From positions 124,001 to 188,000 of the forward strand of contig JACRCL010000012.1 in the NCBI GenBank assembly GCA_016219015.1: a stretch of 64,000 nucleotides of DNA. The letters are read 5' to 3'. The notes under the pieces were generated by a model. That model did no database searches, was not told the origin of the DNA, and saw only the letters and a program-made list of their open reading frames with translations. This stretch comes from Deltaproteobacteria bacterium. GTDB taxonomy: Bacteria; Desulfobacterota; GWC2-55-46. This document shows positions 1-64,000 of the stretch, piece after piece (the stretch's first letter is position 1; each line of letters begins with the position of its first letter). A program made the translations under genes and the position numbers.

Positions 1-126
1 ATTTGACAAAAAACCGCTCTTATCATACTCTGAAAAGGGGTCAGGCAGGTAAAAACCCTCGATTTCACCCTTAATAGTTCTTATCGGCTCGAACGGCGGA
101 AAAATAAAATTCTCCCGGAGGTTTTT
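1..126. other. Left-edge leader before nadB
   Basis: A TTGACA at 3-8 is followed after 17 bases by a poor -10 (TACTCT), so a nadB promoter here is possible but weak. GGAGG at 117-121 is the nadB ribosome binding site. The minus strand is open without stops across this stretch in one frame with protein-like composition (for example FEPIRTIKGEIEGFY), but no ATG, GTG or TTG start is present in it before the edge. It may be the end region of a divergent gene or chance. Confidence 0.3.
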
Positions 127-1740
127 TTGGAGATAAGGACTGATTTCCTCGTCATCGGAAGCGGCATAGCGGGCTTGAGCTTCGCACTCAAGGCCGCGAA
201 GGAAGGCACGGTCGCCCTCATCACGAAAAGGGAGATAAAGGAGTCCGCCACGTTCTACGCCCAGGGCGGCATAGCGTCGGTGTCGAGCAAGGAAGACACC
301 TTCGAATCCCACATCAAGGACACCCTCGACGCCGGCGCCGGGCTCTGCGACAGGGACGTCGTCGAGCTCGTGGTAAAGGACGCGCCGGCAAGGATACAGG
401 AGCTTATAGACCTCGGGGTCAGGTTCTCGAAGCGGACGAACGGAGAACCCGCCGAGCTCGACCTCGGCAAGGAGGGCGGGCACTCGAAGAGGAGGATAGT
501 CCACGCCGAGGACCTGACGGGCAAGGCCGTGGAGGAGGCGCTCGTGGCCGCCGTCAGGTCGAACCCCGAAATAGAAGTCTACGAGAACCACATAGCCATA
601 GACCTCTTATCCCACTTGAAGTTCGTCGGCGGCAAGGGCGAAGACGCCGTCTGGGGCGCTTACGCCCTGAACAAGGACACCGGAGACGTCCATACGTTCC
701 TGTCAAAGGCCACAATCCTTGCCACCGGGGGGGCCGGCAAGGTCTACCTCTTCACCAGCAACCCCGACGTAGCCACGGGCGACGGCATAGCCATGGCCTG
801 GCGCGTGGGGGCGGATATCGCCAACATGGAGTTCGTCCAGTTCCACCCCACCTGCCTGTACCACTCCAGGGCGAAGAGCTTCCTTATCTCCGAGGCCCTG
901 CGCGGGGAAGGCGGGGTCTTAAGGCTCAAGGACGGGACCGACTTCATGAAAAGGCACCACCCCATGGCCGACCTCGCGCCGAGGGACATAGTGGCGAGGG
1001 CCATCGACTTCGAGCTTAAAAAAAGCGGGGACGACTGCGTCTACCTCGACATGACGGGCAAGCCCGCCGGGTTCCTCAGGGAACGTTTCCCGAACATCCA
1101 CAGGAAGTGCCTCGAGTTCGGCATAGACATGACCAGGGAGCCGATACCGGTCGTGCCCGCCGCGCACTACACCTGCGGGGGCGTTTTAACCGACACTGAC
1201 GGGGCCACTAACATAAAAAGGCTCTACGCCATTGGGGAGGCCGCATGCACGGGCCTGCACGGCGCCAACAGGCTCGCCTCCAACTCGCTCCTTGAATCCC
1301 TCGTGATAGCGAACAGGGCCTCTATCCACGCGGCCAGCGTGGTCAAGGGGCTCAAACTCGGGATACCCCGGATACCCGAGTGGGAGACCCGGGGGGCCGT
1401 TGTGAGCGACGAGGCCGTTGTCATAACCCAGAACTGGGACGAGATAAGAAGGTTCATGTGGAACTACGTCGGCATAGTAAGGTCGGACAAGAGGCTCGAG
1501 AGGGCTAAAAGGAGGATATCTCTCCTTAAAGACGAGATAAACCAATATTACTGGGACTTCATGGTGACGGGGCACCTGATAGAGCTCCGTAACATCGCAA
1601 CCGTTGCCGAGCTTATAATCACATCCGCCGCCATGAGGAAGGAATCGAGGGGCCTCCATTACAATATCGATTACCCTGAAAGGGACGACGCGAACTTCCG
1701 CAAGGATACGGTCCTCAGGCTCGGGCTGGAGCCGGCGTAA
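127..1740 (+). CDS. nadB: L-aspartate oxidase
   Basis: NadB is a flavoprotein that oxidises L-aspartate to iminoaspartate, the first step of quinolinate and NAD synthesis. It can use fumarate or oxygen as acceptor, so it works in anaerobes. The 537-residue length is normal. The N-terminal FAD site GSGIAG (residues 11-16), the substrate-region motif FVQFHPT and the GLHGANRLASNSLLESLV block typical of this oxidase/fumarate reductase family are present. The start is TTG, chosen because GGAGG lies five bases upstream and the dinucleotide-binding strand begins at once. nadA and nadC are not in the window. It is transcribed alone on plus and converges on the histidine kinase operon. Confidence 0.95.
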   Translation: MEIRTDFLVIGSGIAGLSFALKAAKEGTVALITKREIKESATFYAQGGIASVSSKEDTFESHIKDTLDAGAGLCDRDVVELVVKDAPARIQELIDLGVRFSKRTNGEPAELDLGKEGGHSKRRIVHAEDLTGKAVEEALVAAVRSNPEIEVYENHIAIDLLSHLKFVGGKGEDAVWGAYALNKDTGDVHTFLSKATILATGGAGKVYLFTSNPDVATGDGIAMAWRVGADIANMEFVQFHPTCLYHSRAKSFLISEALRGEGGVLRLKDGTDFMKRHHPMADLAPRDIVARAIDFELKKSGDDCVYLDMTGKPAGFLRERFPNIHRKCLEFGIDMTREPIPVVPAAHYTCGGVLTDTDGATNIKRLYAIGEAACTGLHGANRLASNSLLESLVIANRASIHAASVVKGLKLGIPRIPEWETRGAVVSDEAVVITQNWDEIRRFMWNYVGIVRSDKRLERAKRRISLLKDEINQYYWDFMVTGHLIELRNIATVAELIITSAAMRKESRGLHYNIDYPERDDANFRKDTVLRLGLEPA

Positions 1741-2279
1741 AAAGGAGGGGAAGGGATTATTTTACGCAAGGCCTTTTCGCGGGTTCAGGTTTGCAACCTG
1801 AACCCTGAAATTCGTAAATCCCGGAAAGATTACTTTTTACGCAAAACCTCTTTGCGCATTGCCATGCGCTTTCGGGCATAGGGTTAGCTCCCTACAGCCT
1901 CCTTCCACCGGGCGAGCCCGCCGAACCTTCCTAAGAAATACGCCTTCCACCCCGCTCGCCCGCCCCTCCCCCAACCCTACGGTCGCTACACCCTATGCCC
2001 TGTGATTTTGGGGAAGAAAGAAAAAATTAAAATAGTGAATTTATTTTTTGTTTTTCCCAAACCCCGAGGGGTATTGCATGGCGAGCATAAGGGAAGGCGA
2101 GCGAGTATGTAGTTTATTTTTATGGAGCGAGCCTGACAGCGAGCGGTGCAATACCCCGAAGGCGCATGGCAATGCGCAAAAAGGCATTGGCTGAAAGATA
2201 ACTCATTGGTATTAAAAATTCCGGGGTTCAGGTTACAAACCTGAAACCGCTAAACTAAAAATCTCCTCTGTCCCTCTTT
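1741..2279. repeat. Intergenic region with nested inverted repeats
   Basis: This 540-base gap between convergent genes holds no convincing gene. A pair of near-palindromes (GGTTCAGGTTTGCAACCTG-like) sits at about 1780-1803 and 2223-2247. Inside them is an inverted repeat of about 25 bases with one mismatch, 1852-1876 and 2156-2180, built on GCGCATTGCCATGCGC. A further inner pair, ATAGGGTTAGC and GCTACACCCTAT, lies near 1878 and 1984. The nesting resembles a small non-autonomous element or a large cruciform. Confidence 0.6.
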
Positions 2280-3344
2280 CTACTTCTCCGCCGGGTGCAG
2301 CCTTATAGTGACCGTAGTCCCTTCATTCTTGCGGCTCTGAAGCTCTATCTCTCCTCCGTGGTCCTGTATGATCCTGTACGTAATGGTAAGGCCGAGCCCG
2401 GCGCTGCCGAACTTCGAGGACTGGAAGGGGTTGAAGACCTTCCTTATCTCGTCCCCGCTTATGCCGCTGCCGGTGTCGATGACCCTTATGGCTATCGTCT
2501 GGTCGTGGGCGGGCGCGGTCTCCACCGTTATCTCGCCTTTCCGCTCGATGGCCTCGGCGGAGTTCTGGAGCACGTTAAAGAGAGCGGTCTTCAGGTTGCC
2601 GTAGTCCATGTTGACGGGCGGCGGGTCGGGCATGAGGTTCGTCTTTATCGTTATCTCCTTGCCCTCGCCCTCGATGAACTCCTTTACGTCCTTGACCGCT
2701 CCGAAGATGACATTGTTTATGTCGCCTTTGGCAAGGGTCGAAGTGAGTATCCTCTTGTACTCGTCTATCCTCAGGATGATCCTCTCGAGCCTCTCGACGG
2801 ACCTCAATATCCATTGGGCGTATTCCTTGTGCTGCGGGTCGGTCTCGCCCTCGAATAGCCTTCTGGCCATCCCGCCTATGGCGGTCAGCGGGTTCCTTAT
2901 CTCGTGGGCTATGCCGTCTACCATCTCGCCGAGGGCGGCGACCCGCTCGGCCTCCCTGAGCTTCGTCTGGAGCGCCCTCATCCTCAGCAGCGATTTCACC
3001 CGCGCCGCGACCTCCTGGAGGCTGTAGGGCTTGTTGATGTAGTCTTCGGCGCCGACCTCGAAGCCCATGACCTTGTCCTCTATGTCGGCCCTGCCCGTGA
3101 GCATTATGACCGGGATATACCTCGTCTCCTCGCTCGATTTAAGCCTCCTCAGGGCCTCGTAGCCGTCCATCTGGGGCATCATCACGTCCATTATTATAAG
3201 ATCGGGGTGGAGGTCCTTTACCTTCTGCAACGCCTCGATCCCGTTACGGGCCGTGCCCACCTCGTAGCCCTCGCGCTCGAGCTTGGCGGTAAGGAGGGCG
3301 AGGTTCCGCTCGTCGTCATCTACGGCAAGGATCCTCGGCTTCAT
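2280..3344 (-). CDS. Receiver-histidine kinase hybrid (receiver first)
   Basis: This is a soluble two-component protein with the receiver domain at the N-terminus. Receiver residues are D9-D11, the phospho-acceptor D53 (IIMDVMMPQMDGY), T83 and K105. A linker leads to an H-box with H147 (AHEIRNPL), an N-box (LFNVLQNSAEA, about 255-265), a G1 box (DTGSG, 290-294) and a G2 box (GSAGLGL, 313-319). It has no membrane segment or sensor domain, so its input is presumably phosphotransfer to D53 or a partner. Its start overlaps the stop of the upstream TPR lipoprotein gene as ATGA, so it is the last gene of the mla-like operon. No output regulator is encoded nearby. The family call is firm; the role in envelope lipid homeostasis is inferred from position only. 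Confidence 0.88.
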   Translation of the reverse strand: MKPRILAVDDDERNLALLTAKLEREGYEVGTARNGIEALQKVKDLHPDLIIMDVMMPQMDGYEALRRLKSSEETRYIPVIMLTGRADIEDKVMGFEVGAEDYINKPYSLQEVAARVKSLLRMRALQTKLREAERVAALGEMVDGIAHEIRNPLTAIGGMARRLFEGETDPQHKEYAQWILRSVERLERIILRIDEYKRILTSTLAKGDINNVIFGAVKDVKEFIEGEGKEITIKTNLMPDPPPVNMDYGNLKTALFNVLQNSAEAIERKGEITVETAPAHDQTIAIRVIDTGSGISGDEIRKVFNPFQSSKFGSAGLGLTITYRIIQDHGGEIELQSRKNEGTTVTIRLHPAEK

Positions 3345-4282
3345 CTGCCTTCATCCTGCTTCTTCACACCGTCCCTTATCCTCATATACCTCTCGGCCGT
3401 CTCTCTTTCGTTCAGCCCTTCGTATATGCCTATCATGGCATCTATGCTTTCAAGCGCGTCCTCGTAGAGCCCGCTGTTCAGGCTTACCTTGTAAGCCCGC
3501 TCGAATATCTTTAACGCTTCGTCCGTCCTACCGGCCTGCCTGTGGAGCACGGCCATCGACTCGAGGTCGAGGGCGATCTTCCCCGGGTCTCCGGCGGCGG
3601 CGTCTATCTCATAGGCTCCTTTGAAGGATTCAAGGGCCTCTTCAGGCTTGCCCGTGGCGTAAATCTCCCCGAGAGCCCTCAGGGAGTTCGCCTCTTCCGT
3701 CTTATCATTGGCGCGCCTGTTCGCCTCAAGCGCGTCTTTGAAGGCGTCTTCGGCCCCGATCCTGCCCGACTCCATCAGTATCAGGCCCTTCAGATTGAGC
3801 TTAGACCCTGACTTATAACCGACATGGCCGTCGATTGCAAGGGAATCCTCTATGCCCTTTAGCGCCCCGTCGTAGTCCTTTAACGCGTACTTTGCCATGG
3901 ACAACGTCGAGTACGCCTCGGACATATTTTTTCCGTCGCCCGCGTCATTTGCCGCGGATATGGCCTCTTCGGCATGGCCTTTCGCCTCAAGGGTCATCCC
4001 GAGCGCAAGTTCCGCCCTCGAGATATTTATGAGGTCCGCGGCCTCGCCGCGCCGGTTGTCGATCGACCGGTTGAGCCTGAGCGCCTCAATGAAGCTCCTG
4101 AGCGCCCCATCGGCGTCGCCCTTGCCGTAGGCCTCTACCCCCTGCGCCTCATAGGCAACGGCGCTCTCCACGGCCTGCGGCCTGTCCGTCCTTACGGCCT
4201 TCGGCGAGCAGCCAACAAGAAAGAAGGCCGTTACCGCGACTATACACAAAAATGTTTTAAGGCCTGAGTGCTTCACGCTCAC
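3341..4282 (-). CDS. TPR-repeat lipoprotein
   Basis: The protein has a lipoprotein signal ending in the lipobox FLVGC with C25 as the lipidated residue, followed by alanine-rich helical repeats of about 34-40 residues that read as tetratricopeptide repeats to the C-terminus. It is therefore probably periplasmic and membrane anchored, serving as a protein-protein scaffold. The start is GTG, overlapping the stop of the MlaD-like gene as GTGA, and its own stop overlaps the kinase start. In this operon it takes the place where other Mla systems have MlaC or MlaB; whether it replaces either is unknown. Confidence 0.8.
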   Translation of the reverse strand: MSVKHSGLKTFLCIVAVTAFFLVGCSPKAVRTDRPQAVESAVAYEAQGVEAYGKGDADGALRSFIEALRLNRSIDNRRGEAADLINISRAELALGMTLEAKGHAEEAISAANDAGDGKNMSEAYSTLSMAKYALKDYDGALKGIEDSLAIDGHVGYKSGSKLNLKGLILMESGRIGAEDAFKDALEANRRANDKTEEANSLRALGEIYATGKPEEALESFKGAYEIDAAAGDPGKIALDLESMAVLHRQAGRTDEALKIFERAYKVSLNSGLYEDALESIDAMIGIYEGLNERETAERYMRIRDGVKKQDEGR

Positions 4283-5280
4283 TTCCGGTTTCTCCTCATA
4301 AGGTAGCTGTCGAGCGGCACCAGCCCCGGGGCCTGCGGCTCCGGCACCATGAGCCTCACGGGCCAGCTCTCCTTTACGCCCTTTGTGACGGCCTTTGCCT
4401 GGGCCGCCGTCTCCTGGGTGTCCCTGAGTATCTTCTTTATGCGCGGCGCCTCGTTTGAAAGCGGCCCGGTAACGGCGGAGACGTCATCGAGTATCCGCTC
4501 TATCTTCTGCGCCGCCCGAGGCAGCCTCGTGGCCGCCTCGTCGGCATTCACAGCGATGCCCTCCACCCTCTTTATGACGGGCTCGATCCTGAGGCTTAAG
4601 GCCTCGACGTTCCTGATGGACCTGTTGGCCCCGTCGAGCGTCTCGTTCGTCCTCGCGTTCAAGTCTAGGACGAACCTGTTGGCGCTCCTTACGGTCCTGT
4701 CGATCTCTTTCCGGGTCTGCCTCATCTCGGCGGTCAAGTCCTTGATGTTGCCGAGCATGAGCTTTATGTCGCCCTCAGGGCTGTTCACGTAATGGATTAT
4801 CTCCTTAACTTCCTTAAGTATCGGCTTGGCCTCCTCGACAAGCTCCTCTATCCCGCCAGCCTTCTCGAACGGGACCGTGTCGTCGTCAGAGAGCACGCGC
4901 GCGCCGGAGGCCCCCATCGTCATCTCGATGTACGAGTCCCCTATGAAGCCTTCCTTGGCCAGCCGCGCCTTCGAGCCTTCCCTTATCCACTTCTCGTATT
5001 TCCTGTTTATCTCGGCGGTCACCTTGACCTTCGCGTCTTCCGTAAGCTCTATCCTCCTGACCCTTCCGACCTTGAAGCCCGACAGCTTCACCGGCATGCC
5101 TTCGACGAAGCCCGAGCCGCTCGCGGAGACGAATGAAATGCGGTACTTGCTCGTAAAGAGGTCCTTCTCCATGCCTATCCGGACCATGAGGATGATAATG
5201 CCGGCGATGGCCACAAGGACCATCGCGCCTATCTTTATCTCAAGGTTCCTGAACCTCGGGTCTTTTTCCTTAATCGGCAT
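4279..5280 (-). CDS. mlaD: MlaD/Mce-family lipid-binding protein
   Basis: MlaD proteins are inner-membrane anchored and form hexameric rings that pass phospholipids between the Mla permease and periplasmic partners. Here a short cytoplasmic start is followed by one membrane helix (about residues 17-36), an MCE domain (about 40-120, with the GMPVKLSGFKVGRV core) and a long helical region rich in coiled-coil heptads to about residue 300. At 333 residues it is longer than E. coli MlaD and closer to the long-tailed Mce forms. It overlaps the ATPase gene upstream by 11 bases and the lipoprotein gene downstream by 4, which supports one transcription unit. Confidence 0.88.
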   Translation of the reverse strand: MPIKEKDPRFRNLEIKIGAMVLVAIAGIIILMVRIGMEKDLFTSKYRISFVSASGSGFVEGMPVKLSGFKVGRVRRIELTEDAKVKVTAEINRKYEKWIREGSKARLAKEGFIGDSYIEMTMGASGARVLSDDDTVPFEKAGGIEELVEEAKPILKEVKEIIHYVNSPEGDIKLMLGNIKDLTAEMRQTRKEIDRTVRSANRFVLDLNARTNETLDGANRSIRNVEALSLRIEPVIKRVEGIAVNADEAATRLPRAAQKIERILDDVSAVTGPLSNEAPRIKKILRDTQETAAQAKAVTKGVKESWPVRLMVPEPQAPGLVPLDSYLMRRNRK

Positions 5281-5953
5281 TTCTCTCGACCAATCTCCGT
5301 CCTTCTATCCTTACCATGCGGCCGGGCCTGAAGAACGTCTCCTCATCCCCGGTATTGGATGTGAGTATGAGGAGTTTCCCTCCGGAGGCGTGGTACCCGA
5401 GTATGAATGACGCCACCCTCTCCTTCTCAAATTCCGTCAGCCCGTCCGTGATGTTCTCGCAGAGTATTATCTCCGGTTCGAGCGAGAGCGCCCTTGCGGC
5501 CGCGACTTCCTTTTTGGCGAAAAGCGGCAGGGGGCCCGGAAGGGCCCAGAGGTCCCCGGTAAAGCCCGCCTCCTCAAGAAGGAGCCGCGCCCTCTCCATG
5601 GAGGACGCGTAGGATATCTCCGTGTGGTACTGCATGGGCAGGGCCACGTTCTCTATGACCTTCAGGTTGCTTATGAGGGTGGTGTCCTGGAAGACGAACC
5701 CCATCCTCTTTCTTATCGACTTAAGCCCGTCCCCGCTTAAATTAGCGATGTCCTCCCCGAAGACCCGGACCACTCCGCCCTCGGGCCTTACAAGCCCGGC
5801 TATGAGCTTCAGCAGCAGGCTTTTGCCCGCGGACACGGGCGCGGTGACCAGGACCTTCTCGCCGCCGGAGAGGGCGAGGCTCGCGCCTTCAAATATCTTC
5901 CTGCCGTCGTCCGAGGAAGATGTCAGGTCTTTTATCTCGATAAGCGGGCCCAT
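5270..5953 (-). CDS. MlaF-like ABC ATPase, degenerate
   Basis: By position and fold this is the ATPase partner of the MlaE permease. The Q-loop (FVFQD, Q89) and the P-loop lysine/serine (AGKS, 42-45) remain. Other key positions deviate. The P-loop reads APVSAGKS, not GxxGxGKS. The LSGG signature is replaced by LPLF (142-145). The Walker B acidic pair is EN (165-166) instead of DE, so the catalytic glutamate is asparagine. The H-loop histidine is serine (LTSN, 197-200). These changes predict weak or no ATP hydrolysis, though the reading frame is intact and uses the same codon style as its neighbours. A separate active ATPase elsewhere, or a purely structural role, are alternatives. Confidence 0.85.
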   Translation of the reverse strand: MGPLIEIKDLTSSSDDGRKIFEGASLALSGGEKVLVTAPVSAGKSLLLKLIAGLVRPEGGVVRVFGEDIANLSGDGLKSIRKRMGFVFQDTTLISNLKVIENVALPMQYHTEISYASSMERARLLLEEAGFTGDLWALPGPLPLFAKKEVAAARALSLEPEIILCENITDGLTEFEKERVASFILGYHASGGKLLILTSNTGDEETFFRPGRMVRIEGRRLVERNAD

Positions 5954-5970
5954 ATTGATATCGCCCCTTC

Positions 5971-6762
5971 TTACATGAAAAATAGGAAAGTTATAACGGC
6001 GTCGGTCACGAAAACGAGCCTCAAGCTCCCGATTACAGCCTTTGTCGTCTCTTGGGGGATCTGGGTGATGGATTTTTCAACGAGGAGGCCGTGGTATGAG
6101 CAGACAGTCCCTATTATAAATCCGAAGAGCGCGCTCTTCAAGAGGGAAACTCCCGCGTCCACGAAACCCATTGCCCCGAGCACGTTCGAGATATATGCGC
6201 CGAAGGCGATGTTCTTCCCGAAGCCGGCCAGTAGATACCCCCCGAGTATGGAGACGGCCTCGAAGTAGAACGTCAGCACGAATACGCTTACCGCCGTGCC
6301 CAGCACCCTCGGCATCACGAGGTAATGGAGCGGGTCTATGCCCATCATCTCGAGCGACCATACCTCCTTCGATACCTTCATGCTCCCGAGCTCGGAGGCT
6401 ATCGCCGTGCCGCTCCTCGCTATGACGATGACCGAGGCGAAGACCGGGCCCGCCTCCCTCACCACTACCCAGACGAGTATCTCCCCCATCAGCCCCTCGC
6501 CCCCGAACCTCGGCAGTATCGAGAGCGACTGGGTCACGACTATCAGCCCGAATATGAGCGCTATCCACGACACTATCGGGATGGCCTCGAAGCCCGTGAA
6601 GTATATCTGCTTCAAGAGCACGCTCACCACCGCGCTCCTGCCCCGGTTGGACCTGAATAACGCCGACCATACGGACGTGGTGGCGATATCGATCACGTTA
6701 AGGAGTATCTTCACGCGCTCCAACACGAGCCTTCCGAGGAAGTTAAGGAGCTTCATTGTCAC
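5971..6762 (-). CDS. mlaE: MlaE-family lipid ABC permease
   Basis: MlaE permeases sit in the inner membrane and form the transmembrane core of retrograde or anterograde phospholipid transport. The 263-residue protein has the family length, about five hydrophobic segments, and the conserved REAGPVFASVIVIARSGTAI-type stretch followed by ELGSMKVSKEVWSLEMMGIDP. A GTG start at 6762 is chosen because AGGA lies seven bases upstream; an ATG six bases inside is the alternative. It is the first gene of the five-gene operon, following a terminator-like hairpin after the upstream beta-barrel gene. Confidence 0.92.
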   Translation of the reverse strand: MTMKLLNFLGRLVLERVKILLNVIDIATTSVWSALFRSNRGRSAVVSVLLKQIYFTGFEAIPIVSWIALIFGLIVVTQSLSILPRFGGEGLMGEILVWVVVREAGPVFASVIVIARSGTAIASELGSMKVSKEVWSLEMMGIDPLHYLVMPRVLGTAVSVFVLTFYFEAVSILGGYLLAGFGKNIAFGAYISNVLGAMGFVDAGVSLLKSALFGFIIGTVCSYHGLLVEKSITQIPQETTKAVIGSLRLVFVTDAVITFLFFM

Positions 6763-6779
6763 AATGATATCCTACTCAC

Positions 6780-6828
6780 AAAAAAATTTCAGGGGACCCC
6801 CAGCGTTCATGTGCTGGAAGTCCCCCGG
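6780..6828 (-). terminator. Rho-independent terminator after beta-barrel gene
   Basis: On the minus strand a stem of about 13 pairs, GGGGACTTCCAGC with GCTGGGGGTCCCC (two G-U pairs), is followed closely by a run of T residues. It separates the envelope gene upstream from the mla-like operon. Confidence 0.7.
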
Positions 6829-6851
6829 CGTGATGTTGTACTCAAAGACTC

Positions 6852-7601
6852 TTAGAAGTCGGCCTTCAGGTTGACGAACGGGCCGCTTACGGTAATGTCA
6901 CCCTTGTCGTCATTGTTCTCGACGTGGAGCTTGAAGACCCTGTAGCCGCCGGAGATGAGGACAAACGGCGCGGGCTTTACGTTCACCCCGGCCTCCGCGT
7001 CAAAGATGTAGGCCTTGTTGCCGGCGTATATGCCGGTGACCTCCCCGCCCACGGAGAAGAGGAAGGGCAGCCCTACCTGACCGGCTATGCCAACGGTCGG
7101 TATGGGCAGGTTTATCTTCTGGGACTCGTCCACGGTGGAGGACTTGAGGCGCGCCTCCCCGTTGAAGTATTTGACCTCAAATATCACGCCCAGGCGGTTA
7201 TTGAGCATGTCTATTATGTCGTACTCGTACGCGAGCCTGTGGTAGTCGAGCTTCAGCTCGGAATCTACCGCCGTGGAGGCGGAGTAGGTCTGGCCCCCGA
7301 AGGTTATCGTCTGGGTTATCGTCTTGCTGCCGTCCCACTTGAGGGGCACGAAGGCGTACCTGAGCTTGTGGCTCCCGAGCTCGAGCGTGACCCGGCCCTC
7401 GAGGAAGCCCTTTTTGTCATCGAGCCCGAGGTCCTTGACCAGGTCTATGTCCGTGCCTATTACGCCGCCGCTTGTCGCCTTGACTTTGGAATCGAGGTTG
7501 GAGAACCAGTACCTCGCGTCCACGTCCACCAGCGCGTGGGCGGTGGAGCTTGCCAATATCGAAGCTAAAAAGACAATTACCGCTGCGACCAACTTCTTCA
7601 C
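6852..7601 (-). CDS. Predicted outer-membrane beta-barrel protein
   Basis: A clear signal peptide (about residues 1-23, ending TAHA) leads to alternating hydrophobic and polar strands and a terminal phenylalanine (NLKADF), the usual outer-membrane insertion signature. The strands near the C-terminus (FVLISGGYRVFKL, GPFVNLKADF) are typical of an 8- to 10-strand barrel. No enzyme motif is visible. It follows the LPP20-like gene after 31 bases and ends at a terminator. I do not recognise a named family, so only location is assigned. Confidence 0.75.
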   Translation of the reverse strand: MKKLVAAVIVFLASILASSTAHALVDVDARYWFSNLDSKVKATSGGVIGTDIDLVKDLGLDDKKGFLEGRVTLELGSHKLRYAFVPLKWDGSKTITQTITFGGQTYSASTAVDSELKLDYHRLAYEYDIIDMLNNRLGVIFEVKYFNGEARLKSSTVDESQKINLPIPTVGIAGQVGLPFLFSVGGEVTGIYAGNKAYIFDAEAGVNVKPAPFVLISGGYRVFKLHVENNDDKGDITVSGPFVNLKADF

Positions 7602-7632
7602 GGCATACCTCCTTCAGCTTTTTTTACGGCCT

Positions 7633-8481
7633 CTACTTCAAAACGAAAACGACCTTCGCGCCTTCGAGGAAGTTGCTCGCCTGGTTCGACGAGAATACCG
7701 CGCCCGCGTCCTCTGCGGGTATCTCCACGTCCGTGGATTTCACGACCCCGGCGGCCTTGACCACTATCGGGTTATTGGAGCCGCGCTCCCCGAGAAGGGC
7801 CCTGGCCTTGCCGATGTCATTCGTGTACTCGGCGGCGCCCCTTTCAACGAGTATGTCCTGCGCCACCTTCGCAGGGTCGTAGACGACCTCGCCGTTCTTC
7901 GTCAACACCCTGTTTATGAGCGCCGGCTTGAAGGGCTTTTCTCTCACGTCGAGTATGAGCCCGTCGAAGTCCTTCGGCTGGGCCGTCTCCGCCGGGGGCT
8001 GGTAGAGCGGCATCTGCTGCTGCGGCACCAGCGGTATGACCTGCGGGAGGAGCTGCCCTATGAGGCCGTTCGGCCCGGTCATGGGCACGGAGACGTAGAC
8101 GACCGCCATGCCGCTGAGTGGCTCGTAGGCCTCCCTTATGACCTGCGCGCCCTTGACGATGCCCTGGACAGTAGTCCTTACCACGTCAGACTCGGCGGCC
8201 GCGTTCACCACGGCGGTCTCGCCGCTTACCGAGACCCCGTCCACTATCTCCGAGACCTCGCGCAGCGCTACGACCTTTGCGGCCCTCAGCGCCAATATCC
8301 TCCTCTGGACGGCGGACAGGCTCTTGTCCGAGGGCGCGGCCCCCTCGCCCTTTACGACTATCGCGCCGGTCATGAACGCCTGCCTCGGGTCTGTGACGAC
8401 CTGGGGAAAGTCCTGCGGCCCCGCCCACGCGAAGACGGCCAAAAGGACCATGAAAAAGGGGACTAAAAAGACTCTTCTCAT
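7633..8481 (-). CDS. Secreted LPP20/FlgT-like protein
   Basis: The start at 8481 is chosen because GGAGGAG precedes it and a signal peptide follows at once (MRRVFLVPFF to AWAG). The frame stays open upstream, but that stretch is a family A repeat, not protein. The mature part carries the pattern ALRAAKVVALREVSEIVDGV, seen in LPP20 and FlgT N-terminal domains. A proline- and glutamine-rich linker and a C-terminal alpha/beta region ending VVFVLK follow. No lipobox is present. Its neighbours are three lipoproteins and a FlgT-like protein, so it is probably part of one periplasmic or surface assembly. Confidence 0.7.
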   Translation of the reverse strand: MRRVFLVPFFMVLLAVFAWAGPQDFPQVVTDPRQAFMTGAIVVKGEGAAPSDKSLSAVQRRILALRAAKVVALREVSEIVDGVSVSGETAVVNAAAESDVVRTTVQGIVKGAQVIREAYEPLSGMAVVYVSVPMTGPNGLIGQLLPQVIPLVPQQQMPLYQPPAETAQPKDFDGLILDVREKPFKPALINRVLTKNGEVVYDPAKVAQDILVERGAAEYTNDIGKARALLGERGSNNPIVVKAAGVVKSTDVEIPAEDAGAVFSSNQASNFLEGAKVVFVLK

Positions 8482-8531
8482 ATCTCCTCCTTGTTCCGAT
8501 TTAACAGGATGCAACATTACATGGATTGCAT

Positions 8532-8677
8532 AACAGGTTGCGGAAAAACTCAAAATCACATCAGGCTGCTCAAAATCGAGTCCGCGAGGCGTCGAGGAGC
8601 AAGGAATGAGACGTACTCTCCTTACGTTGTGACAAGACGAAGACAACAAAGCAGATGGACTTTTTGAGCAGCCGGTT
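8532..8677. repeat. Family A palindromic repeat (copy 1)
   Basis: The element has CAGGCTGCTCAAAAT and GGACTTTTTGAGCAGCC ends and the core CTCTCCTTACGTTGTGACAA. Its right end abuts the TAA stop of the SLH protein gene, and its left part lies before the next gene's binding site. It shares sequence with copies near 21.4, 29.1, 53.4 and 59.9 kb. Confidence 0.85.
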
Positions 8678-9887
8678 AATAAATATTTAGCCTCTGCCTC
8701 AACACCCTTACCGCCAGCACGGCCTCGGCCCCGTCGACGCTGTCGTTGGGCCTGAACTCGCCGGAGAGCTCGGTTTCCATGATGTTACGGGTCGTCACGT
8801 TCATTATCGCGTTATACCAGGCGGAAGTCGCCGGGACGTCCGGGAACGGCGACTTTTCATGGCCGAAGTAGGCCCCGGCCATCTTCTCGTCCCCGGTAAT
8901 CTTTATGAGTATGTCCTCGAGCACGAAGGCGAAGTCCTTCCTCGTGAGCGGCTCACCGGGCTTGAAGAGATACGCCCTCGTGGCCTCGTCGTAAACTGGC
9001 TCGAAACCCCTTACGCCCCACTTCATCATGGTGAGTATCTCTTCTTTGAATGGGTTCGACGCGACGTCCGCGGGGACGAACCCCGGCTTCATCCTGTCGA
9101 TCTCGGACTTTACGGGTATTCTCCCGGCGAAGAGCCTATCGATTTTCAGCTCATCGGCTATGAGCGCGGCCATGTCGGCCCTCTTTACCGAGCCCATCAG
9201 GGCTATCTCTTTGCCTACGTCGCCGAGCGTTATGCCGCCCATGGCGCTTACGATCTTATCGACCCTCTTCCATTCCCTGTCGGCGGGCGCGTTCCATTTG
9301 CCTTCCTTCTTCGCGTTCAGTACGTCGCTGAACCTGTCGCGCGCCAGCTGGAACTCGCGCGCCTCAATGTAGGCAAGCCCCATGAAGTACGAGGCCGCCT
9401 CCCTGCCGTCGTAGTAGATGAGCTTCCTGTCGTCGGTCTTTAGCTTCATGGCGGCCTTGTAATCGTCCTCGGCCTCCCCGAGCCAGCCCTTTATCCTGAG
9501 GGCCGTATAGACGCGCATCGATGCGAGCCTGTAGGCGAACTCGTCCTCCGGGGTCTCAGCGTTCTTGTACGCGGACTTCAGCTGGTCGAAGGACTTTTCA
9601 ACCTCGAGCTTCCTGTGGGCCTCGTCAGCGGTCAAGCCCGCCCTTGCCGCCTCCACCATGGCCATGCCGCCGTGCGCCGGGCCGAACGAGCTATCGCAGT
9701 ATATCGCCCTGTCGAACTTGGCCGCGGCGTCCTCGACCTTGTCCTGCTCAAGCAGGTCCATGCCTGCGAGGTAATGGTGCCGGGGGTTGTCCTCGGGGGA
9801 AGTGCACCTTGCCGACGGCCGGGCGCAGCCGTAAAAGGCCGCGGCCGCGAGCGCGAGCAAGACGAATGCCTTGAAAAGATTTCTCAT
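8676..9887 (-). CDS. Lipoprotein with TPR-like and SLH domains
   Basis: A lipobox (AAFYGC, C21) follows a short signal. The N-terminal half (about 40-200) is helical and repeat-like (YLAGMDLLEQDKVEDAAAKF). The C-terminal part (about 260-403) reads as S-layer-homology modules: MKPGFVPADV, PGEPLTRKDFAFVLEDIL, FPDVPATSAWYNAI and FRPNDSVDGAEAV. SLH modules usually bind cell-wall polymer or, in Gram-negatives, occur in outer-membrane proteins. The protein is likely outer-membrane anchored and may link membrane and peptidoglycan. It is upstream of the LPP20-like gene, with a family A repeat between. Confidence 0.8.
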   Translation of the reverse strand: MRNLFKAFVLLALAAAAFYGCARPSARCTSPEDNPRHHYLAGMDLLEQDKVEDAAAKFDRAIYCDSSFGPAHGGMAMVEAARAGLTADEAHRKLEVEKSFDQLKSAYKNAETPEDEFAYRLASMRVYTALRIKGWLGEAEDDYKAAMKLKTDDRKLIYYDGREAASYFMGLAYIEAREFQLARDRFSDVLNAKKEGKWNAPADREWKRVDKIVSAMGGITLGDVGKEIALMGSVKRADMAALIADELKIDRLFAGRIPVKSEIDRMKPGFVPADVASNPFKEEILTMMKWGVRGFEPVYDEATRAYLFKPGEPLTRKDFAFVLEDILIKITGDEKMAGAYFGHEKSPFPDVPATSAWYNAIMNVTTRNIMETELSGEFRPNDSVDGAEAVLAVRVLRQRLNIY

Positions 9888-9924
9888 CTGCGCCTCCGTT
9901 ATAGGACGGCGGAGTTGCCCGTCC

Positions 9925-10896
9925 TTATTTCAGAACCTTCACAACGTCGCCCGCCTGGAAGCCGACCCCGGATTTTATCGAGGCCTCGGAGACGTTCTCG
10001 CCCTGATGGGCCATAAGGACCGCCTCGCCTATCTGCTTTTCCCTCTTGCCTATCACCCTGCCGGTCTCCGGGTCCACAAGGTCAGCCCCCGGCCTGTAGA
10101 TGCCGAGCACCGTGCCCGGCTCGAGCCTGCTCTTCGTGCCGGCCCTTATTATGAGGCTGCCCGGCTCGACGAGCACTACCCTCGACTGGAAGGGGAGCGA
10201 GTTGAGCTTCTCCACCATCCTGGTCATCACCTTGGAAAGCGCGTCCCTTAGCGCCCCGTCGCGCAGGCCCGGGTCGGCCGTGGACCTCGAGCCGAGCCCA
10301 AGGGCGCCGCCGGTCTTCTTCCTGTACTCTCCCATGCCGGACTCCGACAGTAGGCTCTTGCCCGTGGCGATGTCCACGAGGGCGTAATCGACCTGGACCC
10401 TCGCTACGTGGGTCTTGCTCTGGACGATGAGCATGTCCGAGGACTCCTCTACCTCCGAATAGGCCGTCACGGCGCCGGATATCCTGAAGTCAACGGACTC
10501 GAACCCCTCGGCCGCGTCCTTCCTGCCCTTCTTTACGGCCCCGGTCTGCTGCAGCTCTATCATCCTCTCCTGCTGCTTCATCTCGTCTTTAGTGAGCACC
10601 ATGGGCTCAAGCCCGGACTGCTTCACTATGGTTCGGAGTATCTCGGTTGCGGCCTCGCCGACCCCGATGGTCTTGCTCGCGGTCTTGTTGTCGAACTGTA
10701 TGATGGCTATATTGTAGCTCGGGCCCCTGTACTGGGCCCCGGCCTCCTCGAGCCTCGTGGTCTGCCCGGTAATGCTTACGTCCTCCTTGACCGCCCCTGT
10801 CATGGTGGGCGAGCACCCGGACAGCAGATACGCCCCGGACATAAGAAAGACCGTGGCCGCGAGCCTTACGGCCCTGAAGTTCAACCCTTTGAACAT
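9925..10896 (-). CDS. CsgG-family outer-membrane lipoprotein
   Basis: CsgG-type lipoproteins form outer-membrane secretion or assembly complexes. The signal ends in LLSGC (C28). The core motif YNIAIIQFDNKTASKTIGVGEAATEILRT-like region (about 60-95) and the following VDFRISGAVTAYSEVEES and VQVDYALVDIATGKSL stretches match the CsgG domain. After it, about residues 235-323 form a small FlgT C-terminal-like domain (LIIRAGTKSRLEPGTVLGIY). No CsgA, B or F homologue is visible, so curli secretion is not implied. It lies 37 bases before the SLH lipoprotein gene and after the GNA1162-like gene. Confidence 0.85.
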   Translation of the reverse strand: MFKGLNFRAVRLAATVFLMSGAYLLSGCSPTMTGAVKEDVSITGQTTRLEEAGAQYRGPSYNIAIIQFDNKTASKTIGVGEAATEILRTIVKQSGLEPMVLTKDEMKQQERMIELQQTGAVKKGRKDAAEGFESVDFRISGAVTAYSEVEESSDMLIVQSKTHVARVQVDYALVDIATGKSLLSESGMGEYRKKTGGALGLGSRSTADPGLRDGALRDALSKVMTRMVEKLNSLPFQSRVVLVEPGSLIIRAGTKSRLEPGTVLGIYRPGADLVDPETGRVIGKREKQIGEAVLMAHQGENVSEASIKSGVGFQAGDVVKVLK

Positions 10897-10984
10897 ATTC
10901 CTCCTCCTTTTATGCCGGGTCTGAAGCAGAGCTTCGGCCCTTGGAAATCAGGAAATTATTTCTTATCCCCGTCCTCTATCTTCT

Positions 10985-11755
10985 TCACCTTGACCGGCGC
11001 GGCGCCTCCCTGGACGAGCCCGGCCCCGATGGGAAGCCCGTCATGACCCTGTCGAGCATCACGTCGGTCTCGGCCCTCAGGTGGACGCCCATGGCTTTCG
11101 TAAGTATCTTCTCCCCCAAAGAGATGAGCGCGGCGTCCCCGGCCTTCTCCGTGGCCGCGGCCCTCATCACGTGCCAGTCCTTGAGCCCCGGTATCTCCTC
11201 TATGCCGTTGATCGACTTATACGGCTCAATGCCTTCGTCTTTCACTTCTTTCAATATCGTTATCCCCGCGCCTGCCTTCCCTCCGGCGAGCGCGCTTTTT
11301 ACCCCGAGCCCCTCGGACCAGACGACCGCGCCCGTCCTCGTGTCCACGAGCTTGAACCCGGCCCTTACCTTCTTCACGTTGTACAGACCCGTGGTTATGT
11401 CGTCGAAGTTGAGCACGTAGCCGTAGAGGACCCCGTCCACCCCGAGCACTTCGCCGAGCTGTTGGGGGCTGGTCATCTCGAGCTGGGAGCCGAGCGTTAT
11501 CCCCATCTGGTCGAGGAGGACGCCGTCGACCTCTTTGATGGGCGTGGTCAGGTAATGCCTTTCCTGCATCCTTTTGAAGAACTCTTCCCTGATCATCCTG
11601 GGGCCGTCGACGTCGTTCGTGGCGTTATAGAATGGAAGCACCGCCACGGAGTAGACCGGGTTCGAATAGTTCGGGTAATACTTCCTCACCGGGACCGCGC
11701 ACGCGGTCAGTACGATAATCGCCGCGGCAAAGAAAAACAGTAGCGTCTTCCTCAT
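10985..11755 (-). CDS. GNA1162/DUF799-type lipoprotein
   Basis: A lipobox signal (IIVLTAC, C19) is followed by the YSVAVLPFYNATNDVDGPRMIREEFFKRM block and LGEVLGVDGVLYGYVLNFDD, typical of the GNA1162 (DUF799) family, whose fold resembles the TolB/CsgG N-terminal region. In other bacteria such genes neighbour CsgG-like and LPP20-like lipoproteins, as here. The C-terminal residues (REAPRRSR) look unnatural: shifting one frame near 11040 gives a lysine-rich end stopping at 10956. The tail may therefore reflect a frameshift. Confidence 0.82.
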   Translation of the reverse strand: MRKTLLFFFAAAIIVLTACAVPVRKYYPNYSNPVYSVAVLPFYNATNDVDGPRMIREEFFKRMQERHYLTTPIKEVDGVLLDQMGITLGSQLEMTSPQQLGEVLGVDGVLYGYVLNFDDITTGLYNVKKVRAGFKLVDTRTGAVVWSEGLGVKSALAGGKAGAGITILKEVKDEGIEPYKSINGIEEIPGLKDWHVMRAAATEKAGDAALISLGEKILTKAMGVHLRAETDVMLDRVMTGFPSGPGSSREAPRRSR

Positions 11756-11797
11756 CGGCTGGCCTCTCCTTCGATAGCTGCGTTAAAGCCTGCGTAG

Positions 11798-13075
11798 CTA
11801 CTGCGGGGTCTGCATTATAATCTCTATGGTGTTCTGGGTAGTTTCCATTACCTTGAAGGGAAGGCCGAGCCTTGAGACCTGGTCCGCTATGGCCTGCGCG
11901 CTGGACTTGGACTCTATCTCGAATACGGCCTCTCCGGGTACGAACTTCCTCTGGTATATGGCGGATATGCCCCTCACCCTGACCTTGAGGGCCTTCGTGA
12001 AATCCGTTATTTTCCTGTAATCGGTTATGTTCGTGATCCTCATGGTGATATAGCTGGGCCCGACCCACTTCGCGGTTATCTGCTCGATAAGCCTCTCCCC
12101 GGCCTCAGTCGCGGCCCTTGAGATCGCCTCCGTCCCGCCGGTAACCCCGGAGACGTTCCTCGATATGCCGTGCCCCTTCGAGGCCCCGAGTACGACCCCG
12201 TCGTCGACATTCACGGCCTGCGCGGTCATATCGGCTATGTAGGAGCTGACCGCGCTGCCAGGGGTCCTCGGGCCTTCGGTAGCCAGGGCCTTGCCGTATA
12301 CCACCACATCGGCGTTAATCTCCCTCCCTATCTGCCTGACGGCGGTCTGCGTAAGGTCCTCCACCTTGAACGCGTCCTGCACCTCGAAAGGCGCACTGAT
12401 GGAACCTGTCGCGACCCCTGACCTCGCCGCCATGATATCGACCACGTTGAAACCCTTTTTTCCGAAAAGCTCCTTCAAGGATGTCTCGGCGGAGGATATG
12501 TCGACCGTCTCGCCCCTGTACTCGCTCCTCCCCCACCACCAGAAGCTATAGTACCTATGCCCGATGTTCTTCTCGGATATCATGAAGAGCACCCTTGGCC
12601 TCTGGACCTTCCTCTGGAGGAGCCCCATTGCGCCGAGGTCGTCTTCGAGCGGCCCGACGCCGACTATCGCGCGGACCGTGACCTGGTAGAGGCCCTGCGC
12701 CTGCGCCTCCTTTATCACGGCATAGCTCCGTATATAGCCCTGTGTCCTCGTATAGACGTTGTCCGAAAGGACCTGGTAGTTCTCCACCATGGTCTCGGAT
12801 GATACGAGCGTCCCCACGGCCTGCTCCACGGCCTTCCTGAGGGCATCGCCTATGGCGGCGTCCCTCGCCGCGGCCGCGTTATCGGGGCTTATGGTGGCTG
12901 TCCCGGTGGCCTCGATCGTTTTGGACTCAGCGGGCTCATCGGCCATTGAAAGGCCCGCCAGCGGAAGGATAAGCATGGAAAAGACGAGACAGGCTTTGAA
13001 AAGACGGTTAAGGCTGTTGCGGAGACGAAGGCTTCTGTCCGGGCCTTTCCTTGTCATGAAACCGTCCCTTATCAT
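11798..13075 (-). CDS. FlgT-like secreted protein
   Basis: A signal anchor (about residues 28-45, ending SMADEPAES) is followed by a domain with the pattern AAARDAAIGDALRKAVEQAVG and VLSDNVYTRTQGYIRSYAVI, characteristic of FlgT N-terminal domains. A middle domain starts with VLFMISEKNIG and contains a TolB-like segment (INADVVVYGKALA), and an ATGERLIEQI-like helix precedes the final alpha/beta part. In Vibrio, FlgT builds the flagellar H-ring, but no flagellar genes are here, so a general envelope role with the adjacent CsgG-like lipoproteins is more likely. It is the first gene of the lipoprotein run. Confidence 0.78.
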   Translation of the reverse strand: MIRDGFMTRKGPDRSLRLRNSLNRLFKACLVFSMLILPLAGLSMADEPAESKTIEATGTATISPDNAAAARDAAIGDALRKAVEQAVGTLVSSETMVENYQVLSDNVYTRTQGYIRSYAVIKEAQAQGLYQVTVRAIVGVGPLEDDLGAMGLLQRKVQRPRVLFMISEKNIGHRYYSFWWWGRSEYRGETVDISSAETSLKELFGKKGFNVVDIMAARSGVATGSISAPFEVQDAFKVEDLTQTAVRQIGREINADVVVYGKALATEGPRTPGSAVSSYIADMTAQAVNVDDGVVLGASKGHGISRNVSGVTGGTEAISRAATEAGERLIEQITAKWVGPSYITMRITNITDYRKITDFTKALKVRVRGISAIYQRKFVPGEAVFEIESKSSAQAIADQVSRLGLPFKVMETTQNTIEIIMQTPQ

Positions 13076-13191
13076 AAGACCCTCCCTTTTTGCCCTTTTG
13101 ATAGGTCCGGGGCCGTCGCGGCCCCGTGCTTTTCTTATATACCATATTTCAGGGATTAAATCCTTATTACGGCGAAAGGCTTTTAGACCGG

Positions 13192-13734
13192 TCAGATAGG
13201 CGGGCTCGACGGCCCCGCGGCCGCCCCTGTATTATATCTTATGATCCCCGTCTCGTCGGTATAGAACCAGCGCACCGAGGCCGAGCCGCTAACGGGGTCG
13301 GCGTTCAACCTCCAGTAGGGGGCGCCGGCCACGCCGGAGCTGATGGAGAAGTTATAGTCGTGGACGACCCTGCTCGCGCCCCCGGTGGCGGGCGGTATGG
13401 CTCCGGTCGTCTCTATCTGGTCGAAGTCCCCGGAGTAGAGCCCCGCCGGGTCCGTCAGCCTGAATATCTCCTCGCCCCGTTTTACCTTCCCGAGGTATGA
13501 TATCACGGCGGTCTCTCTCGCCTTCTGGATGAAACCCGTGTACGCGGGTATGGCTATGACCGCCAGTATGCCGATGATGGCCATGACGAATAGCAGTTCG
13601 AGGACCGTGAAGCCCCGGTCTTTTTGATGGGAGTCTCTCCGGGAGAAGGGGCATGGGATAGCGCTTGAGGCCATAAGGGGTTCGGGTTTTATTGAAGCCC
13701 CACGGCTTACGGCCAGGGGGTCTTCCGGAAACAA
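13192..13734 (-). CDS. Type IV pilin-like (pseudopilin) protein
   Basis: The prepilin peptidase site is clear: KDRG followed by FTVLELLFVMAIIGILAVIAI, with glutamate at position +5 and a long hydrophobic helix. The rest is a small globular head with VKRGEEIFRLTDPAGLYSGDF. The start is uncertain. TTG at 13734 gives a 41-residue leader and has a GGAG upstream; ATG at 13674 gives a 21-residue leader. Both are longer than the usual short leader. No pilus assembly genes are nearby. Confidence 0.8.
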   Translation of the reverse strand: MFPEDPLAVSRGASIKPEPLMASSAIPCPFSRRDSHQKDRGFTVLELLFVMAIIGILAVIAIPAYTGFIQKARETAVISYLGKVKRGEEIFRLTDPAGLYSGDFDQIETTGAIPPATGGASRVVHDYNFSISSGVAGAPYWRLNADPVSGSASVRWFYTDETGIIRYNTGAAAGPSSPPI

Positions 13735-13758
13735 TAACTTTTCTCCGCTCGTATCAGT

Positions 13759-13801
13759 AAAAAAAGGACGCGCCAGTCATGGAACTTTCAGGGCGCGCGC
13801 C
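13759..13801 (-). terminator. Rho-independent terminator after HAMP gene
   Basis: On minus, GGCGCG-rich arms with a 17-base loop are followed by seven T residues. The hairpin begins at the stop codon of the HAMP-domain gene. Confidence 0.7.
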
Positions 13802-14367
13802 TAAAGCCTCTGGGAGCTGAGCTCGGCTATTATCGAGTGCATGAGCCTCTTGACGTCCTCGGGGTACCGGGCCCCTTCGGCCTCCAGCATGGCGGAAATA
13901 GTCTCAAGCCGGGTCTTCATGTCGGCGTAGAACTGGGAATCCCTCGTCCTTTTAAGCTCAAGAACTCCGGCAAGCTCGTTCAACCGGCCCTCCATCTCCT
14001 TGAACTCGTCCTTCTTCCTTATCCTTATGCGGGTGGAATAATCACCCCTGATGAGGGCGTCCACCGCCTGCTCGAACCTGTACATGGGGCCGACCACCCT
14101 GTGCGACGAGAATATAGCGTGGACGGCAGCCAGCACGGCCACGAGCAATAGCCCTATCCAGACCCTCTTATGGAGGTAGAGGACCATGGCCGACAGGCGC
14201 GCCTGCTCATCGACGCCGAGCGCGGGCGAGTTCAACTCGTTGTACAGGGGGTAGAATATTATGAAGCCCAGTATTATCGAATATGCGATTATGTATATGA
14301 AGAGGTTAAGGGCGAGCTTTAATTGGTAAGCCGGTTTGACGATAAATTTCTTTCTGCTATAGCCCAT
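13801..14367 (-). CDS. Membrane protein with HAMP domain
   Basis: The start at 14367 (MGYSRKKFIVKPAYQLKL) is preferred over an open upstream extension that has no protein character. Two membrane helices (about residues 22-45 and 70-92) flank a short periplasmic loop. A HAMP linker follows (HRVVGPMYRFEQAVDALIRGDY, then KDEFKEMEGRLNELAG), ending in a coiled coil. It lacks kinase, cyclase or methyl-accepting domains, so it is a stand-alone HAMP protein that probably signals through a partner. The gene has its own terminator. Confidence 0.82.
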   Translation of the reverse strand: MGYSRKKFIVKPAYQLKLALNLFIYIIAYSIILGFIIFYPLYNELNSPALGVDEQARLSAMVLYLHKRVWIGLLLVAVLAAVHAIFSSHRVVGPMYRFEQAVDALIRGDYSTRIRIRKKDEFKEMEGRLNELAGVLELKRTRDSQFYADMKTRLETISAMLEAEGARYPEDVKRLMHSIIAELSSQRL

Positions 14368-14589
14368 CAAAAAACTCCGATTTTCATGGGATACCCGAAG
14401 CGCTGGAAGTTTCGCCGGGGAGAAAAGACGTTGAACTGGAATAGACGGCCTCGGACGCATACAAGCCCGATATTAAACGCAAAACGGGCTTTCTTCAGTG
14501 CGAAAAGGCACAAACTCTACGAAATCATAAAATAATTTCGGCGGAGAATCAAGAAAAGTTTAAAGAATTTCTGATTAATTCGCACCCGC

Positions 14590-14713
14590 ATGTCATTCTG
14601 AGCGTGTTAGCCGAAGCCCTGAGCGAAGCGAAGGGGAAGAATCTCATGGTAAATAAGCCTGCAGTTACGAGATTCTTCGGTCACTGCGCTCCCTCAGAAT
14701 GACAAAATGACCA
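14590..14713. repeat. Family C palindromic repeat (copy 1)
   Basis: Ends are TGTCATTCTGAG and CTCAGAATGACA, an inverted repeat, with inner arms AAGAATCTC and GAGATTCTT. A related copy lies at 26468-26553 and a half copy at 30637-30667. Confidence 0.8.
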
Positions 14714-14732
14714 ATCAATCGGAGCTTCCTTA

Positions 14733-14882
14733 AGTAAAGGATGCCTCTAAAAATTAGTTATTTTTTCTTAGGTCAAGGAAGGGCGGAAATAAAAAGCGGA
14801 GCATATATGGTAATATGTGAGCATTTTTATTTTCGCCCTGACACAGAGATCAGGAAAAAGAACAATTTTTAGAGGTAGCCTA
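14733..14882. repeat. Palindromic repeat D
   Basis: Outer arms GCCTCTAAAAATT and CAATTTTTAGAGGTAGCC, inner arms GGGCGGAAATAAAAAGC and GCATTTTTATTTTCGCCC, and a central CATATATGGTAATATGTG dyad form a multi-level hairpin. Only one copy is in the window. Confidence 0.7.
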
Positions 14883-14886
14883 AAAC

Positions 14887-16062
14887 TTATTCAGTGAGGA
14901 AGTCCTTTTTTACCTCATCCAAAGTCCGGGCGTTGAAGAGCAGCTCCAAAACAGTCAGCCCGAGCGTCTTGACGCCTTCCATGAGCGCCCTGTGGCCGTC
15001 AACGGTGACGGTTGCGTCCGCGAACTCGCGGGTATGGATGTTTATCCCCTGTCTTATGGGTACATGGGGGTGGAGGGCAGGCACGGCCTGAGAAACGTTG
15101 CCTATATCAGACGAGCCAACGTTCCGCCCGGGGGCCTGGGTGTCCTCAGGCAGCCCCAGCACCTTTAAAGCGCCCCTGTACGCGTCGGCAAAGGCCGCGT
15201 TCAGCTTCATCGGCGCGTTCGTCTCGCCTTCCTCCCTGACATCGAGCGAGCAGCCGGTGGCAATGGCCGCGCCCTTCGCGCAGTTGACGACCCTTTCCTT
15301 GAGCGAGGCGAGCTCCTTTAAGTCCTTAGACCTCACGTAGAAGCTCGCGGAGGCAAGCTCGGGGATTATGTTCGGCGCCTTGCCGCCTTCGGTTATTATC
15401 CCGTGGACTTTGCAGTCCCCCCTCATCTGCTGGCGCAGAGCGCTTATGGCGTTGAACGTCTGGATGACCGCGTCGAGCGCGTTTATCCCCTCTTCCGGAT
15501 AGGCCGAGGCGTGGCTTGAGCGCCCCCGGAAGGTGAAATTGAGCCTCGTAAGCCCGAGGAAGTGCTTCACCACGGTCCTTCTCGAAGAGCCGTGGACCAT
15601 CATCGCGGCGTCAACGGTATTGAAGACCCCGGCGTTTATCATCTCTATCTTGCCTTTGCCGAGCTCCTCGGCAGGGGTGCCGAGGACGAGTACGGTGCCG
15701 CTCCAGTCAAGCCCTCTCAACACCTCCGACAACGCCGCCGCCGCGCCTATGGAGGCCGTGCCAGCGATATTGTGGCCGCAGCCGTGGCCTATGCCCGGCA
15801 GCGCATCCATCTCGGCCAGGAGCGCTATGACGGGCCTGCCCTTGCCGAGCCCGGCCCTGAAGGCCGTCGGCATCCCCGCGACCCCGGCCTCCACCGTAAA
15901 CCCGTATTTCTCAAGGAAGGCCTGCATCTCGGAGGACGTCTTTTTCTCCTCAAGGCCGGTCTCCGGGTTGCGGTAAAAATCGTCGCTCATGGAGGTAAGG
16001 GCGCCCCTTAACGATTCGGCAGCGTCGATGAGCCCGTGTTTTAATTTATCGAGGTTCGGCAT
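14887..16062 (-). CDS. M20-family amidohydrolase
   Basis: This is a cytoplasmic metallohydrolase of the M20D group, which cleaves N-acyl amino acids or similar amides (IAA-amino acid hydrolase, hippurate hydrolase and p-aminobenzoyl-glutamate hydrolase relatives). Metal-site motifs include AEMDALPGIGHGCGHN (about 83-98, with C95 and H97), TPAEE (about 130-135) and the later dimerisation domain (GRSSHASAYPEEGINALDAV). The length of 391 is typical. It follows sat-cysC after a 96-base gap with a long hairpin; a link to sulfur metabolism is positional only and the substrate is unknown. Confidence 0.88.
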   Translation of the reverse strand: MPNLDKLKHGLIDAAESLRGALTSMSDDFYRNPETGLEEKKTSSEMQAFLEKYGFTVEAGVAGMPTAFRAGLGKGRPVIALLAEMDALPGIGHGCGHNIAGTASIGAAAALSEVLRGLDWSGTVLVLGTPAEELGKGKIEMINAGVFNTVDAAMMVHGSSRRTVVKHFLGLTRLNFTFRGRSSHASAYPEEGINALDAVIQTFNAISALRQQMRGDCKVHGIITEGGKAPNIIPELASASFYVRSKDLKELASLKERVVNCAKGAAIATGCSLDVREEGETNAPMKLNAAFADAYRGALKVLGLPEDTQAPGRNVGSSDIGNVSQAVPALHPHVPIRQGINIHTREFADATVTVDGHRALMEGVKTLGLTVLELLFNARTLDEVKKDFLTE

Positions 16063-16104
16063 ATTGGAAAGCGGATGGGCGAAGATTTTTTTTACTTGCC
16101 GGAT

Positions 16105-16141
16105 ATTGTAGGGCCGCCCTTATTAAGGGCGGCCCTACAAT
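16105..16141. repeat. Perfect 37-base hairpin between sat-cysC and M20 gene
   Basis: Arms ATTGTAGGGCCGCCCTTA and TAAGGGCGGCCCTACAAT pair along their whole length. No T run follows on minus, so it is a strong RNA hairpin or a repeat, not a standard terminator. Confidence 0.75.
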
Positions 16142-16157
16142 CATATCGGCATATCGG

Positions 16158-17870
16158 CTACTTTATGAACCCGAGCTGTTCGAGCTTGAGTATTATCCTC
16201 TGGGAGGCCTCGTCCGGCGAGCACTCCCTTGTGTCGATGACTATCTCGGCGTTCTCGGGCGCTTCATAGGGGTCGCTTATGCCCGTGAACTCCTTTATTA
16301 TCCCGGCGCGCGCCTTGGCGTACAGGCCCTTCCTGTCCCTCTCCTCGCAGGTCTCTATCGGGGTGGAGACATACACCTCGAGGAAGCCGCCGTGCCTCGA
16401 TACCTCTTCCCTCACCTGCGCCCTCGTCTTCTTGTAAGGCGCTATGGGCGCGCAGATGGCCGCGCCGCCGTTCATGGTTATCTGCCCGGCCACGAACCCT
16501 ATCCTCAATATGTTTATGTCCCTGTGCTCGCGGGAGAACCCGAGCTCGCTCGAAAGGTGCTTCCTTACGAGGTCCCCGTCGAGTAGCGTCACGGGACGGC
16601 CGCCCATCTCCATCAGCTTTACCATAAGGGCGTTGGCGATGGTGGATTTTCCGGAGCCCGAAAGGCCGGTAAAGAATACGGTGAAGCCCTGCCTGTGCCT
16701 CGGCGGGTACGTCCTCCGGAGCTCGTTTACGACCTCGGTATAGGAGAACCAGTCCGGTATGTCGAGGCCCTGCTGGAGGCGGCGGCGGAACTCGGTGCCG
16801 GATATGTTCAATACCGTCTCCCCCTTCTGTACCTCGTCAACGGGCACGTACTCGGCCTTCTCCTGCACGAAGACCATCTCCTGGAACGGGACCATCTTTA
16901 TGCCTATCTCGTCCTGGAGCTTTGAGAGAAGCTCCTGCGCGTCGTAGGGCCCGTAGAAAGGCTCGCCCTTGCTGTTCTTGCCGGGGTCGGCGTGGTTCCT
17001 GCCGACTATGAAGTGCGTGCAGCCGTAGTTCTTCCTTATTATCGAGTGCCACACGGCCTCGCACGGCCCGCCCATCCTCATGGCAAGGGGCAGGAGGCTC
17101 AGCATCGTAGTCTGCTCGGGGTACTGCTTTATGAGGTGCTCGTAGCAGCGTATCCTCGAATAATGGTCTACGTCGCCCGGCTTTGTCATGCCCACGACCG
17201 GGTGTATGAGGAGGTTGGCCTCGCACATCTGCGCGGCCCTGAAGGTAAGCTCCTGGTGCGCCCTGTGCATCGGGTTCCGGGTCTGGAAGGCTACTACGCT
17301 GTTCCAGCCCGATTTTTTGAACTTCTCCCTCAGGTCCTTCGGGGTGAACCTCAACTGCTTGAAGTCATAGTGCGCCGGCAGCTCCACGCCCTTGAGCGGC
17401 CCGCCGATATAGACCGGGTTCGCCTTGTTAAAGAGGTAATTTACGCCGGGGTGCGCTATGTCGTCGCTCTTGAAGACGAGCTGGGCCTCTTTCTTCTTGT
17501 CCGGAGTCCAGATGTCCTTTACCGTAAGCACGGCAACGAGGACGCCCTCCGGGTCACGGAGGGCGACCTCGGAGCCTTCCTTCAACTTTGCGGCGAAGGC
17601 CTCGGTCACGTCGAGGGTTATGGGCATGGGCCAGACTACCCCTGAAGACAGCCTCATGTCCTTTACTACGGACTCGTAGTCGGCCTTGCGGAGAAACCCG
17701 TCGAGCGGGGAGAACCCGCCGTTAAGGAGCATCTCTATGTCCCAGATCTGCCTCTCGGTCAGGTCCCAGGACGCGAGGTCGCGCGCCTTTGCCTTTAGCT
17801 GCTCGGCCTCTTTTTCGGAGACCAGTAATTCCTTCAGTACCCCTCCGTGGGGCGGTGTTAGTGTAGACAC
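16158..17870 (-). CDS. sat-cysC: Bifunctional ATP sulfurylase / APS kinase
   Basis: The N-terminal 390 residues form an ATP sulfurylase that makes APS from sulfate and ATP; QTRNPMHRAH (196-205) and GRNHADPG (290-297) are the nucleotide-binding motifs. The C-terminal part, from about residue 395, is APS kinase with the P-loop GLSGSGKST (402-410), which makes PAPS. The 570-residue length fits the fused form. It sits 29 bases after cysQ in the sulfate assimilation operon. The APS reductase in the same operon has iron-sulfur cysteines and would use APS directly, so PAPS may serve sulfation or balance, with CysQ removing PAP. Confidence 0.95.
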   Translation of the reverse strand: MSTLTPPHGGVLKELLVSEKEAEQLKAKARDLASWDLTERQIWDIEMLLNGGFSPLDGFLRKADYESVVKDMRLSSGVVWPMPITLDVTEAFAAKLKEGSEVALRDPEGVLVAVLTVKDIWTPDKKKEAQLVFKSDDIAHPGVNYLFNKANPVYIGGPLKGVELPAHYDFKQLRFTPKDLREKFKKSGWNSVVAFQTRNPMHRAHQELTFRAAQMCEANLLIHPVVGMTKPGDVDHYSRIRCYEHLIKQYPEQTTMLSLLPLAMRMGGPCEAVWHSIIRKNYGCTHFIVGRNHADPGKNSKGEPFYGPYDAQELLSKLQDEIGIKMVPFQEMVFVQEKAEYVPVDEVQKGETVLNISGTEFRRRLQQGLDIPDWFSYTEVVNELRRTYPPRHRQGFTVFFTGLSGSGKSTIANALMVKLMEMGGRPVTLLDGDLVRKHLSSELGFSREHRDINILRIGFVAGQITMNGGAAICAPIAPYKKTRAQVREEVSRHGGFLEVYVSTPIETCEERDRKGLYAKARAGIIKEFTGISDPYEAPENAEIVIDTRECSPDEASQRIILKLEQLGFIK

Positions 17871-17899
17871 AACTTGTTTCCTCCTTCTTTTTAGGTAGC

Positions 17900-18679
17900 C
17901 TATAGTATTTGCTCGATTCCCTGATTCCCGCCTGAAACGATGAAATATGGGTTAAGCAGGTCCTCTTTGTTGTACAGGAGCCTCTGCCCCTTCATGTCGG
18001 TAACGCTGCCGCCCGCCTCCTCGACCACGCACTGCGCCGCGGCCGTGTCCCACTCCATCGTCGGGCCGAACCTCGGGTAAAGGTGCGCGGCCCCTTCGGC
18101 CACAAGGCAGAGCTTCAGGGAGCTGCCCATGTTCACCAGCTCGGCACCGGAGAGTCTCCCCAAAAACGCCTCGAGCTCCGGCCCCCGGTGGGACCTGCTC
18201 GCAACGACCCTTAGCGGGCCGCCGCTGTACGGGCGGGCGTATATCCTCTCCTCGAAGCCGTTTTTGACCCTGAAGGCGCCTTCGCCCTTAGCAGCCAGAT
18301 AGCATACCCCTAAAACGGGTGCGAATACAACACCTAAGATAGCCCTGCCGCCCTCGATAAGGGCTATGTTCACAGTGAACTCGCCGTTACGCTTTATGAA
18401 CTCCTTTGTGCCGTCGAGCGGGTCCACCATCCAGAACCTCCCCCAATCCCTGCGGCGGGCGTAGCCCTCCTGCCTCGACTCCTCGGATAGCACCGGAAGG
18501 TGCGGGGTGATGGATGAAAGCCCCTTTGCTATCACCTCGTTTGAGCGCCTGTCCGCGAGAGTAAGCGGCGAGCCTTCCTCTTTATAAGACGTCTCGAACA
18601 CCCCGCTCGCGTAGACCTTGAGTATCTCCGCGCCCGCGCGGAAGGCAAGCTCTCTTATCTCGAATAAAAGGCTTTTTAT
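17900..18679 (-). CDS. cysQ: 3'(2'),5'-bisphosphate nucleotidase CysQ, ATA start
   Basis: CysQ removes the 3'-phosphate of PAP or PAPS. Metal-site motifs VLSEES, DPLDGTKEF and EWDTAAAQ are intact. The first standard start in frame is GTG at 18601, which would delete the N-terminal helix. Between the cysH stop (18701) and that GTG, the frame encodes a normal family start (LAFRAGAEILKVY) with no ATG, GTG or TTG. An ATA codon at 18679 lies three bases after GGAGGG, so I take ATA as the start, giving 259 residues, the usual length. The gap to cysH is 21 bases. Confidence in the function is high; the start is inferred. Confidence 0.88.
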   Translation of the reverse strand: MKSLLFEIRELAFRAGAEILKVYASGVFETSYKEEGSPLTLADRRSNEVIAKGLSSITPHLPVLSEESRQEGYARRRDWGRFWMVDPLDGTKEFIKRNGEFTVNIALIEGGRAILGVVFAPVLGVCYLAAKGEGAFRVKNGFEERIYARPYSGGPLRVVASRSHRGPELEAFLGRLSGAELVNMGSSLKLCLVAEGAAHLYPRFGPTMEWDTAAAQCVVEEAGGSVTDMKGQRLLYNKEDLLNPYFIVSGGNQGIEQIL

Positions 18680-18700
18680 GGGCCCTCCGGCTCTGTCCGT

Positions 18701-19393
18701 TTATTTGTGCAGCCCGCACTCGGTCTTGCCGGACCCGGCCCACCTGCCCGACCTCGGGTCTTCACCGGGCTTTACCGGGGACGTGCAGGGCTGGCACCCT
18801 ATGGAGGGGTATCCCCTGTCCAACAGCTCGTTATAGGGGACGTTGTTGGCGTGGTTGTAGTCCCAAACCTGCTTGTCGGTCCACTTCGCTATGGGGTTGA
18901 CCTTTATGAGGCCGTTCTTCGCGTCCCATCCTACTATCGGCGCGTCCGCCCGTGACGGGGACTCGCACCTTCTAAGGCCCGTGACCCAGCACTTGAGCCC
19001 CTTGAGCGCCCTTTTCAGGGGCTCCACCTTCAAAAGCTCGCAGCACTTGTCGGGGTCCCTCTTCCAGAGCTCCGGGCCGTATTGCCTGTCCATCTCGTCT
19101 TTCGGGATGAGCGGGGTGAACCGCTCCACCTTTATCCCGTAGGTCTGCTCGGCCTTTGCGACGAGGTCGCGCGTTTCCTTAAAAAGGTGTCCGGTGTCGA
19201 TATAGAATATCCTCGCGTCCTTCTTTATCTTTACGAGCATATCGAGCACGGTAAGCTCGGCGAAGCTGCAGGCGAGCGCGAAGTCGTTCCTGTCGAAGCT
19301 TTCGACCACCCACTTGAGTATCTCACCGGGGCCGCTATCCTCGAACCCCCGGCTTATCTTCTTAAGCTCTTCAGCCGTGAAAACCCTGGACAT
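18701..19393 (-). CDS. cysH: Adenylylsulfate reductase, assimilatory
   Basis: CysH reduces activated sulfate to sulfite using thioredoxin. The catalytic cysteine is C226 in TECGLH near the C-terminus. Four further cysteines, CC at 117-118 and C200/C203 (GCQPC), are the [4Fe-4S] ligands of APS-preferring reductases; PAPS reductases lack them. The start ATG has GGAGG upstream and lies one base after the uspA-like stop. It is in one operon with the SLC13 permease, cysQ and sat-cysC. Confidence 0.94.
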   Translation of the reverse strand: MSRVFTAEELKKISRGFEDSGPGEILKWVVESFDRNDFALACSFAELTVLDMLVKIKKDARIFYIDTGHLFKETRDLVAKAEQTYGIKVERFTPLIPKDEMDRQYGPELWKRDPDKCCELLKVEPLKRALKGLKCWVTGLRRCESPSRADAPIVGWDAKNGLIKVNPIAKWTDKQVWDYNHANNVPYNELLDRGYPSIGCQPCTSPVKPGEDPRSGRWAGSGKTECGLHK

Positions 19394-19394
19394 C

Positions 19395-19862
19395 TCACTC
19401 CTCCGTAAAAAGGACGACCTCGCAGGGCGCCTTTTCCTTGACCTCGTCCGCGAGCGACCTCGAGAAATATTTGAATATCTGCTTCTTCTTCCTTCTGACG
19501 AGTACGGCCACCCCCGCGCCGGACTTCTTTATCATGTCGAGTACCGTCCGCACGAACTCCCCCTGCTCCATCAGCGGCTCGAAGCCGACGGCCTCTTCCA
19601 TGGCCTTTACCTGCACCCTGCCGAGCTCCTCGTAGCCCCTCTGCCTGTACTCCTTCATTATCGACTCGGAGAGCTCCATCGACGGCTTCTCCCCTATGAA
19701 GCCTATGTCCGAGAAGGTATCGAAGACCTCGTTCGCAAGGCCCGTCTCCAGTATGTAGAGCGCCACAAGCGCGGCACCCTCGTCCTTCGCCCTCTTTACG
19801 GCGTAGTCTATTGCAGAGGCCGAGGTTCCCGAAGTCGAGAGGACAAGCAATACCTTTTTCAT
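19395..19862 (-). CDS. Universal stress protein (UspA) family
   Basis: The start at 19862 overlaps the permease stop as ATGA and gives a 155-residue protein beginning MKKVLLVLSTSGTSASAIDYAVKRA, the usual Usp strand-helix opening. The end (GVAVLVRRKKKQIFKY, PCEVVLFTEE) matches the family, but the ATP-binding G-x2-G-x9-G(S/T) pattern is not clear, so it may be a non-nucleotide-binding member. Sandwiched between the permease and cysH, it may regulate transport or assimilation, by analogy with Usp domains next to transporters. This is inferred. Confidence 0.8.
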   Translation of the reverse strand: MKKVLLVLSTSGTSASAIDYAVKRAKDEGAALVALYILETGLANEVFDTFSDIGFIGEKPSMELSESIMKEYRQRGYEELGRVQVKAMEEAVGFEPLMEQGEFVRTVLDMIKKSGAGVAVLVRRKKKQIFKYFSRSLADEVKEKAPCEVVLFTEE

Positions 19863-21307
19863 TTCGTATACCCCATCCCTATAAGAGGCCAGTAAAAGGC
19901 CGCCACCAGGTTGAAGACGACCCAGGCCGTAATGCACATTATGAACCCGCCCTTTGCCATGTCCTTTACGGATATGTAGTGCGACGATACCGCTATGGCG
20001 TTCGCCGGCGTGGACATCGGGAACATGAAGGCGAGCCCGGCCGGCACGGCTATCGAGTACGTCACTATGGCCGGGTCCATGGAAAGGCTGTCCGCCATGC
20101 CGACGGAGACCGGCAGGAGTATCGCTATAACGGCCGCGTTGCTCATCGCCTCGGTCAGGAATATCGAAAGGAGCGAGAAGACGGCGAAGACCGTCCAGGG
20201 GGTGGTGGCCCACCCGGACAGCGCGCTATTTACCATCCATGCGGCGGCCCCGCTCTTGTCGAGCGCCGTTCCGAGTATTATCGCCCCTCCGTACATGAGT
20301 ATTATACCCCAGTTGACGTACTCCTCGATATCTTTCCACCTGACGAGCTTCAGGACGAAGAGCACTACTACCGCCACAAGGGCGACGGTGGCGAGCCCGG
20401 CCTGCTTGCCGAGGAATATCCACCCGAGTATCGTGACCCCGAGGACGGCTCCGACGGCGTACTCGTCGTAGCTCATCTTGCCGAGACCTTTAAGCCTCTT
20501 TACGAGCACCTGGTGCGCGCTCTCCACCCCTTCCACGTCTATCGGGAAGAACCGGGTAAGGAGGAAGTACCCCACGAGGAGCATTATGACGACGAGCGGG
20601 AGGACGGCTACCGTGTAGTCGAGGAACTCTATGGTGCGCCCGGTAGTCTCCTTCAGTATGCCTATGGCAAGAGGCACCCGTGCCCCTCCGAGGAACGTGC
20701 CCACGCCGCCTATCACGCACCCCCAGGCGAGCGCGAAGAAAAGGAGCTTGCCGTAATTAGACTTGCCGGGACGTAAGTTAAGCCCCTTGGAGATGTCGAA
20801 GACTATGGGGAAGAGCATCGCCGCGACCGCGTGCTCCGACATGAAAAAGGACAGTACCGCCGCAAGGAGGAATATGCTCAAGAGGAGCTTCCTCGGCGAG
20901 TCCCCGAACCTCTCCATGATGTTCAGGGCTATCCTGTTCGAGAGCCCGGAGTGCATGATCGCCCCGGCGAGCATGAACGCGCCGAGTATGAAAAATACCG
21001 CCTCGTTGCCGAATAGCGCGTAGGTGTCCTTCTTGGAAAGCACCCCGAAAAGCGGCACGAGCACTATGGCGAACAGGCTCGTTATCGCCAGCGGGACCAT
21101 GTTCGATACCCACAGTATCAGACATACCGCAAATACCGCTATGGCCCTCTGCCCCTCTATTGAAAGCCCCTCTGGCGTGGGCATGGTCGCGAGGAACCAG
21201 AAAAGGAGGGCGAGCGCGATGAAGAACGCGGGCCTTAACGCCTTAAGCGAAAGTATGAGCCACAGGGGCCTTGTGTCTATTTCAACGCTCAAACAATTCT
21301 CCGGCAC
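19859..21307 (-). CDS. SLC13/DASS-family anion symporter, probable sulfate permease
   Basis: A polytopic inner-membrane protein of 482 residues with about eleven hydrophobic segments. The two substrate-loop regions of the DASS family are visible: FMSEHAVAA in the first half and EAMSNAAVIA in the second, the latter retaining the SN of the SNT sodium/substrate motif. The family moves di- or tricarboxylates or sulfate with sodium. Sulfate is favoured because it begins the cysH/cysQ/sat operon. A family A repeat lies upstream and no promoter is obvious. Confidence 0.87.
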   Translation of the reverse strand: MPENCLSVEIDTRPLWLILSLKALRPAFFIALALLFWFLATMPTPEGLSIEGQRAIAVFAVCLILWVSNMVPLAITSLFAIVLVPLFGVLSKKDTYALFGNEAVFFILGAFMLAGAIMHSGLSNRIALNIMERFGDSPRKLLLSIFLLAAVLSFFMSEHAVAAMLFPIVFDISKGLNLRPGKSNYGKLLFFALAWGCVIGGVGTFLGGARVPLAIGILKETTGRTIEFLDYTVAVLPLVVIMLLVGYFLLTRFFPIDVEGVESAHQVLVKRLKGLGKMSYDEYAVGAVLGVTILGWIFLGKQAGLATVALVAVVVLFVLKLVRWKDIEEYVNWGIILMYGGAIILGTALDKSGAAAWMVNSALSGWATTPWTVFAVFSLLSIFLTEAMSNAAVIAILLPVSVGMADSLSMDPAIVTYSIAVPAGLAFMFPMSTPANAIAVSSHYISVKDMAKGGFIMCITAWVVFNLVAAFYWPLIGMGYTK

Positions 21308-21341
21308 TTAAAACTAGGATTTTATTAAATCCCATGCGGCT

Positions 21342-21458
21342 TCAGGCTGCTCAAAAAGCTCCGGATGCGAGTCGAGAAGCGGGGAATGCGGCGTACTCTC
21401 CTTACGTTATGACAAGACGAAGACAACAAAGCAGATGGACTTTTTGAGAAGCCTGTTA
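21342..21458. repeat. Family A palindromic repeat (copy 2)
   Basis: Ends AGGCTGCTCAAAAAGC and GCAGATGGACTTTTTGAG, with the TCTCCTTACGTTATGACAAG core. The right end touches the TAA stop of the radical SAM gene. Confidence 0.85.
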
Positions 21459-22646
21459 ATGCCCCTCGTCTTTCGAGTCCTTCACCCTCAGCTTCCTTCT
21501 AAGCGTCGATAAGCCCCAGGCCGTCTTCCTGCCGAGCTTCGAGTTGTAGAAGCTCTCGGCTATCGTCTTGCCGCCGCCCTCCACCAGCTCCCTCACCTCG
21601 AGCGGGGTCGTCACCATGCTTATGTCGCGCACCCAGTTGAGGCTTATCCCCTTCTTCTTGAGCGCGCCGTAGAGGTGCTTGTATACGGGTATTATTATCT
21701 CCGTGTTGAGCGGCTCTATCCGAAGCGCCCTGCCCTTCGAGGGCCTGTATATCGGCAGTATCGGAACCACTCCCATCTCCGTCAGGAAGTCTATCCCCTG
21801 GCAGGTCGAGCCCGGCGGCTCGAGGCCCACTATGAGGTGGGACGCCACCGTGCCGTTCGGGAATATCTTCGCCGCGTGTGCCAGCGCCTCCATGTACCTC
21901 TTCTGCCCTATGAGCTGGGCCCTGCCGGGGCAGATAAGCTCGAAGAGCTCCTTATCGAATATCTCGAGGTTATAAAGGACCGAGTCGGCCCCGAGCGCGT
22001 AAGTCTCCTCTATCCAGTGATTCTCCTTCGGCGGCAGGGCCTCCACCGCAACGAGGCAGTTGAACTGCTTCTTTACCGCCTTTATGTAGGGCTTGAGGAA
22101 CTCTATGCCGCCGTCGTCGGTATCGGAAAAGCCGATGGAGAAGTATATCACCCCGGAGGACTTCTCCTTCAGCACGGCCTCGACGGTCTCGATGACCTCC
22201 TCGACGGAATATACGGTATTGTCCCTGCCCTTTATGTCGAAGTTCCCGGCGCAGTACTTGCACTCTATAGAACGGTTGAAGAAATCGCACCTCGGGGACG
22301 GCGTTATGACCGTGTAGCTGCCGTGAGAGGCGCCTATATTGGAAAAATGAACGCCTGTAGAGGTCTTTTTATTGTAAAAGGCGGGCCTCTCAAGGAGGCT
22401 TACCCCGACCTCGCCCTTGCCGTCGGTTATGGCATAGCCGCTCCCCTTCTTCTTTATGATATACGGCGAGCTGCCCGTGAACTCCTCGCTGCACGGGATG
22501 TTCACAGGGGTGTTCTGAGGGAGCATTATGTCTATGCCCGAAGAGCCGCAGGCCCAGGCCTTGACGACCGGGTCGTCTATCCTTATCCCGCGGAGCATGA
22601 GGTCGATCTTCAGCGCCCCGGGGGTATTCAGGTAATTTTTCTTCAT
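21456..22646 (-). CDS. Radical SAM protein with C-x8-C-x2-C motif
   Basis: The iron-sulfur motif is C120-x8-C129-x2-C132 (CDFFNRSIECKYC), unlike the common C-x3-C-x2-C. It is followed by radical-SAM-like elements: SIGFSDTDDGGIEF, VEALPPKENHWIEETYALGADSVLYNLEIF and ASHLIVGLEPPG. The first 110 residues form a separate domain of unknown type. It is encoded upstream of the SLC13 permease and downstream of the E1-like gene, so it may act in sulfur or cofactor metabolism, but I do not recognise a characterised family. The 396-residue frame is complete, and a weak GAGG lies ten bases before the ATG. Confidence 0.75.
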   Translation of the reverse strand: MKKNYLNTPGALKIDLMLRGIRIDDPVVKAWACGSSGIDIMLPQNTPVNIPCSEEFTGSSPYIIKKKGSGYAITDGKGEVGVSLLERPAFYNKKTSTGVHFSNIGASHGSYTVITPSPRCDFFNRSIECKYCAGNFDIKGRDNTVYSVEEVIETVEAVLKEKSSGVIYFSIGFSDTDDGGIEFLKPYIKAVKKQFNCLVAVEALPPKENHWIEETYALGADSVLYNLEIFDKELFELICPGRAQLIGQKRYMEALAHAAKIFPNGTVASHLIVGLEPPGSTCQGIDFLTEMGVVPILPIYRPSKGRALRIEPLNTEIIIPVYKHLYGALKKKGISLNWVRDISMVTTPLEVRELVEGGGKTIAESFYNSKLGRKTAWGLSTLRRKLRVKDSKDEGH

Positions 22647-22798
22647 AGATCAAAGGCCTCACCCCAAGCGCCGGGAGCCGCCCCTCCCCTCACGGGAAGG
22701 GACTGAAAGACCATTACCGCACCGGCGATGGCGGGTTTTAATAATTATAAATTTTAAAGGAGGTTACGGGCTTTTCTTAAGACGGCTTATATTTATTA

Positions 22799-23623
22799 TC
22801 AGCTCTCGCAGGTCGCCGCCTTGAACTCGCACGCCTGCTCCTCGTAGGCCTTCAGCTCTTTTATCGTGGCGTCAGGGCCGCAAAGGGCGCACTCCGGGTC
22901 TTTCATGACCTTCACCTTCCTGAACGTCATCTTGAGGGCGTCGAATATCATCAGGTACCCGGCAAGGGTCTCGCCTATGCCGAGCAGCTCTTTTACGGTC
23001 TCCACCGCCTGCAATACGCCTATGACCCCGGCAAGCGCCCCGAGGACTCCGGCCTCCTGACAGCTCGGCACGAGCCCCTTTGGCGGCGGCTCAGGATATA
23101 GGCACCTGTAGCAGGGGAAGCCCTTCTGCGGCTTGAAGACCGCGACCTGCCCGTCGAACCTGAACATGGAGCCGGATACGAGCGTCTTTCCCTCGAAGAA
23201 CGCGGCGTCGTTCATAAGGAACCGGGTCGGGAAGTTGTCGCTCCCGTCGAGGACGACGTCATAGTCCCTTATGACCTCCCTGATGTTATCCACGGTGAGC
23301 CTGCCGTGGTGGGTGATGACTTTTATATCGGGGTTCAGCTTCTCGATCGTCTCCTTGGCGGAGAGGACCTTGGGCTTTCCCACGCGGTCGGTGTTATGGA
23401 TTATCTGCCTCTGGAGGTTCGACAGGTCCACGCAGTCCCCGTCGGCCACGCCTATGGTGCCAACGCCCGCGGCCGCGAGGTACATTAGCGACGGAGAGCC
23501 GAGCCCGCCGGCCCCGAGGACAAAGACCCTGCTCTTTAATAGTTTTGCTTGTCCCCTCCCCCCTACCTCCGGCAATATTATGTGCCTTGAGTAGCGCTCT
23601 ATCTGCTCTTCGGTGAAGTCCAT
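22799..23623 (-). CDS. ThiF/MoeB/HesA-family E1-like adenylyltransferase
   Basis: These enzymes adenylate the C-terminus of ubiquitin-like sulfur carriers so they can become thiocarboxylates. The ATP site VLGAGGLGSPSLMYLAAAG, the DLSNLQRQIIH motif, DGSDNFPTRFLMND, the zinc pairs CYRC and CALC and the catalytic-region PSCQEAG are all present. Of two adjacent ATGs, 23623 is chosen because GGAGG lies about five bases upstream, giving 274 residues. It has no rhodanese domain. It lies near the JAMM peptidase, cysteine synthase and the carrier gene, as in CysO- and HcyS-type systems. Confidence 0.92.
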   Translation of the reverse strand: MDFTEEQIERYSRHIILPEVGGRGQAKLLKSRVFVLGAGGLGSPSLMYLAAAGVGTIGVADGDCVDLSNLQRQIIHNTDRVGKPKVLSAKETIEKLNPDIKVITHHGRLTVDNIREVIRDYDVVLDGSDNFPTRFLMNDAAFFEGKTLVSGSMFRFDGQVAVFKPQKGFPCYRCLYPEPPPKGLVPSCQEAGVLGALAGVIGVLQAVETVKELLGIGETLAGYLMIFDALKMTFRKVKVMKDPECALCGPDATIKELKAYEEQACEFKAATCES

Positions 23624-23696
23624 CATTCCTCCAAAAAAATACCCGGTGAAAAACCTAATCAAACCGGTTACTTATACGTATAAGCTGATACGGTGG

Positions 23697-23810
23697 TTGA
23701 ATCTCCCCGCAGCAAGCCGCGGGGAATCTTCGACACAAAAGGAAAAAATTTCGATTCGCTCGCTAAACCCCGCCGCAAGCAGCGGGGAATGCGCTCGCTG
23801 TGCGTGTTCA
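23697..23810. repeat. Family B palindromic repeat (copy 1)
   Basis: Two hairpins, CCCCGCAGCAAGCCGCGGGG and CCCCGCCGCAAGCAGCGGGG, flank CTTCGACACA and GATTCGCTCGCTAAA blocks, ending GCGTGTTCA. Three further copies are in the window. Confidence 0.85.
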
Positions 23811-23830
23811 AACCATTTTGATCCCGCCCC

Positions 23831-23858
23831 ATAAAAATATGCCCCTTTTGAGGGGGGC
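23831..23858 (-). terminator. Possible terminator after JAMM peptidase gene
   Basis: On minus, GCCCCCCTCAAAAGGGGC is followed by ATATTTTTAT, a short G+C stem with a T-rich tail. It lies about 90 bases after the peptidase stop. Confidence 0.45.
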
Positions 23859-23946
23859 CGTACCGCCTGTTTTAAAGGGTCGAGGGGGTCTGCTTTTTAG
23901 CCTTTGAGAATATCAAAAGCCCTGCCGGGTTCCGGCCCCGGCCGAG

Positions 23947-24390
23947 TCATATTATCTTTATCTTTATTTCCTTGAACGGGTCGTTCTCTCCCTCAAAGGA
24001 CCAGCACTTTATGGAAGTGTCCTTGCCTTTATTGACCGATACTATTATATATGAGTACCCCGGCTGGCCCCATTCACGGTCGGTGGACGAGGGCTTGTCC
24101 GGGTGGTCGGGGTGCGAGTGGTAGAACCCGAGTATGTCGAGGGACTGCATCCGCGCCTCCCTGTCAATCATGAAGAACTCCTTCGGGTCTATGATATACC
24201 TGTCGCTCGCCCGCTCCTTGTTGGTGTTCTCGGCCCTGTGGACGTACATGACCTTCGTGCCCTGCATGGTGCTGCCGACGAGTATGCCGCAGCACTCGTG
24301 GGGATAGGCGTCCCTTGCGTGCTCAAGTATCTGGTCGTAGGCGGACTGCGAGATATCGAGGGTCTTTTTCCCAAGCCCTAAAAAGCCCAT
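23947..24390 (-). CDS. JAMM/Mov34 (M67) metallopeptidase
   Basis: The JAMM zinc motif is complete: E32 (PHECCG) and H91-x-H93-P-x6-S-x2-D104. Bacterial members of this size remove residues from the end of sulfur-carrier proteins or release cysteine from a carrier-cysteine adduct (QbsD, HcyD and Mec in characterised systems). The carrier 1.5 kb upstream ends in GG plus two residues and would need such trimming. The gene is 29 bases after the cysteine synthase stop and is likely cotranscribed with it. Confidence 0.92.
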   Translation of the reverse strand: MGFLGLGKKTLDISQSAYDQILEHARDAYPHECCGILVGSTMQGTKVMYVHRAENTNKERASDRYIIDPKEFFMIDREARMQSLDILGFYHSHPDHPDKPSSTDREWGQPGYSYIIVSVNKGKDTSIKCWSFEGENDPFKEIKIKII

Positions 24391-24419
24391 ATCGAGGTAG
24401 TTCTCCTTTTCCGGATTTA

Positions 24420-25379
24420 TCAGCTCTCCCAGAGACGGGTGGACAGGTACTTGTCCCCGCCGTCAGGGAATATAACGACCACTACGCCTTTTTTAAGCCT
24501 TTTGGCCACTTCAAGCGCCCCCCACATGGCCGCGCCCGATGACTGCCCCACCAGGAGCCCTTCCTCCCTGGCGAGCCTCTTGGCCATCACGTACGACTCT
24601 TCCGTGGGCGCCGGGACCTTCTCGTCGAGCTCCTCTTCGTGGTAGATGCCGGGGACGATCGATGAGGCCATGTGCTTCAACCCCTCGAGGCCGTGGAATG
24701 CCGTGGCCGGCTCAACGGCTATGACCCTTATATCCTGATTGTAGTCCTTGAGCTTCCTGCCGGTGCCCATTATGGTGCCGCCGGTGCCGATGGAGGCCAC
24801 GAAATGCGTGACCCTGCCCCCGGTCTGCCCGATAATCTCGGGCCCCGTGGTATTGTAATGGGCGAGCGGGTTTGAGGGGTTATTATACTGGTCGAGCTTG
24901 CAGTATTTATCGGGGTTGTCGACGTAGAGCTTCCATGCGAGCCTTATCGCGCCGTCGGAGCCTTCGAGCGGGTTCGAGAACATGACGTGCGCCCCGAAGG
25001 CATGGAGTGTCTTCTTCCTCTCCTCGCTCACGTTGGCTGGCACGACCAGCTCTACGTGATAGCCTTTAACGGCCCCTATCCAGGCGTAGGCGATGCCGGT
25101 ATTCCCGGAGGTCGAATCGAGTATTATCTTGTCCTTCGTCAGCCTTCCGGTCTTCTCGGCGTCCTCTATCATGGAAAGGGCCGCCCTGTCCTTTACCGAG
25201 CCGCCGGGGTTATAGCTCTCGAGCTTCGCGTAGACCTCGACCTCTTTGGGCAGGCCCTCGGTTATCTTGTTTATCTTCAGGAGCGGGGTATTTCCCACAA
25301 GCTCGAGGACGGATGACCTTGCGGTCAGGTTCATCGACGAGCCTTCGGCAGGCGGGACCTCCAATATCTTACCTCTCAT
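24420..25379 (-). CDS. cysK: Cysteine synthase (CysK/CysM type)
   Basis: A fold-type II PLP enzyme that joins a sulfur donor to O-acetylserine or O-phosphoserine. The PLP lysine is K63 in PGGSVKDRAA, the substrate loop is STSGNTGIA, and the phosphate loop is GTGGTIMGT. The 319-residue length is typical. The ATG at 25379 has GGGGAGG upstream. Next to a JAMM peptidase it could accept sulfur from a carrier thiocarboxylate as mycobacterial CysM does, but residues deciding this cannot be judged here. A promoter with a duplicated operator-like sequence precedes it. Confidence 0.9.
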   Translation of the reverse strand: MRGKILEVPPAEGSSMNLTARSSVLELVGNTPLLKINKITEGLPKEVEVYAKLESYNPGGSVKDRAALSMIEDAEKTGRLTKDKIILDSTSGNTGIAYAWIGAVKGYHVELVVPANVSEERKKTLHAFGAHVMFSNPLEGSDGAIRLAWKLYVDNPDKYCKLDQYNNPSNPLAHYNTTGPEIIGQTGGRVTHFVASIGTGGTIMGTGRKLKDYNQDIRVIAVEPATAFHGLEGLKHMASSIVPGIYHEEELDEKVPAPTEESYVMAKRLAREEGLLVGQSSGAAMWGALEVAKRLKKGVVVVIFPDGGDKYLSTRLWES

Positions 25380-25436
25380 CTACACCTCCCCATTGCAAGG
25401 GCCGGTTTGAAGCTGAAATTCGCACACCGGTCCCCG

Positions 25437-25488
25437 AATACCTTAGTAAGCTTATCAAGTTTATAATACCTTAGTAGCCTTGTCAAGA
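25437..25488 (-). promoter_or_regulatory. cysK promoter with tandem operator-like repeats
   Basis: On minus, TTGACA (25481-25486) and TAAACT (25458-25463) are 17 bases apart. Two 24-base direct copies, 25437-25460 and 25465-25488, share 20 of 24 bases (TTGA..AAG....TACTAAGGTATT on minus) and cover the -35 and -10. Each is an imperfect dyad of the kind bound by Rrf2-family repressors such as IscR or CymR. The regulator identity is inferred. Confidence 0.6.
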
Positions 25489-25585
25489 TAATTTGAGGCT
25501 TCAAAAATTCAAAAATCCTTATGATTTCTAAGGTTATTCGGGGTTTCATTAAAGGGATTCAGGAGCTTCATCCTGGTCATTCTCA

Positions 25586-25620
25586 AAAAAAAACCCCGTC
25601 TTCATAGGCGGGGTTTTTGC
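25586..25620 (-). terminator. Terminator after NIL gene
   Basis: AAAAACCCCGTC..TTCATAGGCGGGGTTTTT is a strong stem with A and T runs on both sides, so it could work in both directions. It lies just after the NIL gene and closes the carrier operon. Confidence 0.85.
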
Positions 25621-25643
25621 TCTCCAGTAACCTTAAACCGGGG

Positions 25644-25880
25644 TTACTCGATGATATCGAGCTCAATGGGCTCTACCTTGACGCCCTTTTCAACGAAATA
25701 TTTAATAGCCTTGTCTATCTCTTCCTCCTCGCCCTCGAGCTCCAGGGCGACAAGGCCGATCTTGTCCGACACGCTCGCCTGCCTTATGTTGGTCACAACC
25801 TTGAAAAGGCGGCCGACATGGTAAAGGACCGGCTCCTTGACCTGCTCCTTCGGATAGGTGAGGTAAACCCTTTTCTTCAA
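25644..25880 (-). CDS. NIL-domain protein
   Basis: A 78-residue protein that is almost all NIL domain: KRVYLTYPKEQVKEPVLYHVGRLFKVVTNIRQASVSDKIGLVALELEG, then a helix and VEPIELDIIE. NIL domains occur at the end of methionine ABC ATPases and in NIL-ferredoxin proteins needed for homocysteine formation in methanogens and sulfate reducers; this copy has no ferredoxin part. The TTG start overlaps the stop of the carrier gene as TTGA, so the two are translationally coupled. Partner or substrate binding related to sulfur amino acids is likely. Confidence 0.85.
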   Translation of the reverse strand: MKKRVYLTYPKEQVKEPVLYHVGRLFKVVTNIRQASVSDKIGLVALELEGEEEEIDKAIKYFVEKGVKVEPIELDIIE

Positions 25881-26158
25881 ATTGACCCTCCCGCTATGGC
25901 CGGGATTATCGATAGCTCGTCGTTCTCCTTCAGCTCGGTCTCAAGGTTCTTCTTGAACCTGATATCCTCGTCGTTAAGGTAGATGTTCACGAACCTCCTG
26001 AGCTTACCGTCGCCCTCGCATATCCTTTCCTTCAGGCCGGGAAAGCTCTTCTCAAGGTCATTTATTATCTCCCCGATGTTCCTGCCCTCAGCGAAGACCT
26101 CGTCAGAGCCGTTTGTAAGTTTCCTCAGGGGGGTCGGTATCCTCACCTTTATAGCCAT
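25877..26158 (-). CDS. MoaD/ThiS-family sulfur carrier with GG-SI tail
   Basis: A 93-residue ubiquitin-fold carrier: MAIKVRIPTPLRKLTNGSDEV, a central helix region, then NDELSIIPAIAGGSI. Active carriers end in GG; here serine and isoleucine follow, so two residues must be removed before adenylation, as in QbsE and HcyS. The JAMM peptidase at 23947-24390 is the obvious candidate. ATG at 26158 is used because GGAGG lies eight bases upstream; a TTG at 26164 is too close to it. It is 26 bases after tusA and overlaps the NIL gene. Confidence 0.9.
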   Translation of the reverse strand: MAIKVRIPTPLRKLTNGSDEVFAEGRNIGEIINDLEKSFPGLKERICEGDGKLRRFVNIYLNDEDIRFKKNLETELKENDELSIIPAIAGGSI

Positions 26159-26184
26159 TTCCAAAACCTCCGAACGATATTTGG

Positions 26185-26424
26185 TCAGCCCTTCTGTATC
26201 TTGAGCCTGAAAAAGCCTTCCTTCTCTTTCTTTACCTCTACTATCTTATGCCCCTCTTCCTTTATGGACTTGGGCACGTTCTGGATCGGCTCTCCGTCGT
26301 CGATGACAAGCTCCAGGACCTCGCCCTCCTCCATCGTCTCGAGCTTCAATTTGGTCTTTACGAAGTTTATGGGGCACATCACCCCGCGAAGGTCCAGTAA
26401 TGCGTCTGACTTTATGTCGGCCAT
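26185..26424 (-). CDS. tusA: TusA-family sulfur-transfer protein
   Basis: A 79-residue protein with the TusA fold and the active cysteine C17 in GVMCPINFVKTK. In this copy the CPxP motif reads CPIN. TusA family members pass persulfide sulfur between proteins. Placed between sulfite reductase and the ThiS-like carrier, it may hand sulfur to the carrier. A family C repeat lies between it and the reductase gene. Confidence 0.9.
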   Translation of the reverse strand: MADIKSDALLDLRGVMCPINFVKTKLKLETMEEGEVLELVIDDGEPIQNVPKSIKEEGHKIVEVKKEKEGFFRLKIQKG

Positions 26425-26467
26425 AATTATCCACCTTTTAAGGAAGCTCTGATTAGTTATCTCTTAC

Positions 26468-26553
26468 TGTCATTCCGAGGGAGCGAAGCGACCGAAGAAT
26501 CTCGCAACTTGCTGATTTTTCGGACATGAGATTCTTCGCTACGCTCAGAATGA
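26468..26553. repeat. Family C palindromic repeat (copy 2)
   Basis: Ends TGTCATTCCGAGGGAGCG and CGCTCAGAATGACA, inner arms CGAAGAATCTC and GAGATTCTTCG. It lies between the sulfite reductase stop and the tusA start. Confidence 0.8.
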
Positions 26554-26590
26554 CATGCGATTGCGAGTTAATCGGAGGTTGCTTAAATCT

Positions 26591-27556
26591 TTATTTTCCG
26601 GGGGCCTTGAACAGAGGCGCTTCCCCGCTCTTGAACACAGGCTCCATGAAATCGAGGTAGTTCTTGAGCCCAACCCTCTTCAGCGTGTTCCCTATCCTTT
26701 CGCCCCTCTTGCCGTTGGCGTTATACCACTCGACGGTCTTCTCTATGGCCTCGGCCACCTTCCCGTCCGGGAGGAACTGGCAGACCTCCACGGCCTCCAT
26801 GGGGTGACGGCCGTGCTTCCCGCCTATCCTTACGGTATGGCCGTAGCGCTTCGCCTTCCATGATTCGGTCGGGCACGCCCTGATGCAGTCCCCGCAGAAT
26901 ATGCACTTGCTCGGGTCGAATATGGGCTTGCCGGAGTCCGGGTCGGAAACTATCGCGTCTTCCTTGCAGGCCTGCGCGCAGATCGTGCAGCCGGTGCAGA
27001 GCGGCTCGTCCCATACGGGCTCGACCACGCCCTGGAAGCCGAAGTCCATCTCCTTGGTCCTTGCGCAGTCTATCGGGCAGCCGGAAAAAGACGTCTTGAA
27101 CTTATGGGGCGTCGGCGTGCCGAAGAACTTCTGGTCTACCATCTCGGCCATCTTCTGCGTGTCGGTGAGGCCGTTCGGGTTGTACTCGCACCCGCCGCAG
27201 GCCGTGGGGACCCTCACCCTCGGGCCGCAGGACGCGACCTTCTGGCCGATCTTCTCCAGCTCGGCCACGATGTTCGTGAACTCCTTGTAGTCAACGTAGA
27301 GTATCTCAAGGGACTGCCTGAAGCTGAAGTGGACGACGCCCTTCTTGCTGTACTTGTCGGCTATCTTTGATATCTCCACGAGCTTCTTGGTGGAGAGCCT
27401 CCCGCCGGGGCACCTGAGTCTTACGGCGAACAGGTCCTTCTGCCTCTGCTTTATGAACCCGCCGGATTTCAGGTCGTTGAAATTGACCTTCTCCCCCATG
27501 CCCTCCAGATTTACCGCTACCTTCGTCGATTTGTCCTCTATGAAATGGTCTGCCAT
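26591..27556 (-). CDS. Sirohaem sulfite reductase with ferredoxin domain
   Basis: A single-subunit reductase of 321 residues related to small anaerobic sulfite reductases (AsrC and Dsr-like proteins). It has a sulfite/nitrite reductase half domain (VRLRCPGGRLST), sirohaem-cluster cysteines ACGGCEYN and SGCPIDCARTK, and two ferredoxin motifs, CTGCTICAQAC and CIFCGDCIRACP. The first sirohaem pair is C-x2-C, not the usual C-x5-C. It should reduce sulfite from CysH to sulfide. It lies 257 bases downstream of thrC in the same direction, with a family A repeat between. Confidence 0.9.
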   Translation of the reverse strand: MADHFIEDKSTKVAVNLEGMGEKVNFNDLKSGGFIKQRQKDLFAVRLRCPGGRLSTKKLVEISKIADKYSKKGVVHFSFRQSLEILYVDYKEFTNIVAELEKIGQKVASCGPRVRVPTACGGCEYNPNGLTDTQKMAEMVDQKFFGTPTPHKFKTSFSGCPIDCARTKEMDFGFQGVVEPVWDEPLCTGCTICAQACKEDAIVSDPDSGKPIFDPSKCIFCGDCIRACPTESWKAKRYGHTVRIGGKHGRHPMEAVEVCQFLPDGKVAEAIEKTVEWYNANGKRGERIGNTLKRVGLKNYLDFMEPVFKSGEAPLFKAPGK

Positions 27557-27622
27557 CTGAAAACTTCAGCTCCTTTACGATGCCTCCGCTTAAGAAAGGG
27601 ACGGCCATAATTTATCCAACAG

Positions 27623-27777
27623 AGTGCTGAAAAAGTCCATCTGCACGGGTGCTTCATAGCCACTCTCGCTCGTTATTGGGTGAGTAGCGGCATTACTAAG
27701 CTTCCCGACGCCTTGCATCCGGAGCTTTTTGAGCAGCCTGATGTGATTTTAAGTTTTTTAGCAACCTGCTATATATT
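27623..27777. repeat. Family A palindromic repeat (copy 3, divergent)
   Basis: Ends GTGCTGAAAAAGTCCATCTGC and GAGCTTTTTGAGCAGCC, then TTAGCAACCTGC. The central part differs from other copies, so the element is a mosaic. Confidence 0.7.
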
Positions 27778-27813
27778 AACAAAAACAGGCCCCGGATTGG
27801 TAGTGAAATCTTC

Positions 27814-29067
27814 TTACGACTTCAGGGCGTACTCCTTGCCGTTGGCTCTTACCAGGTCGTCGAACTCGGCAAGCCTGGCGTTTATTACCGTCACCTGGTT
27901 CAGCTTGCCGTACAGTGCCTCCTGCGTCTTGAGGCCGTTTCCGGTTATCGACACCACTATCGATTCGTCCTTCGGTATCCTGCCCTGCTCTATCAGCTTT
28001 TTAGTCACGCCGAGGGTGACGCCCCCGGCCGTCTCGGCGAATATGCCCTCGGTCTCGGCCAGGAGCTTCATCGCGCTTATTATCTCATCGTCAGTGACGC
28101 ACTCGCCCCACCCGCCGCTGTCCCTCATTACCTTTGCCGAGTAGTACCCGTCGGCGGGGTTGCCGATGGCGAGCGACTTGGCTATGGTATTGGGCCGCAC
28201 GGGCCTTATAAGCTCCGAGCCTTCCTTCACGGCGTTTACGATGGGCGCACACCCTGCCGCCTGCGCGCCGTATATCCTTGAATCGAGGTTTTTGGCAAGC
28301 CCGATCTTCTGCAGTTCGTTGAAAGACTTCCATATCTTGGTTATAAGCGACCCGCCGGCCATGGGGACCACGACGTGCCTGGGGAACCTCCAGCCGAGCT
28401 GCTCGATCATCTCGTACCCGAAGGTCTTCGAGCCCTCGGCGTAATACGGCCTTATGTTGATGTTGACGAAGGCCCAGCCGTATTTGCCGGCTATCTCGCT
28501 GCAGAGCCTGTTCACCTCGTCGTACGTGCCCTTTATGCTCACGACCGTGGCCCCGTAGATCAGGGTGCCCATAATCTTCGTCTGCTCGAGGTCGTGCGGG
28601 ATGAAGACGTAGCTCTCCATGCCGCAGGCCGCGGAGTTCGCGGCGACGGAGTTGGCGAGGTTGCCGGTGGAGGCGCAGGCGATTATCTTGAACCCAAGCT
28701 CCCGCGCCCGAGATATGGCGACGGAGACGACCCTGTCCTTGAACGACAACGTCGGGTAATTGACCGCGTCGTTCTTTATGTACAGCTCGCGCACCCCGAG
28801 AGCGTTGCCGAGGTTATGCGCCCTAATGAGCGGGGTAAACCCGACCTGCGCGCCCACGCTCGGGTCGGATTCGAGCGGCAGGAGCTCTTTATACCGCCAC
28901 ATGTTCGGCGGCCTCTTCTCTATCGTCTGGCGGGTCAAAACCTCTTTTATCTTTTCATATTCGTAGTTCACCTCGAGAGGGCCGAAACAGAGCTCGCAGA
29001 CATGGAGAGCCTCCTTCGGGTACTCTTTTCCGCACTCCCTGCACTTCAACCCCTTCATGAAACTCAT
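27814..29067 (-). CDS. thrC: Threonine synthase-type PLP enzyme
   Basis: A fold-type II PLP enzyme of 417 residues. An N-terminal zinc ribbon (C9, C12, C24, C27) is followed by the PLP lysine K110 in TLSFKDR, ACASTGNLANS and a VPMAGGSLITK phosphate loop. ThrC converts O-phosphohomoserine to threonine. Here it is preceded by a SAM-I riboswitch and followed by sulfite reductase and sulfur-carrier genes, which would be odd for plain threonine synthesis; O-phosphohomoserine is also a possible precursor of homocysteine. The sequence alone does not show a changed reaction. Confidence 0.88.
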   Translation of the reverse strand: MSFMKGLKCRECGKEYPKEALHVCELCFGPLEVNYEYEKIKEVLTRQTIEKRPPNMWRYKELLPLESDPSVGAQVGFTPLIRAHNLGNALGVRELYIKNDAVNYPTLSFKDRVVSVAISRARELGFKIIACASTGNLANSVAANSAACGMESYVFIPHDLEQTKIMGTLIYGATVVSIKGTYDEVNRLCSEIAGKYGWAFVNINIRPYYAEGSKTFGYEMIEQLGWRFPRHVVVPMAGGSLITKIWKSFNELQKIGLAKNLDSRIYGAQAAGCAPIVNAVKEGSELIRPVRPNTIAKSLAIGNPADGYYSAKVMRDSGGWGECVTDDEIISAMKLLAETEGIFAETAGGVTLGVTKKLIEQGRIPKDESIVVSITGNGLKTQEALYGKLNQVTVINARLAEFDDLVRANGKEYALKS

Positions 29068-29098
29068 ATCTTTCCTCCTGTATGCGTTTGCCCTAACG

Positions 29099-29238
29099 GC
29101 TGCTGAAAAAGTCCGTCTGCCGCGTTATCTTCGTCTTGTCACAACGTAAGGAGAGTACGTCTCATTCCTCGCTCCTTGCCGCCTCGCATCTGGAGCTTTT
29201 TGAGCAGCCTCTTCGATTTCTGAATTTTTCAGCGCTCC
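29099..29238. repeat. Family A palindromic repeat (copy 4)
   Basis: It lies in the leader between the SAM riboswitch and thrC, in the opposite orientation to copies 1 and 2: GGCTGCTGAAAAAGTCC to GAGCAGCC, with the CTTGTCACAACGTAAGGAG core. Confidence 0.85.
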
Positions 29239-29265
29239 AAGTAAGATTCCAATCAGTTAGATGGC

Positions 29266-29302
29266 AAAAAAAAACCCCTTCTTGTCATGAGATAAGAAGA
29301 GG
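29266..29302 (-). terminator. Riboswitch-controlled terminator
   Basis: On minus, CCTCTTCTT pairs with AAGAAGGGG and a run of nine T residues follows. The 5' arm contains CTTATC, which can instead pair with GATAAG of the aptamer closing stem, giving a mutually exclusive antiterminator. Confidence 0.85.
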
Positions 29303-29310
29303 CTGTACCT

Positions 29311-29429
29311 TTTCTTATCTTCCAAGGCCTTTTGAGCCTTGCTGGATTTAGCACCTGACACGCCGTTTTTCAACGGCACCGGTTGCTGTGGCTTCTAAGG
29401 GCCAGTCCCTCAGCCACTCTGGATAAGAT
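29311..29429 (-). ncRNA. SAM-I (S-box) riboswitch
   Basis: Read on minus, the aptamer begins CTTATCCAGAGTGGCTGAGG, continues GGACTGGCCC, GCAACCGGTGCC and GGTGCTAAATCCAGCA, and closes with GATAAG, matching the S-box core in order. It binds S-adenosylmethionine and terminates transcription when SAM is plentiful. The next gene is thrC, about 240 bases downstream, with a family A element between. The match is unambiguous; control of the whole downstream gene set is inferred. Confidence 0.95.
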
Positions 29430-29454
29430 CATCCGATATTAAATTGTATATTGA

Positions 29455-29483
29455 TTTATAATACAACTTGCCTTGCCTGTCAA
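29455..29483 (-). promoter_or_regulatory. Promoter of SAM riboswitch transcript
   Basis: TTGACA (29478-29483) and TATAAA (29455-29460) on minus are separated by 17 bases, a near-consensus sigma-70 promoter, with transcription starting about 20 bases before the aptamer. Confidence 0.85.
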
Positions 29484-29524
29484 GGCATTTTTCTCCTTTG
29501 TTTTCAGGGGGGTCTGAAAAAGAG

Positions 29525-29974
29525 CTACCGGACGCGCGGGAGGAGGGCCACCACGTGGCAGGAAACGCAGAGCTGGTTCCTGCGGTTGTCCATCACTAAC
29601 ATGGGGTCCGGGGAGCCCTGCTGGTCGAGGCGCCAGATCTTGCGCTCCGAGGAGAGCGCCAGGTGGTCCGCCTCCGTGAACCGGACATGGCAGGTCGGGC
29701 ATCCCATGAGCCTGCCTTCCATCAGCCCTATCTCCGGGGGCAGTTCGTCCGGCGGGAAAAGGCCCCTGTTCTTCTCCGAAATGGCGGCATAATCCACGGC
29801 GAACGGGTGGTCACAGTTGAGCTGGGCGCAGAACCTGCTCTCGTCAACGGAAATCTCCTTATGGCAGCTCAGGCACTCGGAGGTCTGGGAATCGAAGGTA
29901 AGGGTTGCCCGCGCCAAAGACGGGATGAAAAGTATCACGCATAAAAACAGGATATATTTTTTTATTCCTGACAT
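29525..29974 (-). CDS. Periplasmic three-haem cytochrome c
   Basis: The start at 29974 (MSGIKKYILFL) has GGAGG upstream and a signal peptide. The mature protein has three CxxCH sites (CLSCH, CPTCH, CVSCH) plus a conserved CAQLNCDHPFAVDYA block, where C-x4-C-D-H does not fit a normal haem site. The next gene encodes a paralogue of the same length. Electron carriers of this type sit in the periplasm, but the partner is unknown. Confidence 0.85.
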   Translation of the reverse strand: MSGIKKYILFLCVILFIPSLARATLTFDSQTSECLSCHKEISVDESRFCAQLNCDHPFAVDYAAISEKNRGLFPPDELPPEIGLMEGRLMGCPTCHVRFTEADHLALSSERKIWRLDQQGSPDPMLVMDNRRNQLCVSCHVVALLPRVR

Positions 29975-30109
29975 TGAAGGCCTCCGGGTACGGATTTGAC
30001 GCATAATCTGAGGATACCAGCGCGTCCTCCGGAGTCAAGAAGCTTGGAGCGAGCCTTTGTCATGTGGATGGATGCGGATAGATATGAGCGTAGAGGCCTG
30101 AAAGGGGCC

Positions 30110-30559
30110 TTATTTCGCGTGGCAGGCAGAGCAGAGCGCGCTGGCGGTATTGTCGATCGAGAGCATCGGGTCCGGGATGGCGGGCATGAGGCTTCTTTTC
30201 CGGGAAAGGGCCTCGTGGTCGTCTATCGAATAAGGCACATGGCAGGTGACGCAGGATATCTTATTGCCCACGAGCCTTACGCCCTGGTTCAGGGAGGCGG
30301 GCTTTACAAGGGCCGGGTTTTGGCTGGAAAGGAGCGCGTAGTCTACGCCTATCGGGTGGTCGCAGCCCCCGGCATGGCAGACCTCGGTGGGTACGGCCAT
30401 GGATACTATTGAATGGCAGTCTATGCACTCCATAGACGCCGGGTCGAGGAGCGTCTGTGCGTTCAGAGCGGCCGCGAAAAAGAGCGTGAGAAAGAGGACC
30501 GAGCCGGTCCCGATAGCTTTAGCTGGATTAATTTTAGAGGTGTTCTTAGAGGTGTTCAT
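30110..30559 (-). CDS. Periplasmic three-haem cytochrome c, paralogue
   Basis: A 149-residue protein with a signal peptide (ending LNAQ) and three CxxCH sites (CIDCH, CVTCH, CSACH, the last at the very end). It shares with its neighbour the block CHAGGCDHPIGVDYALLSS and the later DPMLSIDN/DPMLVMDN element, so the two are a tandem duplication. The two genes are 135 bases apart. Confidence 0.87.
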   Translation of the reverse strand: MNTSKNTSKINPAKAIGTGSVLFLTLFFAAALNAQTLLDPASMECIDCHSIVSMAVPTEVCHAGGCDHPIGVDYALLSSQNPALVKPASLNQGVRLVGNKISCVTCHVPYSIDDHEALSRKRSLMPAIPDPMLSIDNTASALCSACHAK

Positions 30560-30636
30560 GGGCGCCCTCCTTATTGCATATGATAATACAATTCGCTCAC
30601 CTCTTCAACTTCCTTGCGGGCGGAGGCTCGCCGGCT

Positions 30637-30716
30637 CCGGGATTCTTCGCTACGCTCAGAATGACAAACTGAGGAGTCAACGAAGCAGATGGACTTATTT
30701 GAAGCCTGTCAGCCCC
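30637..30716. repeat. Fragments of repeats C and A
   Basis: GATTCTTCGCTACGCTCAGAATGACA is half of family C, and AGCAGATGGACTTATTTGAAGCC is the right end of family A. They lie directly after the stop of the beta-barrel gene. Confidence 0.65.
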
Positions 30717-30717
30717 C

Positions 30718-31629
30718 TCAGAAGCTGTACCTTACGTCAACCATCAAAGCCTCGGAGGTCCAGTTGACCTCGTTGAGCTTCGTCTCCGCTATCGACCCGT
30801 CGGAGAAGAAGGTCCTGTCGGTCCCGTCCTCGGCGCGCCAGTCCTGGTAATCGAAACTTCCCCCGACTGCCCACTCCTTGCTTATCGCATAATCCCCGCC
30901 GAGGGATACGACCACCCCGGTGCCGTTGGCCGTGTGCTCGAAGCTCTTGGGGTGGGCGAAGTCGGTCCTCAGGTTCCAGTCCGCCTCGGCGAGATAGGAC
31001 GCGACGTGGTACTCGAAGGTCCCTGAGAGCGTGAGCCTGTCGAACCTGTAGATGAGGTCAACGCCCGCCCACGGCCCGGTCCACCGCGCCTCGTAGGTGC
31101 TGTTGAGGCCCCCGAACGGCCCTGTGGCAGGTATGGTCTGGAAGCCGTCGGTTATCGTGAGGTTCTGCCTGTGGTAGGAGAACCCGGCCAGAGGGATTAC
31201 GTCGAGGGCGGCCCTGCTCGAAGGCGTAAGCCGGAATACGTAGCCGACCCCGCCCGAGATGTCCCAGACGCTGCCGTCGTCGGCCCTGTTGTTCGAGCGC
31301 GAGAACTCGAGGGTGCGGTTGTCGCCGTTGTAATCCGAGTCCTGGTTCACGCCGTTGTAGATAAGCCCGTACGCGAGCGAGCCCCGGATATAGACCCTGT
31401 TAGTCTCAACAGCGAGCTTGCCCCTTATCTCGTATATGTCGAGCTCCCTCCATGAAAGCTCTGAGAGGACGTTCGGGTTCGCGCCGCTCGAATCCCCGGC
31501 TATGTTCCAGTCGAACTCGTCGCTACGAAGGCCCGTGGACAGCGTCAGGTTGTAGCCGTCCTTGCCGAAGGCCGGGCCTGCGATAAGGGCGGCGCAGCAT
31601 ACGAAGGCCGCAAAAAGAAGTTTTCTCAT
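30718..31629 (-). CDS. Predicted outer-membrane beta-barrel (omptin-like size)
   Basis: A signal peptide (about 1-22, ending AFG) precedes a 280-residue barrel ending in MVDVRYSF, with strands alternating throughout. SELSWRELDIYEIRGKLAVE and the overall 10-strand length recall omptins, but I cannot confirm the aspartate/histidine active site, so no protease activity is assigned. It shares the strand with the twin cytochromes and could be cotranscribed from the small regulator gene. Confidence 0.75.
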   Translation of the reverse strand: MRKLLFAAFVCCAALIAGPAFGKDGYNLTLSTGLRSDEFDWNIAGDSSGANPNVLSELSWRELDIYEIRGKLAVETNRVYIRGSLAYGLIYNGVNQDSDYNGDNRTLEFSRSNNRADDGSVWDISGGVGYVFRLTPSSRAALDVIPLAGFSYHRQNLTITDGFQTIPATGPFGGLNSTYEARWTGPWAGVDLIYRFDRLTLSGTFEYHVASYLAEADWNLRTDFAHPKSFEHTANGTGVVVSLGGDYAISKEWAVGGSFDYQDWRAEDGTDRTFFSDGSIAETKLNEVNWTSEALMVDVRYSF

Positions 31630-31652
31630 CCTTATTTCCTTTTGTCTTTAGG

Positions 31653-31982
31653 TTACGTATGGGGCTCGACTATCCCGAACTTCATCTCTTTTATCTCCTC
31701 GGCCTTGCAGATGGGACACCGGGAGGGTGTTTTGAGCCTCTCTCTTTTCCTGAACGAGAAGCCGCATTTCCGGCACTCGGGGCTTTCGACGACGAACCTG
31801 CCGGACTTATTTCCTGAGACCGACCTTTCGATATGGGGCAGGTGCTCAAGCACTTCCTTTTCCCTTATGCCTACTTCGCCGGATATCTCGCGGGCCGTGA
31901 GCATGTTGCCCTTGAGCGCCTCTATTATCTTTTGCCGGATTGTAAGTTCTGAAGGAACGGTCACTCGCGTTTGGGATGCCAT
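31653..31982 (-). CDS. Winged-helix protein with zinc ribbon
   Basis: A 109-residue predicted transcription regulator: an N-terminal winged helix (IRQKIIEALKGNMLTAREISGEVGIREKEVLEHLPHI-like region) and a C-terminal zinc ribbon with CRKCG and CPIC. It is 23 bases before the beta-barrel gene and may control it. A palindrome (GAGTTTAAAACTC, 32013-32025) lies about 30 bases upstream and could be its own operator. Confidence 0.78.
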   Translation of the reverse strand: MASQTRVTVPSELTIRQKIIEALKGNMLTAREISGEVGIREKEVLEHLPHIERSVSGNKSGRFVVESPECRKCGFSFRKRERLKTPSRCPICKAEEIKEMKFGIVEPHT

Positions 31983-32012
31983 CGCCCTGAAATGGGTCCG
32001 GCAATTTTAATA

Positions 32013-32025
32013 GAGTTTAAAACTC
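32013..32025. promoter_or_regulatory. Palindrome upstream of winged-helix gene
   Basis: GAGTTTAAAACTC is a 13-base dyad in an AT-rich leader. Its position fits an autoregulatory operator, with no further support. Confidence 0.3.
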
Positions 32026-32178
32026 TCTTAAAAATTTTTCAGAGTATAACACAGAAATATCGTCGGTTAAAAATGATTTAAATCACACGGCATCTGGAAG
32101 TAGGGTGCCTGAAAACAGAACAGGCTCGAAGGATAACGGCTCGATATATAAGGATAGCATAAACCAAAACGAGTCGGG

Positions 32179-33309
32179 TCAGGCACGGCGGGATACGATC
32201 CTTTTCCGGAGGTCCATGCATGGCCTGTCAACGATCCAGTATATGACGCCTGACAGCACGGCAACGAAGATGAAGTAGATGAGGAATGCCGTCAAGAAGT
32301 TAAGGACGCTGCCGGGGTTTATCGGGAACCAGGAGGCGACAATATACCTGAGGAGTATCGCCGCAAGCACGTGGTACAGGTACATGGTATAGCTGAGTTT
32401 GGCGATGCCGCCTACCGCGCGCCTGAAAGGGAACGAGAAAGGGTTTATGGAGACGAAAAGCATCAGTGAGGAAAACCCCACCGATGTCGGGATGAACTCC
32501 CAGAGCGAACCGCGCCAGCTCATCTCAAGGCCCGCGTCGTAGGCATAGGACGCCCCGAGGGCGGCTATCGTTATAAGGACGAGGGCTATCTTAAGGACGC
32601 CTGATGCTCTTTCGAGCCTCTCCCTCCAGGTCAGGAAGACAAAGGCCGTTATAACGCCCGATAAAAGGCAACTGAGCCCCCGGATGTTATGGTCCATGAA
32701 GAAGTACCACCATTCATTCGAATCGTCGTACAGGAAAAAGGTTATGACGAGCGCCGAGACTATGACGGACAAAAGCCCAAGGGCGAGCGCCTTCCTCGCG
32801 TACCTTATAAGGAGGTACAGCAGCGCGGGTATCAGGATGTAGAACTGCTCCTCCACGGCGAGCGACCAGTATACGCCGCCGTACATCACGGGGCTGGAAT
32901 AGTTCTGGAAATAAAGCAGGTGCGCGTAGATGTCGTTCAGGATGGCGCTATTTTGGAATACCCCTCCGCGCGAGGCGTACAGATAAACGAGGAAGAATAC
33001 GAGGATGGCGAAGTAATAAGGGGGGAATATCCTCCAGAAGCGTTTGATATAAAAGGTAGTGAAGCTGAAGCTGCCCCGGAGGCTGTCCTCTATTATCTGC
33101 CCGCCAATGAGAAAGCCGCTCAGGACGAAGAAAAGGTCTACCCCGTGCTTGCCCCAGAAGAAGAACCTGACCGCATAGGAGTCCTTCGGCATATGATAGG
33201 AGCCCGCGAAGTGGAAGAGCATAACAAGTATAATGGCTGCCGCCCTTAAAAGGTCCAGCTCAGGCAGGCGCCTTTTAAAGTACCTCCCGGCGGCGTTATC
33301 GTCTTTCAT
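32179..33309 (-). CDS. Acyltransferase 3 family membrane protein
   Basis: About ten membrane helices in 376 residues, with the family start RRLPELDLLRAAAIILVMLFHFAGSYHMP (catalytic histidine in LFHF) and GVDLFFVLSGFLIGGQI. These enzymes O-acetylate or succinylate surface sugars in the inner membrane. The start at 33309 follows a family B repeat with no ribosome binding site, and the frame is open back through that repeat to 33429, so the original leader may have been replaced. It is a lone gene. Confidence 0.9.
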   Translation of the reverse strand: MKDDNAAGRYFKRRLPELDLLRAAAIILVMLFHFAGSYHMPKDSYAVRFFFWGKHGVDLFFVLSGFLIGGQIIEDSLRGSFSFTTFYIKRFWRIFPPYYFAILVFFLVYLYASRGGVFQNSAILNDIYAHLLYFQNYSSPVMYGGVYWSLAVEEQFYILIPALLYLLIRYARKALALGLLSVIVSALVITFFLYDDSNEWWYFFMDHNIRGLSCLLSGVITAFVFLTWRERLERASGVLKIALVLITIAALGASYAYDAGLEMSWRGSLWEFIPTSVGFSSLMLFVSINPFSFPFRRAVGGIAKLSYTMYLYHVLAAILLRYIVASWFPINPGSVLNFLTAFLIYFIFVAVLSGVIYWIVDRPCMDLRKRIVSRRA

Positions 33310-33310
33310 G

Positions 33311-33427
33311 CTGAACACACACAGCGAGCGCATTCCCCGTTGCTTGCAGCGGGGTTTAGCGAACGAACCAAAATCGAAATTTTCCTTATGTGTCGAAGAT
33401 TCCCGCAGAAAAGCTGCGGGGAGATTC
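33311..33427. repeat. Family B palindromic repeat (copy 2)
   Basis: It is in the reverse orientation to copy 1: TGAACACACACAGCGAGCGC to GCGGGGAGATTCA. It ends two bases from the acyltransferase start codon. The rest of the gap to 33589 shows nothing else. Confidence 0.85.
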
Positions 33428-33589
33428 AATATATCTCAATAAATGTCCACGGATTAAGAAACATCGGCGCAAGGGAAAGGATATCACAGATGGGGCTTTC
33501 TCTGAAACAGTTTTGGCTGCCTGCGGGCGCCTTAAAAAAAGGGCTGTAAAAACCAAACCCCGGCCTCTAAAAAAACATTAAAATATCTG

Positions 33590-33618
33590 TTGACATTTCC
33601 TGAGTTGTTTAATATACT
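33590..33618 (+). promoter_or_regulatory. Promoter of cold-shock gene
   Basis: TTGACA (33590-33595), 17 bases, then TATACT (33613-33618). The transcript would have a 5' leader of about 90 bases, common for cold-shock genes. Confidence 0.85.
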
Positions 33619-33711
33619 AAAGGAATAAGTTTTTAGGCAGGTCTTGACGCGGTCTTTACCGGATTGCACAAAACCCCGGAGACTTATAATTCATGAAAGG
33701 AGGTTTGTGCT

Positions 33712-33912
33712 ATGCCGGAAGGAAAAGTAAAGTGGTTCAACGAGGCCAAGGGTTTTGGTTTCATTGAGCGCGAAGGCGGCGAGGATGTATTTGTCCATTT
33801 CTCTGCTATACAGGGTGATGGGTTCAAGACACTCAGAGAAGGCCAGAAGGTCGAGTTCGAGATAACAAAGGACGCAAAAGGCTCAAGGGCCGTAAACGTG
33901 ATCCCCCAGTAA
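33712..33912 (+). CDS. cspA: Cold-shock protein
   Basis: A 66-residue single CSD fold with RNP1 (KGFGFIER) and RNP2 (VFVHF) motifs, an RNA chaperone. AAAGGAGG precedes the ATG. It has its own promoter and terminator. Symbol by family resemblance only. Confidence 0.96.
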
Positions 33913-33931
33913 TCTAAGAACACACAAACCC

Positions 33932-33966
33932 AAAAAGCCCCCGGTGAGAACCGGGGGCTTTTTTTA
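33932..33966. terminator. Terminator after cold-shock gene
   Basis: AAAAAGCCCCCGG..CCGGGGGCTTTTTTT, a perfect stem with A and T runs. It may also serve the opposing restriction gene. Confidence 0.9.
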
Positions 33967-34027
33967 TTTCGCGCATACCTGCCAATTTCTATTCGGATAT
34001 TAAAAGTATTTTGAAAAGGTTAATGAT

Positions 34028-34753
34028 TCATTTCCTTTTCTTTGCATAAGCGATTGCTTTCCCCATCAAGGAGGTTGCAAAATTTCTAAAGCCAAGCTCA
34101 GGGGCGGGTTCTGAATATTCGCCTCTCAATCCTCCCTCTCTATTAGCCATCATGAAACAGGTTGCGTCATACAGCCGTTCACGGACAAGCCTTTCGCAAA
34201 ACAACTGATACCGTCTTGCGTAGGAGGCATGGCGGAATTCTTCAAACGCCTTGAAATGCGGTTCGCTGACGGCCACAGGAGATGTCGATCCGGGCTCTTC
34301 CTCCAACAGCATGAAATAGCCAAGCCACGGAGCCAGGGATAAATTGAATGCACCCTTCTCATATGCCTTCCATATATCCGTTGCGCTGCCGAGGGCTTCT
34401 TCTATTCTGTTATTGAAGTTATTCCCGTACGAAGGCCCGGCCTGAGATTTGAATTCGATAGAGGCAAGCAGGTGTCCGTCCACAACTACAACCAGATCCC
34501 ACTGTTTTGTCGGCCGGAAATATCCGGGAAGTACCGCCTGTTCCTTATGGATGGCAGCATTGTTAAGGCCGCTTTCCAAAAGAAGGTCCTTCATTAGGGC
34601 GATAAACCCGTTGATCTGTGCGCCGCCAGTGACCGCGCCCCTGTTGCCATAATCCCGGACGCCTGTCGTGGAGCCCTGTTTATCCTTTTGTTTCGTCCTG
34701 GTCTCCCAGAAGTACCGTATGGCCTCGCTAACCCGTTGTTCGATATCGATCAT
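34028..34753 (-). CDS. PaeR7I-type restriction endonuclease
   Basis: A 241-residue protein with the PaeR7I/XhoI-like block SIEFKSQAGPSYGNNFNNRIEEALGSA and WDLVVVVDGHLLASIEFK, holding the likely metal-binding D and ExK residues. PaeR7I cuts CTCGAG. Its ATG overlaps the TGA of the methyltransferase gene by one base. Base composition is clearly more AT-rich than in neighbours, which suggests transfer. Confidence 0.9.
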   Translation of the reverse strand: MIDIEQRVSEAIRYFWETRTKQKDKQGSTTGVRDYGNRGAVTGGAQINGFIALMKDLLLESGLNNAAIHKEQAVLPGYFRPTKQWDLVVVVDGHLLASIEFKSQAGPSYGNNFNNRIEEALGSATDIWKAYEKGAFNLSLAPWLGYFMLLEEEPGSTSPVAVSEPHFKAFEEFRHASYARRYQLFCERLVRERLYDATCFMMANREGGLRGEYSEPAPELGFRNFATSLMGKAIAYAKKRK

Positions 34754-35760
34754 CAGATTTCCTTTGCAAACTGAAAGAGCGCCGTCTTGCTGAAAAGTCC
34801 TTCCGTTTCTCTCGAAAACCGCTGGCTAGCCATATTGAAGTAGTGAGAGTCTATTTCGACTCCAACGCTATTTCTGCCCCACCTGGCTGCAGCTATATTG
34901 GTAGTCCCTGTCCCCATAAAGGGGTCAAGAACCGTATCTCCTACAAAGCTGAACATCCTTATAAGCCTTTCAGCCAGTTCAAGCGGATAGGGTGCCGGGT
35001 GATTTTTAGTTGAAGCGCCGGTCAACCCTGTCCATATCTGCTGAAAAAACTGCCTATACCTGTCCTCCGGGATTATGCTAAGGATACGGGCTGCATTTGA
35101 CGGCTTACGATAGCCGCCGGGCTTACGTTCCATTAGAATGAACTCAATGTCATTCTTAATAACAGCATTGGGTTCATAAGGCTTGCCGAGAAAGCCGCCC
35201 GCTCCCTCAACCTCGTACCTGGCATTAGCTATTTTATGCCATATAATGGTGGAAAGATTTTGGAAACCGATGTTCCTGCAATGCTCCTGAATGGAAGCAT
35301 GAAGAGGAACAACGGTGTGTCCGCCGCTGTTTTTCCGTCTGGACAGGCAAACATCCCCGACTACGCATATAAGGCGGCCTCCGGATACAAGGGCATCATA
35401 ACACTTCCGCCATACCCTATCGAGTTCTCCAAGGAATTCTTCGTAGTCCTTTATGAACCCCATTTGTCCGTCAGATGGCCTGTATTCTTTAAGTATCCAA
35501 TAGGGAGGTGAAGTGAGGACGAGATGGACGCTTTCAGGCTCAAGAAATTCCATCTTTCTGGCATCGATGTTATGGAACTTATGACAGGTCGGCACTCTCT
35601 GAATGGCTTTTTCGATTTCAGAGGTCAGCTTGCGGTCTTTGGCTATCTTCGGTATTTCTATCTGAGCGGTTTTGTAAACATCTATAGATTTGGGCAGGAA
35701 GGGGGCCAGACCAAAGCCCTCTTCTTCGCAAGTTGACATGGTTGCCTGGACAGATTCCAT
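34753..35760 (-). CDS. DNA methyltransferase, beta class
   Basis: Catalytic motif TSPPYW precedes the SAM-binding motif DPFMGTGTT, the order of beta-class amino-methyltransferases that modify N6-adenine or N4-cytosine. As partner of the PaeR7I-type endonuclease it probably methylates the adenine in CTCGAG. The 335-residue frame is complete. Upstream, TTGCCA and TAAATT 17 bases apart near 35789-35817 may be its promoter. Confidence 0.9.
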   Translation of the reverse strand: MESVQATMSTCEEEGFGLAPFLPKSIDVYKTAQIEIPKIAKDRKLTSEIEKAIQRVPTCHKFHNIDARKMEFLEPESVHLVLTSPPYWILKEYRPSDGQMGFIKDYEEFLGELDRVWRKCYDALVSGGRLICVVGDVCLSRRKNSGGHTVVPLHASIQEHCRNIGFQNLSTIIWHKIANARYEVEGAGGFLGKPYEPNAVIKNDIEFILMERKPGGYRKPSNAARILSIIPEDRYRQFFQQIWTGLTGASTKNHPAPYPLELAERLIRMFSFVGDTVLDPFMGTGTTNIAAARWGRNSVGVEIDSHYFNMASQRFSRETEGLFSKTALFQFAKEI

Positions 35761-35854
35761 ATTAACATCGCCTCCCGGCCGGGTGCTAAAAATTTATCTT
35801 ATCCAAATGGGGTTGGCAAGGAGATTTTGCTGAGTATGGGAATTATAAGAAAAC

Positions 35855-35888
35855 AAGCCCCCCGCAACCAAAAGGTTGCGGGGGGCTT
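35855..35888 (-). terminator. Terminator after tRNA-Pro
   Basis: GCCCCCCGCAACC pairs with GGTTGCGGGGGGC around a four-base loop, followed by TTGTTTTC on minus, closing the translation gene run. Confidence 0.85.
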
Positions 35889-35894
35889 TCAATC

Positions 35895-35973
<79 letters not shown>

Positions 35974-36096
35974 AATCCCTGATGTTGCCTTACCCCTTTG
36001 GGGCATCAGCGCCTCAGGTCTCAAGCCCCCGGCAGTTCAGCCGGGGGCCGTATGAATATAATAAAAAAAACTTCTATACGCCAGCTAAATGCGCGG

Positions 36097-36447
36097 CTAC
36101 GCGCTTTCAACTATCTTTCTTATGGAGTGGAGCTCTTTTTTTATGGCCTTCAGCGCGCTCTGGAACTTCTCGTCGGTGAAAGTGAGGTTGAGCTGCCTTT
36201 CGGCCTGAAGCTCCTTTATCCTCTTCTTCGCCCCTTCGAGCGTGAATTTCTCCTTGTATAAAAGCCTTTTAATCTCGAGTATCAGGTCTACGTCTTTCCT
36301 GCTGTATACCCGCTGCTTGGTTACGGACTTCTTCGGGTTGATTATCTTGAACTCGGACTCCCAATAACGCAGGACGTACGGCTTTACTTTCGTAATGTCC
36401 GCGACCTCTCCGATCTTGAAGTAGAGCTTATCAGGTATCTGCGCCAT
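36097..36447 (-). CDS. MerR-family regulator
   Basis: A 116-residue protein with a MerR helix-turn-helix ([25 protein letters not shown]) and a wing ([29 protein letters not shown]). No effector cysteines are present, and the C-terminal part is a short coiled coil. Position after ihfA is the conserved one for this orthologue group, whose target is not known. Confidence 0.9.
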
Positions 36448-36531
36448 GAGGGGATCTTTCTTTTTAGGGTCCGAATTCCCCTTGAATTTTTTCCTGCTGC
36501 TGAAGCTCCTGTCTTAAAATCCTGAGTCGCT

Positions 36532-36819
36532 TTATGCCGACGGCTGGGAGTTGATCGACTTCTTCAAGAGCTGGCTCGCCTTGAAGGTCATCACCCTCCT
36601 CTGGTCTATGGTAATCTCCGTGCCTGTCTGGGGGTTCCTTCCCCTTCTTGCCCTCTTCTGCCTTATGTTAAAGTTGCCGAACCCGGATATCTTGACCTTC
36701 TCGCCCTTCTCAAGCGTGCCCTTTATGGTCTCGAATATCTCCTCGATGACCGCCGCGACGTCCTTTTTGGAAAAGCCGACCTTCTCGAAGACAATCTCCA
36801 CAATATCAGCTTTAGTCAT
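36532..36819 (-). CDS. ihfA: Integration host factor alpha
   Basis: A 95-residue HU/IHF-fold DNA-bending protein: MTKADIVEIVFEKVGFSKK, KVKISGFGNFNIRQKRARRGRNPQTG and the terminal helix. The start at 36819 is chosen because the protein begins exactly there; the longer open frame upstream overlaps pheT. It follows pheT after 40 bases, as in E. coli and many others. Confidence 0.94.
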   Translation of the reverse strand: MTKADIVEIVFEKVGFSKKDVAAVIEEIFETIKGTLEKGEKVKISGFGNFNIRQKRARRGRNPQTGTEITIDQRRVMTFKASQLLKKSINSQPSA

Positions 36820-36859
36820 AGTGAACCTCCTGTCAAAAATCGGCTTTAGGATTACACGG

Positions 36860-39271
36860 TCATTGCACGGTCGGGGCCTCACCCCGGACCTCGGCAGCGA
36901 ACATCGAAGAGAGCACGCCGGCAACCCTTGAGTGCATCTCCTCCACTTCCTCGGCGGTCAATGTCCTCTCCATGGACCTGTAGACTATCCTCAATGCCAT
37001 GGAGCGCTTACCCGGAGGTATGTTGCCAGCATAGTATACATCAAACAGTTCAACCCTTTCAATAAGTTTCGCATCAAGCATTTTTATGGCCCCGATGATG
37101 TCCTTATAGGGCACGGACTCGTCTACTATGAAGGCTATGTCCCTTGTGGATTCGGGGAACCTCGGAAGCGGGCTGTACTTCCTCTTCCTTTCTCCGGCCT
37201 CCGTTACCGCATCGACATCTATCTCAAAAAGGTACGCGGGCCTCTTGAGGTCGAGCTTCATCTTAAGCTCCGGGTGTATCTCCCCGAAGGCCCCGGCCAC
37301 TTTGCCATTTACGGTTATAACGGCCGATTTGCCGGGGTGGAAGGTCTTCTGCCCGGCATCGCTCATGGCTTTAAGGTCGAAATTCGCGCCAAGCCCCTCG
37401 AAGACCGTCTCGACGACCCCTTTTACGTCGAAGAAATCAAACCCTTCTTTAGGATAGCACCAGGACTCCTCGAACCGAAGGCCGTACATGACCCCGGCAA
37501 CCTTCCATTCTTCCTTGGGAAGTTTATCCTCGCCGGCGATAAAGGCCGGGGCGAACTCGAATATCCTTACCTCCTCGTTCTTCTTCGCAAGGTTCCGCCG
37601 GAGCGTGTCGAGGAGCGACGGGATGAGGCTGTCCCTCATTATGACCTGCTCCTCGGTTAAGGGGTTCAGTATCGTAACGCCCTTCTTATCAACAGGCCCG
37701 GTTAAACCGAACAGCTCGCGCGAGATGAAGCTGTAGTTTATCGCCTCGCAGAACCCCTCGTTCGTGAGGACCTCCGCGACCGTCTTTTTTATCCGCGTGT
37801 GCCTGCCGGGCTTGCCCGGCGTCAAAGCCGCCACCGGCATTACCGTTGGTATGTTGCCGTACCCGGAGAGCCTGGCGACCTCCTCCACGAGGTCGGCCTC
37901 GTTCTTGAGATCGACCCTGTACGTGGGCGGGGTCGCCTTGATGGCCCCATCTTTCTCCGTTATTTCAACCCCGAGCCTCTGGAATATATTTTTTACGGTA
38001 TCTACCCCGACGCTTATGCCGAGGAGGTCCTCGCACCTTTTTACCCTGAAAGATATCTCGGGCTGTTTCATCTCCTCGGGGTATATGTCGATCACGCCTT
38101 TTGCGGTCTTGCCGCCCGCGAGCCTGTTTATGAGGGCGGCGGCAACGTCGATAGCATTCCTCACTCCTTTGATGTCGACGCCCCGCTCGAACCTGTAGGA
38201 AGAATCGCTCGAAAGCCCTGTTTTACGCGACGTCCTCCTTACGCTCGAAGGCTCGAACCACGCGCTCTCAAGGAGGATGTTGCGGGTCGAATCGCTCACC
38301 TCGCTGAATTTTCCGCCCATGACGCCCGCAAGGGCCACCGGCGCCTTCGAATCGGCTATCACTAACATTGCTGGGTCGAGCTTCCTAACCTTGTTGTCGA
38401 TAGTCTCTATGGTCTCGCCCTCGGCCGCGAGCCTTACGTCTATGGTCCTGTCCGAGAGCCTGTCGAGGTCAAAGGCGTGGAGAGGCTGGCCGAGCTCAAG
38501 CAACACGAGGTTGGTCACGTCGACGACGTTATTTATGGCCCGGACGCCGTGGGCTTCGAGCTTTTTCCTTATATCGTCCGGGGAAGGGGCTATACTTACA
38601 TTTTCTATGACCCTCGCGCAGTACCTCCTGCAAGGCGCGCCCACCTCGATATTGACCGAGGCGATATCCGCGGCATCGGTCTCGCCTTCAACGGGCTCGA
38701 TACTTTTGTCCTTGAAGCCGAGGCCCAATACCGCGCTTATCTCCCTTGCCAGCCCCCTGATGGAAAGCAGGTCTGCCCTGTTCGGGGTTATGCCGACTTC
38801 GAGGAGAAAATCCGGCGGCCCGAGGACCTTGTTTATATCCGCGCCGAGGGGCGTGTCCTCCGGCAGTATCATTATCCCTTCCGAGGTCTCCTTTATGCCC
38901 ATCTCTACCTCTGAGCACATCATGCCCTCGGACTCCACGCCGCGTATCTTCGATTTCTTTATAATGACCCCGTTGGGCAGCTTTGCGCCCGGCAGGGCGA
39001 GGGCGACGCGGTCGCCCGCCTTCATGTTCCGCGCCCCGCATACAATAGAATATTTCTGGGAGTCCGTCGCTACCTCGCAGAGCTGGAGCCTGTCGGCATT
39101 CGGGTGGGGCGCGCAGCTCAGTATCCGGGCCGTGATGACGTTATTAAGCTCGGCGCCGGTCCGGGTAATAGACTCGACCTCGACCCCGGCCATGGTAAGG
39201 GCGTCCGCAAGCTCCTTCGGGGAAGGGAGCTTCTCCACATATTCTTTTAGCCAATTGTAGCTGAAAAGCAT
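36860..39271 (-). CDS. pheT: Phenylalanine-tRNA ligase beta subunit
   Basis: At 803 residues this is the full-length beta chain of the heterotetrameric synthetase. It has an N-terminal tRNA-binding OB domain (about 40-150), the B3/B4 editing domain, B5, the catalytic-like core and the C-terminal FDX-ACB domain ending VLSSMFAAEVRGEAPTVQ. It lies 68 bases after pheS in the conserved operon. Confidence 0.97.
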   Translation of the reverse strand: MLFSYNWLKEYVEKLPSPKELADALTMAGVEVESITRTGAELNNVITARILSCAPHPNADRLQLCEVATDSQKYSIVCGARNMKAGDRVALALPGAKLPNGVIIKKSKIRGVESEGMMCSEVEMGIKETSEGIMILPEDTPLGADINKVLGPPDFLLEVGITPNRADLLSIRGLAREISAVLGLGFKDKSIEPVEGETDAADIASVNIEVGAPCRRYCARVIENVSIAPSPDDIRKKLEAHGVRAINNVVDVTNLVLLELGQPLHAFDLDRLSDRTIDVRLAAEGETIETIDNKVRKLDPAMLVIADSKAPVALAGVMGGKFSEVSDSTRNILLESAWFEPSSVRRTSRKTGLSSDSSYRFERGVDIKGVRNAIDVAAALINRLAGGKTAKGVIDIYPEEMKQPEISFRVKRCEDLLGISVGVDTVKNIFQRLGVEITEKDGAIKATPPTYRVDLKNEADLVEEVARLSGYGNIPTVMPVAALTPGKPGRHTRIKKTVAEVLTNEGFCEAINYSFISRELFGLTGPVDKKGVTILNPLTEEQVIMRDSLIPSLLDTLRRNLAKKNEEVRIFEFAPAFIAGEDKLPKEEWKVAGVMYGLRFEESWCYPKEGFDFFDVKGVVETVFEGLGANFDLKAMSDAGQKTFHPGKSAVITVNGKVAGAFGEIHPELKMKLDLKRPAYLFEIDVDAVTEAGERKRKYSPLPRFPESTRDIAFIVDESVPYKDIIGAIKMLDAKLIERVELFDVYYAGNIPPGKRSMALRIVYRSMERTLTAEEVEEMHSRVAGVLSSMFAAEVRGEAPTVQ

Positions 39272-39339
39272 CGTACTGCCTTTTTATAATTATAAGGATG
39301 GAACAAGGGTTTAAGGATTATGAACCGCCGGCTACGCTG

Positions 39340-40356
39340 TTAAAACTGGCGGAGGAACTTCAAATCGTTCTCGAAAAAGAGCCTCAAGTCGTCTATCCCG
39401 AACTTCAACATGGCTATGCGCTCGATGCCCAGCCCGAAGGCGAAGCCCGTATACTCCTCCGTGCTGTAGCCAACGGCCCTGAAGACCTCCGGGTGTATCA
39501 TGCCCGCGCCCAGTATCTCCAGCCAGCCGCTCCCCTTGCAGACCCTGCACCCCTTGCCGCCGCATATCACGCACTCTATGTCTATCTCGGCGCTCGGCTC
39601 GGTGAAAGGGAAAAAGCTCGGCCGGAACCTTATCCCGGTCTTCTCGCCGAAGAGCTTATGGAGGAAGAGGGTCAGCACCCCCTTCAGGTTGGAAAACGTG
39701 ACGTTCTTATCTACCATGAAGCCCTCGACCTGGTGGAACATGGGCGTGTGGGTAATGTCGGAGTCCCTCCTGTAGACGGTCCCCGGCGCGATGACCCGCA
39801 GCGGCGGCCTCTTCTTCTCCATTACCCTTATCTGTACGGGGGATGTGTGGGTCCGCAGGAGCACCTCGTCGTTTACGTAGAAGGTGTCCTGCATATCCCT
39901 TGCCGGATGGTCCTTGGGCAGATTCAGCGCCTCGAAGTTATAATAGTCAAGCTCGACTTCGGGGCCTTCCTCAATATCGAAGCCGAGGCCGTAGAATATC
40001 TCCCCGACCTCTTCCATCACCTGCGTCACGGGGTGCTTCGTGCCGCGCGATATCCTCCGCCCTGGAAGCGTTATATCGACGCGCTCTTTACGGAGGTTCT
40101 CTTCCCTTTCCCTCTCCTGGAAAGAGGCAATGGCCTTTTCGACCTCTTCCTCGAGCCTGTCCTTCGCCCTGTTTATCGCCTCTCCGGCCTTTTTGCGCTC
40201 TTCCGGAGGGAGAGCGCCCATCTCCTTCAGAAGCGCCGCTATCCCGCCCTTCCTCCCGAGGTACTTCGCCTTTACCTGGAGGACGGCATCCATCGCCGGG
40301 GCTTTGGAGAGCTCCTGGAGGGCCTCTTTCAAGAGGTCAGCGAGCCTCTCGGTCAT
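39340..40356 (-). CDS. pheS: Phenylalanine-tRNA ligase alpha subunit
   Basis: A 338-residue class II synthetase subunit: an N-terminal coiled coil (about 1-90), motif 2 region (RTHTSPVQIRVM and RVIAPGTVYRRDSD) and motif 3 (GFAFGLGIERIAML). The start overlaps the rplT stop as ATGA. Charging of tRNA-Phe with PheT. Confidence 0.97.
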   Translation of the reverse strand: MTERLADLLKEALQELSKAPAMDAVLQVKAKYLGRKGGIAALLKEMGALPPEERKKAGEAINRAKDRLEEEVEKAIASFQEREREENLRKERVDITLPGRRISRGTKHPVTQVMEEVGEIFYGLGFDIEEGPEVELDYYNFEALNLPKDHPARDMQDTFYVNDEVLLRTHTSPVQIRVMEKKRPPLRVIAPGTVYRRDSDITHTPMFHQVEGFMVDKNVTFSNLKGVLTLFLHKLFGEKTGIRFRPSFFPFTEPSAEIDIECVICGGKGCRVCKGSGWLEILGAGMIHPEVFRAVGYSTEEYTGFAFGLGIERIAMLKFGIDDLRLFFENDLKFLRQF

Positions 40357-40712
40357 GCAGCGAGGCTGGACTTGGCGATGGTGACGACCTTGGTGAACCC
40401 GGCCGGGTCGTGCACAGCCATGTCGGCGAGCGTCTTCCTGTCCATGGCGACGTTAGCCTTGGTAAGTCCGCTTATGAGGCGGCTGTAGGTTATGTCGTTC
40501 ATCCGCGCGGCCGCGTTTATCCTCGCTATCCAAAGGCTCCGGAAGTCCCTCTTCTTGGCCTTCCTGTGCGCGAACGCGTAGGCCATGGCCCTGTCTACGG
40601 CCTCGGTGGCTATCCTGTAGAGCTTGCTCTTTCCGGCCCTGAAACCCTTGGCGGCCTTTAGTACCTTCTTCCTCTTTTTCTTGGCGTTCAAGCCTCTTTT
40701 GACTCTCGGCAT
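40353..40712 (-). CDS. rplT: Ribosomal protein L20
   Basis: A 119-residue basic protein with RVKRGLNAKKKRKKVLKAAKG and the family order after rpmI. L20 binds 23S rRNA early in assembly. It is coupled to pheS by a four-base overlap. Confidence 0.97.
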   Translation of the reverse strand: MPRVKRGLNAKKKRKKVLKAAKGFRAGKSKLYRIATEAVDRAMAYAFAHRKAKKRDFRSLWIARINAAARMNDITYSRLISGLTKANVAMDRKTLADMAVHDPAGFTKVVTIAKSSLAA

Positions 40713-40791
40713 GACAACTGCTCCTTCCTGCTCTTGCGATTGATATATGATGCACTGCCGGGGCCAGGCCCGTGAAAGGCGGCCCCGCTTT

Positions 40792-40989
40792 TTAGCTATA
40801 GGGTATAAGCCTCTTTATAGAGCGCTCGTGCGTAGGCGATATGAGCGCGGGTTTTCCGAGTACCCTCTTTACGCTTTTCTGCTTGCTCGTGAGGATGTGC
40901 CGCATGCCGGCCTTCCTGCGGAGCACCTTGCCGGAGCCGGTGATCTTGAACCTCTTCGCCGCTCCCTTGTTCGTCTTTAGCTTCGGCAT
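40792..40989 (-). CDS. rpmI: Ribosomal protein L35
   Basis: A 65-residue basic protein, [20 protein letters not shown], ending [11 protein letters not shown]. It lies 18 bases after infC and 79 bases before rplT. Confidence 0.97.
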
Positions 40990-41007
40990 CTTTTTTTCCC
41001 TTTCGTT

Positions 41008-41526
41008 TTATTTCTGCTGGGCCGGGGAAATGAGCATGCTCATGCTCCGGCCTTCGAGCCTTGGCGCGGACTCCATGGCAGCCACTTCCTTTAGCTCTTC
41101 CGCCACCCTTTTGAGCATCCCCATGCCGAGGTCCGTGTGCGTTATCTCCCTGCCCTTGAAGACTATCGAGACCTTCACCTTGTCCCCCTCTTCGAGGAAC
41201 CTCCTGATGTTGCGGAGCTTGAACTGGAAGTCGTGCTCCTCGGTCTTGCCCCGGAGCTTGACCTCCTTGACATGGATGACGGTCTGCTTCTTCTTGGCGT
41301 CCTTCGCCTTCTTGCTCATCTGGTACTTGAACTTGCCGTAGTCCATTATCCGGCATACCGGCGGCGCCGCCGTGGCCGCGATCTCCACGAGGTCAAGCCC
41401 CACGGACTCGGCGGAGGCCAGCGCGTCTTTCGTGGCCATAACGCCAAGCTGGTTGCCGTCGGCGTCGATGACCCTGACCTGCGGTACCCTGATAGCCCTG
41501 TTTATCCTTACCGTCTCTTTCGCTAT
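41008..41526 (-). CDS. infC: Translation initiation factor IF-3, ATA start
   Basis: IF-3 needs its N-terminal domain, and the first ATG in frame (41439) would remove it. Upstream the frame encodes a normal IF-3 start, IAKETVRINRAIRVPQVRVI and VIDADGNQLGV. The only start-like codon before the in-frame TGA is ATA at 41526, with GGAGGTGA about nine bases upstream; it overlaps the thrS TAG stop. Start at ATA gives 172 residues, the usual length. Non-AUG starts in infC are known in other bacteria and let IF-3 control its own synthesis. Confidence 0.93.
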   Translation of the reverse strand: MAKETVRINRAIRVPQVRVIDADGNQLGVMATKDALASAESVGLDLVEIAATAAPPVCRIMDYGKFKYQMSKKAKDAKKKQTVIHVKEVKLRGKTEEHDFQFKLRNIRRFLEEGDKVKVSIVFKGREITHTDLGMGMLKRVAEELKEVAAMESAPRLEGRSMSMLISPAQQK

Positions 41527-43463
41527 AAAAACTCACCTCCCTCGGGTCTATTCTCTTCCTTTATAATACCTATGAAATCCTCGACTGAAAGCGGCGACAG
41601 GGTCTCCCCTCCCCTTTTCCTCGGGGCCACCCTGGAGTCCTTCTCCTCGTTGTCCCCTACCACGAGCTGGTAAGGTATCTTCCTCAACTGCGCTTCCCTG
41701 ATTTTAAAGCCGAGCTTTTCGTTCCTGATGTCGAGCTCGGCCCTGATGCCCTCGGCCTTGAGCCTCTTTACGACCCCTTCGGCGTAGGCGTCGTTCCTCT
41801 GCGTGACCGTCAATACTATCGCCTGCACCGGAGACAGCCACACGGGGAACGCGCCCGCGTAGTGCTCTATCAGGCAGCCGAAGAACCTTTCGAGCGAGCC
41901 CATGAGCGCCCTGTGTATCATTATGGGCCGGGCTTCGGCGCCGTGCTCGTCCCTGTAGGTGACGTCGAACCTCTCGGGGAGGTTGAAGTCTACCTGGATG
42001 GTCGAGCACTGCCAACTCCTTCCTATGACGTCCTTTATCTTTATGTCTATCTTCGGCCCGTAGAATACGCCCTCGCCGGGGTCTACGCTGTATTCAAGCC
42101 CCTGCGACTCGAGCGCGCCCTTCAGTGCGGCCTCGGCCTTCGCCCAGTTCTCCAGCGAGCCGACGTACTTCTCGGGCCGGGTGGACAGGTATATGTCGAA
42201 CTCCTTGAACCCGAACGATTTAAGGATATAAAGCGTAAACCTCAAGACCCCCTTTATCTCGTCTTCAAGCTGCGAAGGGGTCATGAATATGTGGGCGTCG
42301 TCCTGCGTGAACCCGCGCACCCGCAGGAGCCCGTGCAGCACCCCTGAGCGCTCATACCTGTAGACCGTGCCGAGCTCGGCGTAGCGTATGGGGAGGTCCC
42401 TGTAGCTCTTAAGCCTGCTCTTGTATATCTGTATATGGAAGGGGCAGTTCATCGGCTTTACGATATAGTCCTGCCCCTCCACGTCCATCGGGGAGAAGAG
42501 GTTATCCCTGTAAAAGTCCCAGTGGCCGCTCGTCTTCCAGAGGTCTATCAACGCTATATGGGGGGTATAGATGATGTCGTACTCGCCCTTTACGTGCTCC
42601 CCCTTCCAGAAGTCCTCGATGAGTCTCCGCACCGTGGCGCCGTTAGGGTGCCAGAGGACAAGCCCCGCGCCGACGGATTCGCTCATGGAGAAGAGGTCGA
42701 GCTCGCGCCCGAGCTTCCTGTGGTCCCTCCTCTTCGCCTCCTCGATCCTGTCGAGGTGCTCCTTCAGGGCCTCCTTCGAGCCGAAGGCCGTGCCGTAGAC
42801 CCTCTGGAGCATCTTGTTCTTCTCGGAGCCCCTCCAGTACGCGCCGGCCGTGCCCGTGAGCTTGAAGGCCTTTATCCAGCCGGTGGAGGGCAGGTGCGGC
42901 CCCCTGCAAAGGTCCGTGAAATCAGCCTGCCTGTAGACGCTCACGGTGTCGTCTTTAAGCTCGTTTATTATCTCTACCTTGTAGCCCTCGCCCATCCCGG
43001 AGAAGAGCTCGACGGCGTCTTTCCTGGGGATGACCTCGCCGATAAAAGGGAAGTCGGCCTTTATTATCTCCCGCATCTTCGCCTCGATCTTATCGAGGTC
43101 CTCGGGGGTGAACGGCCTTTCGGTGTCGAAGTCGTAATAGAACCCGTCCTCTATGGCAGGGCCTATCGCGAGCCTTACGTTACTATATAGCGCCTTTACC
43201 GCCTGCGCCATTACATGGGAAGCCGAATGGCGGCAGACCTCAAGGCCCTCCTTCGAATCGAGCGTGACAGGCTCGACCTTTACGGGGCGGCCCGTGGAGT
43301 CCTTAAGAGAGCTACGGAGGTCCCTCATCTGGCCGTCGACCTTTACGGCAACGGCCTTTTTCGAGCTCCCCGCCGCGTGTCCTTTAAGGACCTCGAAGAA
43401 GGACACCCCCTCGTTAAAGCTCTTCTCCTCCCCGTCGGGGAAAACAACGTTTACCAATTGCAA
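41523..43463 (-). CDS. thrS: Threonine-tRNA ligase
   Basis: A 646-residue class II synthetase: TGS domain (about 1-62), the editing domain with [14 protein letters not shown], the catalytic core ([26 protein letters not shown] region) and the anticodon-binding domain. The start is TTG at 43463 or a second TTG six bases on; both lie near AGGCAGG. It begins the thrS-infC-rpmI-rplT-pheST-ihfA-merR run. Confidence 0.97.
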   Translation of the reverse strand: [646 protein letters not shown]

Positions 43464-43563
43464 ACCTGCCTTGTTTTTAAATCAATAAAAGGCATCATCC
43501 ACCGCGGATATCGGGAACGTGCATACCGGCCCGACAGTGGCATGATACCTTATCGGAAACAGA

Positions 43564-43638
43564 TGGTAGGCACGGGCGGTTTCGAACCGCCGACCTCTAC
43601 CGTGTCAAGGTAGCGCTCTACCCCTGAGCTACGCGCCT
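43564..43638 (-). tRNA. tRNA-Val(GAC)
   Basis: On minus a 75-base cloverleaf: acceptor AGGCGCG/CGTGCCT, D-arm GCTCAGGGGTAGAGC, anticodon loop TTGACAC (anticodon GAC), T-arm GGCGGTTCGAAACCGCC, encoded CCA. It lies upstream of thrS. Confidence 0.95.
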
Positions 43639-43837
43639 GAAGTATCAAAAACCGCTTGAAATCCACATAGTTGCAATTAAACAATTGTACCGGAAATAAT
43701 AAAAAAACGCCTCTTCAAAGCCCGTCCCGGTGGCCGGTCGGGAAAAGCCTATCCGATAATGGCTTTATGGAAGGCGTTGAAGCAGCATTGGATTTTATCA
43801 CAACAGTTTACACTGTCAAGGATAATTATTAAGGAAT

Positions 43838-44629
43838 TCAAAGGGATATTTTAAAAAAGGAGGGGGGCTTCCTGTCCCATAATTTTCCGAGCCTGCGGAA
43901 CTCGGCCATGCGGCAGGCGAGGAACGCCTCGGCAAGGCCGCTACCGCCGCTCATGAGCGAGTAATACCTCGAAAGGCCGGAGGCCGCGCCGCTCAGGTCC
44001 AGCATCTCAAGCTGCGACCTGTGCTCGGCCAGCGCCCTGTCCTTAAGCGCGCTCATGGGCGTTATGTCTACGAGGAGGTTGAAGGCGGGCAGAGGCGTCC
44101 AGATGCCGTAGGAATAGCACATGGTGGCAGGGGCAGACCTTGCCCTCGACGCCAGCAGGAATATGCGGCTTGCCGCCATGTGGTCAACGTGGTTATCCAT
44201 GAAAAAAGGGAGGAAGACCGCCTCCGGCCTTATCTCGGCGAGGATATCGGACAGCTCCGTTACGGTCTTGTATGTCGGGGCGAGCTCGCCGTCCCTGTTC
44301 TGGAGGAATATGAGCCTGTCTATGCCGACTATTCCGGCGGCCCTCCTGGCCTCTTCCTTCCGGATAGCTACAAGCTCGTCTCCCGTCGTCTTCCTGCCGC
44401 CTTTTCTCCCGTCGGTCATGTAGACCGACGTGACCTTCGCGCCGCGTCTCTTATACAACTGCAGCGTCCCTCCGCAGCTGATGATGTCGTCGTCAGGGTG
44501 CGGGGAGAGTATCAGGACCTTTTTTTCGTTCAACCCCTCCGGCCTCGAAGCGCGTAGACCCCGGAACGGGTCCAGGGAGCGCTTGATACATTCGGGCGCA
44601 AACCGTCTGTACAGGTTCCGCAGGAACAT
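43838..44629 (-). CDS. PIG-L/LmbE-family deacetylase
   Basis: A 263-residue zinc-dependent N-deacetylase for sugar or lipid-linked GlcNAc-type substrates. Metal motifs are ILSPHPDDD (about 40-48) and NHVDHMAA (about 145-152). It is the last gene of the glycan-type cluster, separated from the PHP gene by a family A repeat. Likely substrates are N-acetylated sugars made by the cluster. Confidence 0.9.
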   Translation of the reverse strand: MFLRNLYRRFAPECIKRSLDPFRGLRASRPEGLNEKKVLILSPHPDDDIISCGGTLQLYKRRGAKVTSVYMTDGRKGGRKTTGDELVAIRKEEARRAAGIVGIDRLIFLQNRDGELAPTYKTVTELSDILAEIRPEAVFLPFFMDNHVDHMAASRIFLLASRARSAPATMCYSYGIWTPLPAFNLLVDITPMSALKDRALAEHRSQLEMLDLSGAASGLSRYYSLMSGGSGLAEAFLACRMAEFRRLGKLWDRKPPSFFKISL

Positions 44630-44642
44630 GGCCGCCTCCTTG

Positions 44643-44794
44643 GCTGGCTGCTAAAAAACTCAAAATTCGAAGAGGCTGCTCAAAAAGTCTAAGATGCAAG
44701 GAGTCGAAAAGCTTGGAAATGAATCGTACCTTGTAGTCGCAATGGCGAATTTTGAAGACGACGCCGCAGATTGGGCTTTTTCAGCAGCCTCTTA
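44643..44794. repeat. Family A palindromic repeat (copy 5)
   Basis: GGCTGCTAAAAAACTCAAAAT to GGGCTTTTTCAGCAGCC, with the second core type (GATGCAAGGAGTCGAAAA and GAATTTTGAAGACGACG). It abuts the PHP stop codon. Confidence 0.85.
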
Positions 44795-45406
44795 ATAGCC
44801 TTTGCCGTAGACCCCCCTGTAGCCGCCCCTTTTAAGCGTCTCTATGAAGTTAGCGTAATTTACATCGGTGTCAAATTCGGTATAGCACCTGCCTACCTCG
44901 TCCTTGCTGTGCGAATCGCTCCCGCCCGTGGTGGGCAGGCCAAGGGCCCTGGCCGCGCTCATGGCCCTGTGGTTATCGTCCCTGCTCGTATGCCCGTTGC
45001 ATGCCTCTATGGCTGATATCCCACCGACCTTGCCTATCTCGGCCTGGAAGAGGAGCCACTCCCTGAAGGGGTGCGGCACGACCACGGCCCCGTTCCGCTC
45101 GTTCACGAGCCTCACTATCTCTATGACAGGCAAATGGAGGCCGAACTGCCGGAGGTCGTCCTCTTTTATGCCGAAGAGCAGCACGTGCCCCTCTGCCGCG
45201 GTATACTCCGCCCCGCTGAAGACCATTATCCTGTCCCTGTACCTGCGGCGGAGCATCTCGACCCTCCCCTGGTCGGTAAAGGACTGGTGCTCGGTAAAGG
45301 CGATGCCGTCGAGCCCGGCCTCTATGGCCTTCTCCACGGACTCCTCCGGGGTAGCGGTGCTGTCCGGGCTGAAGACCGTATGGTTGTGCATGTCTATAGT
45401 TGTCAT
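44792..45406 (-). CDS. PHP-domain phosphoesterase
   Basis: A 204-residue PHP fold with metal motifs DMHNHTVFSPDS (start), FTEHQS, GAEYTAAEGHVLLF, VVPHPFREW, EACNGHT and GGSDSHS, so the trinuclear metal site is complete. PHP proteins hydrolyse phosphate esters or nucleotides. The start at 45406 is used as upstream residues are not family-like. It lies 13 bases after the PRTase-kinase fusion gene. Confidence 0.88.
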   Translation of the reverse strand: MTTIDMHNHTVFSPDSTATPEESVEKAIEAGLDGIAFTEHQSFTDQGRVEMLRRRYRDRIMVFSGAEYTAAEGHVLLFGIKEDDLRQFGLHLPVIEIVRLVNERNGAVVVPHPFREWLLFQAEIGKVGGISAIEACNGHTSRDDNHRAMSAARALGLPTTGGSDSHSKDEVGRCYTEFDTDVNYANFIETLKRGGYRGVYGKGY

Positions 45407-45419
45407 TCGCGCCGCCTTA

Positions 45420-47171
45420 TTACGCTGAAAGTTTGAGTATCTCACTTTTAAGCATGAGCCCGTAGCCTTCGAGCAGCGCCTTGAAGCGAGGCCCGTCGGG
45501 CGTGGCCCTCATCTCCCTCTCCGCGAACGTGCAATAGCCCAGCCTGTACGCGAGGTAGGCGAGCGAGTAGAAAGGCAGCCTCGCCGCAACATCCTTATCA
45601 CCGGTAAGGGAGATATACCTGCCCATGAGCCGGGCGGAGCTTGATCCGTCGAGCCCGAACTCGACAAAAGCCCCGGCCACGTCCCACGCGATATCCTGCG
45701 CGCACGGGAAGAACTGGTCTGAGTAATGGTCGAAGCCGTCTGCCTTTATGTACCCATGCCCGGTGTCTATCCACTCATGCGGGAGCATCCTGCCGTCCAC
45801 CTCCGAAGGGGGGCTGTCCTCCACAATTTTGCGGAACCCCCTTAAAGGACTCAGCCTCCCGGCCCACTCCTGCCCGAGGCCGAGGAGGGTATTGCGCTCG
45901 GCCATGCCGTACAACTCGTCAAAAGCCATGTCCTTGCGCGCCGGGAGATTATTCCTTATGAAGGCGAGGTACTCGCCCATCCTGTCGAGCAGTTCCGGGC
46001 GGATACTGCCTTTCGTTACGGGCCTGCCTTGCTCGAAGCCTACATCGAGGAAGCCGTTCTTAAGGCCGTGGACCTTCTGGACAAAGCCCGCCCCGGAAAG
46101 CCTCCCGGCCCTTGAAAGCTTTATCCTCCCGTAGCGCCCGAGCCCCGCGAACCGGAGCAGCCTTTCCCCCCCTGAGCCGTCGTCGAAGAGGTACTTCCTC
46201 TTCTCGTGATACGGGTCCACGGCCGGATAGTCGGAGCTGTCCTCGAAGAAACGCCCCCTCCAGAAACCGGCCGAGACGTCTATTGGGGCCGAAACCCCGG
46301 CCAAATCGGCAAGCCTTCCGCTTTTTACCCAGATATCCCCGAAGCTCCCTGTATACTTCCTGTGCCTTTGCCATCTCCGCCTGGCGGACTCTGAAAAAAA
46401 ATTCGCCCCGTCCGGCTCCCAGCTCGGGAAGATGACTATCCTCTCATCCGGTATCCCGAGAGAAGAGAGGCAATCGGCAACGCTCGACAGGGACGTGCCG
46501 CTAAGCCCCGGCCCCTCGTCGACTATCAGGTAATAATCGGCGCGCGTCACTGGAAGCTCGCTGGCAAGCCCGCTCGATAATATCACCCTGCGGTTGAAGG
46601 GGTGCTCCCTGGGCCTCAAGGTAAAGGGCGATACTGCGCACCCTCTGTCCTCAAGGACGGCCGCGACAACCGATGAAAGGCTTACGCCTATTGAACGGAG
46701 CCCGATGCAGGCCGCCCTTTTCGGCCTGTTCTCGGCAAAAAACCTCCTGGCCGCTTCAAGATACGTCTCCGGGTAGAGCCCGTAATGCGCGAACCCTTCG
46801 GGCTCGCGGAGCGTTATGTCGCCGGGCAGGTCGAATCTAAAGAGCCCCTGTATAGCATCCCTCAGCATGGAGGCCCACTTCATTGGGCCGTCTCCGTCCC
46901 CGCCCCTTTCCACCTTCTCCCATGAAGAGCGGAGTATATGCCCTGCAATCACCCCTGCCTCATCGAGGGCGCGGGTCATATCGTTCCGGGTGTCCTCCTG
47001 GGGGCATACGGCGTCCATGACGCCGGAGGCGAACTCCCCCCATTCGATAAGTGCCTCTACCGCGTCCCCGTGGCAGAAGGCGCCTTCATCAAAACGCCTC
47101 AGGAGCGCCAGCAACCTGCTCATGCAACCGCGCGTCGTTGCCGTGCTCTCGGCCTTTCTGTAGACTATCAC
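45420..47171 (-). CDS. Phosphoribosyltransferase-like / aminoglycoside kinase-like fusion
   Basis: A 583-residue protein of two parts. Residues about 120-250 have PRTase features: RAACIGLRSIGVSLSSVVAAVLE and the PRPP loop IVDEGPGLSGTS (216-227). Residues about 325-500 resemble an APH/choline kinase: KYLFDDGSGGERLLRFAGLGRYG, then DHYSDQFFPCAQDIAWDVAG (481-500) in place of the usual metal site. I do not know a characterised protein of this layout. It starts at GTG overlapping the FemAB-like stop as GTGA. A role in making or attaching a phosphorylated ribosyl or sugar unit is guessed from domains. Confidence 0.65.
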   Translation of the reverse strand: MIVYRKAESTATTRGCMSRLLALLRRFDEGAFCHGDAVEALIEWGEFASGVMDAVCPQEDTRNDMTRALDEAGVIAGHILRSSWEKVERGGDGDGPMKWASMLRDAIQGLFRFDLPGDITLREPEGFAHYGLYPETYLEAARRFFAENRPKRAACIGLRSIGVSLSSVVAAVLEDRGCAVSPFTLRPREHPFNRRVILSSGLASELPVTRADYYLIVDEGPGLSGTSLSSVADCLSSLGIPDERIVIFPSWEPDGANFFSESARRRWQRHRKYTGSFGDIWVKSGRLADLAGVSAPIDVSAGFWRGRFFEDSSDYPAVDPYHEKRKYLFDDGSGGERLLRFAGLGRYGRIKLSRAGRLSGAGFVQKVHGLKNGFLDVGFEQGRPVTKGSIRPELLDRMGEYLAFIRNNLPARKDMAFDELYGMAERNTLLGLGQEWAGRLSPLRGFRKIVEDSPPSEVDGRMLPHEWIDTGHGYIKADGFDHYSDQFFPCAQDIAWDVAGAFVEFGLDGSSSARLMGRYISLTGDKDVAARLPFYSLAYLAYRLGYCTFAEREMRATPDGPRFKALLEGYGLMLKSEILKLSA

Positions 47172-48187
47172 CGGGCCTCCAGACTGAAAGATTGGTGGGT
47201 TATCGTCAGCCTGTAATTCAACCTGTCCCTCGCGCCCCAGCGGTATTTGTGCCCCTCCCTGCCGCGAAGGAGGTCGGCCTCCCTGAGCCCCTCCCTTATC
47301 GCCTCCTCGATGGCGTGGAGGAAGATAGACCTGCCGGGGCTCAAACTCTTGAGTTCAGGGTTGAAGCCGCAGAGGTAAAAGTATTTGCGGCCTGCCCACA
47401 CAAAGGAATAGAGCGCCGCCGCGTCCGTCCCGCCGATCCTCATGCGATAGAGCCTTAAAAGCCCCTCTTCGAGAAAGCCTTCGGCAACGCGCCTGTTGAA
47501 AGACCTTAGACTTTCATCCGACAGTACCCCGGCTTGTCCCTTTGTCTCCCAGCGCGAGCAGTGGAGCTTGAAGAGGCAGTCGATGTATTCTTTAAGGGTA
47601 TCTTTATTTGCGGCGTCTATCGATACGCCCGGCCTTTTGAGGCAGTTTTTCAGATAGCGGAGCCTTTTCCTCGGCCTCGTGGAAAAACTTGAGTAGAAAT
47701 TCCCGGACGACCCGGGAAGGTCGATCACGGGGCAGGCGTCCATTTGAAAGGCCCTGCGGAAGACCCCTTCGGGCATATAAACGGAAAGGAGCGGCGAGGA
47801 GGGCCTCAGCTCCTGAAAGTCGCATATGTCCCAGCTCTCCTTATCATCGAGAAGTGTATCGAACAGTAGCCTTACGCACGCGCCCTCGCTGCCCGGCTCG
47901 GCGATAATGTCGAGGTAATCGGATACGCCGTTGCCGGCGATATAGAGCCCCCTTGCACCGTCCTCCCCCGTATGGCCGTAGAGCGGGGCTATGCAAACGA
48001 CCCTCCCCTCAGACCTTATTACGAAGACGCGGAGGTTACGCCCCGAGAAATGGCCGCACCACGGAAGGAGCCACCACGGCGACTGGAACGGGGTCGAGGA
48101 AGGGCACCTCTTCCAGAGCCCGGCCCACTCGGACTTTAACGCGCACAATCCATCGGGCGAATTTATCTCGTCTATGGATAGTTTCAT
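47168..48187 (-). CDS. FemAB/GNAT-like acyltransferase
   Basis: A 339-residue protein of the FemAB-like (BioF2/CelD-like) GNAT group: FQSPWWLLPWCGHFSG, a first GNAT fold, then RPRKRLRYLKNCLKR, FKLHCSRWETKGQAG and the second half GGTDAAALYSFVWAGRKYFYLCGFNPE with SPGRSIFLHAIEEAI. Such enzymes transfer aminoacyl or acyl groups to sugars or peptides. The ATG at 48187 overlaps the upstream stop as ATGA. Confidence 0.82.
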   Translation of the reverse strand: MKLSIDEINSPDGLCALKSEWAGLWKRCPSSTPFQSPWWLLPWCGHFSGRNLRVFVIRSEGRVVCIAPLYGHTGEDGARGLYIAGNGVSDYLDIIAEPGSEGACVRLLFDTLLDDKESWDICDFQELRPSSPLLSVYMPEGVFRRAFQMDACPVIDLPGSSGNFYSSFSTRPRKRLRYLKNCLKRPGVSIDAANKDTLKEYIDCLFKLHCSRWETKGQAGVLSDESLRSFNRRVAEGFLEEGLLRLYRMRIGGTDAAALYSFVWAGRKYFYLCGFNPELKSLSPGRSIFLHAIEEAIREGLREADLLRGREGHKYRWGARDRLNYRLTITHQSFSLEAR

Positions 48188-49206
48188 GGCTTCCGCATGC
48201 ATATCTTTTTATACGCCTCTATATACTTTGCCGCCATGACGGCGGAAGAGAACCTCTTGCGGGCCTCCGCCATGCAGACCTCCGGGGAGATGCCTTTAGC
48301 GTCATTTATCGCCTTTGCCATATCGTCCGTATTTTTTACGAGAAAGCCCGTCCTGCCATGCTCGATGATCTCTTCGAGCGCGCCTATGCTGTTAGCGACC
48401 ACGGGCGTGCCGCAGGCGAGGGCCTCCATGGCCACGAGCGAGCTCGTCTCGGGCACAAGGCTCGGCACTATCAGGCACCGCGCGGCCGATAAAAGCCTCC
48501 GCTTCCTTTCAAACCCCACGGGGCCGATGAACCGGCAGCCCTTCCCGAGTTTTGGGGCCAGCACCTCACGGAAGTACCTCTCGTGCTCAGGGTACGGGTA
48601 GACCTCGCCCGCTATTATAAGAGGTATGTCCGCTTCGCGCGCGGCGTCTGCCGCTATATGGAAACCCTTCTCGGGGCAGACCCTCCCGATGGATATGGCG
48701 AAGGACCTTTTAGCCGCCTTCAGCCTGAGCCTTTCCACCGGGACGCCGTTTTCTATGAGCGGGATGGACTCGAACCCGTGCATAGCCCTCCTCTGCGAAC
48801 CGGATACGCAGTTGAAGTACGTACCGGGCCTCAACAAGCTGAACGCGTCTTTTCCGTACCATTCGAGCGGCAGGTGGAGGGTTACAAGCACGGGCACCCC
48901 CGGCTCCGGCAGATATGAGCGGAAATCCAGCCCGTGCATGTGGACGATGTCGATCGCCTGTCCCTTCAGGGCCTTTCCTATGGCGGCCTTGAAGGCCGAA
49001 TGCGCCCTCCTCCGGGCCTTTTCGTCTATGACGCCCGTTGGGGAAGGCATTGCGATAAGCTCGCCTTCAACTTCCGACCCTTCCTGGGCTATCACTATCG
49101 AGCGGTTGCCCGCGCGCACGATGGCGGCATCGAGCATATGGAGGACCTGCTCAGCGCCCCCGGCTGAACCGGCCCTTACGGGCGCGAACGGGTACGCCAC
49201 GCTCAA
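48184..49206 (-). CDS. Glycosyltransferase family 4
   Basis: A retaining GT-B glycosyltransferase of 340 residues. SAGGAEQVLHML (N-terminal substrate loop), VCPEKGFHIAADAA and SLVPETSSLVAMEALACGTPVV (the E-x7-E motif) are typical. The TTG at 49206 lacks a good binding site; CTG at 49224 overlaps the glycosidase stop as CTGA and would add KPITV, the usual start of the family, with AGAAGG upstream. Confidence 0.88.
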   Translation of the reverse strand: MSVAYPFAPVRAGSAGGAEQVLHMLDAAIVRAGNRSIVIAQEGSEVEGELIAMPSPTGVIDEKARRRAHSAFKAAIGKALKGQAIDIVHMHGLDFRSYLPEPGVPVLVTLHLPLEWYGKDAFSLLRPGTYFNCVSGSQRRAMHGFESIPLIENGVPVERLRLKAAKRSFAISIGRVCPEKGFHIAADAAREADIPLIIAGEVYPYPEHERYFREVLAPKLGKGCRFIGPVGFERKRRLLSAARCLIVPSLVPETSSLVAMEALACGTPVVANSIGALEEIIEHGRTGFLVKNTDDMAKAINDAKGISPEVCMAEARKRFSSAVMAAKYIEAYKKICMRKP

Positions 49207-49220
49207 TACCGTTATCGGCT

Positions 49221-50108
49221 TCAGCGCGCGTACCTTCTTACCATCCGCGCGCAGAAATCCGCGTACTCGCCTATGTCTTTCGGAGGGCTGGTGTGGTCAG
49301 GCCGAAGCCCCCTCTCATCCGGAGTAAAGCAGAACGTGACCGTCACCTCGAACCCTTCCAGCGCCTTCATCAATCTATCGAACCACGAAAGGGCTCCGGG
49401 GCGGAGGCTGTCGGCCCAGCTTATCCCGGTCCTCAAGTATCTGACCCCGAGCCTTTTAAGCCATTTTGCGGCGTCCTCCACCCTGTGGTCGTTGAAGTGG
49501 AACCACTGGCATATCCCGAGCTCGGGAGCGTAGCGGCGGAAAATCCTAAGCGCCCGCTTGGGCGCGCCGTCCTCCCGGATAAGCCCCATGTGGAAGTGCC
49601 TGTAGTACGACGACCCCTCGGCCTCGCGGTGCCTCGTCGTGGCGGGCCACGCGCGAGGCAGGTCGTAGAGGCTGTACCAGTGTATCCGCGCGGCCCGCCC
49701 AATCAGCAGCTCCGCGCTCCTTATAAGCCCGAACTCCTGCACCTCCTCGGCCCCGAAGCTCGAAACGCCCACCTCAGATACCCAGACCGGCAGGCCGGTC
49801 ACGGCCTTTATCTCCTGCAACCTTTCCGGCCACTCGTGTATGGTCCAGTGGTTCCAGTCGAGCGGGAAGCCGTGGACGGCCACCACGTCGAGGCTGTCGA
49901 GCGCTCCCTTGCCCTTCATGTTCAAGATGAAGTCCGCGTCTATCGGGGAGATGCCCCCGAGCACGCGCTTGAGAGCCGGGTTCTCGGCCTTTACGGCGGC
50001 CGAGGCCTCCCTTACCATCGCGGCGTAAATTTTCCAGTCCGGGTCCATGTGGAAGTCCCAGTGGGAGAGGTTGTTCGGCTCGTTCCAGAACATCACCGCC
50101 TCTACCAT
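49221..50108 (-). CDS. Glycoside hydrolase-like TIM barrel, apparently circularly permuted
   Basis: A 295-residue clan GH-A type protein. The acid/base motif WNEPN (8-12) is at the N-terminus and the nucleophile motif VSEVG (110-114, E112) follows. After strand 8 (HWYSLYD) and an RIFRRYAPELGI linker comes material that opens normal family members: WFHFNDHRVEDAAKWLKRLG, GVRYLRTGISWAD, then WFDRLMKALEGFEVTVTF and a final MVRRYAR. Thus strands 4-8 precede strands 1-3. It overlaps the nucleotidyltransferase stop by seven bases. No signal peptide, so it is cytoplasmic. Confidence 0.72.
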   Translation of the reverse strand: MVEAVMFWNEPNNLSHWDFHMDPDWKIYAAMVREASAAVKAENPALKRVLGGISPIDADFILNMKGKGALDSLDVVAVHGFPLDWNHWTIHEWPERLQEIKAVTGLPVWVSEVGVSSFGAEEVQEFGLIRSAELLIGRAARIHWYSLYDLPRAWPATTRHREAEGSSYYRHFHMGLIREDGAPKRALRIFRRYAPELGICQWFHFNDHRVEDAAKWLKRLGVRYLRTGISWADSLRPGALSWFDRLMKALEGFEVTVTFCFTPDERGLRPDHTSPPKDIGEYADFCARMVRRYAR

Positions 50109-50854
50109 TTGTCTTTCTCCCTGATATGCCCCGGCATTGTTGCCAGTAGCCTAATCGCCTCCCTGTAGCCGTGGACCGTCCCCACGTCCACATAGGCCGT
50201 GCCCGCCCTGGACCCGGTGACGGCCCCGCCGCCCCGGATATATTCGTTCACGAGCGTCCCGATATACTCGTCTTTTTTCCCGCGCGAGAGCCAGAGCCCG
50301 TACAGCTCCTTCAATACCCTGCACCTCATCCTGAACGCGCCCCACACCCAGCCTGTTGAGGCGTCCGTTCGCTTTACCTGGACTTCCAGCACCCTGCCAT
50401 TTTTATTCGTGACGACCGCGTCAAAGGACTCGGGCCTGTCCACCTGGAAAAGGAGGAACGTGAAGTCCCCTTTCCCGATGGAGCGGAAGCCGTCCTCGGG
50501 GAACCAGATGGTATCGGGCAGCCCTATGGCCACGTCCTCATCGGGGCTGACCATCGGCAGGGCCCTGAATATCGCGTCGCAAAGCCCGAGCGCGCGCGGC
50601 TGCACCGTGTAGCAGACGTGAGCGCCTTTTATATCCGCCCCGTAATATCCGAGGATGTCGGATTTCCCCGGCGAGATGACAAAGCATATCTTCGTGACCC
50701 CGCCGACGAGCATCCTGTCGATAAGATACTCGCTTACGGCCCTCGGCTTCTCGGTGCCGCCCTCGAAACGGCTCCCTACTGGCAATAGCTCTTTCGAGAA
50801 GGCGAGCGGCTGTATCCTGCTGCCCGCCCCGGCCGCCGGTATTATCCCCCACAT
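50102..50854 (-). CDS. Sugar nucleotidyltransferase
   Basis: A 250-residue enzyme of the glucose-1-phosphate thymidylyl/uridylyl family. The start at 50854 has AGGGGG upstream and gives MWGIIPAAGAGSRIQPLAFSKEL, the nucleotide-binding loop with its lysine. GLPDTIWF supplies the metal-binding aspartate. It activates a sugar phosphate as NDP-sugar for the cluster. The exact nucleotide cannot be told. Confidence 0.9.
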   Translation of the reverse strand: MWGIIPAAGAGSRIQPLAFSKELLPVGSRFEGGTEKPRAVSEYLIDRMLVGGVTKICFVISPGKSDILGYYGADIKGAHVCYTVQPRALGLCDAIFRALPMVSPDEDVAIGLPDTIWFPEDGFRSIGKGDFTFLLFQVDRPESFDAVVTNKNGRVLEVQVKRTDASTGWVWGAFRMRCRVLKELYGLWLSRGKKDEYIGTLVNEYIRGGGAVTGSRAGTAYVDVGTVHGYREAIRLLATMPGHIREKDKW

Positions 50855-50870
50855 GGCAATGCCCCCTAAT

Positions 50871-51137
50871 AGGCTGCTGAAAAACTCAGAATCACATACA
50901 GGCTGCTCAAAAAGTGGAATCTCCCCGCAGCAAGCTGCGGGGAATCTTCGACACATAAGGAAAAGTTTTCGATTCGCTCGCTAAACCCCGCCAAAAGCAT
51001 GCGGGGAGTACGCTCGCTATGCGTGTACAAGATGCAAGGAGTCGAAAAATGAGGAATGAGACGTACTCATCTTGTACGCCGCAATGACGAATTTTGAAGA
51101 CGACGCCGCAGATTGGGCTTTTTCAGCAGCCTGTTAA
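50871..51137. repeat. Composite of family A (copy 6) with family B (copy 3) inside
   Basis: A family A element begins GGCTGCTGAAAAACTCAGAAT and ends GGGCTTTTTCAGCAGCC. Within it, 50917-51030 is a complete family B element, so B appears inserted into A. It fills the gap before the nucleotidyltransferase gene. Confidence 0.85.
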
Positions 51138-52192
51138 CCTGAAAGTATCCTCTCGAACTCAACGGCGCGCCTCTCCGAGCCATGCTCCGCGAGCGCGCGC
51201 ATTCGCGCCAGCGACGCCATTTTGGACCTTTCGGTTACTCCCATTGACATGGCGGCGATTATATCTTCGGTCGTATCGGCCACTATTATTTCTCTGCCCG
51301 GCTCGAAGAAGTCCTCTATCCCGGCCCACCGGTCGGTAAGTATCGGGCTCCCGCAGGCGGCGGCCTCGAAGAGCCTGCCCGAAGGGCACCAGCCCATATC
51401 GGCCATGGCCGCGCGGGTCACGTTCAGGGTAAAAAGGGCCGATGAATAGAACGCGGGGTGGTCTGCCGGAGACACGTGGCTCAGGTAATAGATGTTCTTT
51501 GTCCACGGGAAACCGTCGGGATAGAGCGACCCGCCTATGATGAACTTTTTGCCTTTGAGCCTTTTCGACGTCTCGATGAGAAGGGCGTTGAGCGCCGCCT
51601 GCCGGTCTTCGGCATAGGTGCCGAGGTAGGATAGATCGGCCCTATACGCGCCGGTCGGCTCCACGGGCCTGTGCGCCGCGGGGTCCACGCCGCCGTAAAG
51701 AGGCTCGACCCTTTTCGCGCCGAGCAGGTCTTTAAGCCCGCTTAACGCCCGCCCGCCCGTGTAGCTGAGGACAATGTCGAAGTCCCCGAGCCCCGAAGGC
51801 CCTATGTAACCCGTACCCGCGCCGGAACTCACGTTCTTGAGCGTTACCGGGGTATCGAGGTCATAGAACGCCTTGACCCCGGCCCCGGAAGAGAGGAGAA
51901 GGTCAGCCGCCTCTATCGCGTCCGGGCAGTACGACGTCACTATGCCCGCGTCCGCCTTCGACACCTCGGCCTTCGCCTCTTCAAAGACCTCGTCCCAGCA
52001 CCTGTAAAGGCGGAGCCTCACGCCGGGCGGTTCAGTCATGTCCCTGTGCGCCGCGTAGTATGGGACGTCCTTCTCAAAAAAGGTTATCTCGTGGCCGCGC
52101 TCAGACATGGACTTTAAGAGCCCCCTCCAGATGGTCGCGTGCCCGTTGCCCCATGACGAGCTGATGGTCAGGCCGAATATCGCTATCTTCAT
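51134..52192 (-). CDS. CgeB-like glycosyltransferase 1
   Basis: A GT-B fold protein of 352 residues: MKIAIFGLTISSSWGNGHA, then YLGTYAEDRQ, GSLYPDGFPW and the C-terminal CPSGRLFEAAACGSPILTDRWAGIEDFFEPGREI, typical of CgeB-type transferases. It is nearly paralogous to the next gene upstream. A family A repeat follows its stop. Confidence 0.87.
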   Translation of the reverse strand: MKIAIFGLTISSSWGNGHATIWRGLLKSMSERGHEITFFEKDVPYYAAHRDMTEPPGVRLRLYRCWDEVFEEAKAEVSKADAGIVTSYCPDAIEAADLLLSSGAGVKAFYDLDTPVTLKNVSSGAGTGYIGPSGLGDFDIVLSYTGGRALSGLKDLLGAKRVEPLYGGVDPAAHRPVEPTGAYRADLSYLGTYAEDRQAALNALLIETSKRLKGKKFIIGGSLYPDGFPWTKNIYYLSHVSPADHPAFYSSALFTLNVTRAAMADMGWCPSGRLFEAAACGSPILTDRWAGIEDFFEPGREIIVADTTEDIIAAMSMGVTERSKMASLARMRALAEHGSERRAVEFERILSG

Positions 52193-52204
52193 TCGGAATT
52201 TTTA

Positions 52205-53350
52205 TCAGGGTTTAAGGACCGCGTGCTTTTGGTCCCGCTTATACGCTCTTTCGCGTCCGTTCATGCCTCTTCTTTTGAGCGCTTCTCTCATGTACCCTTC
52301 GAGCTGATCGACCCTGTGGGCCGCCGTGTGGCCGGATAAGACCTTCATGCGCGCCCGCTCGCCGATCTTCCTCCGCTCGTCTTCCGTTATTTCGTTAAGG
52401 TATCTGATGGTGTCACGGGGGCCGTTCGAGATGAGTATCTCCAACCCCGGCCTGAAGAGCCTGTCGAGCCCCTCCCAGTAATCGCTTATGATGGGGGTCC
52501 CGCATGAGGCGGCCTCGAAGAGCCTGACGCTCGGCGAATACCCGGTCCTTACCATATCGGCCCTTGTCACGTTGAAGGCGAACCTCACCGAGTTGTAAAA
52601 ATCCCTGTGCGCCGAAGGCGGGAGGTGCTCGACCCTCCTCACGTTATGCGGCCACCTGAGGGCCGCGGGGTAGAGCGCCCCGGCCACGATGAACCTCCTG
52701 TCCCCGAGCTTCCTGGCGGGATCGAGCATGAGTTTCTCGAGTATCGGCTGGCGGTCGTCGCTGTATGTGCCCAGATACCCGATATCCCAGTCCTTCTTCT
52801 TTTTGCACGGGTAGTAGACCTCCGGGTCCGCCGAGCAGTAAAGGGGCCTCGACATCGGGGAGCCCCACCTCTTTTCTATGTACTCGGTTATCGGCCCGCC
52901 CGTGAACGAAAGGTACAGGTCGTAGCGCCGTATAAGCTCGGGCGAGATGTATTCGCAGTCACCCCTTTTTATCTTCGCCATGGTCACGGGGGTGTCGATG
53001 TCGTAGAAGGCCCGCGCCCCGTTCGCCGTATCGAGGACCCAGCGCCCGAGGGCGCAGCCCTCGGGCACGTAGGAGCCGACCATCACGAACGACGCCTCCC
53101 TCACATCGTGCGAAAAGCGTTCCTTCAGGTCATTAAGGTCACGGTACAATTCGGCGTGGCCGTGACTCGCGCACGGCCACAATAGGTCCCTGTTCGCCCT
53201 ATACCAGGGCGTGTCGCGCTCCAGGAAAAGGACGTCGTGCCCCCTCTTTGAAAGCTCGCGCACGAGGCTCCTGTACGTGGTGGCGTGGCCGTTGCCCCAT
53301 GAGGACGTTATCGACAGCCCGAAGATTACTATCTTTAGCGGCGGGGTCAT
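52205..53350 (-). CDS. CgeB-like glycosyltransferase 2
   Basis: At 381 residues, a close paralogue of transferase 1: FGLSITSSWGNGHATTYRSL, DIDTPVTMAKI, YLGTYSDDRQPIL, SVRLFEAASCGTPIISDYWEGLDRLFRPG. The acceptor is unknown. It lies 12 bases upstream of transferase 1 in the operon. Confidence 0.87.
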   Translation of the reverse strand: MTPPLKIVIFGLSITSSWGNGHATTYRSLVRELSKRGHDVLFLERDTPWYRANRDLLWPCASHGHAELYRDLNDLKERFSHDVREASFVMVGSYVPEGCALGRWVLDTANGARAFYDIDTPVTMAKIKRGDCEYISPELIRRYDLYLSFTGGPITEYIEKRWGSPMSRPLYCSADPEVYYPCKKKKDWDIGYLGTYSDDRQPILEKLMLDPARKLGDRRFIVAGALYPAALRWPHNVRRVEHLPPSAHRDFYNSVRFAFNVTRADMVRTGYSPSVRLFEAASCGTPIISDYWEGLDRLFRPGLEILISNGPRDTIRYLNEITEDERRKIGERARMKVLSGHTAAHRVDQLEGYMREALKRRGMNGRERAYKRDQKHAVLKP

Positions 53351-53371
53351 TCAAACCTCCTGCGGTTTTAA

Positions 53372-53523
53372 CAGGTTGCTAAAAAACTCAAAATCATTAA
53401 GGCTGCTCAAAAAGCTCCAGATGCGAGGCCCCGTTGAAATAGGGGAGCGAGGAATGAGACGCACTCTCCTTACGTTGTGACAAGACGAAGACAACGAAGC
53501 AGATGGACTTTTTCAGCAGCCTG
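53372..53523. repeat. Family A palindromic repeat (copy 7)
   Basis: GGTTGCTAAAAAACTCAAAAT to GGACTTTTTCAGCAGCC with the CTCTCCTTACGTTGTGACAA core. Its right end supplies the last residues and the TGA stop of the preceding transferase gene. Confidence 0.85.
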
Positions 53524-54613
53524 TCGGGACATTTGCGCGGAACTCCGTTGAAAAAAGCCGATCAAGCGCCTTTGCCCTGTGTGCGTAAGTGTGCGAGCCG
53601 AGAATCCTCTCGAAAGCGGCCCTACCGATGGACGCCGCCTCTCCGGGGGTAAGCCTCTTGAGGCACTCCGCCACCCCGTGCCCGTCCTTTGCGACGAGCA
53701 CCTCCTTGCCGGGCTTGAGGAAGAGCTCTATGCCTTCCCATTCGTCGGTTATTATGCAGGCCCCTGCCCCGGCCGCCTCGAATATCCTCGTGGGCGGCGA
53801 AAAGCCGTACCTTGCCATCGATTCCCTGTTCACGTTCAATACCGCCCTTGCGCTGCAGTTGAAGGCGTTATGGTCGCGGGTGTAGACATGGCCGATGTAC
53901 TTGACGTTCGGCAGCCCCGTGCCGTCCCAGCCGTTCCCGCCGAGGATGAAACCGCGGTCGGGAGATCCGGCGGCGGCGTTGAAGAAGAACTCCCATACGC
54001 GGGACTCCCTGTCCGGCAGGCGGTTTCCTATGAAGCCGAGGTCGCACCTGTAACGCTCTTCGGCCGCAACCGGATAATGCGAGTCCGGGTCGAGCGCGTT
54101 GTATATGGGGACGCACCCCTTCGCGCCTAACATATCGTATGCGTCGATGACGGGCCTGCCGCCGCCGTACGTCAGGATGAGGTCGTACTCGGGGATGAGC
54201 TTCAGGAACGGGTCGTTGCCGTTGCCATTGACCCTGTCGAGGGTGGCGGGCGCGTCCACGTCCCAGAATACAGCCTTCACACCCGGCCTCCTGAGCTCAA
54301 GGACAGCCTCTTCCAAAAATTCATCGAATACCCCTACCCCGCTCGCCTTTATTATTATGTCGGCCTCGGACGCCTCTTTCAATGCCTGGAGGACCCCGCC
54401 CCTGTTCGCCTCAAAGACCCTGACTTTGGCCCACGACGGGCTTAAAATGTCCCTGTGCATCTGCCTGTCGTAAGCGTCCGGCTCGAAGAACGTTATCTCG
54501 TAGCCGAGCGAATCGAGGGCGCGCGTTATGCCCCTGTAGTACGTTGCCGCCCCGTTCCAGTAAGCCGACACGAGGCTCGATCCGAAAAAAGACACCCTGA
54601 TACGCTGCTTCAT
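53513..54613 (-). CDS. CgeB-like glycosyltransferase 3
   Basis: A 366-residue member, more divergent: FGSSLVSAYWNGAATYYRGI, FWDVDAPATLDRV, DLGFIGNRLPDRESRVW, PTRIFEAAGAGACIITDEWEGIELFLKPG. Its last codons (TGC and TGA) lie inside the family A repeat, so that element may have cut a longer C-terminus. Confidence 0.85.
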   Translation of the reverse strand: MKQRIRVSFFGSSLVSAYWNGAATYYRGITRALDSLGYEITFFEPDAYDRQMHRDILSPSWAKVRVFEANRGGVLQALKEASEADIIIKASGVGVFDEFLEEAVLELRRPGVKAVFWDVDAPATLDRVNGNGNDPFLKLIPEYDLILTYGGGRPVIDAYDMLGAKGCVPIYNALDPDSHYPVAAEERYRCDLGFIGNRLPDRESRVWEFFFNAAAGSPDRGFILGGNGWDGTGLPNVKYIGHVYTRDHNAFNCSARAVLNVNRESMARYGFSPPTRIFEAAGAGACIITDEWEGIELFLKPGKEVLVAKDGHGVAECLKRLTPGEAASIGRAAFERILGSHTYAHRAKALDRLFSTEFRANVPTGC

Positions 54614-54638
54614 CCGGCGACTCCTCCCTTAACTCCCC

Positions 54639-55724
54639 TTAAAGCCCTGCGTAGACGGCCATAAGCTCATCCACCCTGTGGCCGCACGTATGCCTTTTTA
54701 GTATCGTATCGAGGCCGTGAGCGGAAAGCTCCTGCCTCAATCCCCCGTCGTTTAAAAGTTCCTTCAAACGCTCTTTCATCTCGGCCCCGCTCCTCGCCAC
54801 GATGAAGTCTTTGCCCGGCGTAAAGAGGCCTTCGGAGTCCTCCCACGGCGCGGACACAAGCGGGATGCCGCACGCGAGCGCCTCGAAGACCCTTATCGTC
54901 GGTATGCCCGGCAGGGCCCCGGCGTACGGCCTTCTCGGCACGTGCACCGTGAACTTGTACCTGGCGAAGATATGCGGCACAGCGTAGTTCGGCAGCCATC
55001 CGCCGTACTCCATGCCCGATTCCCTCAGCGTCTCGATGGCGCTCGCCGGGTACCTTACCCCGTGTACTCGCGTCTTAAGGCCGAGCGCTCTGGCGGGTCC
55101 GTGGAGGAACTCGCGGAGCTCGGACGTCCTCTCACCGTCCCCCCAGTTCCCTATCCAGACGAGGTCCCCGGCAAGGATCAGGCCCGGAAAAGGGCGGAAT
55201 AGACGCACGTCGGCGGCCTCGTGCCAGACCCATGCCCTCGCGGCCCAGCCCCTTGAGATATATATCTCCCTTATGACCTCGCCGAACGCGAGGACGCCAT
55301 CGTAATTGGAAAGGTCGTACCGCTCCATCTCCTCCGGCTTTGTGATTGACCGGTGGTGGGTGTCGTGGAAAAGGAGCTTGAAGCCCCCGGCCGACCTCCT
55401 GTATTCCCCTATCTTTCTGACAAGCTCGTGGTCGTTCCACTCGTGGACTATGACGAGGTCGGCCCCGTCGAGCGCCTCTCCGAGGTCGAGTCCGTCCAGG
55501 TCGTAGCGTACGCTTTCGAGCCAGGGACAGACCGATAAGAGCCTCCGTACGGGCGACATGCCGTAATCGGCCAGGAGGTTTTTAAGGCTCCACGCCCCCC
55601 TCGGTTCATACACCGTGACGACGTGCCCGCGCGACAGAAGCTCCGATACTACACCTCTTAAGAAGTGGGCGTTCCCGTGGTTCCAGTCCGAAAGGACGGA
55701 GTGGCAGAAGATCACAACGCGCAT
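54639..55724 (-). CDS. CgeB-like glycosyltransferase 4
   Basis: A 361-residue member: FCHSVLSDWNHGNAHFLRGV, LLFHDTHHRSIT, VWIGNWGDGERTSELREF, TIRVFEALACGIPLVSAPWEDSEGLFTPG. It overlaps the GT4 gene upstream by 13 bases and is 25 bases before transferase 3. Confidence 0.86.
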   Translation of the reverse strand: MRVVIFCHSVLSDWNHGNAHFLRGVVSELLSRGHVVTVYEPRGAWSLKNLLADYGMSPVRRLLSVCPWLESVRYDLDGLDLGEALDGADLVIVHEWNDHELVRKIGEYRRSAGGFKLLFHDTHHRSITKPEEMERYDLSNYDGVLAFGEVIREIYISRGWAARAWVWHEAADVRLFRPFPGLILAGDLVWIGNWGDGERTSELREFLHGPARALGLKTRVHGVRYPASAIETLRESGMEYGGWLPNYAVPHIFARYKFTVHVPRRPYAGALPGIPTIRVFEALACGIPLVSAPWEDSEGLFTPGKDFIVARSGAEMKERLKELLNDGGLRQELSAHGLDTILKRHTCGHRVDELMAVYAGL

Positions 55725-56797
55725 CTGCCCTCCTTTACCGGCCTTTCCGGCTTGAACCTGCCGGAGGCAAGACCCTTGTATATCTCCATGTAACCCTCGG
55801 CCATGCGCGCCGTGTCATATTCGAGCGCGCGTGCGCGGGCCTTTTGCGCCGCTTCACGGAGCAGCAGCGGGCTTCTTATGAGCCTGTTTATGGCTACCGC
55901 GAGCGCGCCGCTGTTCCTCGGAGGCACGAACACGGCGGCCCCGTCCCACAGCTCCCTTAAAGACGGTATGTCGGAGATGACGAGCGCGCAGCCGGAAAGC
56001 CCCGCCTCAAGGACCGACAGCCCGAATGGCTCGTACAGGGCGGGATGCGCGTATATCTTCGCCCTCGAGAGATATCCGGCAACCGACCTTGCGGGCAGCG
56101 GCCCGAGCCTTTTCAAGGCACTCCCCATCCGCTCCCCGCCCTCCCCTGCCGCGTATACGGGCCAGGGGATGAGGTGCGCTATCTCGGCTATTGCCGAGAC
56201 GTTCTTCGCCTCGTCCCAGAGCCTGCCCATGGTAAAGACCATCTCCTCTTTTTTGCCGGGGCCGAATGGCTCCCCGCTCCTTCCGTTCGGCAGGACCGCG
56301 CAGAAGGGGCGTATGAAATAATTCCTGTAGAGCGACGAGAGCATGGCGTTCGTCGGGGCCACTATCGCGTCCGCGCCGTTTAGCCCATTCCCTGCCTCGC
56401 GCCTGTACCTGTCCCACTCCGGTGGCAGCGCCTTGCCGTGGACGGCCTCCCACCACGAGACGACGCACGAATGGGCGGCGATTAACTTCGGGGACTTCCA
56501 GCCCAGTCCCCCGTGGCAGAAGCCGTTGAGGTGCACCACGTCGGGCCGAAGCCGCTCCTCGACCGAAAGAAGCCATTCCCCGGCCTTCCTTACGTCGTCC
56601 CACGGGTCTTCCATCCATTCGAGCTTGAAGCCGCCTTCGAGGACCTCGAGGTCCGGTATGCGCGCGGCGTCCTCTTTTTTGTCCTCCGTAAGAGGCGGGC
56701 CCATGAGCGCCAGAGTCACGCGCGCCCCGTGCGCCCCTATAGCCCTTGCCAGCTCAAGGGAATACGTCCATACACCTCCGGCGCAGTCGGCCGTCAT
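55712..56797 (-). CDS. Glycosyltransferase family 4
   Basis: A 361-residue retaining transferase: MTADCAGGVWTYSLELARAIG, RLWDEAKNVSAIAEIA and ALYEPFGLSVLEAGLSGCALVISD. Related proteins begin two or three residues before LMTADCAGG, exactly where a family B repeat joins. The frame is open through that repeat to an ATG at 56923 with GAGGAG upstream, so the protein may carry a 42-residue repeat-encoded tail. Confidence 0.87.
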   Translation of the reverse strand: MTADCAGGVWTYSLELARAIGAHGARVTLALMGPPLTEDKKEDAARIPDLEVLEGGFKLEWMEDPWDDVRKAGEWLLSVEERLRPDVVHLNGFCHGGLGWKSPKLIAAHSCVVSWWEAVHGKALPPEWDRYRREAGNGLNGADAIVAPTNAMLSSLYRNYFIRPFCAVLPNGRSGEPFGPGKKEEMVFTMGRLWDEAKNVSAIAEIAHLIPWPVYAAGEGGERMGSALKRLGPLPARSVAGYLSRAKIYAHPALYEPFGLSVLEAGLSGCALVISDIPSLRELWDGAAVFVPPRNSGALAVAINRLIRSPLLLREAAQKARARALEYDTARMAEGYMEIYKGLASGRFKPERPVKEGRCAL

Positions 56798-56804
56798 AAG
56801 GATG

Positions 56805-56921
56805 TTGAATCTCCCCGCAGCAAGCTGCGGGGAATCTTCGACACATAAGGAAGATTTCGATTCCGATTCGCTCGCTAAACCCCGCAGCAAGCTGCGGGGA
56901 ATGCGCTCGCTATGCGTGTTC
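56805..56921. repeat. Family B palindromic repeat (copy 4)
   Basis: Two CCCCGCAGCAAGCTGCGGGG hairpins flank the CTTCGACACATAAGG and GATTCGCTCGCTAAA blocks. It fills the gap between the radical SAM stop and the GT4 gene. Confidence 0.9.
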
Positions 56922-56927
56922 ATCGAA

Positions 56928-58226
56928 CTAACGCTCCTCGTTCAAGCGCTCCAGCTCGTTTATCTTAAGCGGCCTCTGCTCCTGTATGTCGCTGAAGGCG
57001 CTGTAGGCGTTCAGATAGAAGTCGTGCGCGCGCTCCCACGCGGAGCCGTCCGGCAGGCCCCAGCGCCTCCTGTACTCCTCGCTTCCCGGGTAGGGAAATA
57101 GCGGCACCGGCTCGTTCGACCATACCCCGCGCCTTAAAAGCCGCTCCCTCCACCTCTCCACCTCTTCGCGGCAGTCGATGCCGGAATCGAGCAGGGTCGC
57201 CTGCACGAAGGGGACGTGCTCGCGCGCGAATACGAGCAGCCTTTCGATCTCTTCGGTGGAGGCGCGGCAGTTCTTATTGAGATGCGCCCTCCCCTCCACG
57301 GAGACGCTCTCCACGCCCGCCTCAATGGAAACGCACCCGGCCTTGCCGAGGAGCCTCAAGGGCTCCTCGTCCCACAGGTCTATGCGCGTCTGGATGCCGA
57401 ACCTTATCTCCCTCGTTGACAGGGCCTCGAGGAGTTTTTTGTCCGGGAGGAATATCTCGTCCGCGAAATAGACGTAGCCGGCCCCGCTCTCCATAAGGTT
57501 GTCGAGCTCTTTCAATACAGTGGCAGCGGGCCTTTTGCGGTACGCGTTCCTGAAATCGTTCCTGGCGCAGAAGGAACAGGAGTAGGGGCAGCCCCGAGAC
57601 GCCTCCATCTCGGCCCCGAACCCGCTTACCTTCCCGTCGAAGCGGTGGTGGTGATGCGGGTGCCTTCTTATGGAATCCGTTGTCCATGAGAGCGGAGGGA
57701 GCAGCGCCATGTCCGATTCATGCGGCGAGCCCTGTATATGGATAGAGTTGTCCTCCCTGTAGCAGACCGACGGCACGCCTTTCAAATCCGTCATCTTCCT
57801 CCCGGCGAGCTTTAAAAGGGCCTCCTCGCACTCGCCCATCACGACGATATCCGCGCCGAGCTTTTTCAATACCGCGACCGGCGTCGTGGAGCCGTGCGGC
57901 CCTATTACCGTTATTATCCCGCCGCGGCCCTTGAGCGCCTCCACGGTCCTGCGCGCGTGTTTAAGCTCCGGCGGGGGGCACCTCCAGAAAAGGTACGTCG
58001 GCGCGGTAGGCACCACGGTCATGCCGGGCCTGAACCCTTCCACGGCCTCTATCATTTCATTCTCGGTAAGCCCTTCGGCGTGGCAGTCGATTATAACTGC
58101 GTCGTGCCCGGCGGCCTCGAGCAGGGCCTTCGCGTAACCGTACTCGAGCGGCAGGTGCGGCTCCCTGCAGCCGAAATATATGCTCCCGCTGAAATCCCAC
58201 CTCGGGTTTACAAGCGCGTATCTCAT
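56928..58226 (-). CDS. B12-binding-type radical SAM protein
   Basis: A 432-residue protein with an N-terminal Rossmann/cobalamin-binding-like domain (about 1-140: EPHLPLEYGYAKALLEAAGHD, TVIGPHGSTTP) and a radical SAM domain with C213-x3-C217-x2-C220 (GCPYSCSFC). A His-rich stretch (RRHPHHHHRF, about 187-196) lies just before it. The classic DxHxxG cobalamin motif is not seen, so B12 binding is uncertain. It may modify a sugar, for example by methylation, in the cluster. Confidence 0.85.
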   Translation of the reverse strand: MRYALVNPRWDFSGSIYFGCREPHLPLEYGYAKALLEAAGHDAVIIDCHAEGLTENEMIEAVEGFRPGMTVVPTAPTYLFWRCPPPELKHARRTVEALKGRGGIITVIGPHGSTTPVAVLKKLGADIVVMGECEEALLKLAGRKMTDLKGVPSVCYREDNSIHIQGSPHESDMALLPPLSWTTDSIRRHPHHHHRFDGKVSGFGAEMEASRGCPYSCSFCARNDFRNAYRKRPAATVLKELDNLMESGAGYVYFADEIFLPDKKLLEALSTREIRFGIQTRIDLWDEEPLRLLGKAGCVSIEAGVESVSVEGRAHLNKNCRASTEEIERLLVFAREHVPFVQATLLDSGIDCREEVERWRERLLRRGVWSNEPVPLFPYPGSEEYRRRWGLPDGSAWERAHDFYLNAYSAFSDIQEQRPLKINELERLNEER

Positions 58227-58262
58227 CTGATCCTTGTCGAAAAATCCAATTACGGTTCTAAA

Positions 58263-58417
58263 AGGTTGCTGAAAAACTCAAAACCACAATTCAGGCTGCT
58301 CAAAAATCCGAGATGCAAGGAGTCGAAAAATGAGGAATGAGCCGTACTTGTCTTGTACGCCGCAATGACGAATTTTGAAGACGACACAGCAGATTGGGCT
58401 TTTTCAGCAGCCTGCTA
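58263..58417. repeat. Family A palindromic repeat (copy 8)
   Basis: GGTTGCTGAAAAACTCAAAAC to GGGCTTTTTCAGCAGCC with the second core type. It touches the epimerase stop codon. Confidence 0.85.
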
Positions 58418-59533
58418 AAGTGTCAGCCCCCGCCACGCCAGCTCCGCGCTCGCCTCGGCGACCCTGTCGCTGGCGACCCTGCCGTCGAGCCACATTGATA
58501 GCTCAAGGAGCCCCTCTTCGAGCGCCACCTTAGGCTCGTAGTTAAGTACCTTCCTTGCAAGCGATATGTCGGCGAAGCAGTGGCGGATGTCCCCCATCCT
58601 GTACTTCCCGGCCACCTCGGGCGCGAGGTCCGGCGCCCCGAAGACCCCGGCCATGCGCTTTGCCACGTCGATTACCGTGTGCCTGGCGCCGCTGCCGACA
58701 TTGAACGTAAGATTCGCCGCGTCCCTTGCCTCGAGGGCGAGGACGCAGGCCGTTGCCACGTCGCGGACGCTCACGAAGTCCCTCTGCTGCATGCCGTCCT
58801 CGTAGACGAGCGGCGGCTTGCCGTTCATGAGGCGCGCCGCGAATATCGCGAGCACCCCGGTGTACGGGTTGGAGAAGGCCTGCCGCGTGCCGTAGGCGTT
58901 AAAGAACCTTAAGGCTACCGCCGGGATGCCGTAAGCCCTGCCGGTTATCATGCACATCCGCTCCTGTCCGTACTTGGAAAGGGCGTAGACGGAGGAGATG
59001 GACGGCGGCTTTTCCTCCGGCGTCTCCACCGGCGTAAGGCCGCAGCCCCCGCTGCCCCTGGGCTCCCATTCGCCTTCTTTAAGCTGCTCCAGAGAGCGCG
59101 CGACGCCAGTCGCCATTGTCCCGTCTGATGTCCTGTAAAGGCCCTCCCCGTATACGCTCATGCTCGAAGCCACTATAAGGCGCTCGACCGGCCTTTTCAC
59201 AAGGGCCTCAAGCAGCACGGCCGTGCCCCTTGAATTTATGTCCGTGTACTTCTCAATCTCGTACATGCTCTGCCCGACCCCTACGGCGGCGGCGAGATGG
59301 AATACCGCGTCGATGCCCTTGAGGGCCCTTTCCACGGCAACGGGGTCCCTGACATCGCCTATGATAAGCTCGGCCTCGGGGTTAAGGTAATCGGGCCTGC
59401 CGGCCTCCGGGCCGTGGACCTGGACGGAGAGGTTATCGAGCGCGCGCACGCGGCAGCCGCGCCTTATAAGCTCATCGGCGAGGTGCGAGCCTATGAAGCC
59501 CGCGCCGCCGGTTATGAGGACGTGCCTTTTCAA
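58415..59533 (-). CDS. NAD-dependent sugar epimerase/dehydratase
   Basis: An SDR enzyme of 372 residues: GGAGFIGSHLADELI, the catalytic S..YxxxK in SSVYALSKYGQERM, and RFFNAYGTRQAF. It acts on a nucleotide sugar such as UDP-glucose/glucuronate. The TTG start at 59533 has AAGGAGG five bases upstream and begins the glycine-rich strand at once. It heads the 14-gene cluster. Confidence 0.9.
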   Translation of the reverse strand: MKRHVLITGGAGFIGSHLADELIRRGCRVRALDNLSVQVHGPEAGRPDYLNPEAELIIGDVRDPVAVERALKGIDAVFHLAAAVGVGQSMYEIEKYTDINSRGTAVLLEALVKRPVERLIVASSMSVYGEGLYRTSDGTMATGVARSLEQLKEGEWEPRGSGGCGLTPVETPEEKPPSISSVYALSKYGQERMCMITGRAYGIPAVALRFFNAYGTRQAFSNPYTGVLAIFAARLMNGKPPLVYEDGMQQRDFVSVRDVATACVLALEARDAANLTFNVGSGARHTVIDVAKRMAGVFGAPDLAPEVAGKYRMGDIRHCFADISLARKVLNYEPKVALEEGLLELSMWLDGRVASDRVAEASAELAWRGLTL

Positions 59534-59833
59534 TTTCGCCTCCTTGAAACCCGCGCGGGCAATAGCTCTCCGCAAGGCCCGAAGGCCTCAAGAAATCAAA
59601 GCTCCGCTGGTTTTTTACGGGCAGGGGCCGGGCGCTTTTGCGGTTAATCAGCGCGATAAGGTTATAACGGAGCGAATCGACGGTATTTTTTGAGTCCGGT
59701 CTTGACCGGGGTAAAGCCCGGATGGGATCAAGCCAGGCAATGTACCCCTTGGTCTAAACTTATATCAGGATTTGAGTTTGTCAAGGGAAGGCGCGGGCGG
59801 TATACAAAGGTGGAGCGGGTGCTATAATCTAAA

Positions 59834-59978
59834 TGGCCGCTGAAGGACTCAAAATTAAAACAGGCTGCTCAAAATCGAGTCCGCGAGGCGTCGAGAAGCT
59901 TAGGAATGAGGCGTACTCTCCTTACGTTGTGATAAGACGAAGACAACAAAGCAGATGGACTTTTTCAGCAGCCTGCTG
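59834..59978. repeat. Family A palindromic repeat (copy 9)
   Basis: GCCGCTGAAGGACTCAAAATT to GGACTTTTTCAGCAGCC with the CTCTCCTTACGTTGTGATAA core. A half element, CGCTGAAAAACTCAAAATTCG, occurs again at about 60806-60829. Confidence 0.85.
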
Positions 59979-59996
59979 GCAAAAACAGCTTCATGC

Positions 59997-60026
59997 TTGA
60001 GAAAGTAGGCCGTTAGCGTGTATAAT
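59997..60026 (+). promoter_or_regulatory. Promoter of EEP-family gene
   Basis: TTGAGA (59997-60002) and TATAAT (60021-60026) 18 bases apart; the expected start of transcription is about 16 bases before the ATG. Confidence 0.75.
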
Positions 60027-60049
60027 ATGTATGTTTTTCTTTTTGCCAA

Positions 60050-60796
60050 ATGGACTCGAAAAGGACTTTACGCATCATGACCTACAACGTCCACAGCTGC
60101 TTCGGCAGGGACGGAAAGGTCTCTACCTACAGGGTGGCCGACGTGATAGCGCGCTACGACCCTGACGTCGCCGCGCTGCAGGAGCTCGACTCAGGCAGGC
60201 CCCGCACCAACCGCTCGCACCAGGCCCGTGAGATAGCGGAGCACCTGAAGATGGACTTCCACTTCCATCCGGCGATGGAGATAGAGGACGAGAAGTACGG
60301 CAACGCCATATTGAGCCGCTACCCGATAAGGCTCGTGCAGGCCGGGCCGCTGCCTACCTGTAAAAGGCGCAGGGCCCTCGAATCCCGCGGCGCGCTCTGG
60401 GCGGAGGTCCATTTCGGCGGGAAAGAGATACAGATAATCAACACGCACTTCGGGCTCAACCGGCGCGAGAGGCTCCTGCAGGCCGAGGCCCTGCTCGGGG
60501 ACGAATGGGCCGCGCGCGCGCAATGCCGTCCGCCGCTTATAATATGCGGCGACATGAACTCCATGCCCATATCCCCTGTCTACAGGAGGTTCCGCGAGCT
60601 CTTGAGCGACGTACAGGTCTCGTCCGCCGGGATGAGGGCGCTCCGCACATACCCGAGCCTGTACCCTATCGCGAGGATAGACCACATATTCACCGGCCCG
60701 GGGTTCGAGGTCGTCAACACAACCGTCCCCCGCACAAGGCTTACCAGCGCCGCGTCAGACCATCTCCCGCTTATCGCGGAACTGGCCCTTATTTAA
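60050..60796 (+). CDS. Endonuclease/exonuclease/phosphatase-family protein
   Basis: A 248-residue EEP fold: MTYNVHSCFG, ALQELDSG (metal-binding glutamate), NTHFGLNRRERLLQAE, CGDMNSM and the closing RIDHIFTG and ASDHLPLIAE. The active site is complete. Members hydrolyse phosphodiesters of lipids or nucleic acids. It lies 50 bases before the PLD gene and probably shares its transcript, as both are phosphodiesterase types linked to lipids in other bacteria. Confidence 0.9.
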   Translation: MDSKRTLRIMTYNVHSCFGRDGKVSTYRVADVIARYDPDVAALQELDSGRPRTNRSHQAREIAEHLKMDFHFHPAMEIEDEKYGNAILSRYPIRLVQAGPLPTCKRRRALESRGALWAEVHFGGKEIQIINTHFGLNRRERLLQAEALLGDEWAARAQCRPPLIICGDMNSMPISPVYRRFRELLSDVQVSSAGMRALRTYPSLYPIARIDHIFTGPGFEVVNTTVPRTRLTSAASDHLPLIAELALI

Positions 60797-60846
60797 TCTA
60801 ACAGGGCGCTGAAAAACTCAAAATTCGATATAACCCGGGGGCACCT

Positions 60847-62394
60847 ATGCCGACGACGATCCTACAGCCGGGCCGTAACTGCCAGGAGTTCATCGAGGCC
60901 GGGACCTCCGGTGTGCTGATTGACGGGAGGGACTACTACAGGGCCTTCTACCGGGAGGCCTGCCGTGCCGAGAGCTACATCCTCATATCGGGCTGGCAGT
61001 TCGACAGCGAGGTGGCGCTGCTCCGCGGCCCGGACAGGAAGGCCGCCTGCGGGGAGATAAAGTTCCTCGATTTCCTGAACCAGCTCTGCGGCGCCAACAA
61101 GGACCTGAGGATATACATCCTCGCGTGGAACTTCTCCATCATCTTCACGCTTGAACGGGAGTGGGTGCAGGAGTGGGTCTTCAACTGGTCCACGAACGAG
61201 CGTCTTCTCTTCCGCTTCGACGACAGGCACCCCGTGGGGGCGAGCCAGCACCAGAAGTTCACGGTCATAGACGGCCGCGCGGCGTTCCTCGGCGGCATGG
61301 ACATATGCGCGGGAAGATGGGACGACAGGACTCACCTCGCTAAAAACCCTGAAAGGACAAACCCCGACGGCAGGGCGTACGACCCGTACCACGACGTGCA
61401 GGCGTACTTCACGGGGCCGGTGGCTGTCCATCTGTCAGGGATATTCAAGGAGAGGTGGCGCGACCTGACCGGGACCGAGATAGAGCTCAAGCCTCCGGCG
61501 AAAAAAAACCATGCCCCCCCTGCCCCATCTGCAATGGCCGACGCCGGCGGCATACCCATTGACGCAAGGCGCCTCAGCCTGAGCCGCACACTCGGGCAGA
61601 CCTTCGTGGCGATGCAGGACCCCGTAAAGGAAATACGCCAGCTCTACATAGACGCCATATCCGCCGCCGAAAGCCTCATATACATTGAGAACCAGTATTT
61701 AAGCTCCTACGCGGTATTCAGGAGCTTGAAGCAGAGGATGGAGGCGAAGGGGCGCCCGAGGATCGAGGTGGTTATCATGCTTCCGAAAAAGCCGCAGGCG
61801 TTCGTGGAAGAGGTGTCGGTGGGCGTGACACAGACGCATATACTGAACACTCTAAGGAAGGCGGCGCGGAAGAACGAACATTCGCTCGGCGTATACTACT
61901 CCGCCGCCGTTGACGAGTCCGGCCGGGAGGTCCCGGTCTACATACACTCGAAGCTGTTAATGGTGGACGACCGGTTCATGACGATAGGGTCGGCGAATAC
62001 GACGAACAGGTCGCTGGGGCTCGACAGCGAGCTTAACGCCTCGTTCGAAGCGTCCGGGGACCGCGCGCTTATTGAAAGCATCAGGAATGTAAGGGCAGAG
62101 CTGTTGTCCGAGTTCTGCGGGACGGAAAAATCCGGGCGGCTCTATGGGACGGAGGGACTGGTCGGCTACCTCGACGCCCTTGCCGGGAGCAATGAGCACA
62201 GGATACGGTTCCATGAACCCAACGCGGTATTCGAGAACAGCGACCTCATAAAGGCCCTCGATGAGGCGGTCTTCGACCCGGAGAGGGCCGTAATAGAGGA
62301 GAACGTCTTCGAGATGGTCTCCCCTGACATACGGGCCCTCTTCGCCGAAGGGATAACCGCCCTCAAGAAGTGGATTGCCGGGAAAGAAGGCTGA
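60847..62394 (+). CDS. Phospholipase D/cardiolipin synthase-like protein
   Basis: A 515-residue PLD superfamily enzyme with two HKD motifs, HQKFTVID and HSKLLMVDD, each HxKxxxxD. The NPERTNPDGRAYDPYHDVQ stretch and IENQYLSS recall plant-type PLD. It has no membrane segment or signal peptide, so cardiolipin synthase is less likely than a soluble PLD. The stop is one base from the DEAD-box stop on the other strand. Confidence 0.9.
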   Translation: MPTTILQPGRNCQEFIEAGTSGVLIDGRDYYRAFYREACRAESYILISGWQFDSEVALLRGPDRKAACGEIKFLDFLNQLCGANKDLRIYILAWNFSIIFTLEREWVQEWVFNWSTNERLLFRFDDRHPVGASQHQKFTVIDGRAAFLGGMDICAGRWDDRTHLAKNPERTNPDGRAYDPYHDVQAYFTGPVAVHLSGIFKERWRDLTGTEIELKPPAKKNHAPPAPSAMADAGGIPIDARRLSLSRTLGQTFVAMQDPVKEIRQLYIDAISAAESLIYIENQYLSSYAVFRSLKQRMEAKGRPRIEVVIMLPKKPQAFVEEVSVGVTQTHILNTLRKAARKNEHSLGVYYSAAVDESGREVPVYIHSKLLMVDDRFMTIGSANTTNRSLGLDSELNASFEASGDRALIESIRNVRAELLSEFCGTEKSGRLYGTEGLVGYLDALAGSNEHRIRFHEPNAVFENSDLIKALDEAVFDPERAVIEENVFEMVSPDIRALFAEGITALKKWIAGKEG

Positions 62395-62395
62395 G

Positions 62396-63982
62396 CTACT
62401 TTGCGCGGGGCCGTGCCGGGGCGACCGTGACCTTGCGCCCCGAGATTATCGACTGGTGCATGAACTCTATCACCTTCTCGGCCGAGTCCCTCGGGACCTC
62501 CACGAAGGTGAACGTGTCGAAGATGCTGACCTTCTTTATCGCCGCCGGCGGGATGTTCACTTTCCGCGAGATGGCGTTCACTATGTCGTTTGCCCTGACC
62601 TTCTGCTCCTTGCCTATGGTCATGAACAGGCGCGCCATGCCCGGAGGGGCCCCGGTGTCGTCAAGGGACGCGCCGTCCTTCTCGGCTATCTCGTAGCCCT
62701 GCAGCTGGAACTTAAGCAGCGCCGCCAGCGCATCGACCGGCTTCATCTCCTGCGTCAAGTCCTCCGCCATCTTAAGGAACTTATCAAAGCTCTTGTCGTC
62801 GATGAACTCCTCTATCCTGTCCTTGAGCCCGGAGAGGCGCGACTCCATTATCTCCTCGTTGGTCGGGAGCTTGCCCCTCTTTATGTCCGCCTTCGACACG
62901 GCCTTTATGAGCCTTAACTGTCTTTCCTCCCTCGGGGTGACGAACGTGATCGCTACCCCCGCCTTGCCGGCCCTGCCGGTCCTGCCTATCCTGTGCACGT
63001 AAGACTCGGGGTCCTGGGGAATGGAATAGTTGACCACGTGGGAGATGTCGCTTATGTCGAGCCCGCGCGCCGCCACGTCGGTAGCCACGAGCACGTCTAC
63101 CTTGCCCTCCCTGAACTTCTTCAATACCGCTTCCCTCTGGGACTGGCTGAAGTCACCGTGCATCGAGTCCGCGCCGTAGCCGCGGAGCTTCAGGTTCGAG
63201 GAGACGTCGTCGGCCTCTTTCTTCGTATGGCAGAAAATGAGGAACCTGCCGCCGTCGTCGGAGTCTATGAGCCGGGAGAGCGCCTCGACCTTCTCATCGT
63301 GCCTCACCTCGAAGAATATCTGGCTTATCTTGGGGGCCGTCAGCGTATCCGACTGGACCTTGATCTTTTCAGGCGACCTCATGAACCTCTTGGATATCTT
63401 GAGTATCTCCTCGGGCATGGTGGCCGAGAAAAGGAGCGTCTGCCTCTCCGCCGGTATTTCCTTCAGGATCCTCGTGATGTCGTCGACGAAGCCCATGTCG
63501 AGCATCTCGTCGGCCTCGTCGAGGACGGCGATCTTGACCTCTTTAAGGTTGAGGGTCTTCCTCTCTATGTGGTCGAGGACCCTGCCGGGCGTGCCCACCA
63601 CTATGTGGACGCCCTTCCTGAGCGTCATTATCTGCCGCTCTATGGACGTGCCTCCGTAGACCGGGAAGGCGCGGAGCCTCTTGAACTTCCCGAGCTTGTT
63701 CATCTCCTCGGCGGCCTGTATGGCCAGCTCCCTTGTCGGGGCGAGGATGATGGCCTGCACGCTGTTGGAAAGCCGGTCTATCTTTTCGATTATCGGGATG
63801 CCGAATGCCGCCGTCTTGCCGGTGCCCGTCTGCGCCTGTCCTATCACATCCTTCCCCGCGAGCAGCGCCGGGATGGTCTTTTCCTGGATGGGTGTGGGCT
63901 CCTCGAAGCCCATTGAGGATACCGCCTTCAATAATTCGCCGCTTAACCCTAAATCATCGAACGTCTTCTTCTCCAAATTCAT
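62396..63982 (-). CDS. deaD: DEAD-box RNA helicase with DbpA-like C-terminus
   Basis: A 528-residue helicase: Q motif (GFEEPTPIQEKTIPALL), P-loop AQTGTGKT, DEAD (VLDEADEM), SAT, then HRIGRTGRAG. The C-terminal part (about 450-528) is a DbpA-type RNA-binding domain (RLFMTIGKEQKVRANDIVNAI). Such proteins unwind RNA in ribosome assembly and cold adaptation. GGAG precedes the ATG. Confidence 0.95.
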   Translation of the reverse strand: MNLEKKTFDDLGLSGELLKAVSSMGFEEPTPIQEKTIPALLAGKDVIGQAQTGTGKTAAFGIPIIEKIDRLSNSVQAIILAPTRELAIQAAEEMNKLGKFKRLRAFPVYGGTSIERQIMTLRKGVHIVVGTPGRVLDHIERKTLNLKEVKIAVLDEADEMLDMGFVDDITRILKEIPAERQTLLFSATMPEEILKISKRFMRSPEKIKVQSDTLTAPKISQIFFEVRHDEKVEALSRLIDSDDGGRFLIFCHTKKEADDVSSNLKLRGYGADSMHGDFSQSQREAVLKKFREGKVDVLVATDVAARGLDISDISHVVNYSIPQDPESYVHRIGRTGRAGKAGVAITFVTPREERQLRLIKAVSKADIKRGKLPTNEEIMESRLSGLKDRIEEFIDDKSFDKFLKMAEDLTQEMKPVDALAALLKFQLQGYEIAEKDGASLDDTGAPPGMARLFMTIGKEQKVRANDIVNAISRKVNIPPAAIKKVSIFDTFTFVEVPRDSAEKVIEFMHQSIISGRKVTVAPARPRAK

Positions 63983-64000
63983 CGTCTCCTTGTTTTGTGG

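Follow-up and report, generated by a model that had tools for sequence, protein, structure and literature searches.

The only motor subunit encoded in an mla-like operon of the window (the whole 64,000-nucleotide stretch of DNA analyzed here) has lost every catalytic motif and has yet been preserved together with its permease. By its motifs this subunit, a degenerate MlaF-like ABC domain designated NBD2, is predicted to be catalytically dead. The motif loss and its conservation, the selection acting on the gene, its co-inheritance with the MlaE-type permease MlaE2, the fold of the protein and the concentration of its conserved residues are directly supported by the present analysis. On balance, we consider it somewhat probable that NBD2 is a pseudo-ATPase that clamps or gates a lipid conduit formed by MlaE and MlaD, without ATP hydrolysis; its docking on MlaE2, the lack of ATPase activity, lipid as the substrate, and passive transport with its direction are inferred.

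A degenerate MlaF-like domain in an mla-like operon

The initial annotation of this DNA had described an intact gene within an overlapping mla-like operon, and the gene is indeed one open frame, which overlaps mlaD by 11 bases (5270-5280) and begins 17 bases after mlaE, while mlaD overlaps the TPR lipoprotein gene by 4 bases (Table 1). Reading of the frame also confirmed each of the motif changes recorded there: the signature position is occupied by LPLF instead of LSGG; Walker B reads ILCEN, with Glu in place of Asp and Asn in place of the catalytic Glu (DE to EN); the H-loop reads LTSN, with Ser in place of the switch His; and the P-loop glycines are altered. In the Walker A sequence, APVSAGKS, the first two P-loop glycines are lost and GKS is retained, that is, the P-loop lysine and serine survive. 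The window copy additionally retains the Q-loop glutamine (VFQD), and its D-loop reads GLT. NBD2 lacks the C-terminal tail of 25-30 residues that canonical MlaF carries; in the alignment the NBD2 rows stop near residue 224, and the canonical MlaF rows extend to about residue 248.

Table 1. Features of the mla-like operon and its neighborhood in the window
Feature	Position	Strand	Basis or remark
Response regulator-histidine kinase fusion	2280..3344	(-)	Pfam; closes the conserved block
TPR lipoprotein	3341..4282	(-)	Pfam TPR_12; lipobox LVGC by eye
MlaD2, MlaD-type MCE protein	4279..5280	(-)	Pfam MlaD, 56.5 bits vs 25.1
NBD2, degenerate MlaF-like ABC domain	5270..5953	(-)	Single intact ORF, 227 aa
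MlaE2, MlaE-type permease, partner of NBD2	5971..6762	(-)	Pfam MlaE, 209.3 bits vs cut-off of 22.5
Predicted outer-membrane beta-barrel	6852..7601	(-)	Mostly directly upstream of MlaE2
Weak LPP20-like	7633-8472	(-)	Pfam
TPR+SLH	8676-9887	(-)	Pfam
CsgG-like	9925-10896	(-)	Pfam, just below cut-off
GNA1162-like	10985-11755	(-)	Pfam
FlgT_N-like	11798-13075	(-)	Pfam

Pfam ABC_tran recognizes NBD2 at 52 bits, above its cut-off of 25, and the NCBIfam MlaF model NF008809 scores it at 84.6 bits where 441 are required. The AlphaFold2 model (mean pLDDT 92.1, pTM 0.88) predicts with confidence that NBD2 folds as MlaF, and the best Foldseek matches of the model are the E. coli MlaF chains, with a TM-score of 0.93 to chain 6xbd_I of MlaFEDB. 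Its motifs, its family score and its missing tail place NBD2 outside the MlaF family, and its operon places it with MlaE and MlaD. By likeness of working the gene set may thus be regarded as an MlaFED module, with NBD2 standing outside the MlaF family by membership.

Of the partners, MlaE2 scores below the cut-off of TIGR00056 (158 vs 212.2 bits) and MlaD2 below that of the equivalog TIGR04430 (62.2 vs 135 bits). MlaD2 is composed of an N-terminal membrane segment (by eye), an MCE domain and a long C-terminal region, and its position directly after NBD2 is conserved. The TPR lipoprotein gene follows MlaD2 in the class loci with a sufficiently long contig and in four of the six loci found outside the class. 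The order MlaE2-NBD2-MlaD2-TPR is constant in the retrieved loci, usually within a longer block of envelope genes, and no MlaB or MlaC gene was seen in the window operon. The genes for MlaE2 and NBD2, nearly adjacent in other genomes, are separated by 3.6 kb in G051 (locus L080, 4318-7929, flipped orientation) and by about 1 kb in G057.

The predicted beta-barrel was modeled by AlphaFold with a pLDDT of 88.7 and ten long strands, and no Pfam family scored above cut-off. Identification of the barrel by fold was not upheld, the matches being to generic outer-membrane barrels only, weak and at low identity, and a strict tie of the barrel to the trio of MlaE2, NBD2 and MlaD2 was likewise rejected because the barrel is present in 49 of 63 class genomes, many of them without the trio. 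The barrel is duplicated in G056, G057 and G439. At the other end of the block, where its position is conserved, the gene of the response regulator-kinase fusion overlaps the TPR lipoprotein gene by 4 bases; by synteny, the fusion is retained where the trio is absent. Whether this fusion is a member of the trio's system is uncertain, as is the membership of the envelope genes upstream of the trio (7633..13075), much of which persists in the majority of the examined genomes that lack the trio.

Conservation of the motif losses, selection and graded relatives outside the class

The sample comprised 59 genomes belonging to the same family, order and class, with the window's own counted among them. 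NBD2 was detected in 28 of these genomes, in two of which (G017 and G033) a contig end cuts the gene; exactly the same 28 also gave MlaE2, and the remaining 31 gave neither gene. The initial annotation had proposed aligning NBD2 with its relatives, and an alignment of 28 degenerate rows with 39 rows of canonical MlaF drawn from the class, in which 27 degenerate rows reach most motif columns, revealed that the changes are conserved: none of the 27 degenerate rows retains the signature glycines, the catalytic Glu or the switch His, and all 39 canonical rows retain them. The remaining motif residues, each present in 39 of 39 canonical rows, are partly kept in the degenerate rows, the Walker A Lys in 24 of 27, the Walker B Asp in 7 of 27 and the Q-loop Gln in 6 of 28. 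Since the losses are common to every relative that reaches the site, they are more than chance, and a sequencing error or frameshift was rejected, as independent assemblies show the same losses.

The position of the catalytic Glu is occupied in the 27 degenerate rows by N (15), R (6), G (2), K (2), S (1) or A (1), and that of the switch His by A, S, V, F, T or G. This variety weighs against the idea that NBD2 is a slow but real ATPase using altered residues, which we regard as distinctly improbable: some relatives do have intact or nearly intact P-loops (GPLGSGKA in G051, GPHGSGKS in G049), and the E. coli MlaF mutant E170Q is described as retaining about 20% of activity (PMC7784689), but no single substitute residue is conserved at either the Glu or the His position.

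A class-wide search of 63 genomes brought the total with NBD2 to 30 of 63 by adding G437 and G440, both with a degenerate copy; MlaE2 of G439 is close to a contig end, beyond which NBD2 would lie, and G438 (62% complete) gave no match in this search. A single-protein search of the genome contigs returned one close relative, the other 12 matches being 22-36% identical. Much of the envelope block persists in seven genomes that lack the trio (G006, G015, G021, G007, G016, G027 and G040), whose fetched stretches contain none of the trio genes at E 1e-5; G006, G015, G027 and G040 still carry the TPR gene, which was not found in the fetched stretches of G021, G007 and G016. In G032 and G039 the barrel, the kinase and nadB were the sole matches. 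Because the trio is missing as a whole while flanking genes persist, MlaE2, NBD2 and MlaD2 behave as one unit. In a tree of 26 degenerate and 14 canonical rows a branch with 100/100 support separates off the degenerate NBDs, and an equally supported branch splits 28 MlaE2 from 14 MlaE1 rows.

The dN/dS ratio of NBD2 was 0.06-0.18 across eight close pairs and that of canonical MlaF 0.04-0.09 across seven, with synonymous sites near saturation in some pairs (G035-G038, G038-G042); a ninth NBD2 pair (G010-G017) was left out as too close. NBD2 has diverged beyond its own permease in 276 of 276 genome pairs, and canonical MlaF in 44 of 276. Taken together, the ratios and the divergence relative to the permease indicate that NBD2 is constrained, yet relaxed in comparison with a working motor. 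A functionless, decaying remnant would be expected to evolve faster than its permease, as NBD2 does; this explanation is nevertheless scarcely tenable given that the frames are intact in all full-length relatives, that dN/dS is at most 0.18, that the domain has one origin at class depth and that the residues SNLK-EN-LP-YH are invariant, and a decaying pseudogene was rejected on dN/dS and depth. With class-wide loss, purifying selection and co-inheritance with the permease all pointing the same way, the proposal in the initial annotation of a dead or slow ATPase on a lipid permease is strongly supported.

The conserved residues of NBD2 are unevenly distributed. Of its 38 columns conserved in at least 90% of 26 rows, 21 fall in residues 86-142 (57 of 224 residues; hypergeometric p 1.4e-5), whereas the corresponding stretch of canonical MlaF holds 28 of 130 conserved columns and is not enriched (p 0.96; 35 rows). 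Residues 86-142 start shortly ahead of the Q-loop and reach the signature position, contain the invariant residues named above and presumably form the region where the coupling helix docks, as in ABC transporters generally. Conservation has thus moved off the ATP site and onto the part of the domain expected to hold the permease. On the permease side, all 28 MlaE2 rows retain the residues equivalent to Arg97, Glu98 and Lys205 of E. coli MlaE, and 25 of 28 retain the one equivalent to Asp250. Conservation of these charged residues is no proof of transport, since alanine at the four positions is reported to leave growth of E. coli unaffected (PMC7790496). The coupling helix carries an acidic residue (E or D) in 39 of 39 MlaE1 rows, and N, K or R at that position in 26 of 28 MlaE2 rows.

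A search with an NBD2 profile of a phylum sample of 395 genomes, drawn from a larger number, identified six genomes outside the class that match at E of 1e-44 or better. LSGG and the switch His are absent from all six NBDs, a count that is biased towards degenerate copies because the profile was built from degenerate domains. Beyond these two losses the six are graded: G088 and G217 have LSLG and keep DE, G113 and G250 have LSLE with DQ, and G120 and G335 (two of six) have lost the Walker A Lys as well. The permease is of the MlaE2 type in all five loci whose contig reaches it (all but G217), with four permeases scoring 174-232 bits to MlaE2 vs 113-134 to MlaE1 and the 68-residue fragment of G250 scoring 64 vs 38 bits. 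Raw scores put the NBDs of four of the six (G088, G217, G113 and G250) nearer to canonical MlaF than to the degenerate clade of the class, and in the tree, which is unrooted and has some weak branches, these four fall on the same side of the branch as the canonical rows. Loss of the Walker A Lys falls on separate branches in G035/G038/G042 and in G120/G335, and the residue was therefore lost at least twice.

This series fits stepwise decay of the NBD on an MlaE2-type permease. Tentatively, and as a possibility rather than an expectation, we propose that the class and its scattered relatives in the phylum turned an Mla-type ABC transporter into a lipid conduit independent of ATP hydrolysis, in which the motor would have become a structural gate through loss of the signature and His, then of Glu, and then, in some lines, of Lys. 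Part of the wider NBD2 family may hydrolyze ATP, since the catalytic Glu survives in two of the six out-of-class NBDs.

Proposed role of NBD2 and relation to known systems

In the clamp or gate reading, NBD2 would still bind the cytoplasmic face of MlaE2, but it would be unable to form ATP-sandwich sites or to hydrolyze ATP. Most likely it would act as a structural element keeping MlaE2 and the MlaD2 ring ready to accept lipid, and lipid would pass between the inner membrane and periplasmic or outer-membrane partners (the TPR lipoprotein and the beta-barrel), its flow driven by equilibrium or by the pull of these partners and not by an ATP power stroke. The regulatory or energy-independent exchange role suggested in the initial annotation would fit this evidence. 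Docking of NBD2 on MlaE2 is an assumption, since the handshake tail is absent; in E. coli the C-terminal tail of MlaF is described as forming a handshake needed for assembly (PMC7367683). According to in vitro work summarized in a review, phospholipid transfer from MlaD to MlaC occurs without ATP hydrolysis, and hydrolysis prevents transfer (PMC10212509); PqiA and LetA, the inner-membrane partners of other MCE proteins, are described as having no ATPase domain (PMC12436622). Against the proposed role, the E. coli MlaF mutation E170Q is reported to reduce ATPase activity by about 80% and to impair growth (PMC7784689), so a crippled motor is not tolerated by the canonical Mla system.

The Walker A Lys is missing from three of the 27 class rows and from two of the six out-of-class rows, which makes ATP binding look dispensable; its presence in the remaining 24 class rows means that nucleotide binding may still matter in most class members. 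NBD2 could accordingly be a nucleotide sensor, its P-loop binding ATP or ADP and opening or closing the permease without hydrolysis. We consider this rather unlikely: although the same 24 rows keep the last P-loop Gly along with the Lys, and seven class rows also retain the Walker B Asp and the D-loop Asp, the signature motif required for the sandwich is absent from every row, and the operon persists in G035, G038 and G042, and separately in G120 and G335, where the Lys is lost.

Degenerate nucleotide-binding motifs conserved in evolution occur likewise in heterodimeric ABC exporters such as TM287/288 and MsRv1273c/72c. TAP and CFTR are also of the heterodimeric ABC type with one degenerate, conserved site, and known degenerate ABC motors usually retain one working site per dimer. 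Heterodimeric exporters pair a degenerate with a consensus site, whereas the window operon encodes no canonical partner and none was found in the genome G004, discussed below. A further close system is E. coli MlaFEDB (PDB 6XBD, 6XGY, 6XGZ), which shares the fold of NBD2, the MlaE and MlaD partners and the counterparts of R97, E98 and K205; compared with E. coli MlaF, to which it is 25% identical, NBD2 lacks LSGG, the catalytic Glu, the switch His and the handshake tail. PqiABC and LetAB resemble the window set in that an MCE protein is combined with an inner-membrane protein described as ATPase-free (PMC12436622), but the inner-membrane protein of the window set is an MlaE-family ABC permease, and an ABC-fold subunit has been retained. 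Mycobacterial Mce1/MceG (PMC10517005) and Brucella MpcEFDA (PMC12436622) share the MlaE/YrbE permease, the MCE protein and lipid transport; unlike the state predicted for NBD2, the ATPase of Mce1/MceG is active and the Brucella transporter is described as well conserved (MpcF).

A search of the open-licence literature yielded no description of a degenerate MlaF, which may exist elsewhere, and no match for pseudoenzyme ABC ATPases in lipid transport. The direction and the energy source of Mla transport are debated. A natural Mla complex free of hydrolysis would offer a test of what the MlaE-MlaD pathway does alone, and with the graded relatives one could ask which steps of the ATP cycle are required for lipid transport. 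If the class has indeed turned its transporter into such a conduit, an ATPase-less Mla may constitute a natural inter-membrane lipid route, possibly outward, and a way by which motor-driven MCE systems evolved into motor-free ones.

A second, canonical Mla set

A search for a second MlaF, also proposed in the initial annotation, uncovered one other, fully canonical MlaF-MlaE-MlaD set in the genome of the window (G000, 96.6% complete), which has exactly two MlaE and two MlaD matches, in the window and on contig C24. The C24 set comprises the same three families as the window set, in the order MlaE-MlaF-MlaD; its ATPase of 248 aa differs from NBD2 in having all motifs intact (GRSGEGKS, LSGG, FDEPTTGLD, ITHD), and the two sets are about 30% identical in MlaF and about 32% in MlaE. 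Neither MlaC nor MlaA is among the seven C24 ORFs scanned.

With a canonical MlaF encoded in the same genome, and 24 genomes retrieved with both systems complete enough for comparison, NBD2 could form a heterodimer with MlaF in which one site is dead and the other alive, as in heterodimeric ABC exporters, or MlaE2 could borrow a shared ATPase in the way that mycobacterial Mce permeases are described as sharing MceG (PMC10517005). Against this arrangement stands G004 (97% complete, 1% contamination, about 110 contigs), which has NBD2, MlaE2 and MlaD2, only one MlaE and one MlaD, and no canonical MlaF, the best-scoring match to the canonical query being 33% identical. Canonical MlaF was not found in G017 (79% complete) or G033 (85% complete) either. 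G004 weakens the case for an obligatory pairing of NBD2 with canonical MlaF, which thus seems unlikely, and a mixed dimer would have no complete composite site, since NBD2 lacks a Walker B and a signature of its own. Overall we judge such sharing of a motor improbable; MlaE2 may borrow another ABC subunit.

A third Mla-like set (L142, L143, L144), its ATPase motifs all intact, is present in one genus, in G035, G038 and G042, the same genomes whose NBD2 has lost the Walker A lysine. Elsewhere in the window, four consecutive ORFs on the same strand (51134-52192, 52205-53350, 53513-54613 and 54639-55724) appear by eye to encode related glycosyltransferases.

Follow-up and report, generated by a model that had tools for sequence, protein, structure and literature searches.

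What does a protein do that combines the outline of a phosphoribosyltransferase (PRTase) with that of a kinase? In this work we asked this of a gene in a 64,000-nucleotide stretch of DNA from a Deltaproteobacteria bacterium, here called the window. An earlier note, made from the letters alone, had described an unrecognised fusion of a PRTase-like and an APH-type kinase-like domain and had proposed a series of phosphoribosyl transfer, phosphorylation and dephosphorylation as a new glycan-modification scheme. The 583-residue open reading frame is indeed there, on the minus strand (the note gave no strand), and the neighbours that had been named, a PHP phosphoesterase, a PIG-L deacetylase, a FemAB-like protein and glycosyltransferases, are all present (Table 1). 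The GTG start is sound, since it is also where the homologues begin (MIVYRK or MLVYGD). The gene shares 4 bp with the upstream FemAB-like gene and, at its other end, runs past the start listed for the downstream PHP gene, a pattern as in a coupled operon. "Unrecognised" is an apt description: no Pfam or NCBIfam model was assigned to the full protein, the best match being a chance one to PHD_3, and where homologues are annotated (PGAP) they are named "hypothetical protein". Eleven full-length relatives from the same GTDB family are 46-51% identical to it, the Acidobacterium homologue (from one Acidobacteria MAG) is 40% identical, and homologues on 89 plasmid records, from Sinorhizobium, Roseomonas, Azospirillum, Rhizobium, Ensifer and Ciceribacter, show about 32-38% identity (31-36% in a sample from the first four of these genera); none was found in the viral and phage collections. 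Neither half occurred as a standalone protein in 395 genomes of the phylum, except for weak matches to COG2187-like proteins. In one relative (G027, L043:8941-10667) the gene is broken in the N-lobe of the kinase-like half, at about residues 348-362; either the gene is disrupted there or the assembly is wrong, and the break does not separate the domains. Taken as a whole, the two domains form a conserved fusion that had gone unrecognised and whose gene context is coherent.

Table 1. The fusion gene, its parts and its neighbours in the window
Feature	Position	Strand	Basis or remark
PIG-L deacetylase	43838-44629	minus	domain match; sole PIG-L found in this genome
PHP-domain phosphoesterase	44792-45445	minus	PF02811/PF13263
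PRTase-like/kinase-like fusion protein	45420-47171	minus	583 aa, GTG start
Kinase-like domain, choline-kinase/LicA/APH fold, residues 276-583	45423-46346	minus	structure and weak profile match
KxDxxDH, residues 476-482	45726-45746	minus	21-sequence alignment
Non-canonical catalytic-loop region DGRMLPHEW, residues 459-467	45771-45797	minus	21-sequence alignment
PRTase-like domain, residues 116-275	46347-46826	minus	AlphaFold2 model and Foldseek to viral PRTases
PRPP-loop-like DEGPGLSGTS, residues 218-227	46491-46520	minus	invariant DEGPG[LM]SG[ST]S, 21/21
Conserved basic loop RPxGHPFxR, residues 186-194	46590-46616	minus	21-sequence alignment
Possible pyrophosphate loop GLRSIG, residues 157-162	46683-46703	minus	assignment inferred from fold position
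N-terminal helical bundle, residues 8-110	46842-47150	minus	AlphaFold2 DSSP
FemAB-like (Acetyltransf_6) protein	47168-48202	minus	domain match; kept in relatives
GT4 glycosyltransferase	48184-49206	minus	domain match and relatives
Clan-A-like glycoside hydrolase, cassette core	49221-50108	minus	63-73% identity across phyla
Sugar-1-phosphate nucleotidylyltransferase-like	50102-50956	minus	domain match and relatives
Four Glyco_trans_1_2 glycosyltransferases	51134-55724	minus	three (52205-55724) cassette core across phyla
GT4 glycosyltransferase, cassette core	55712-56923	minus	conserved across phyla
TIGR04295 B12-binding radical SAM protein	56928-58226	minus	654.7 bits, cut-off 400
NAD-dependent epimerase/dehydratase, cassette core	58415-59575	minus	conserved across phyla

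As a tentative but quite possible explanation, we propose that the fusion represents a new family of PRPP-dependent glycan phosphoribosyltransferases. The PRTase-like half would add phosphoribose from PRPP to an inositol-linked oligosaccharide, the choline-kinase/APH-like half would bind the polyol or sugar acceptor, of inositol type, which it may also phosphorylate unless its catalytic function has been lost, and a neighbouring phosphatase (PHP in the window, a histidine phosphatase in Alphaproteobacteria) would remove the 5-phosphate. The conserved fusion, the kinase fold, the moderately supported PRTase-like fold, the active-site-like invariants of both halves, the membership of a gene cassette and the co-occurrence of inositol-3-phosphate synthase support this explanation; what we infer are the donor, the type of acceptor, what the kinase-like half does and what the phosphatase acts on. 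Should the proposal hold, ribosylated glycans would have one more PRPP-based route and the kinase fold a version whose active site has been rebuilt.

Part of such a pathway has a precedent. Phosphoribosyl transfer followed by dephosphorylation has been described in glycan synthesis for the gPRT/PRP enzymes, among them CriT/CrpP of Haemophilus influenzae type b Bcs3: ribose-5-phosphate is transferred from PRPP by a PRTase-like domain and then trimmed by a HAD phosphatase (PMC10299916, PMC11127046). The scheme would therefore not be wholly new, contrary to the earlier note. These two steps on glycans are already known, as are APH-fold domains; the fusion, the altered kinase site and the link to inositol appear to be new. 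Like these systems, the window's protein has a glycan-synthesis context and a probable phosphatase partner, the PHP phosphoesterase; in its AlphaFold2 model a helical bundle lies beside the PRTase-like alpha/beta core, an arrangement that may correspond to the core and helical bundles of these enzymes. Unlike CriT, whose acidic pair is split between loop 1 (D680) and loop 3 (E818) (PMC10299916), it has a contiguous pair, D218-E219, in 21/21 homologues. Its neighbouring phosphatase is of the PHP or histidine phosphatase type, whereas that of CriT is a HAD enzyme, and no HAD phosphoribosyl-phosphatase was found among the scanned genes adjacent to the fusion. Finally, the window's protein is fused to a kinase-like domain, and no sequence-level match to CriT or the gPRT enzymes was found.

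How firmly can the two halves be assigned? The AlphaFold2 model, built on a 13-row alignment, has a mean pLDDT of 89.5 and a pTM of 0.90, and the two folds whose absence would have refuted the earlier note, PRTase and kinase, are both seen in it, the former with moderate support. For residues 276-583, Foldseek retrieved choline kinases, LicA, homoserine kinase, glucosamine kinase and APH enzymes (E to 8.5e-07), and VIA-align gave a Z of 19.4 to both 3fi8 and 4r77 (for 4r77, rmsd 3.9 with 258 aligned); as modelled, this half has a choline-kinase/APH fold, which bears out the APH-type region of the earlier note. By sequence, its profile reaches LicA (4r77) weakly, with E=0.0074. In profile-profile comparisons against a background of 125 ORF clusters, neither the kinase-like half (against APH families) nor the PRTase-like half (against PF00156 and PF15609) was separated from decoys, and therefore sequence alone proves neither homology. 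COG2187-like proteins alone were aligned to the kinase-like half in the profile comparison, at its C-terminal end and outside the catalytic loop (E 1.3e-5). In other families of the phylum, the profile of this half also finds APH-like/P-loop kinase fusions of about 515-530 aa (L024-L032), the matched region being the C-terminal lobe of their APH-like part.

The window's protein thus shares its fold and a weak profile homology with LicA and other kinases of the APH/choline-kinase fold, and differs from them in being joined to a PRTase-like domain and in its catalytic residues. The kinase motif HxDx4N occurs in 0/21 homologues; in its place stands DxRxxxxEW, with D459 and W467 invariant (21/21) and R461 and E466 in 20/21. 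K476, D478, D481 and H482 are invariant as well, and D478, sitting at the expected place, is by analogy a likely candidate for the metal-binding Asp of the kinase fold. The beta3 Lys and the helix-C Glu are not strictly conserved, position 340 in beta3 being Lys in 15/21 and Arg in 6/21. Two readings of the loop are possible. If no gaps are allowed, D459-G-R461 aligns with H-x-D and E466 with the metal-binding Asn; the catalytic Asp would then be lost, with Arg461 in its place. In the HMMER alignment to LicA a two-residue insertion follows D459, which then becomes the catalytic Asp, with R461 two residues on. Could this half be an active, if atypical, kinase that phosphorylates a sugar or inositol, after which the PRTase half uses the phosphorylated acceptor, as in the scheme of the earlier note? 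Asp459 would then be the catalytic base, Arg461 would contact the gamma-phosphate, and Glu466 and Asp478 would bind metal. The HMMER alignment, the nearly complete conservation of these residues, the frequent Lys at position 340 and the phosphatase gene adjoining the fusion argue for such a bifunctional enzyme; the ungapped reading, the variable beta3 Lys and helix-C Glu and the replacement of the canonical motif throughout, which leaves the postulated phosphorylation step unsupported, argue against it, and we think it rather unlikely. A stricter version, in which one protein performs both steps on an inositol-based oligosaccharide, the DxRxxxxEW kinase phosphorylating the acceptor and the PRTase adding phosphoribose, seems to us improbable; if true, it would mean a new class of kinase active site together with a new family of glycan phosphoribosyltransferases.

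The glycan phosphoribosyltransferase that we favour draws its name from the other half of the protein, residues ~116-275, for which a PRTase-like fold has moderate support in the model. In a viral library, Foldseek matched two proteins annotated as phosphoribosyl transferase, A0A1V0SEQ1 (probability 1.00, rmsd 4.1, 151 columns) and A0A481ZAU6 (probability 0.99, 134 columns), with low TM values (0.41-0.47 of the target) and to targets that are predicted models only; these two named PRTases are among the few non-kinase structural matches of the model. The top 50 of the PDB fold list are filled by kinases, and the list hence says nothing about the N-terminal part. The order of strands and helices agrees with that of a type I PRTase, a core strand being followed by the acidic pair and SGxS. 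Profile searches, which succeeded weakly for the kinase-like half, led to no PRTase family here: no Pfam PF00156 or other PRTase model scored over its cut-off in the fusion members, the nearest being a weak PF00156 match below cut-off in 1/21 (E=0.17), and a PDB search with the profile of this half gave unrelated weak matches. For this reason the assignment is structural and moderate.

The PRPP-loop motif was confirmed. A loose PRPP-loop pattern finds IVDEGPGLSGTS and nothing else in the six frames of the window, and DEGPG[LM]SG[ST]S is present in 21/21 homologues from three phyla, so that it is not due to chance; D218-E-G-P-G222, S224-G225 and S227 are invariant. Compared with the classical loop it has one residue more, and its second acid is Glu. 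By regular expression the classical 13-residue PROSITE signature was found in 0/21 homologues; this signature is not sensitive, as it matched 9/24 PF00156 control loci. PRTase_2 (PF15609) likewise has a PRTase-type PRPP loop outside classical nucleotide synthesis, but its loop (DDEISTGRT) is one residue shorter and its profile did not align to the fusion. Also invariant in 21/21 are G157, R159, S160, I161 and G162 of the possible pyrophosphate loop and R186, P187, P191, F192 and R194 of the basic loop. As read from the alignment, both active sites of the fusion are non-canonical. That this half is some other alpha/beta enzyme with a merely PRPP-loop-like loop, for example a phosphohydrolase or a nucleotide-sugar-using enzyme, would agree with the atypical loop and with the lack of a significant sequence match to any PRTase family, but we give it little credence in view of the two named PRTases over 151 and 134 columns and of the type I arrangement.

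The gene context places the proposed phosphoribosyltransferase in a biosynthetic setting that reaches further upstream than the earlier note had considered. The fusion gene is a core member of the "oligosaccharide" cassette known at NCBI by TIGR04295 (B12_rSAM_oligo) and TIGR04290 (meth_Rta_06860), and this holds in three phyla. The epimerase, the GT4, three Glyco_trans_1_2 proteins, the clan-A-like hydrolase and the fusion are common to the window, the Acidobacteria contig and the alphaproteobacterial clusters, most of them being 48-73% identical, the GT4 32-48% and the fusion 32-40%. The TIGR04295 gene is present in the window and in the Acidobacteria and Azospirillum clusters and was not seen in those of Sinorhizobium, Ensifer and Roseomonas. 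In the window's family the following order is preserved: glycosyltransferase, nucleotidylyltransferase, hydrolase, GT4, FemAB, fusion and PHP. Our literature search found nothing on TIGR04290/TIGR04295 or on the S. meliloti and Ramlibacter loci, and no paper in it described the fusion protein as belonging to this cassette. The proposal offers a testable activity for an unannotated, fixed part of a widespread oligosaccharide cassette, in three phyla that include the model symbiont Sinorhizobium meliloti. Some PRTase-fold proteins, such as PyrR and PurR, are regulators, and the altered catalytic residues of the kinase fold would suit a dead binding or regulatory module next to a PRPP sensor or a user of another ligand; the fixed place of the fusion in this cassette, conservation that is strongest in the putative active-site loops and the lack of any DNA- or RNA-binding domain seen in the protein make a regulator a poor candidate.

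Of the linked genes that had been suggested as partners of the proposed transferase, the PHP gene held its place, directly downstream of the fusion in the 12 relatives with a contig match at this position, and the deacetylase did not. The window's PIG-L, downstream of PHP, is not the positional orthologue of the PIG-L in the relatives' cassette, which lies elsewhere in their cluster; its part in the scheme is weakened because relatives have no PIG-L at that place. The relatives also carry TIGR04290 and often a second methyltransferase. TIGR04290 is present in 10/12 fusion-carrying genomes and absent from the window's genome (96.6% complete), which has lost or lacks both this gene and the relatives' cassette PIG-L. 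The nucleotidylyltransferase and hydrolase genes abut at 50102-50108, where relatives have the TIGR04290 methyltransferase in between, an apparent trace of its loss in the window's genome. The hydrolase, with a WNEPNN motif, is the best-conserved cassette gene over three phyla and has hardly any Pfam assignment; it is named beta-xylosidase in Alphaproteobacteria and may act in synthesis rather than breakdown.

Why do we think of an inositol-type acceptor? Inositol-3-phosphate synthase, which the earlier note did not mention, is found in the same 12 of the 18 genomes of the window's family that carry the fusion and in 0/6 others, and the same holds exactly for TIGR04295 over its cut-off. The chance of 12/12 versus 0/6 is 1/18564 if genomes are independent, which they are not. 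Two genera (g7 and g11) each hold both states, which means that more than a single ancestral split lies behind the link. Among 336 sampled genomes of the phylum TIGR04295 was over cut-off in fusion carriers only. The cluster that holds the fusion in Sinorhizobium, Ensifer, Azospirillum and Roseomonas also contains inositol-3-phosphate synthase and a histidine phosphatase; the feature table of one S. meliloti record gives the phosphatase and no synthase. The phyletic match suggests that the cassette product contains inositol, and our proposal ties the cassette to inositol phosphate. On the other side, the synthase is unlinked in the window's family and could serve inositol lipids. In the window's genome it lies on a different contig (26373-27524), in tandem with a following AP_endonuc_2 gene (xylose-isomerase-like, TIM-barrel).

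The alphaproteobacterial versions of the fusion (L048-L051) are carried on large plasmids or chromids. Several of these loci adjoin stress-associated genes (DUF1003, Hsp20, YsnF/AvaK and sensor kinases), which suggests a stress-related product.
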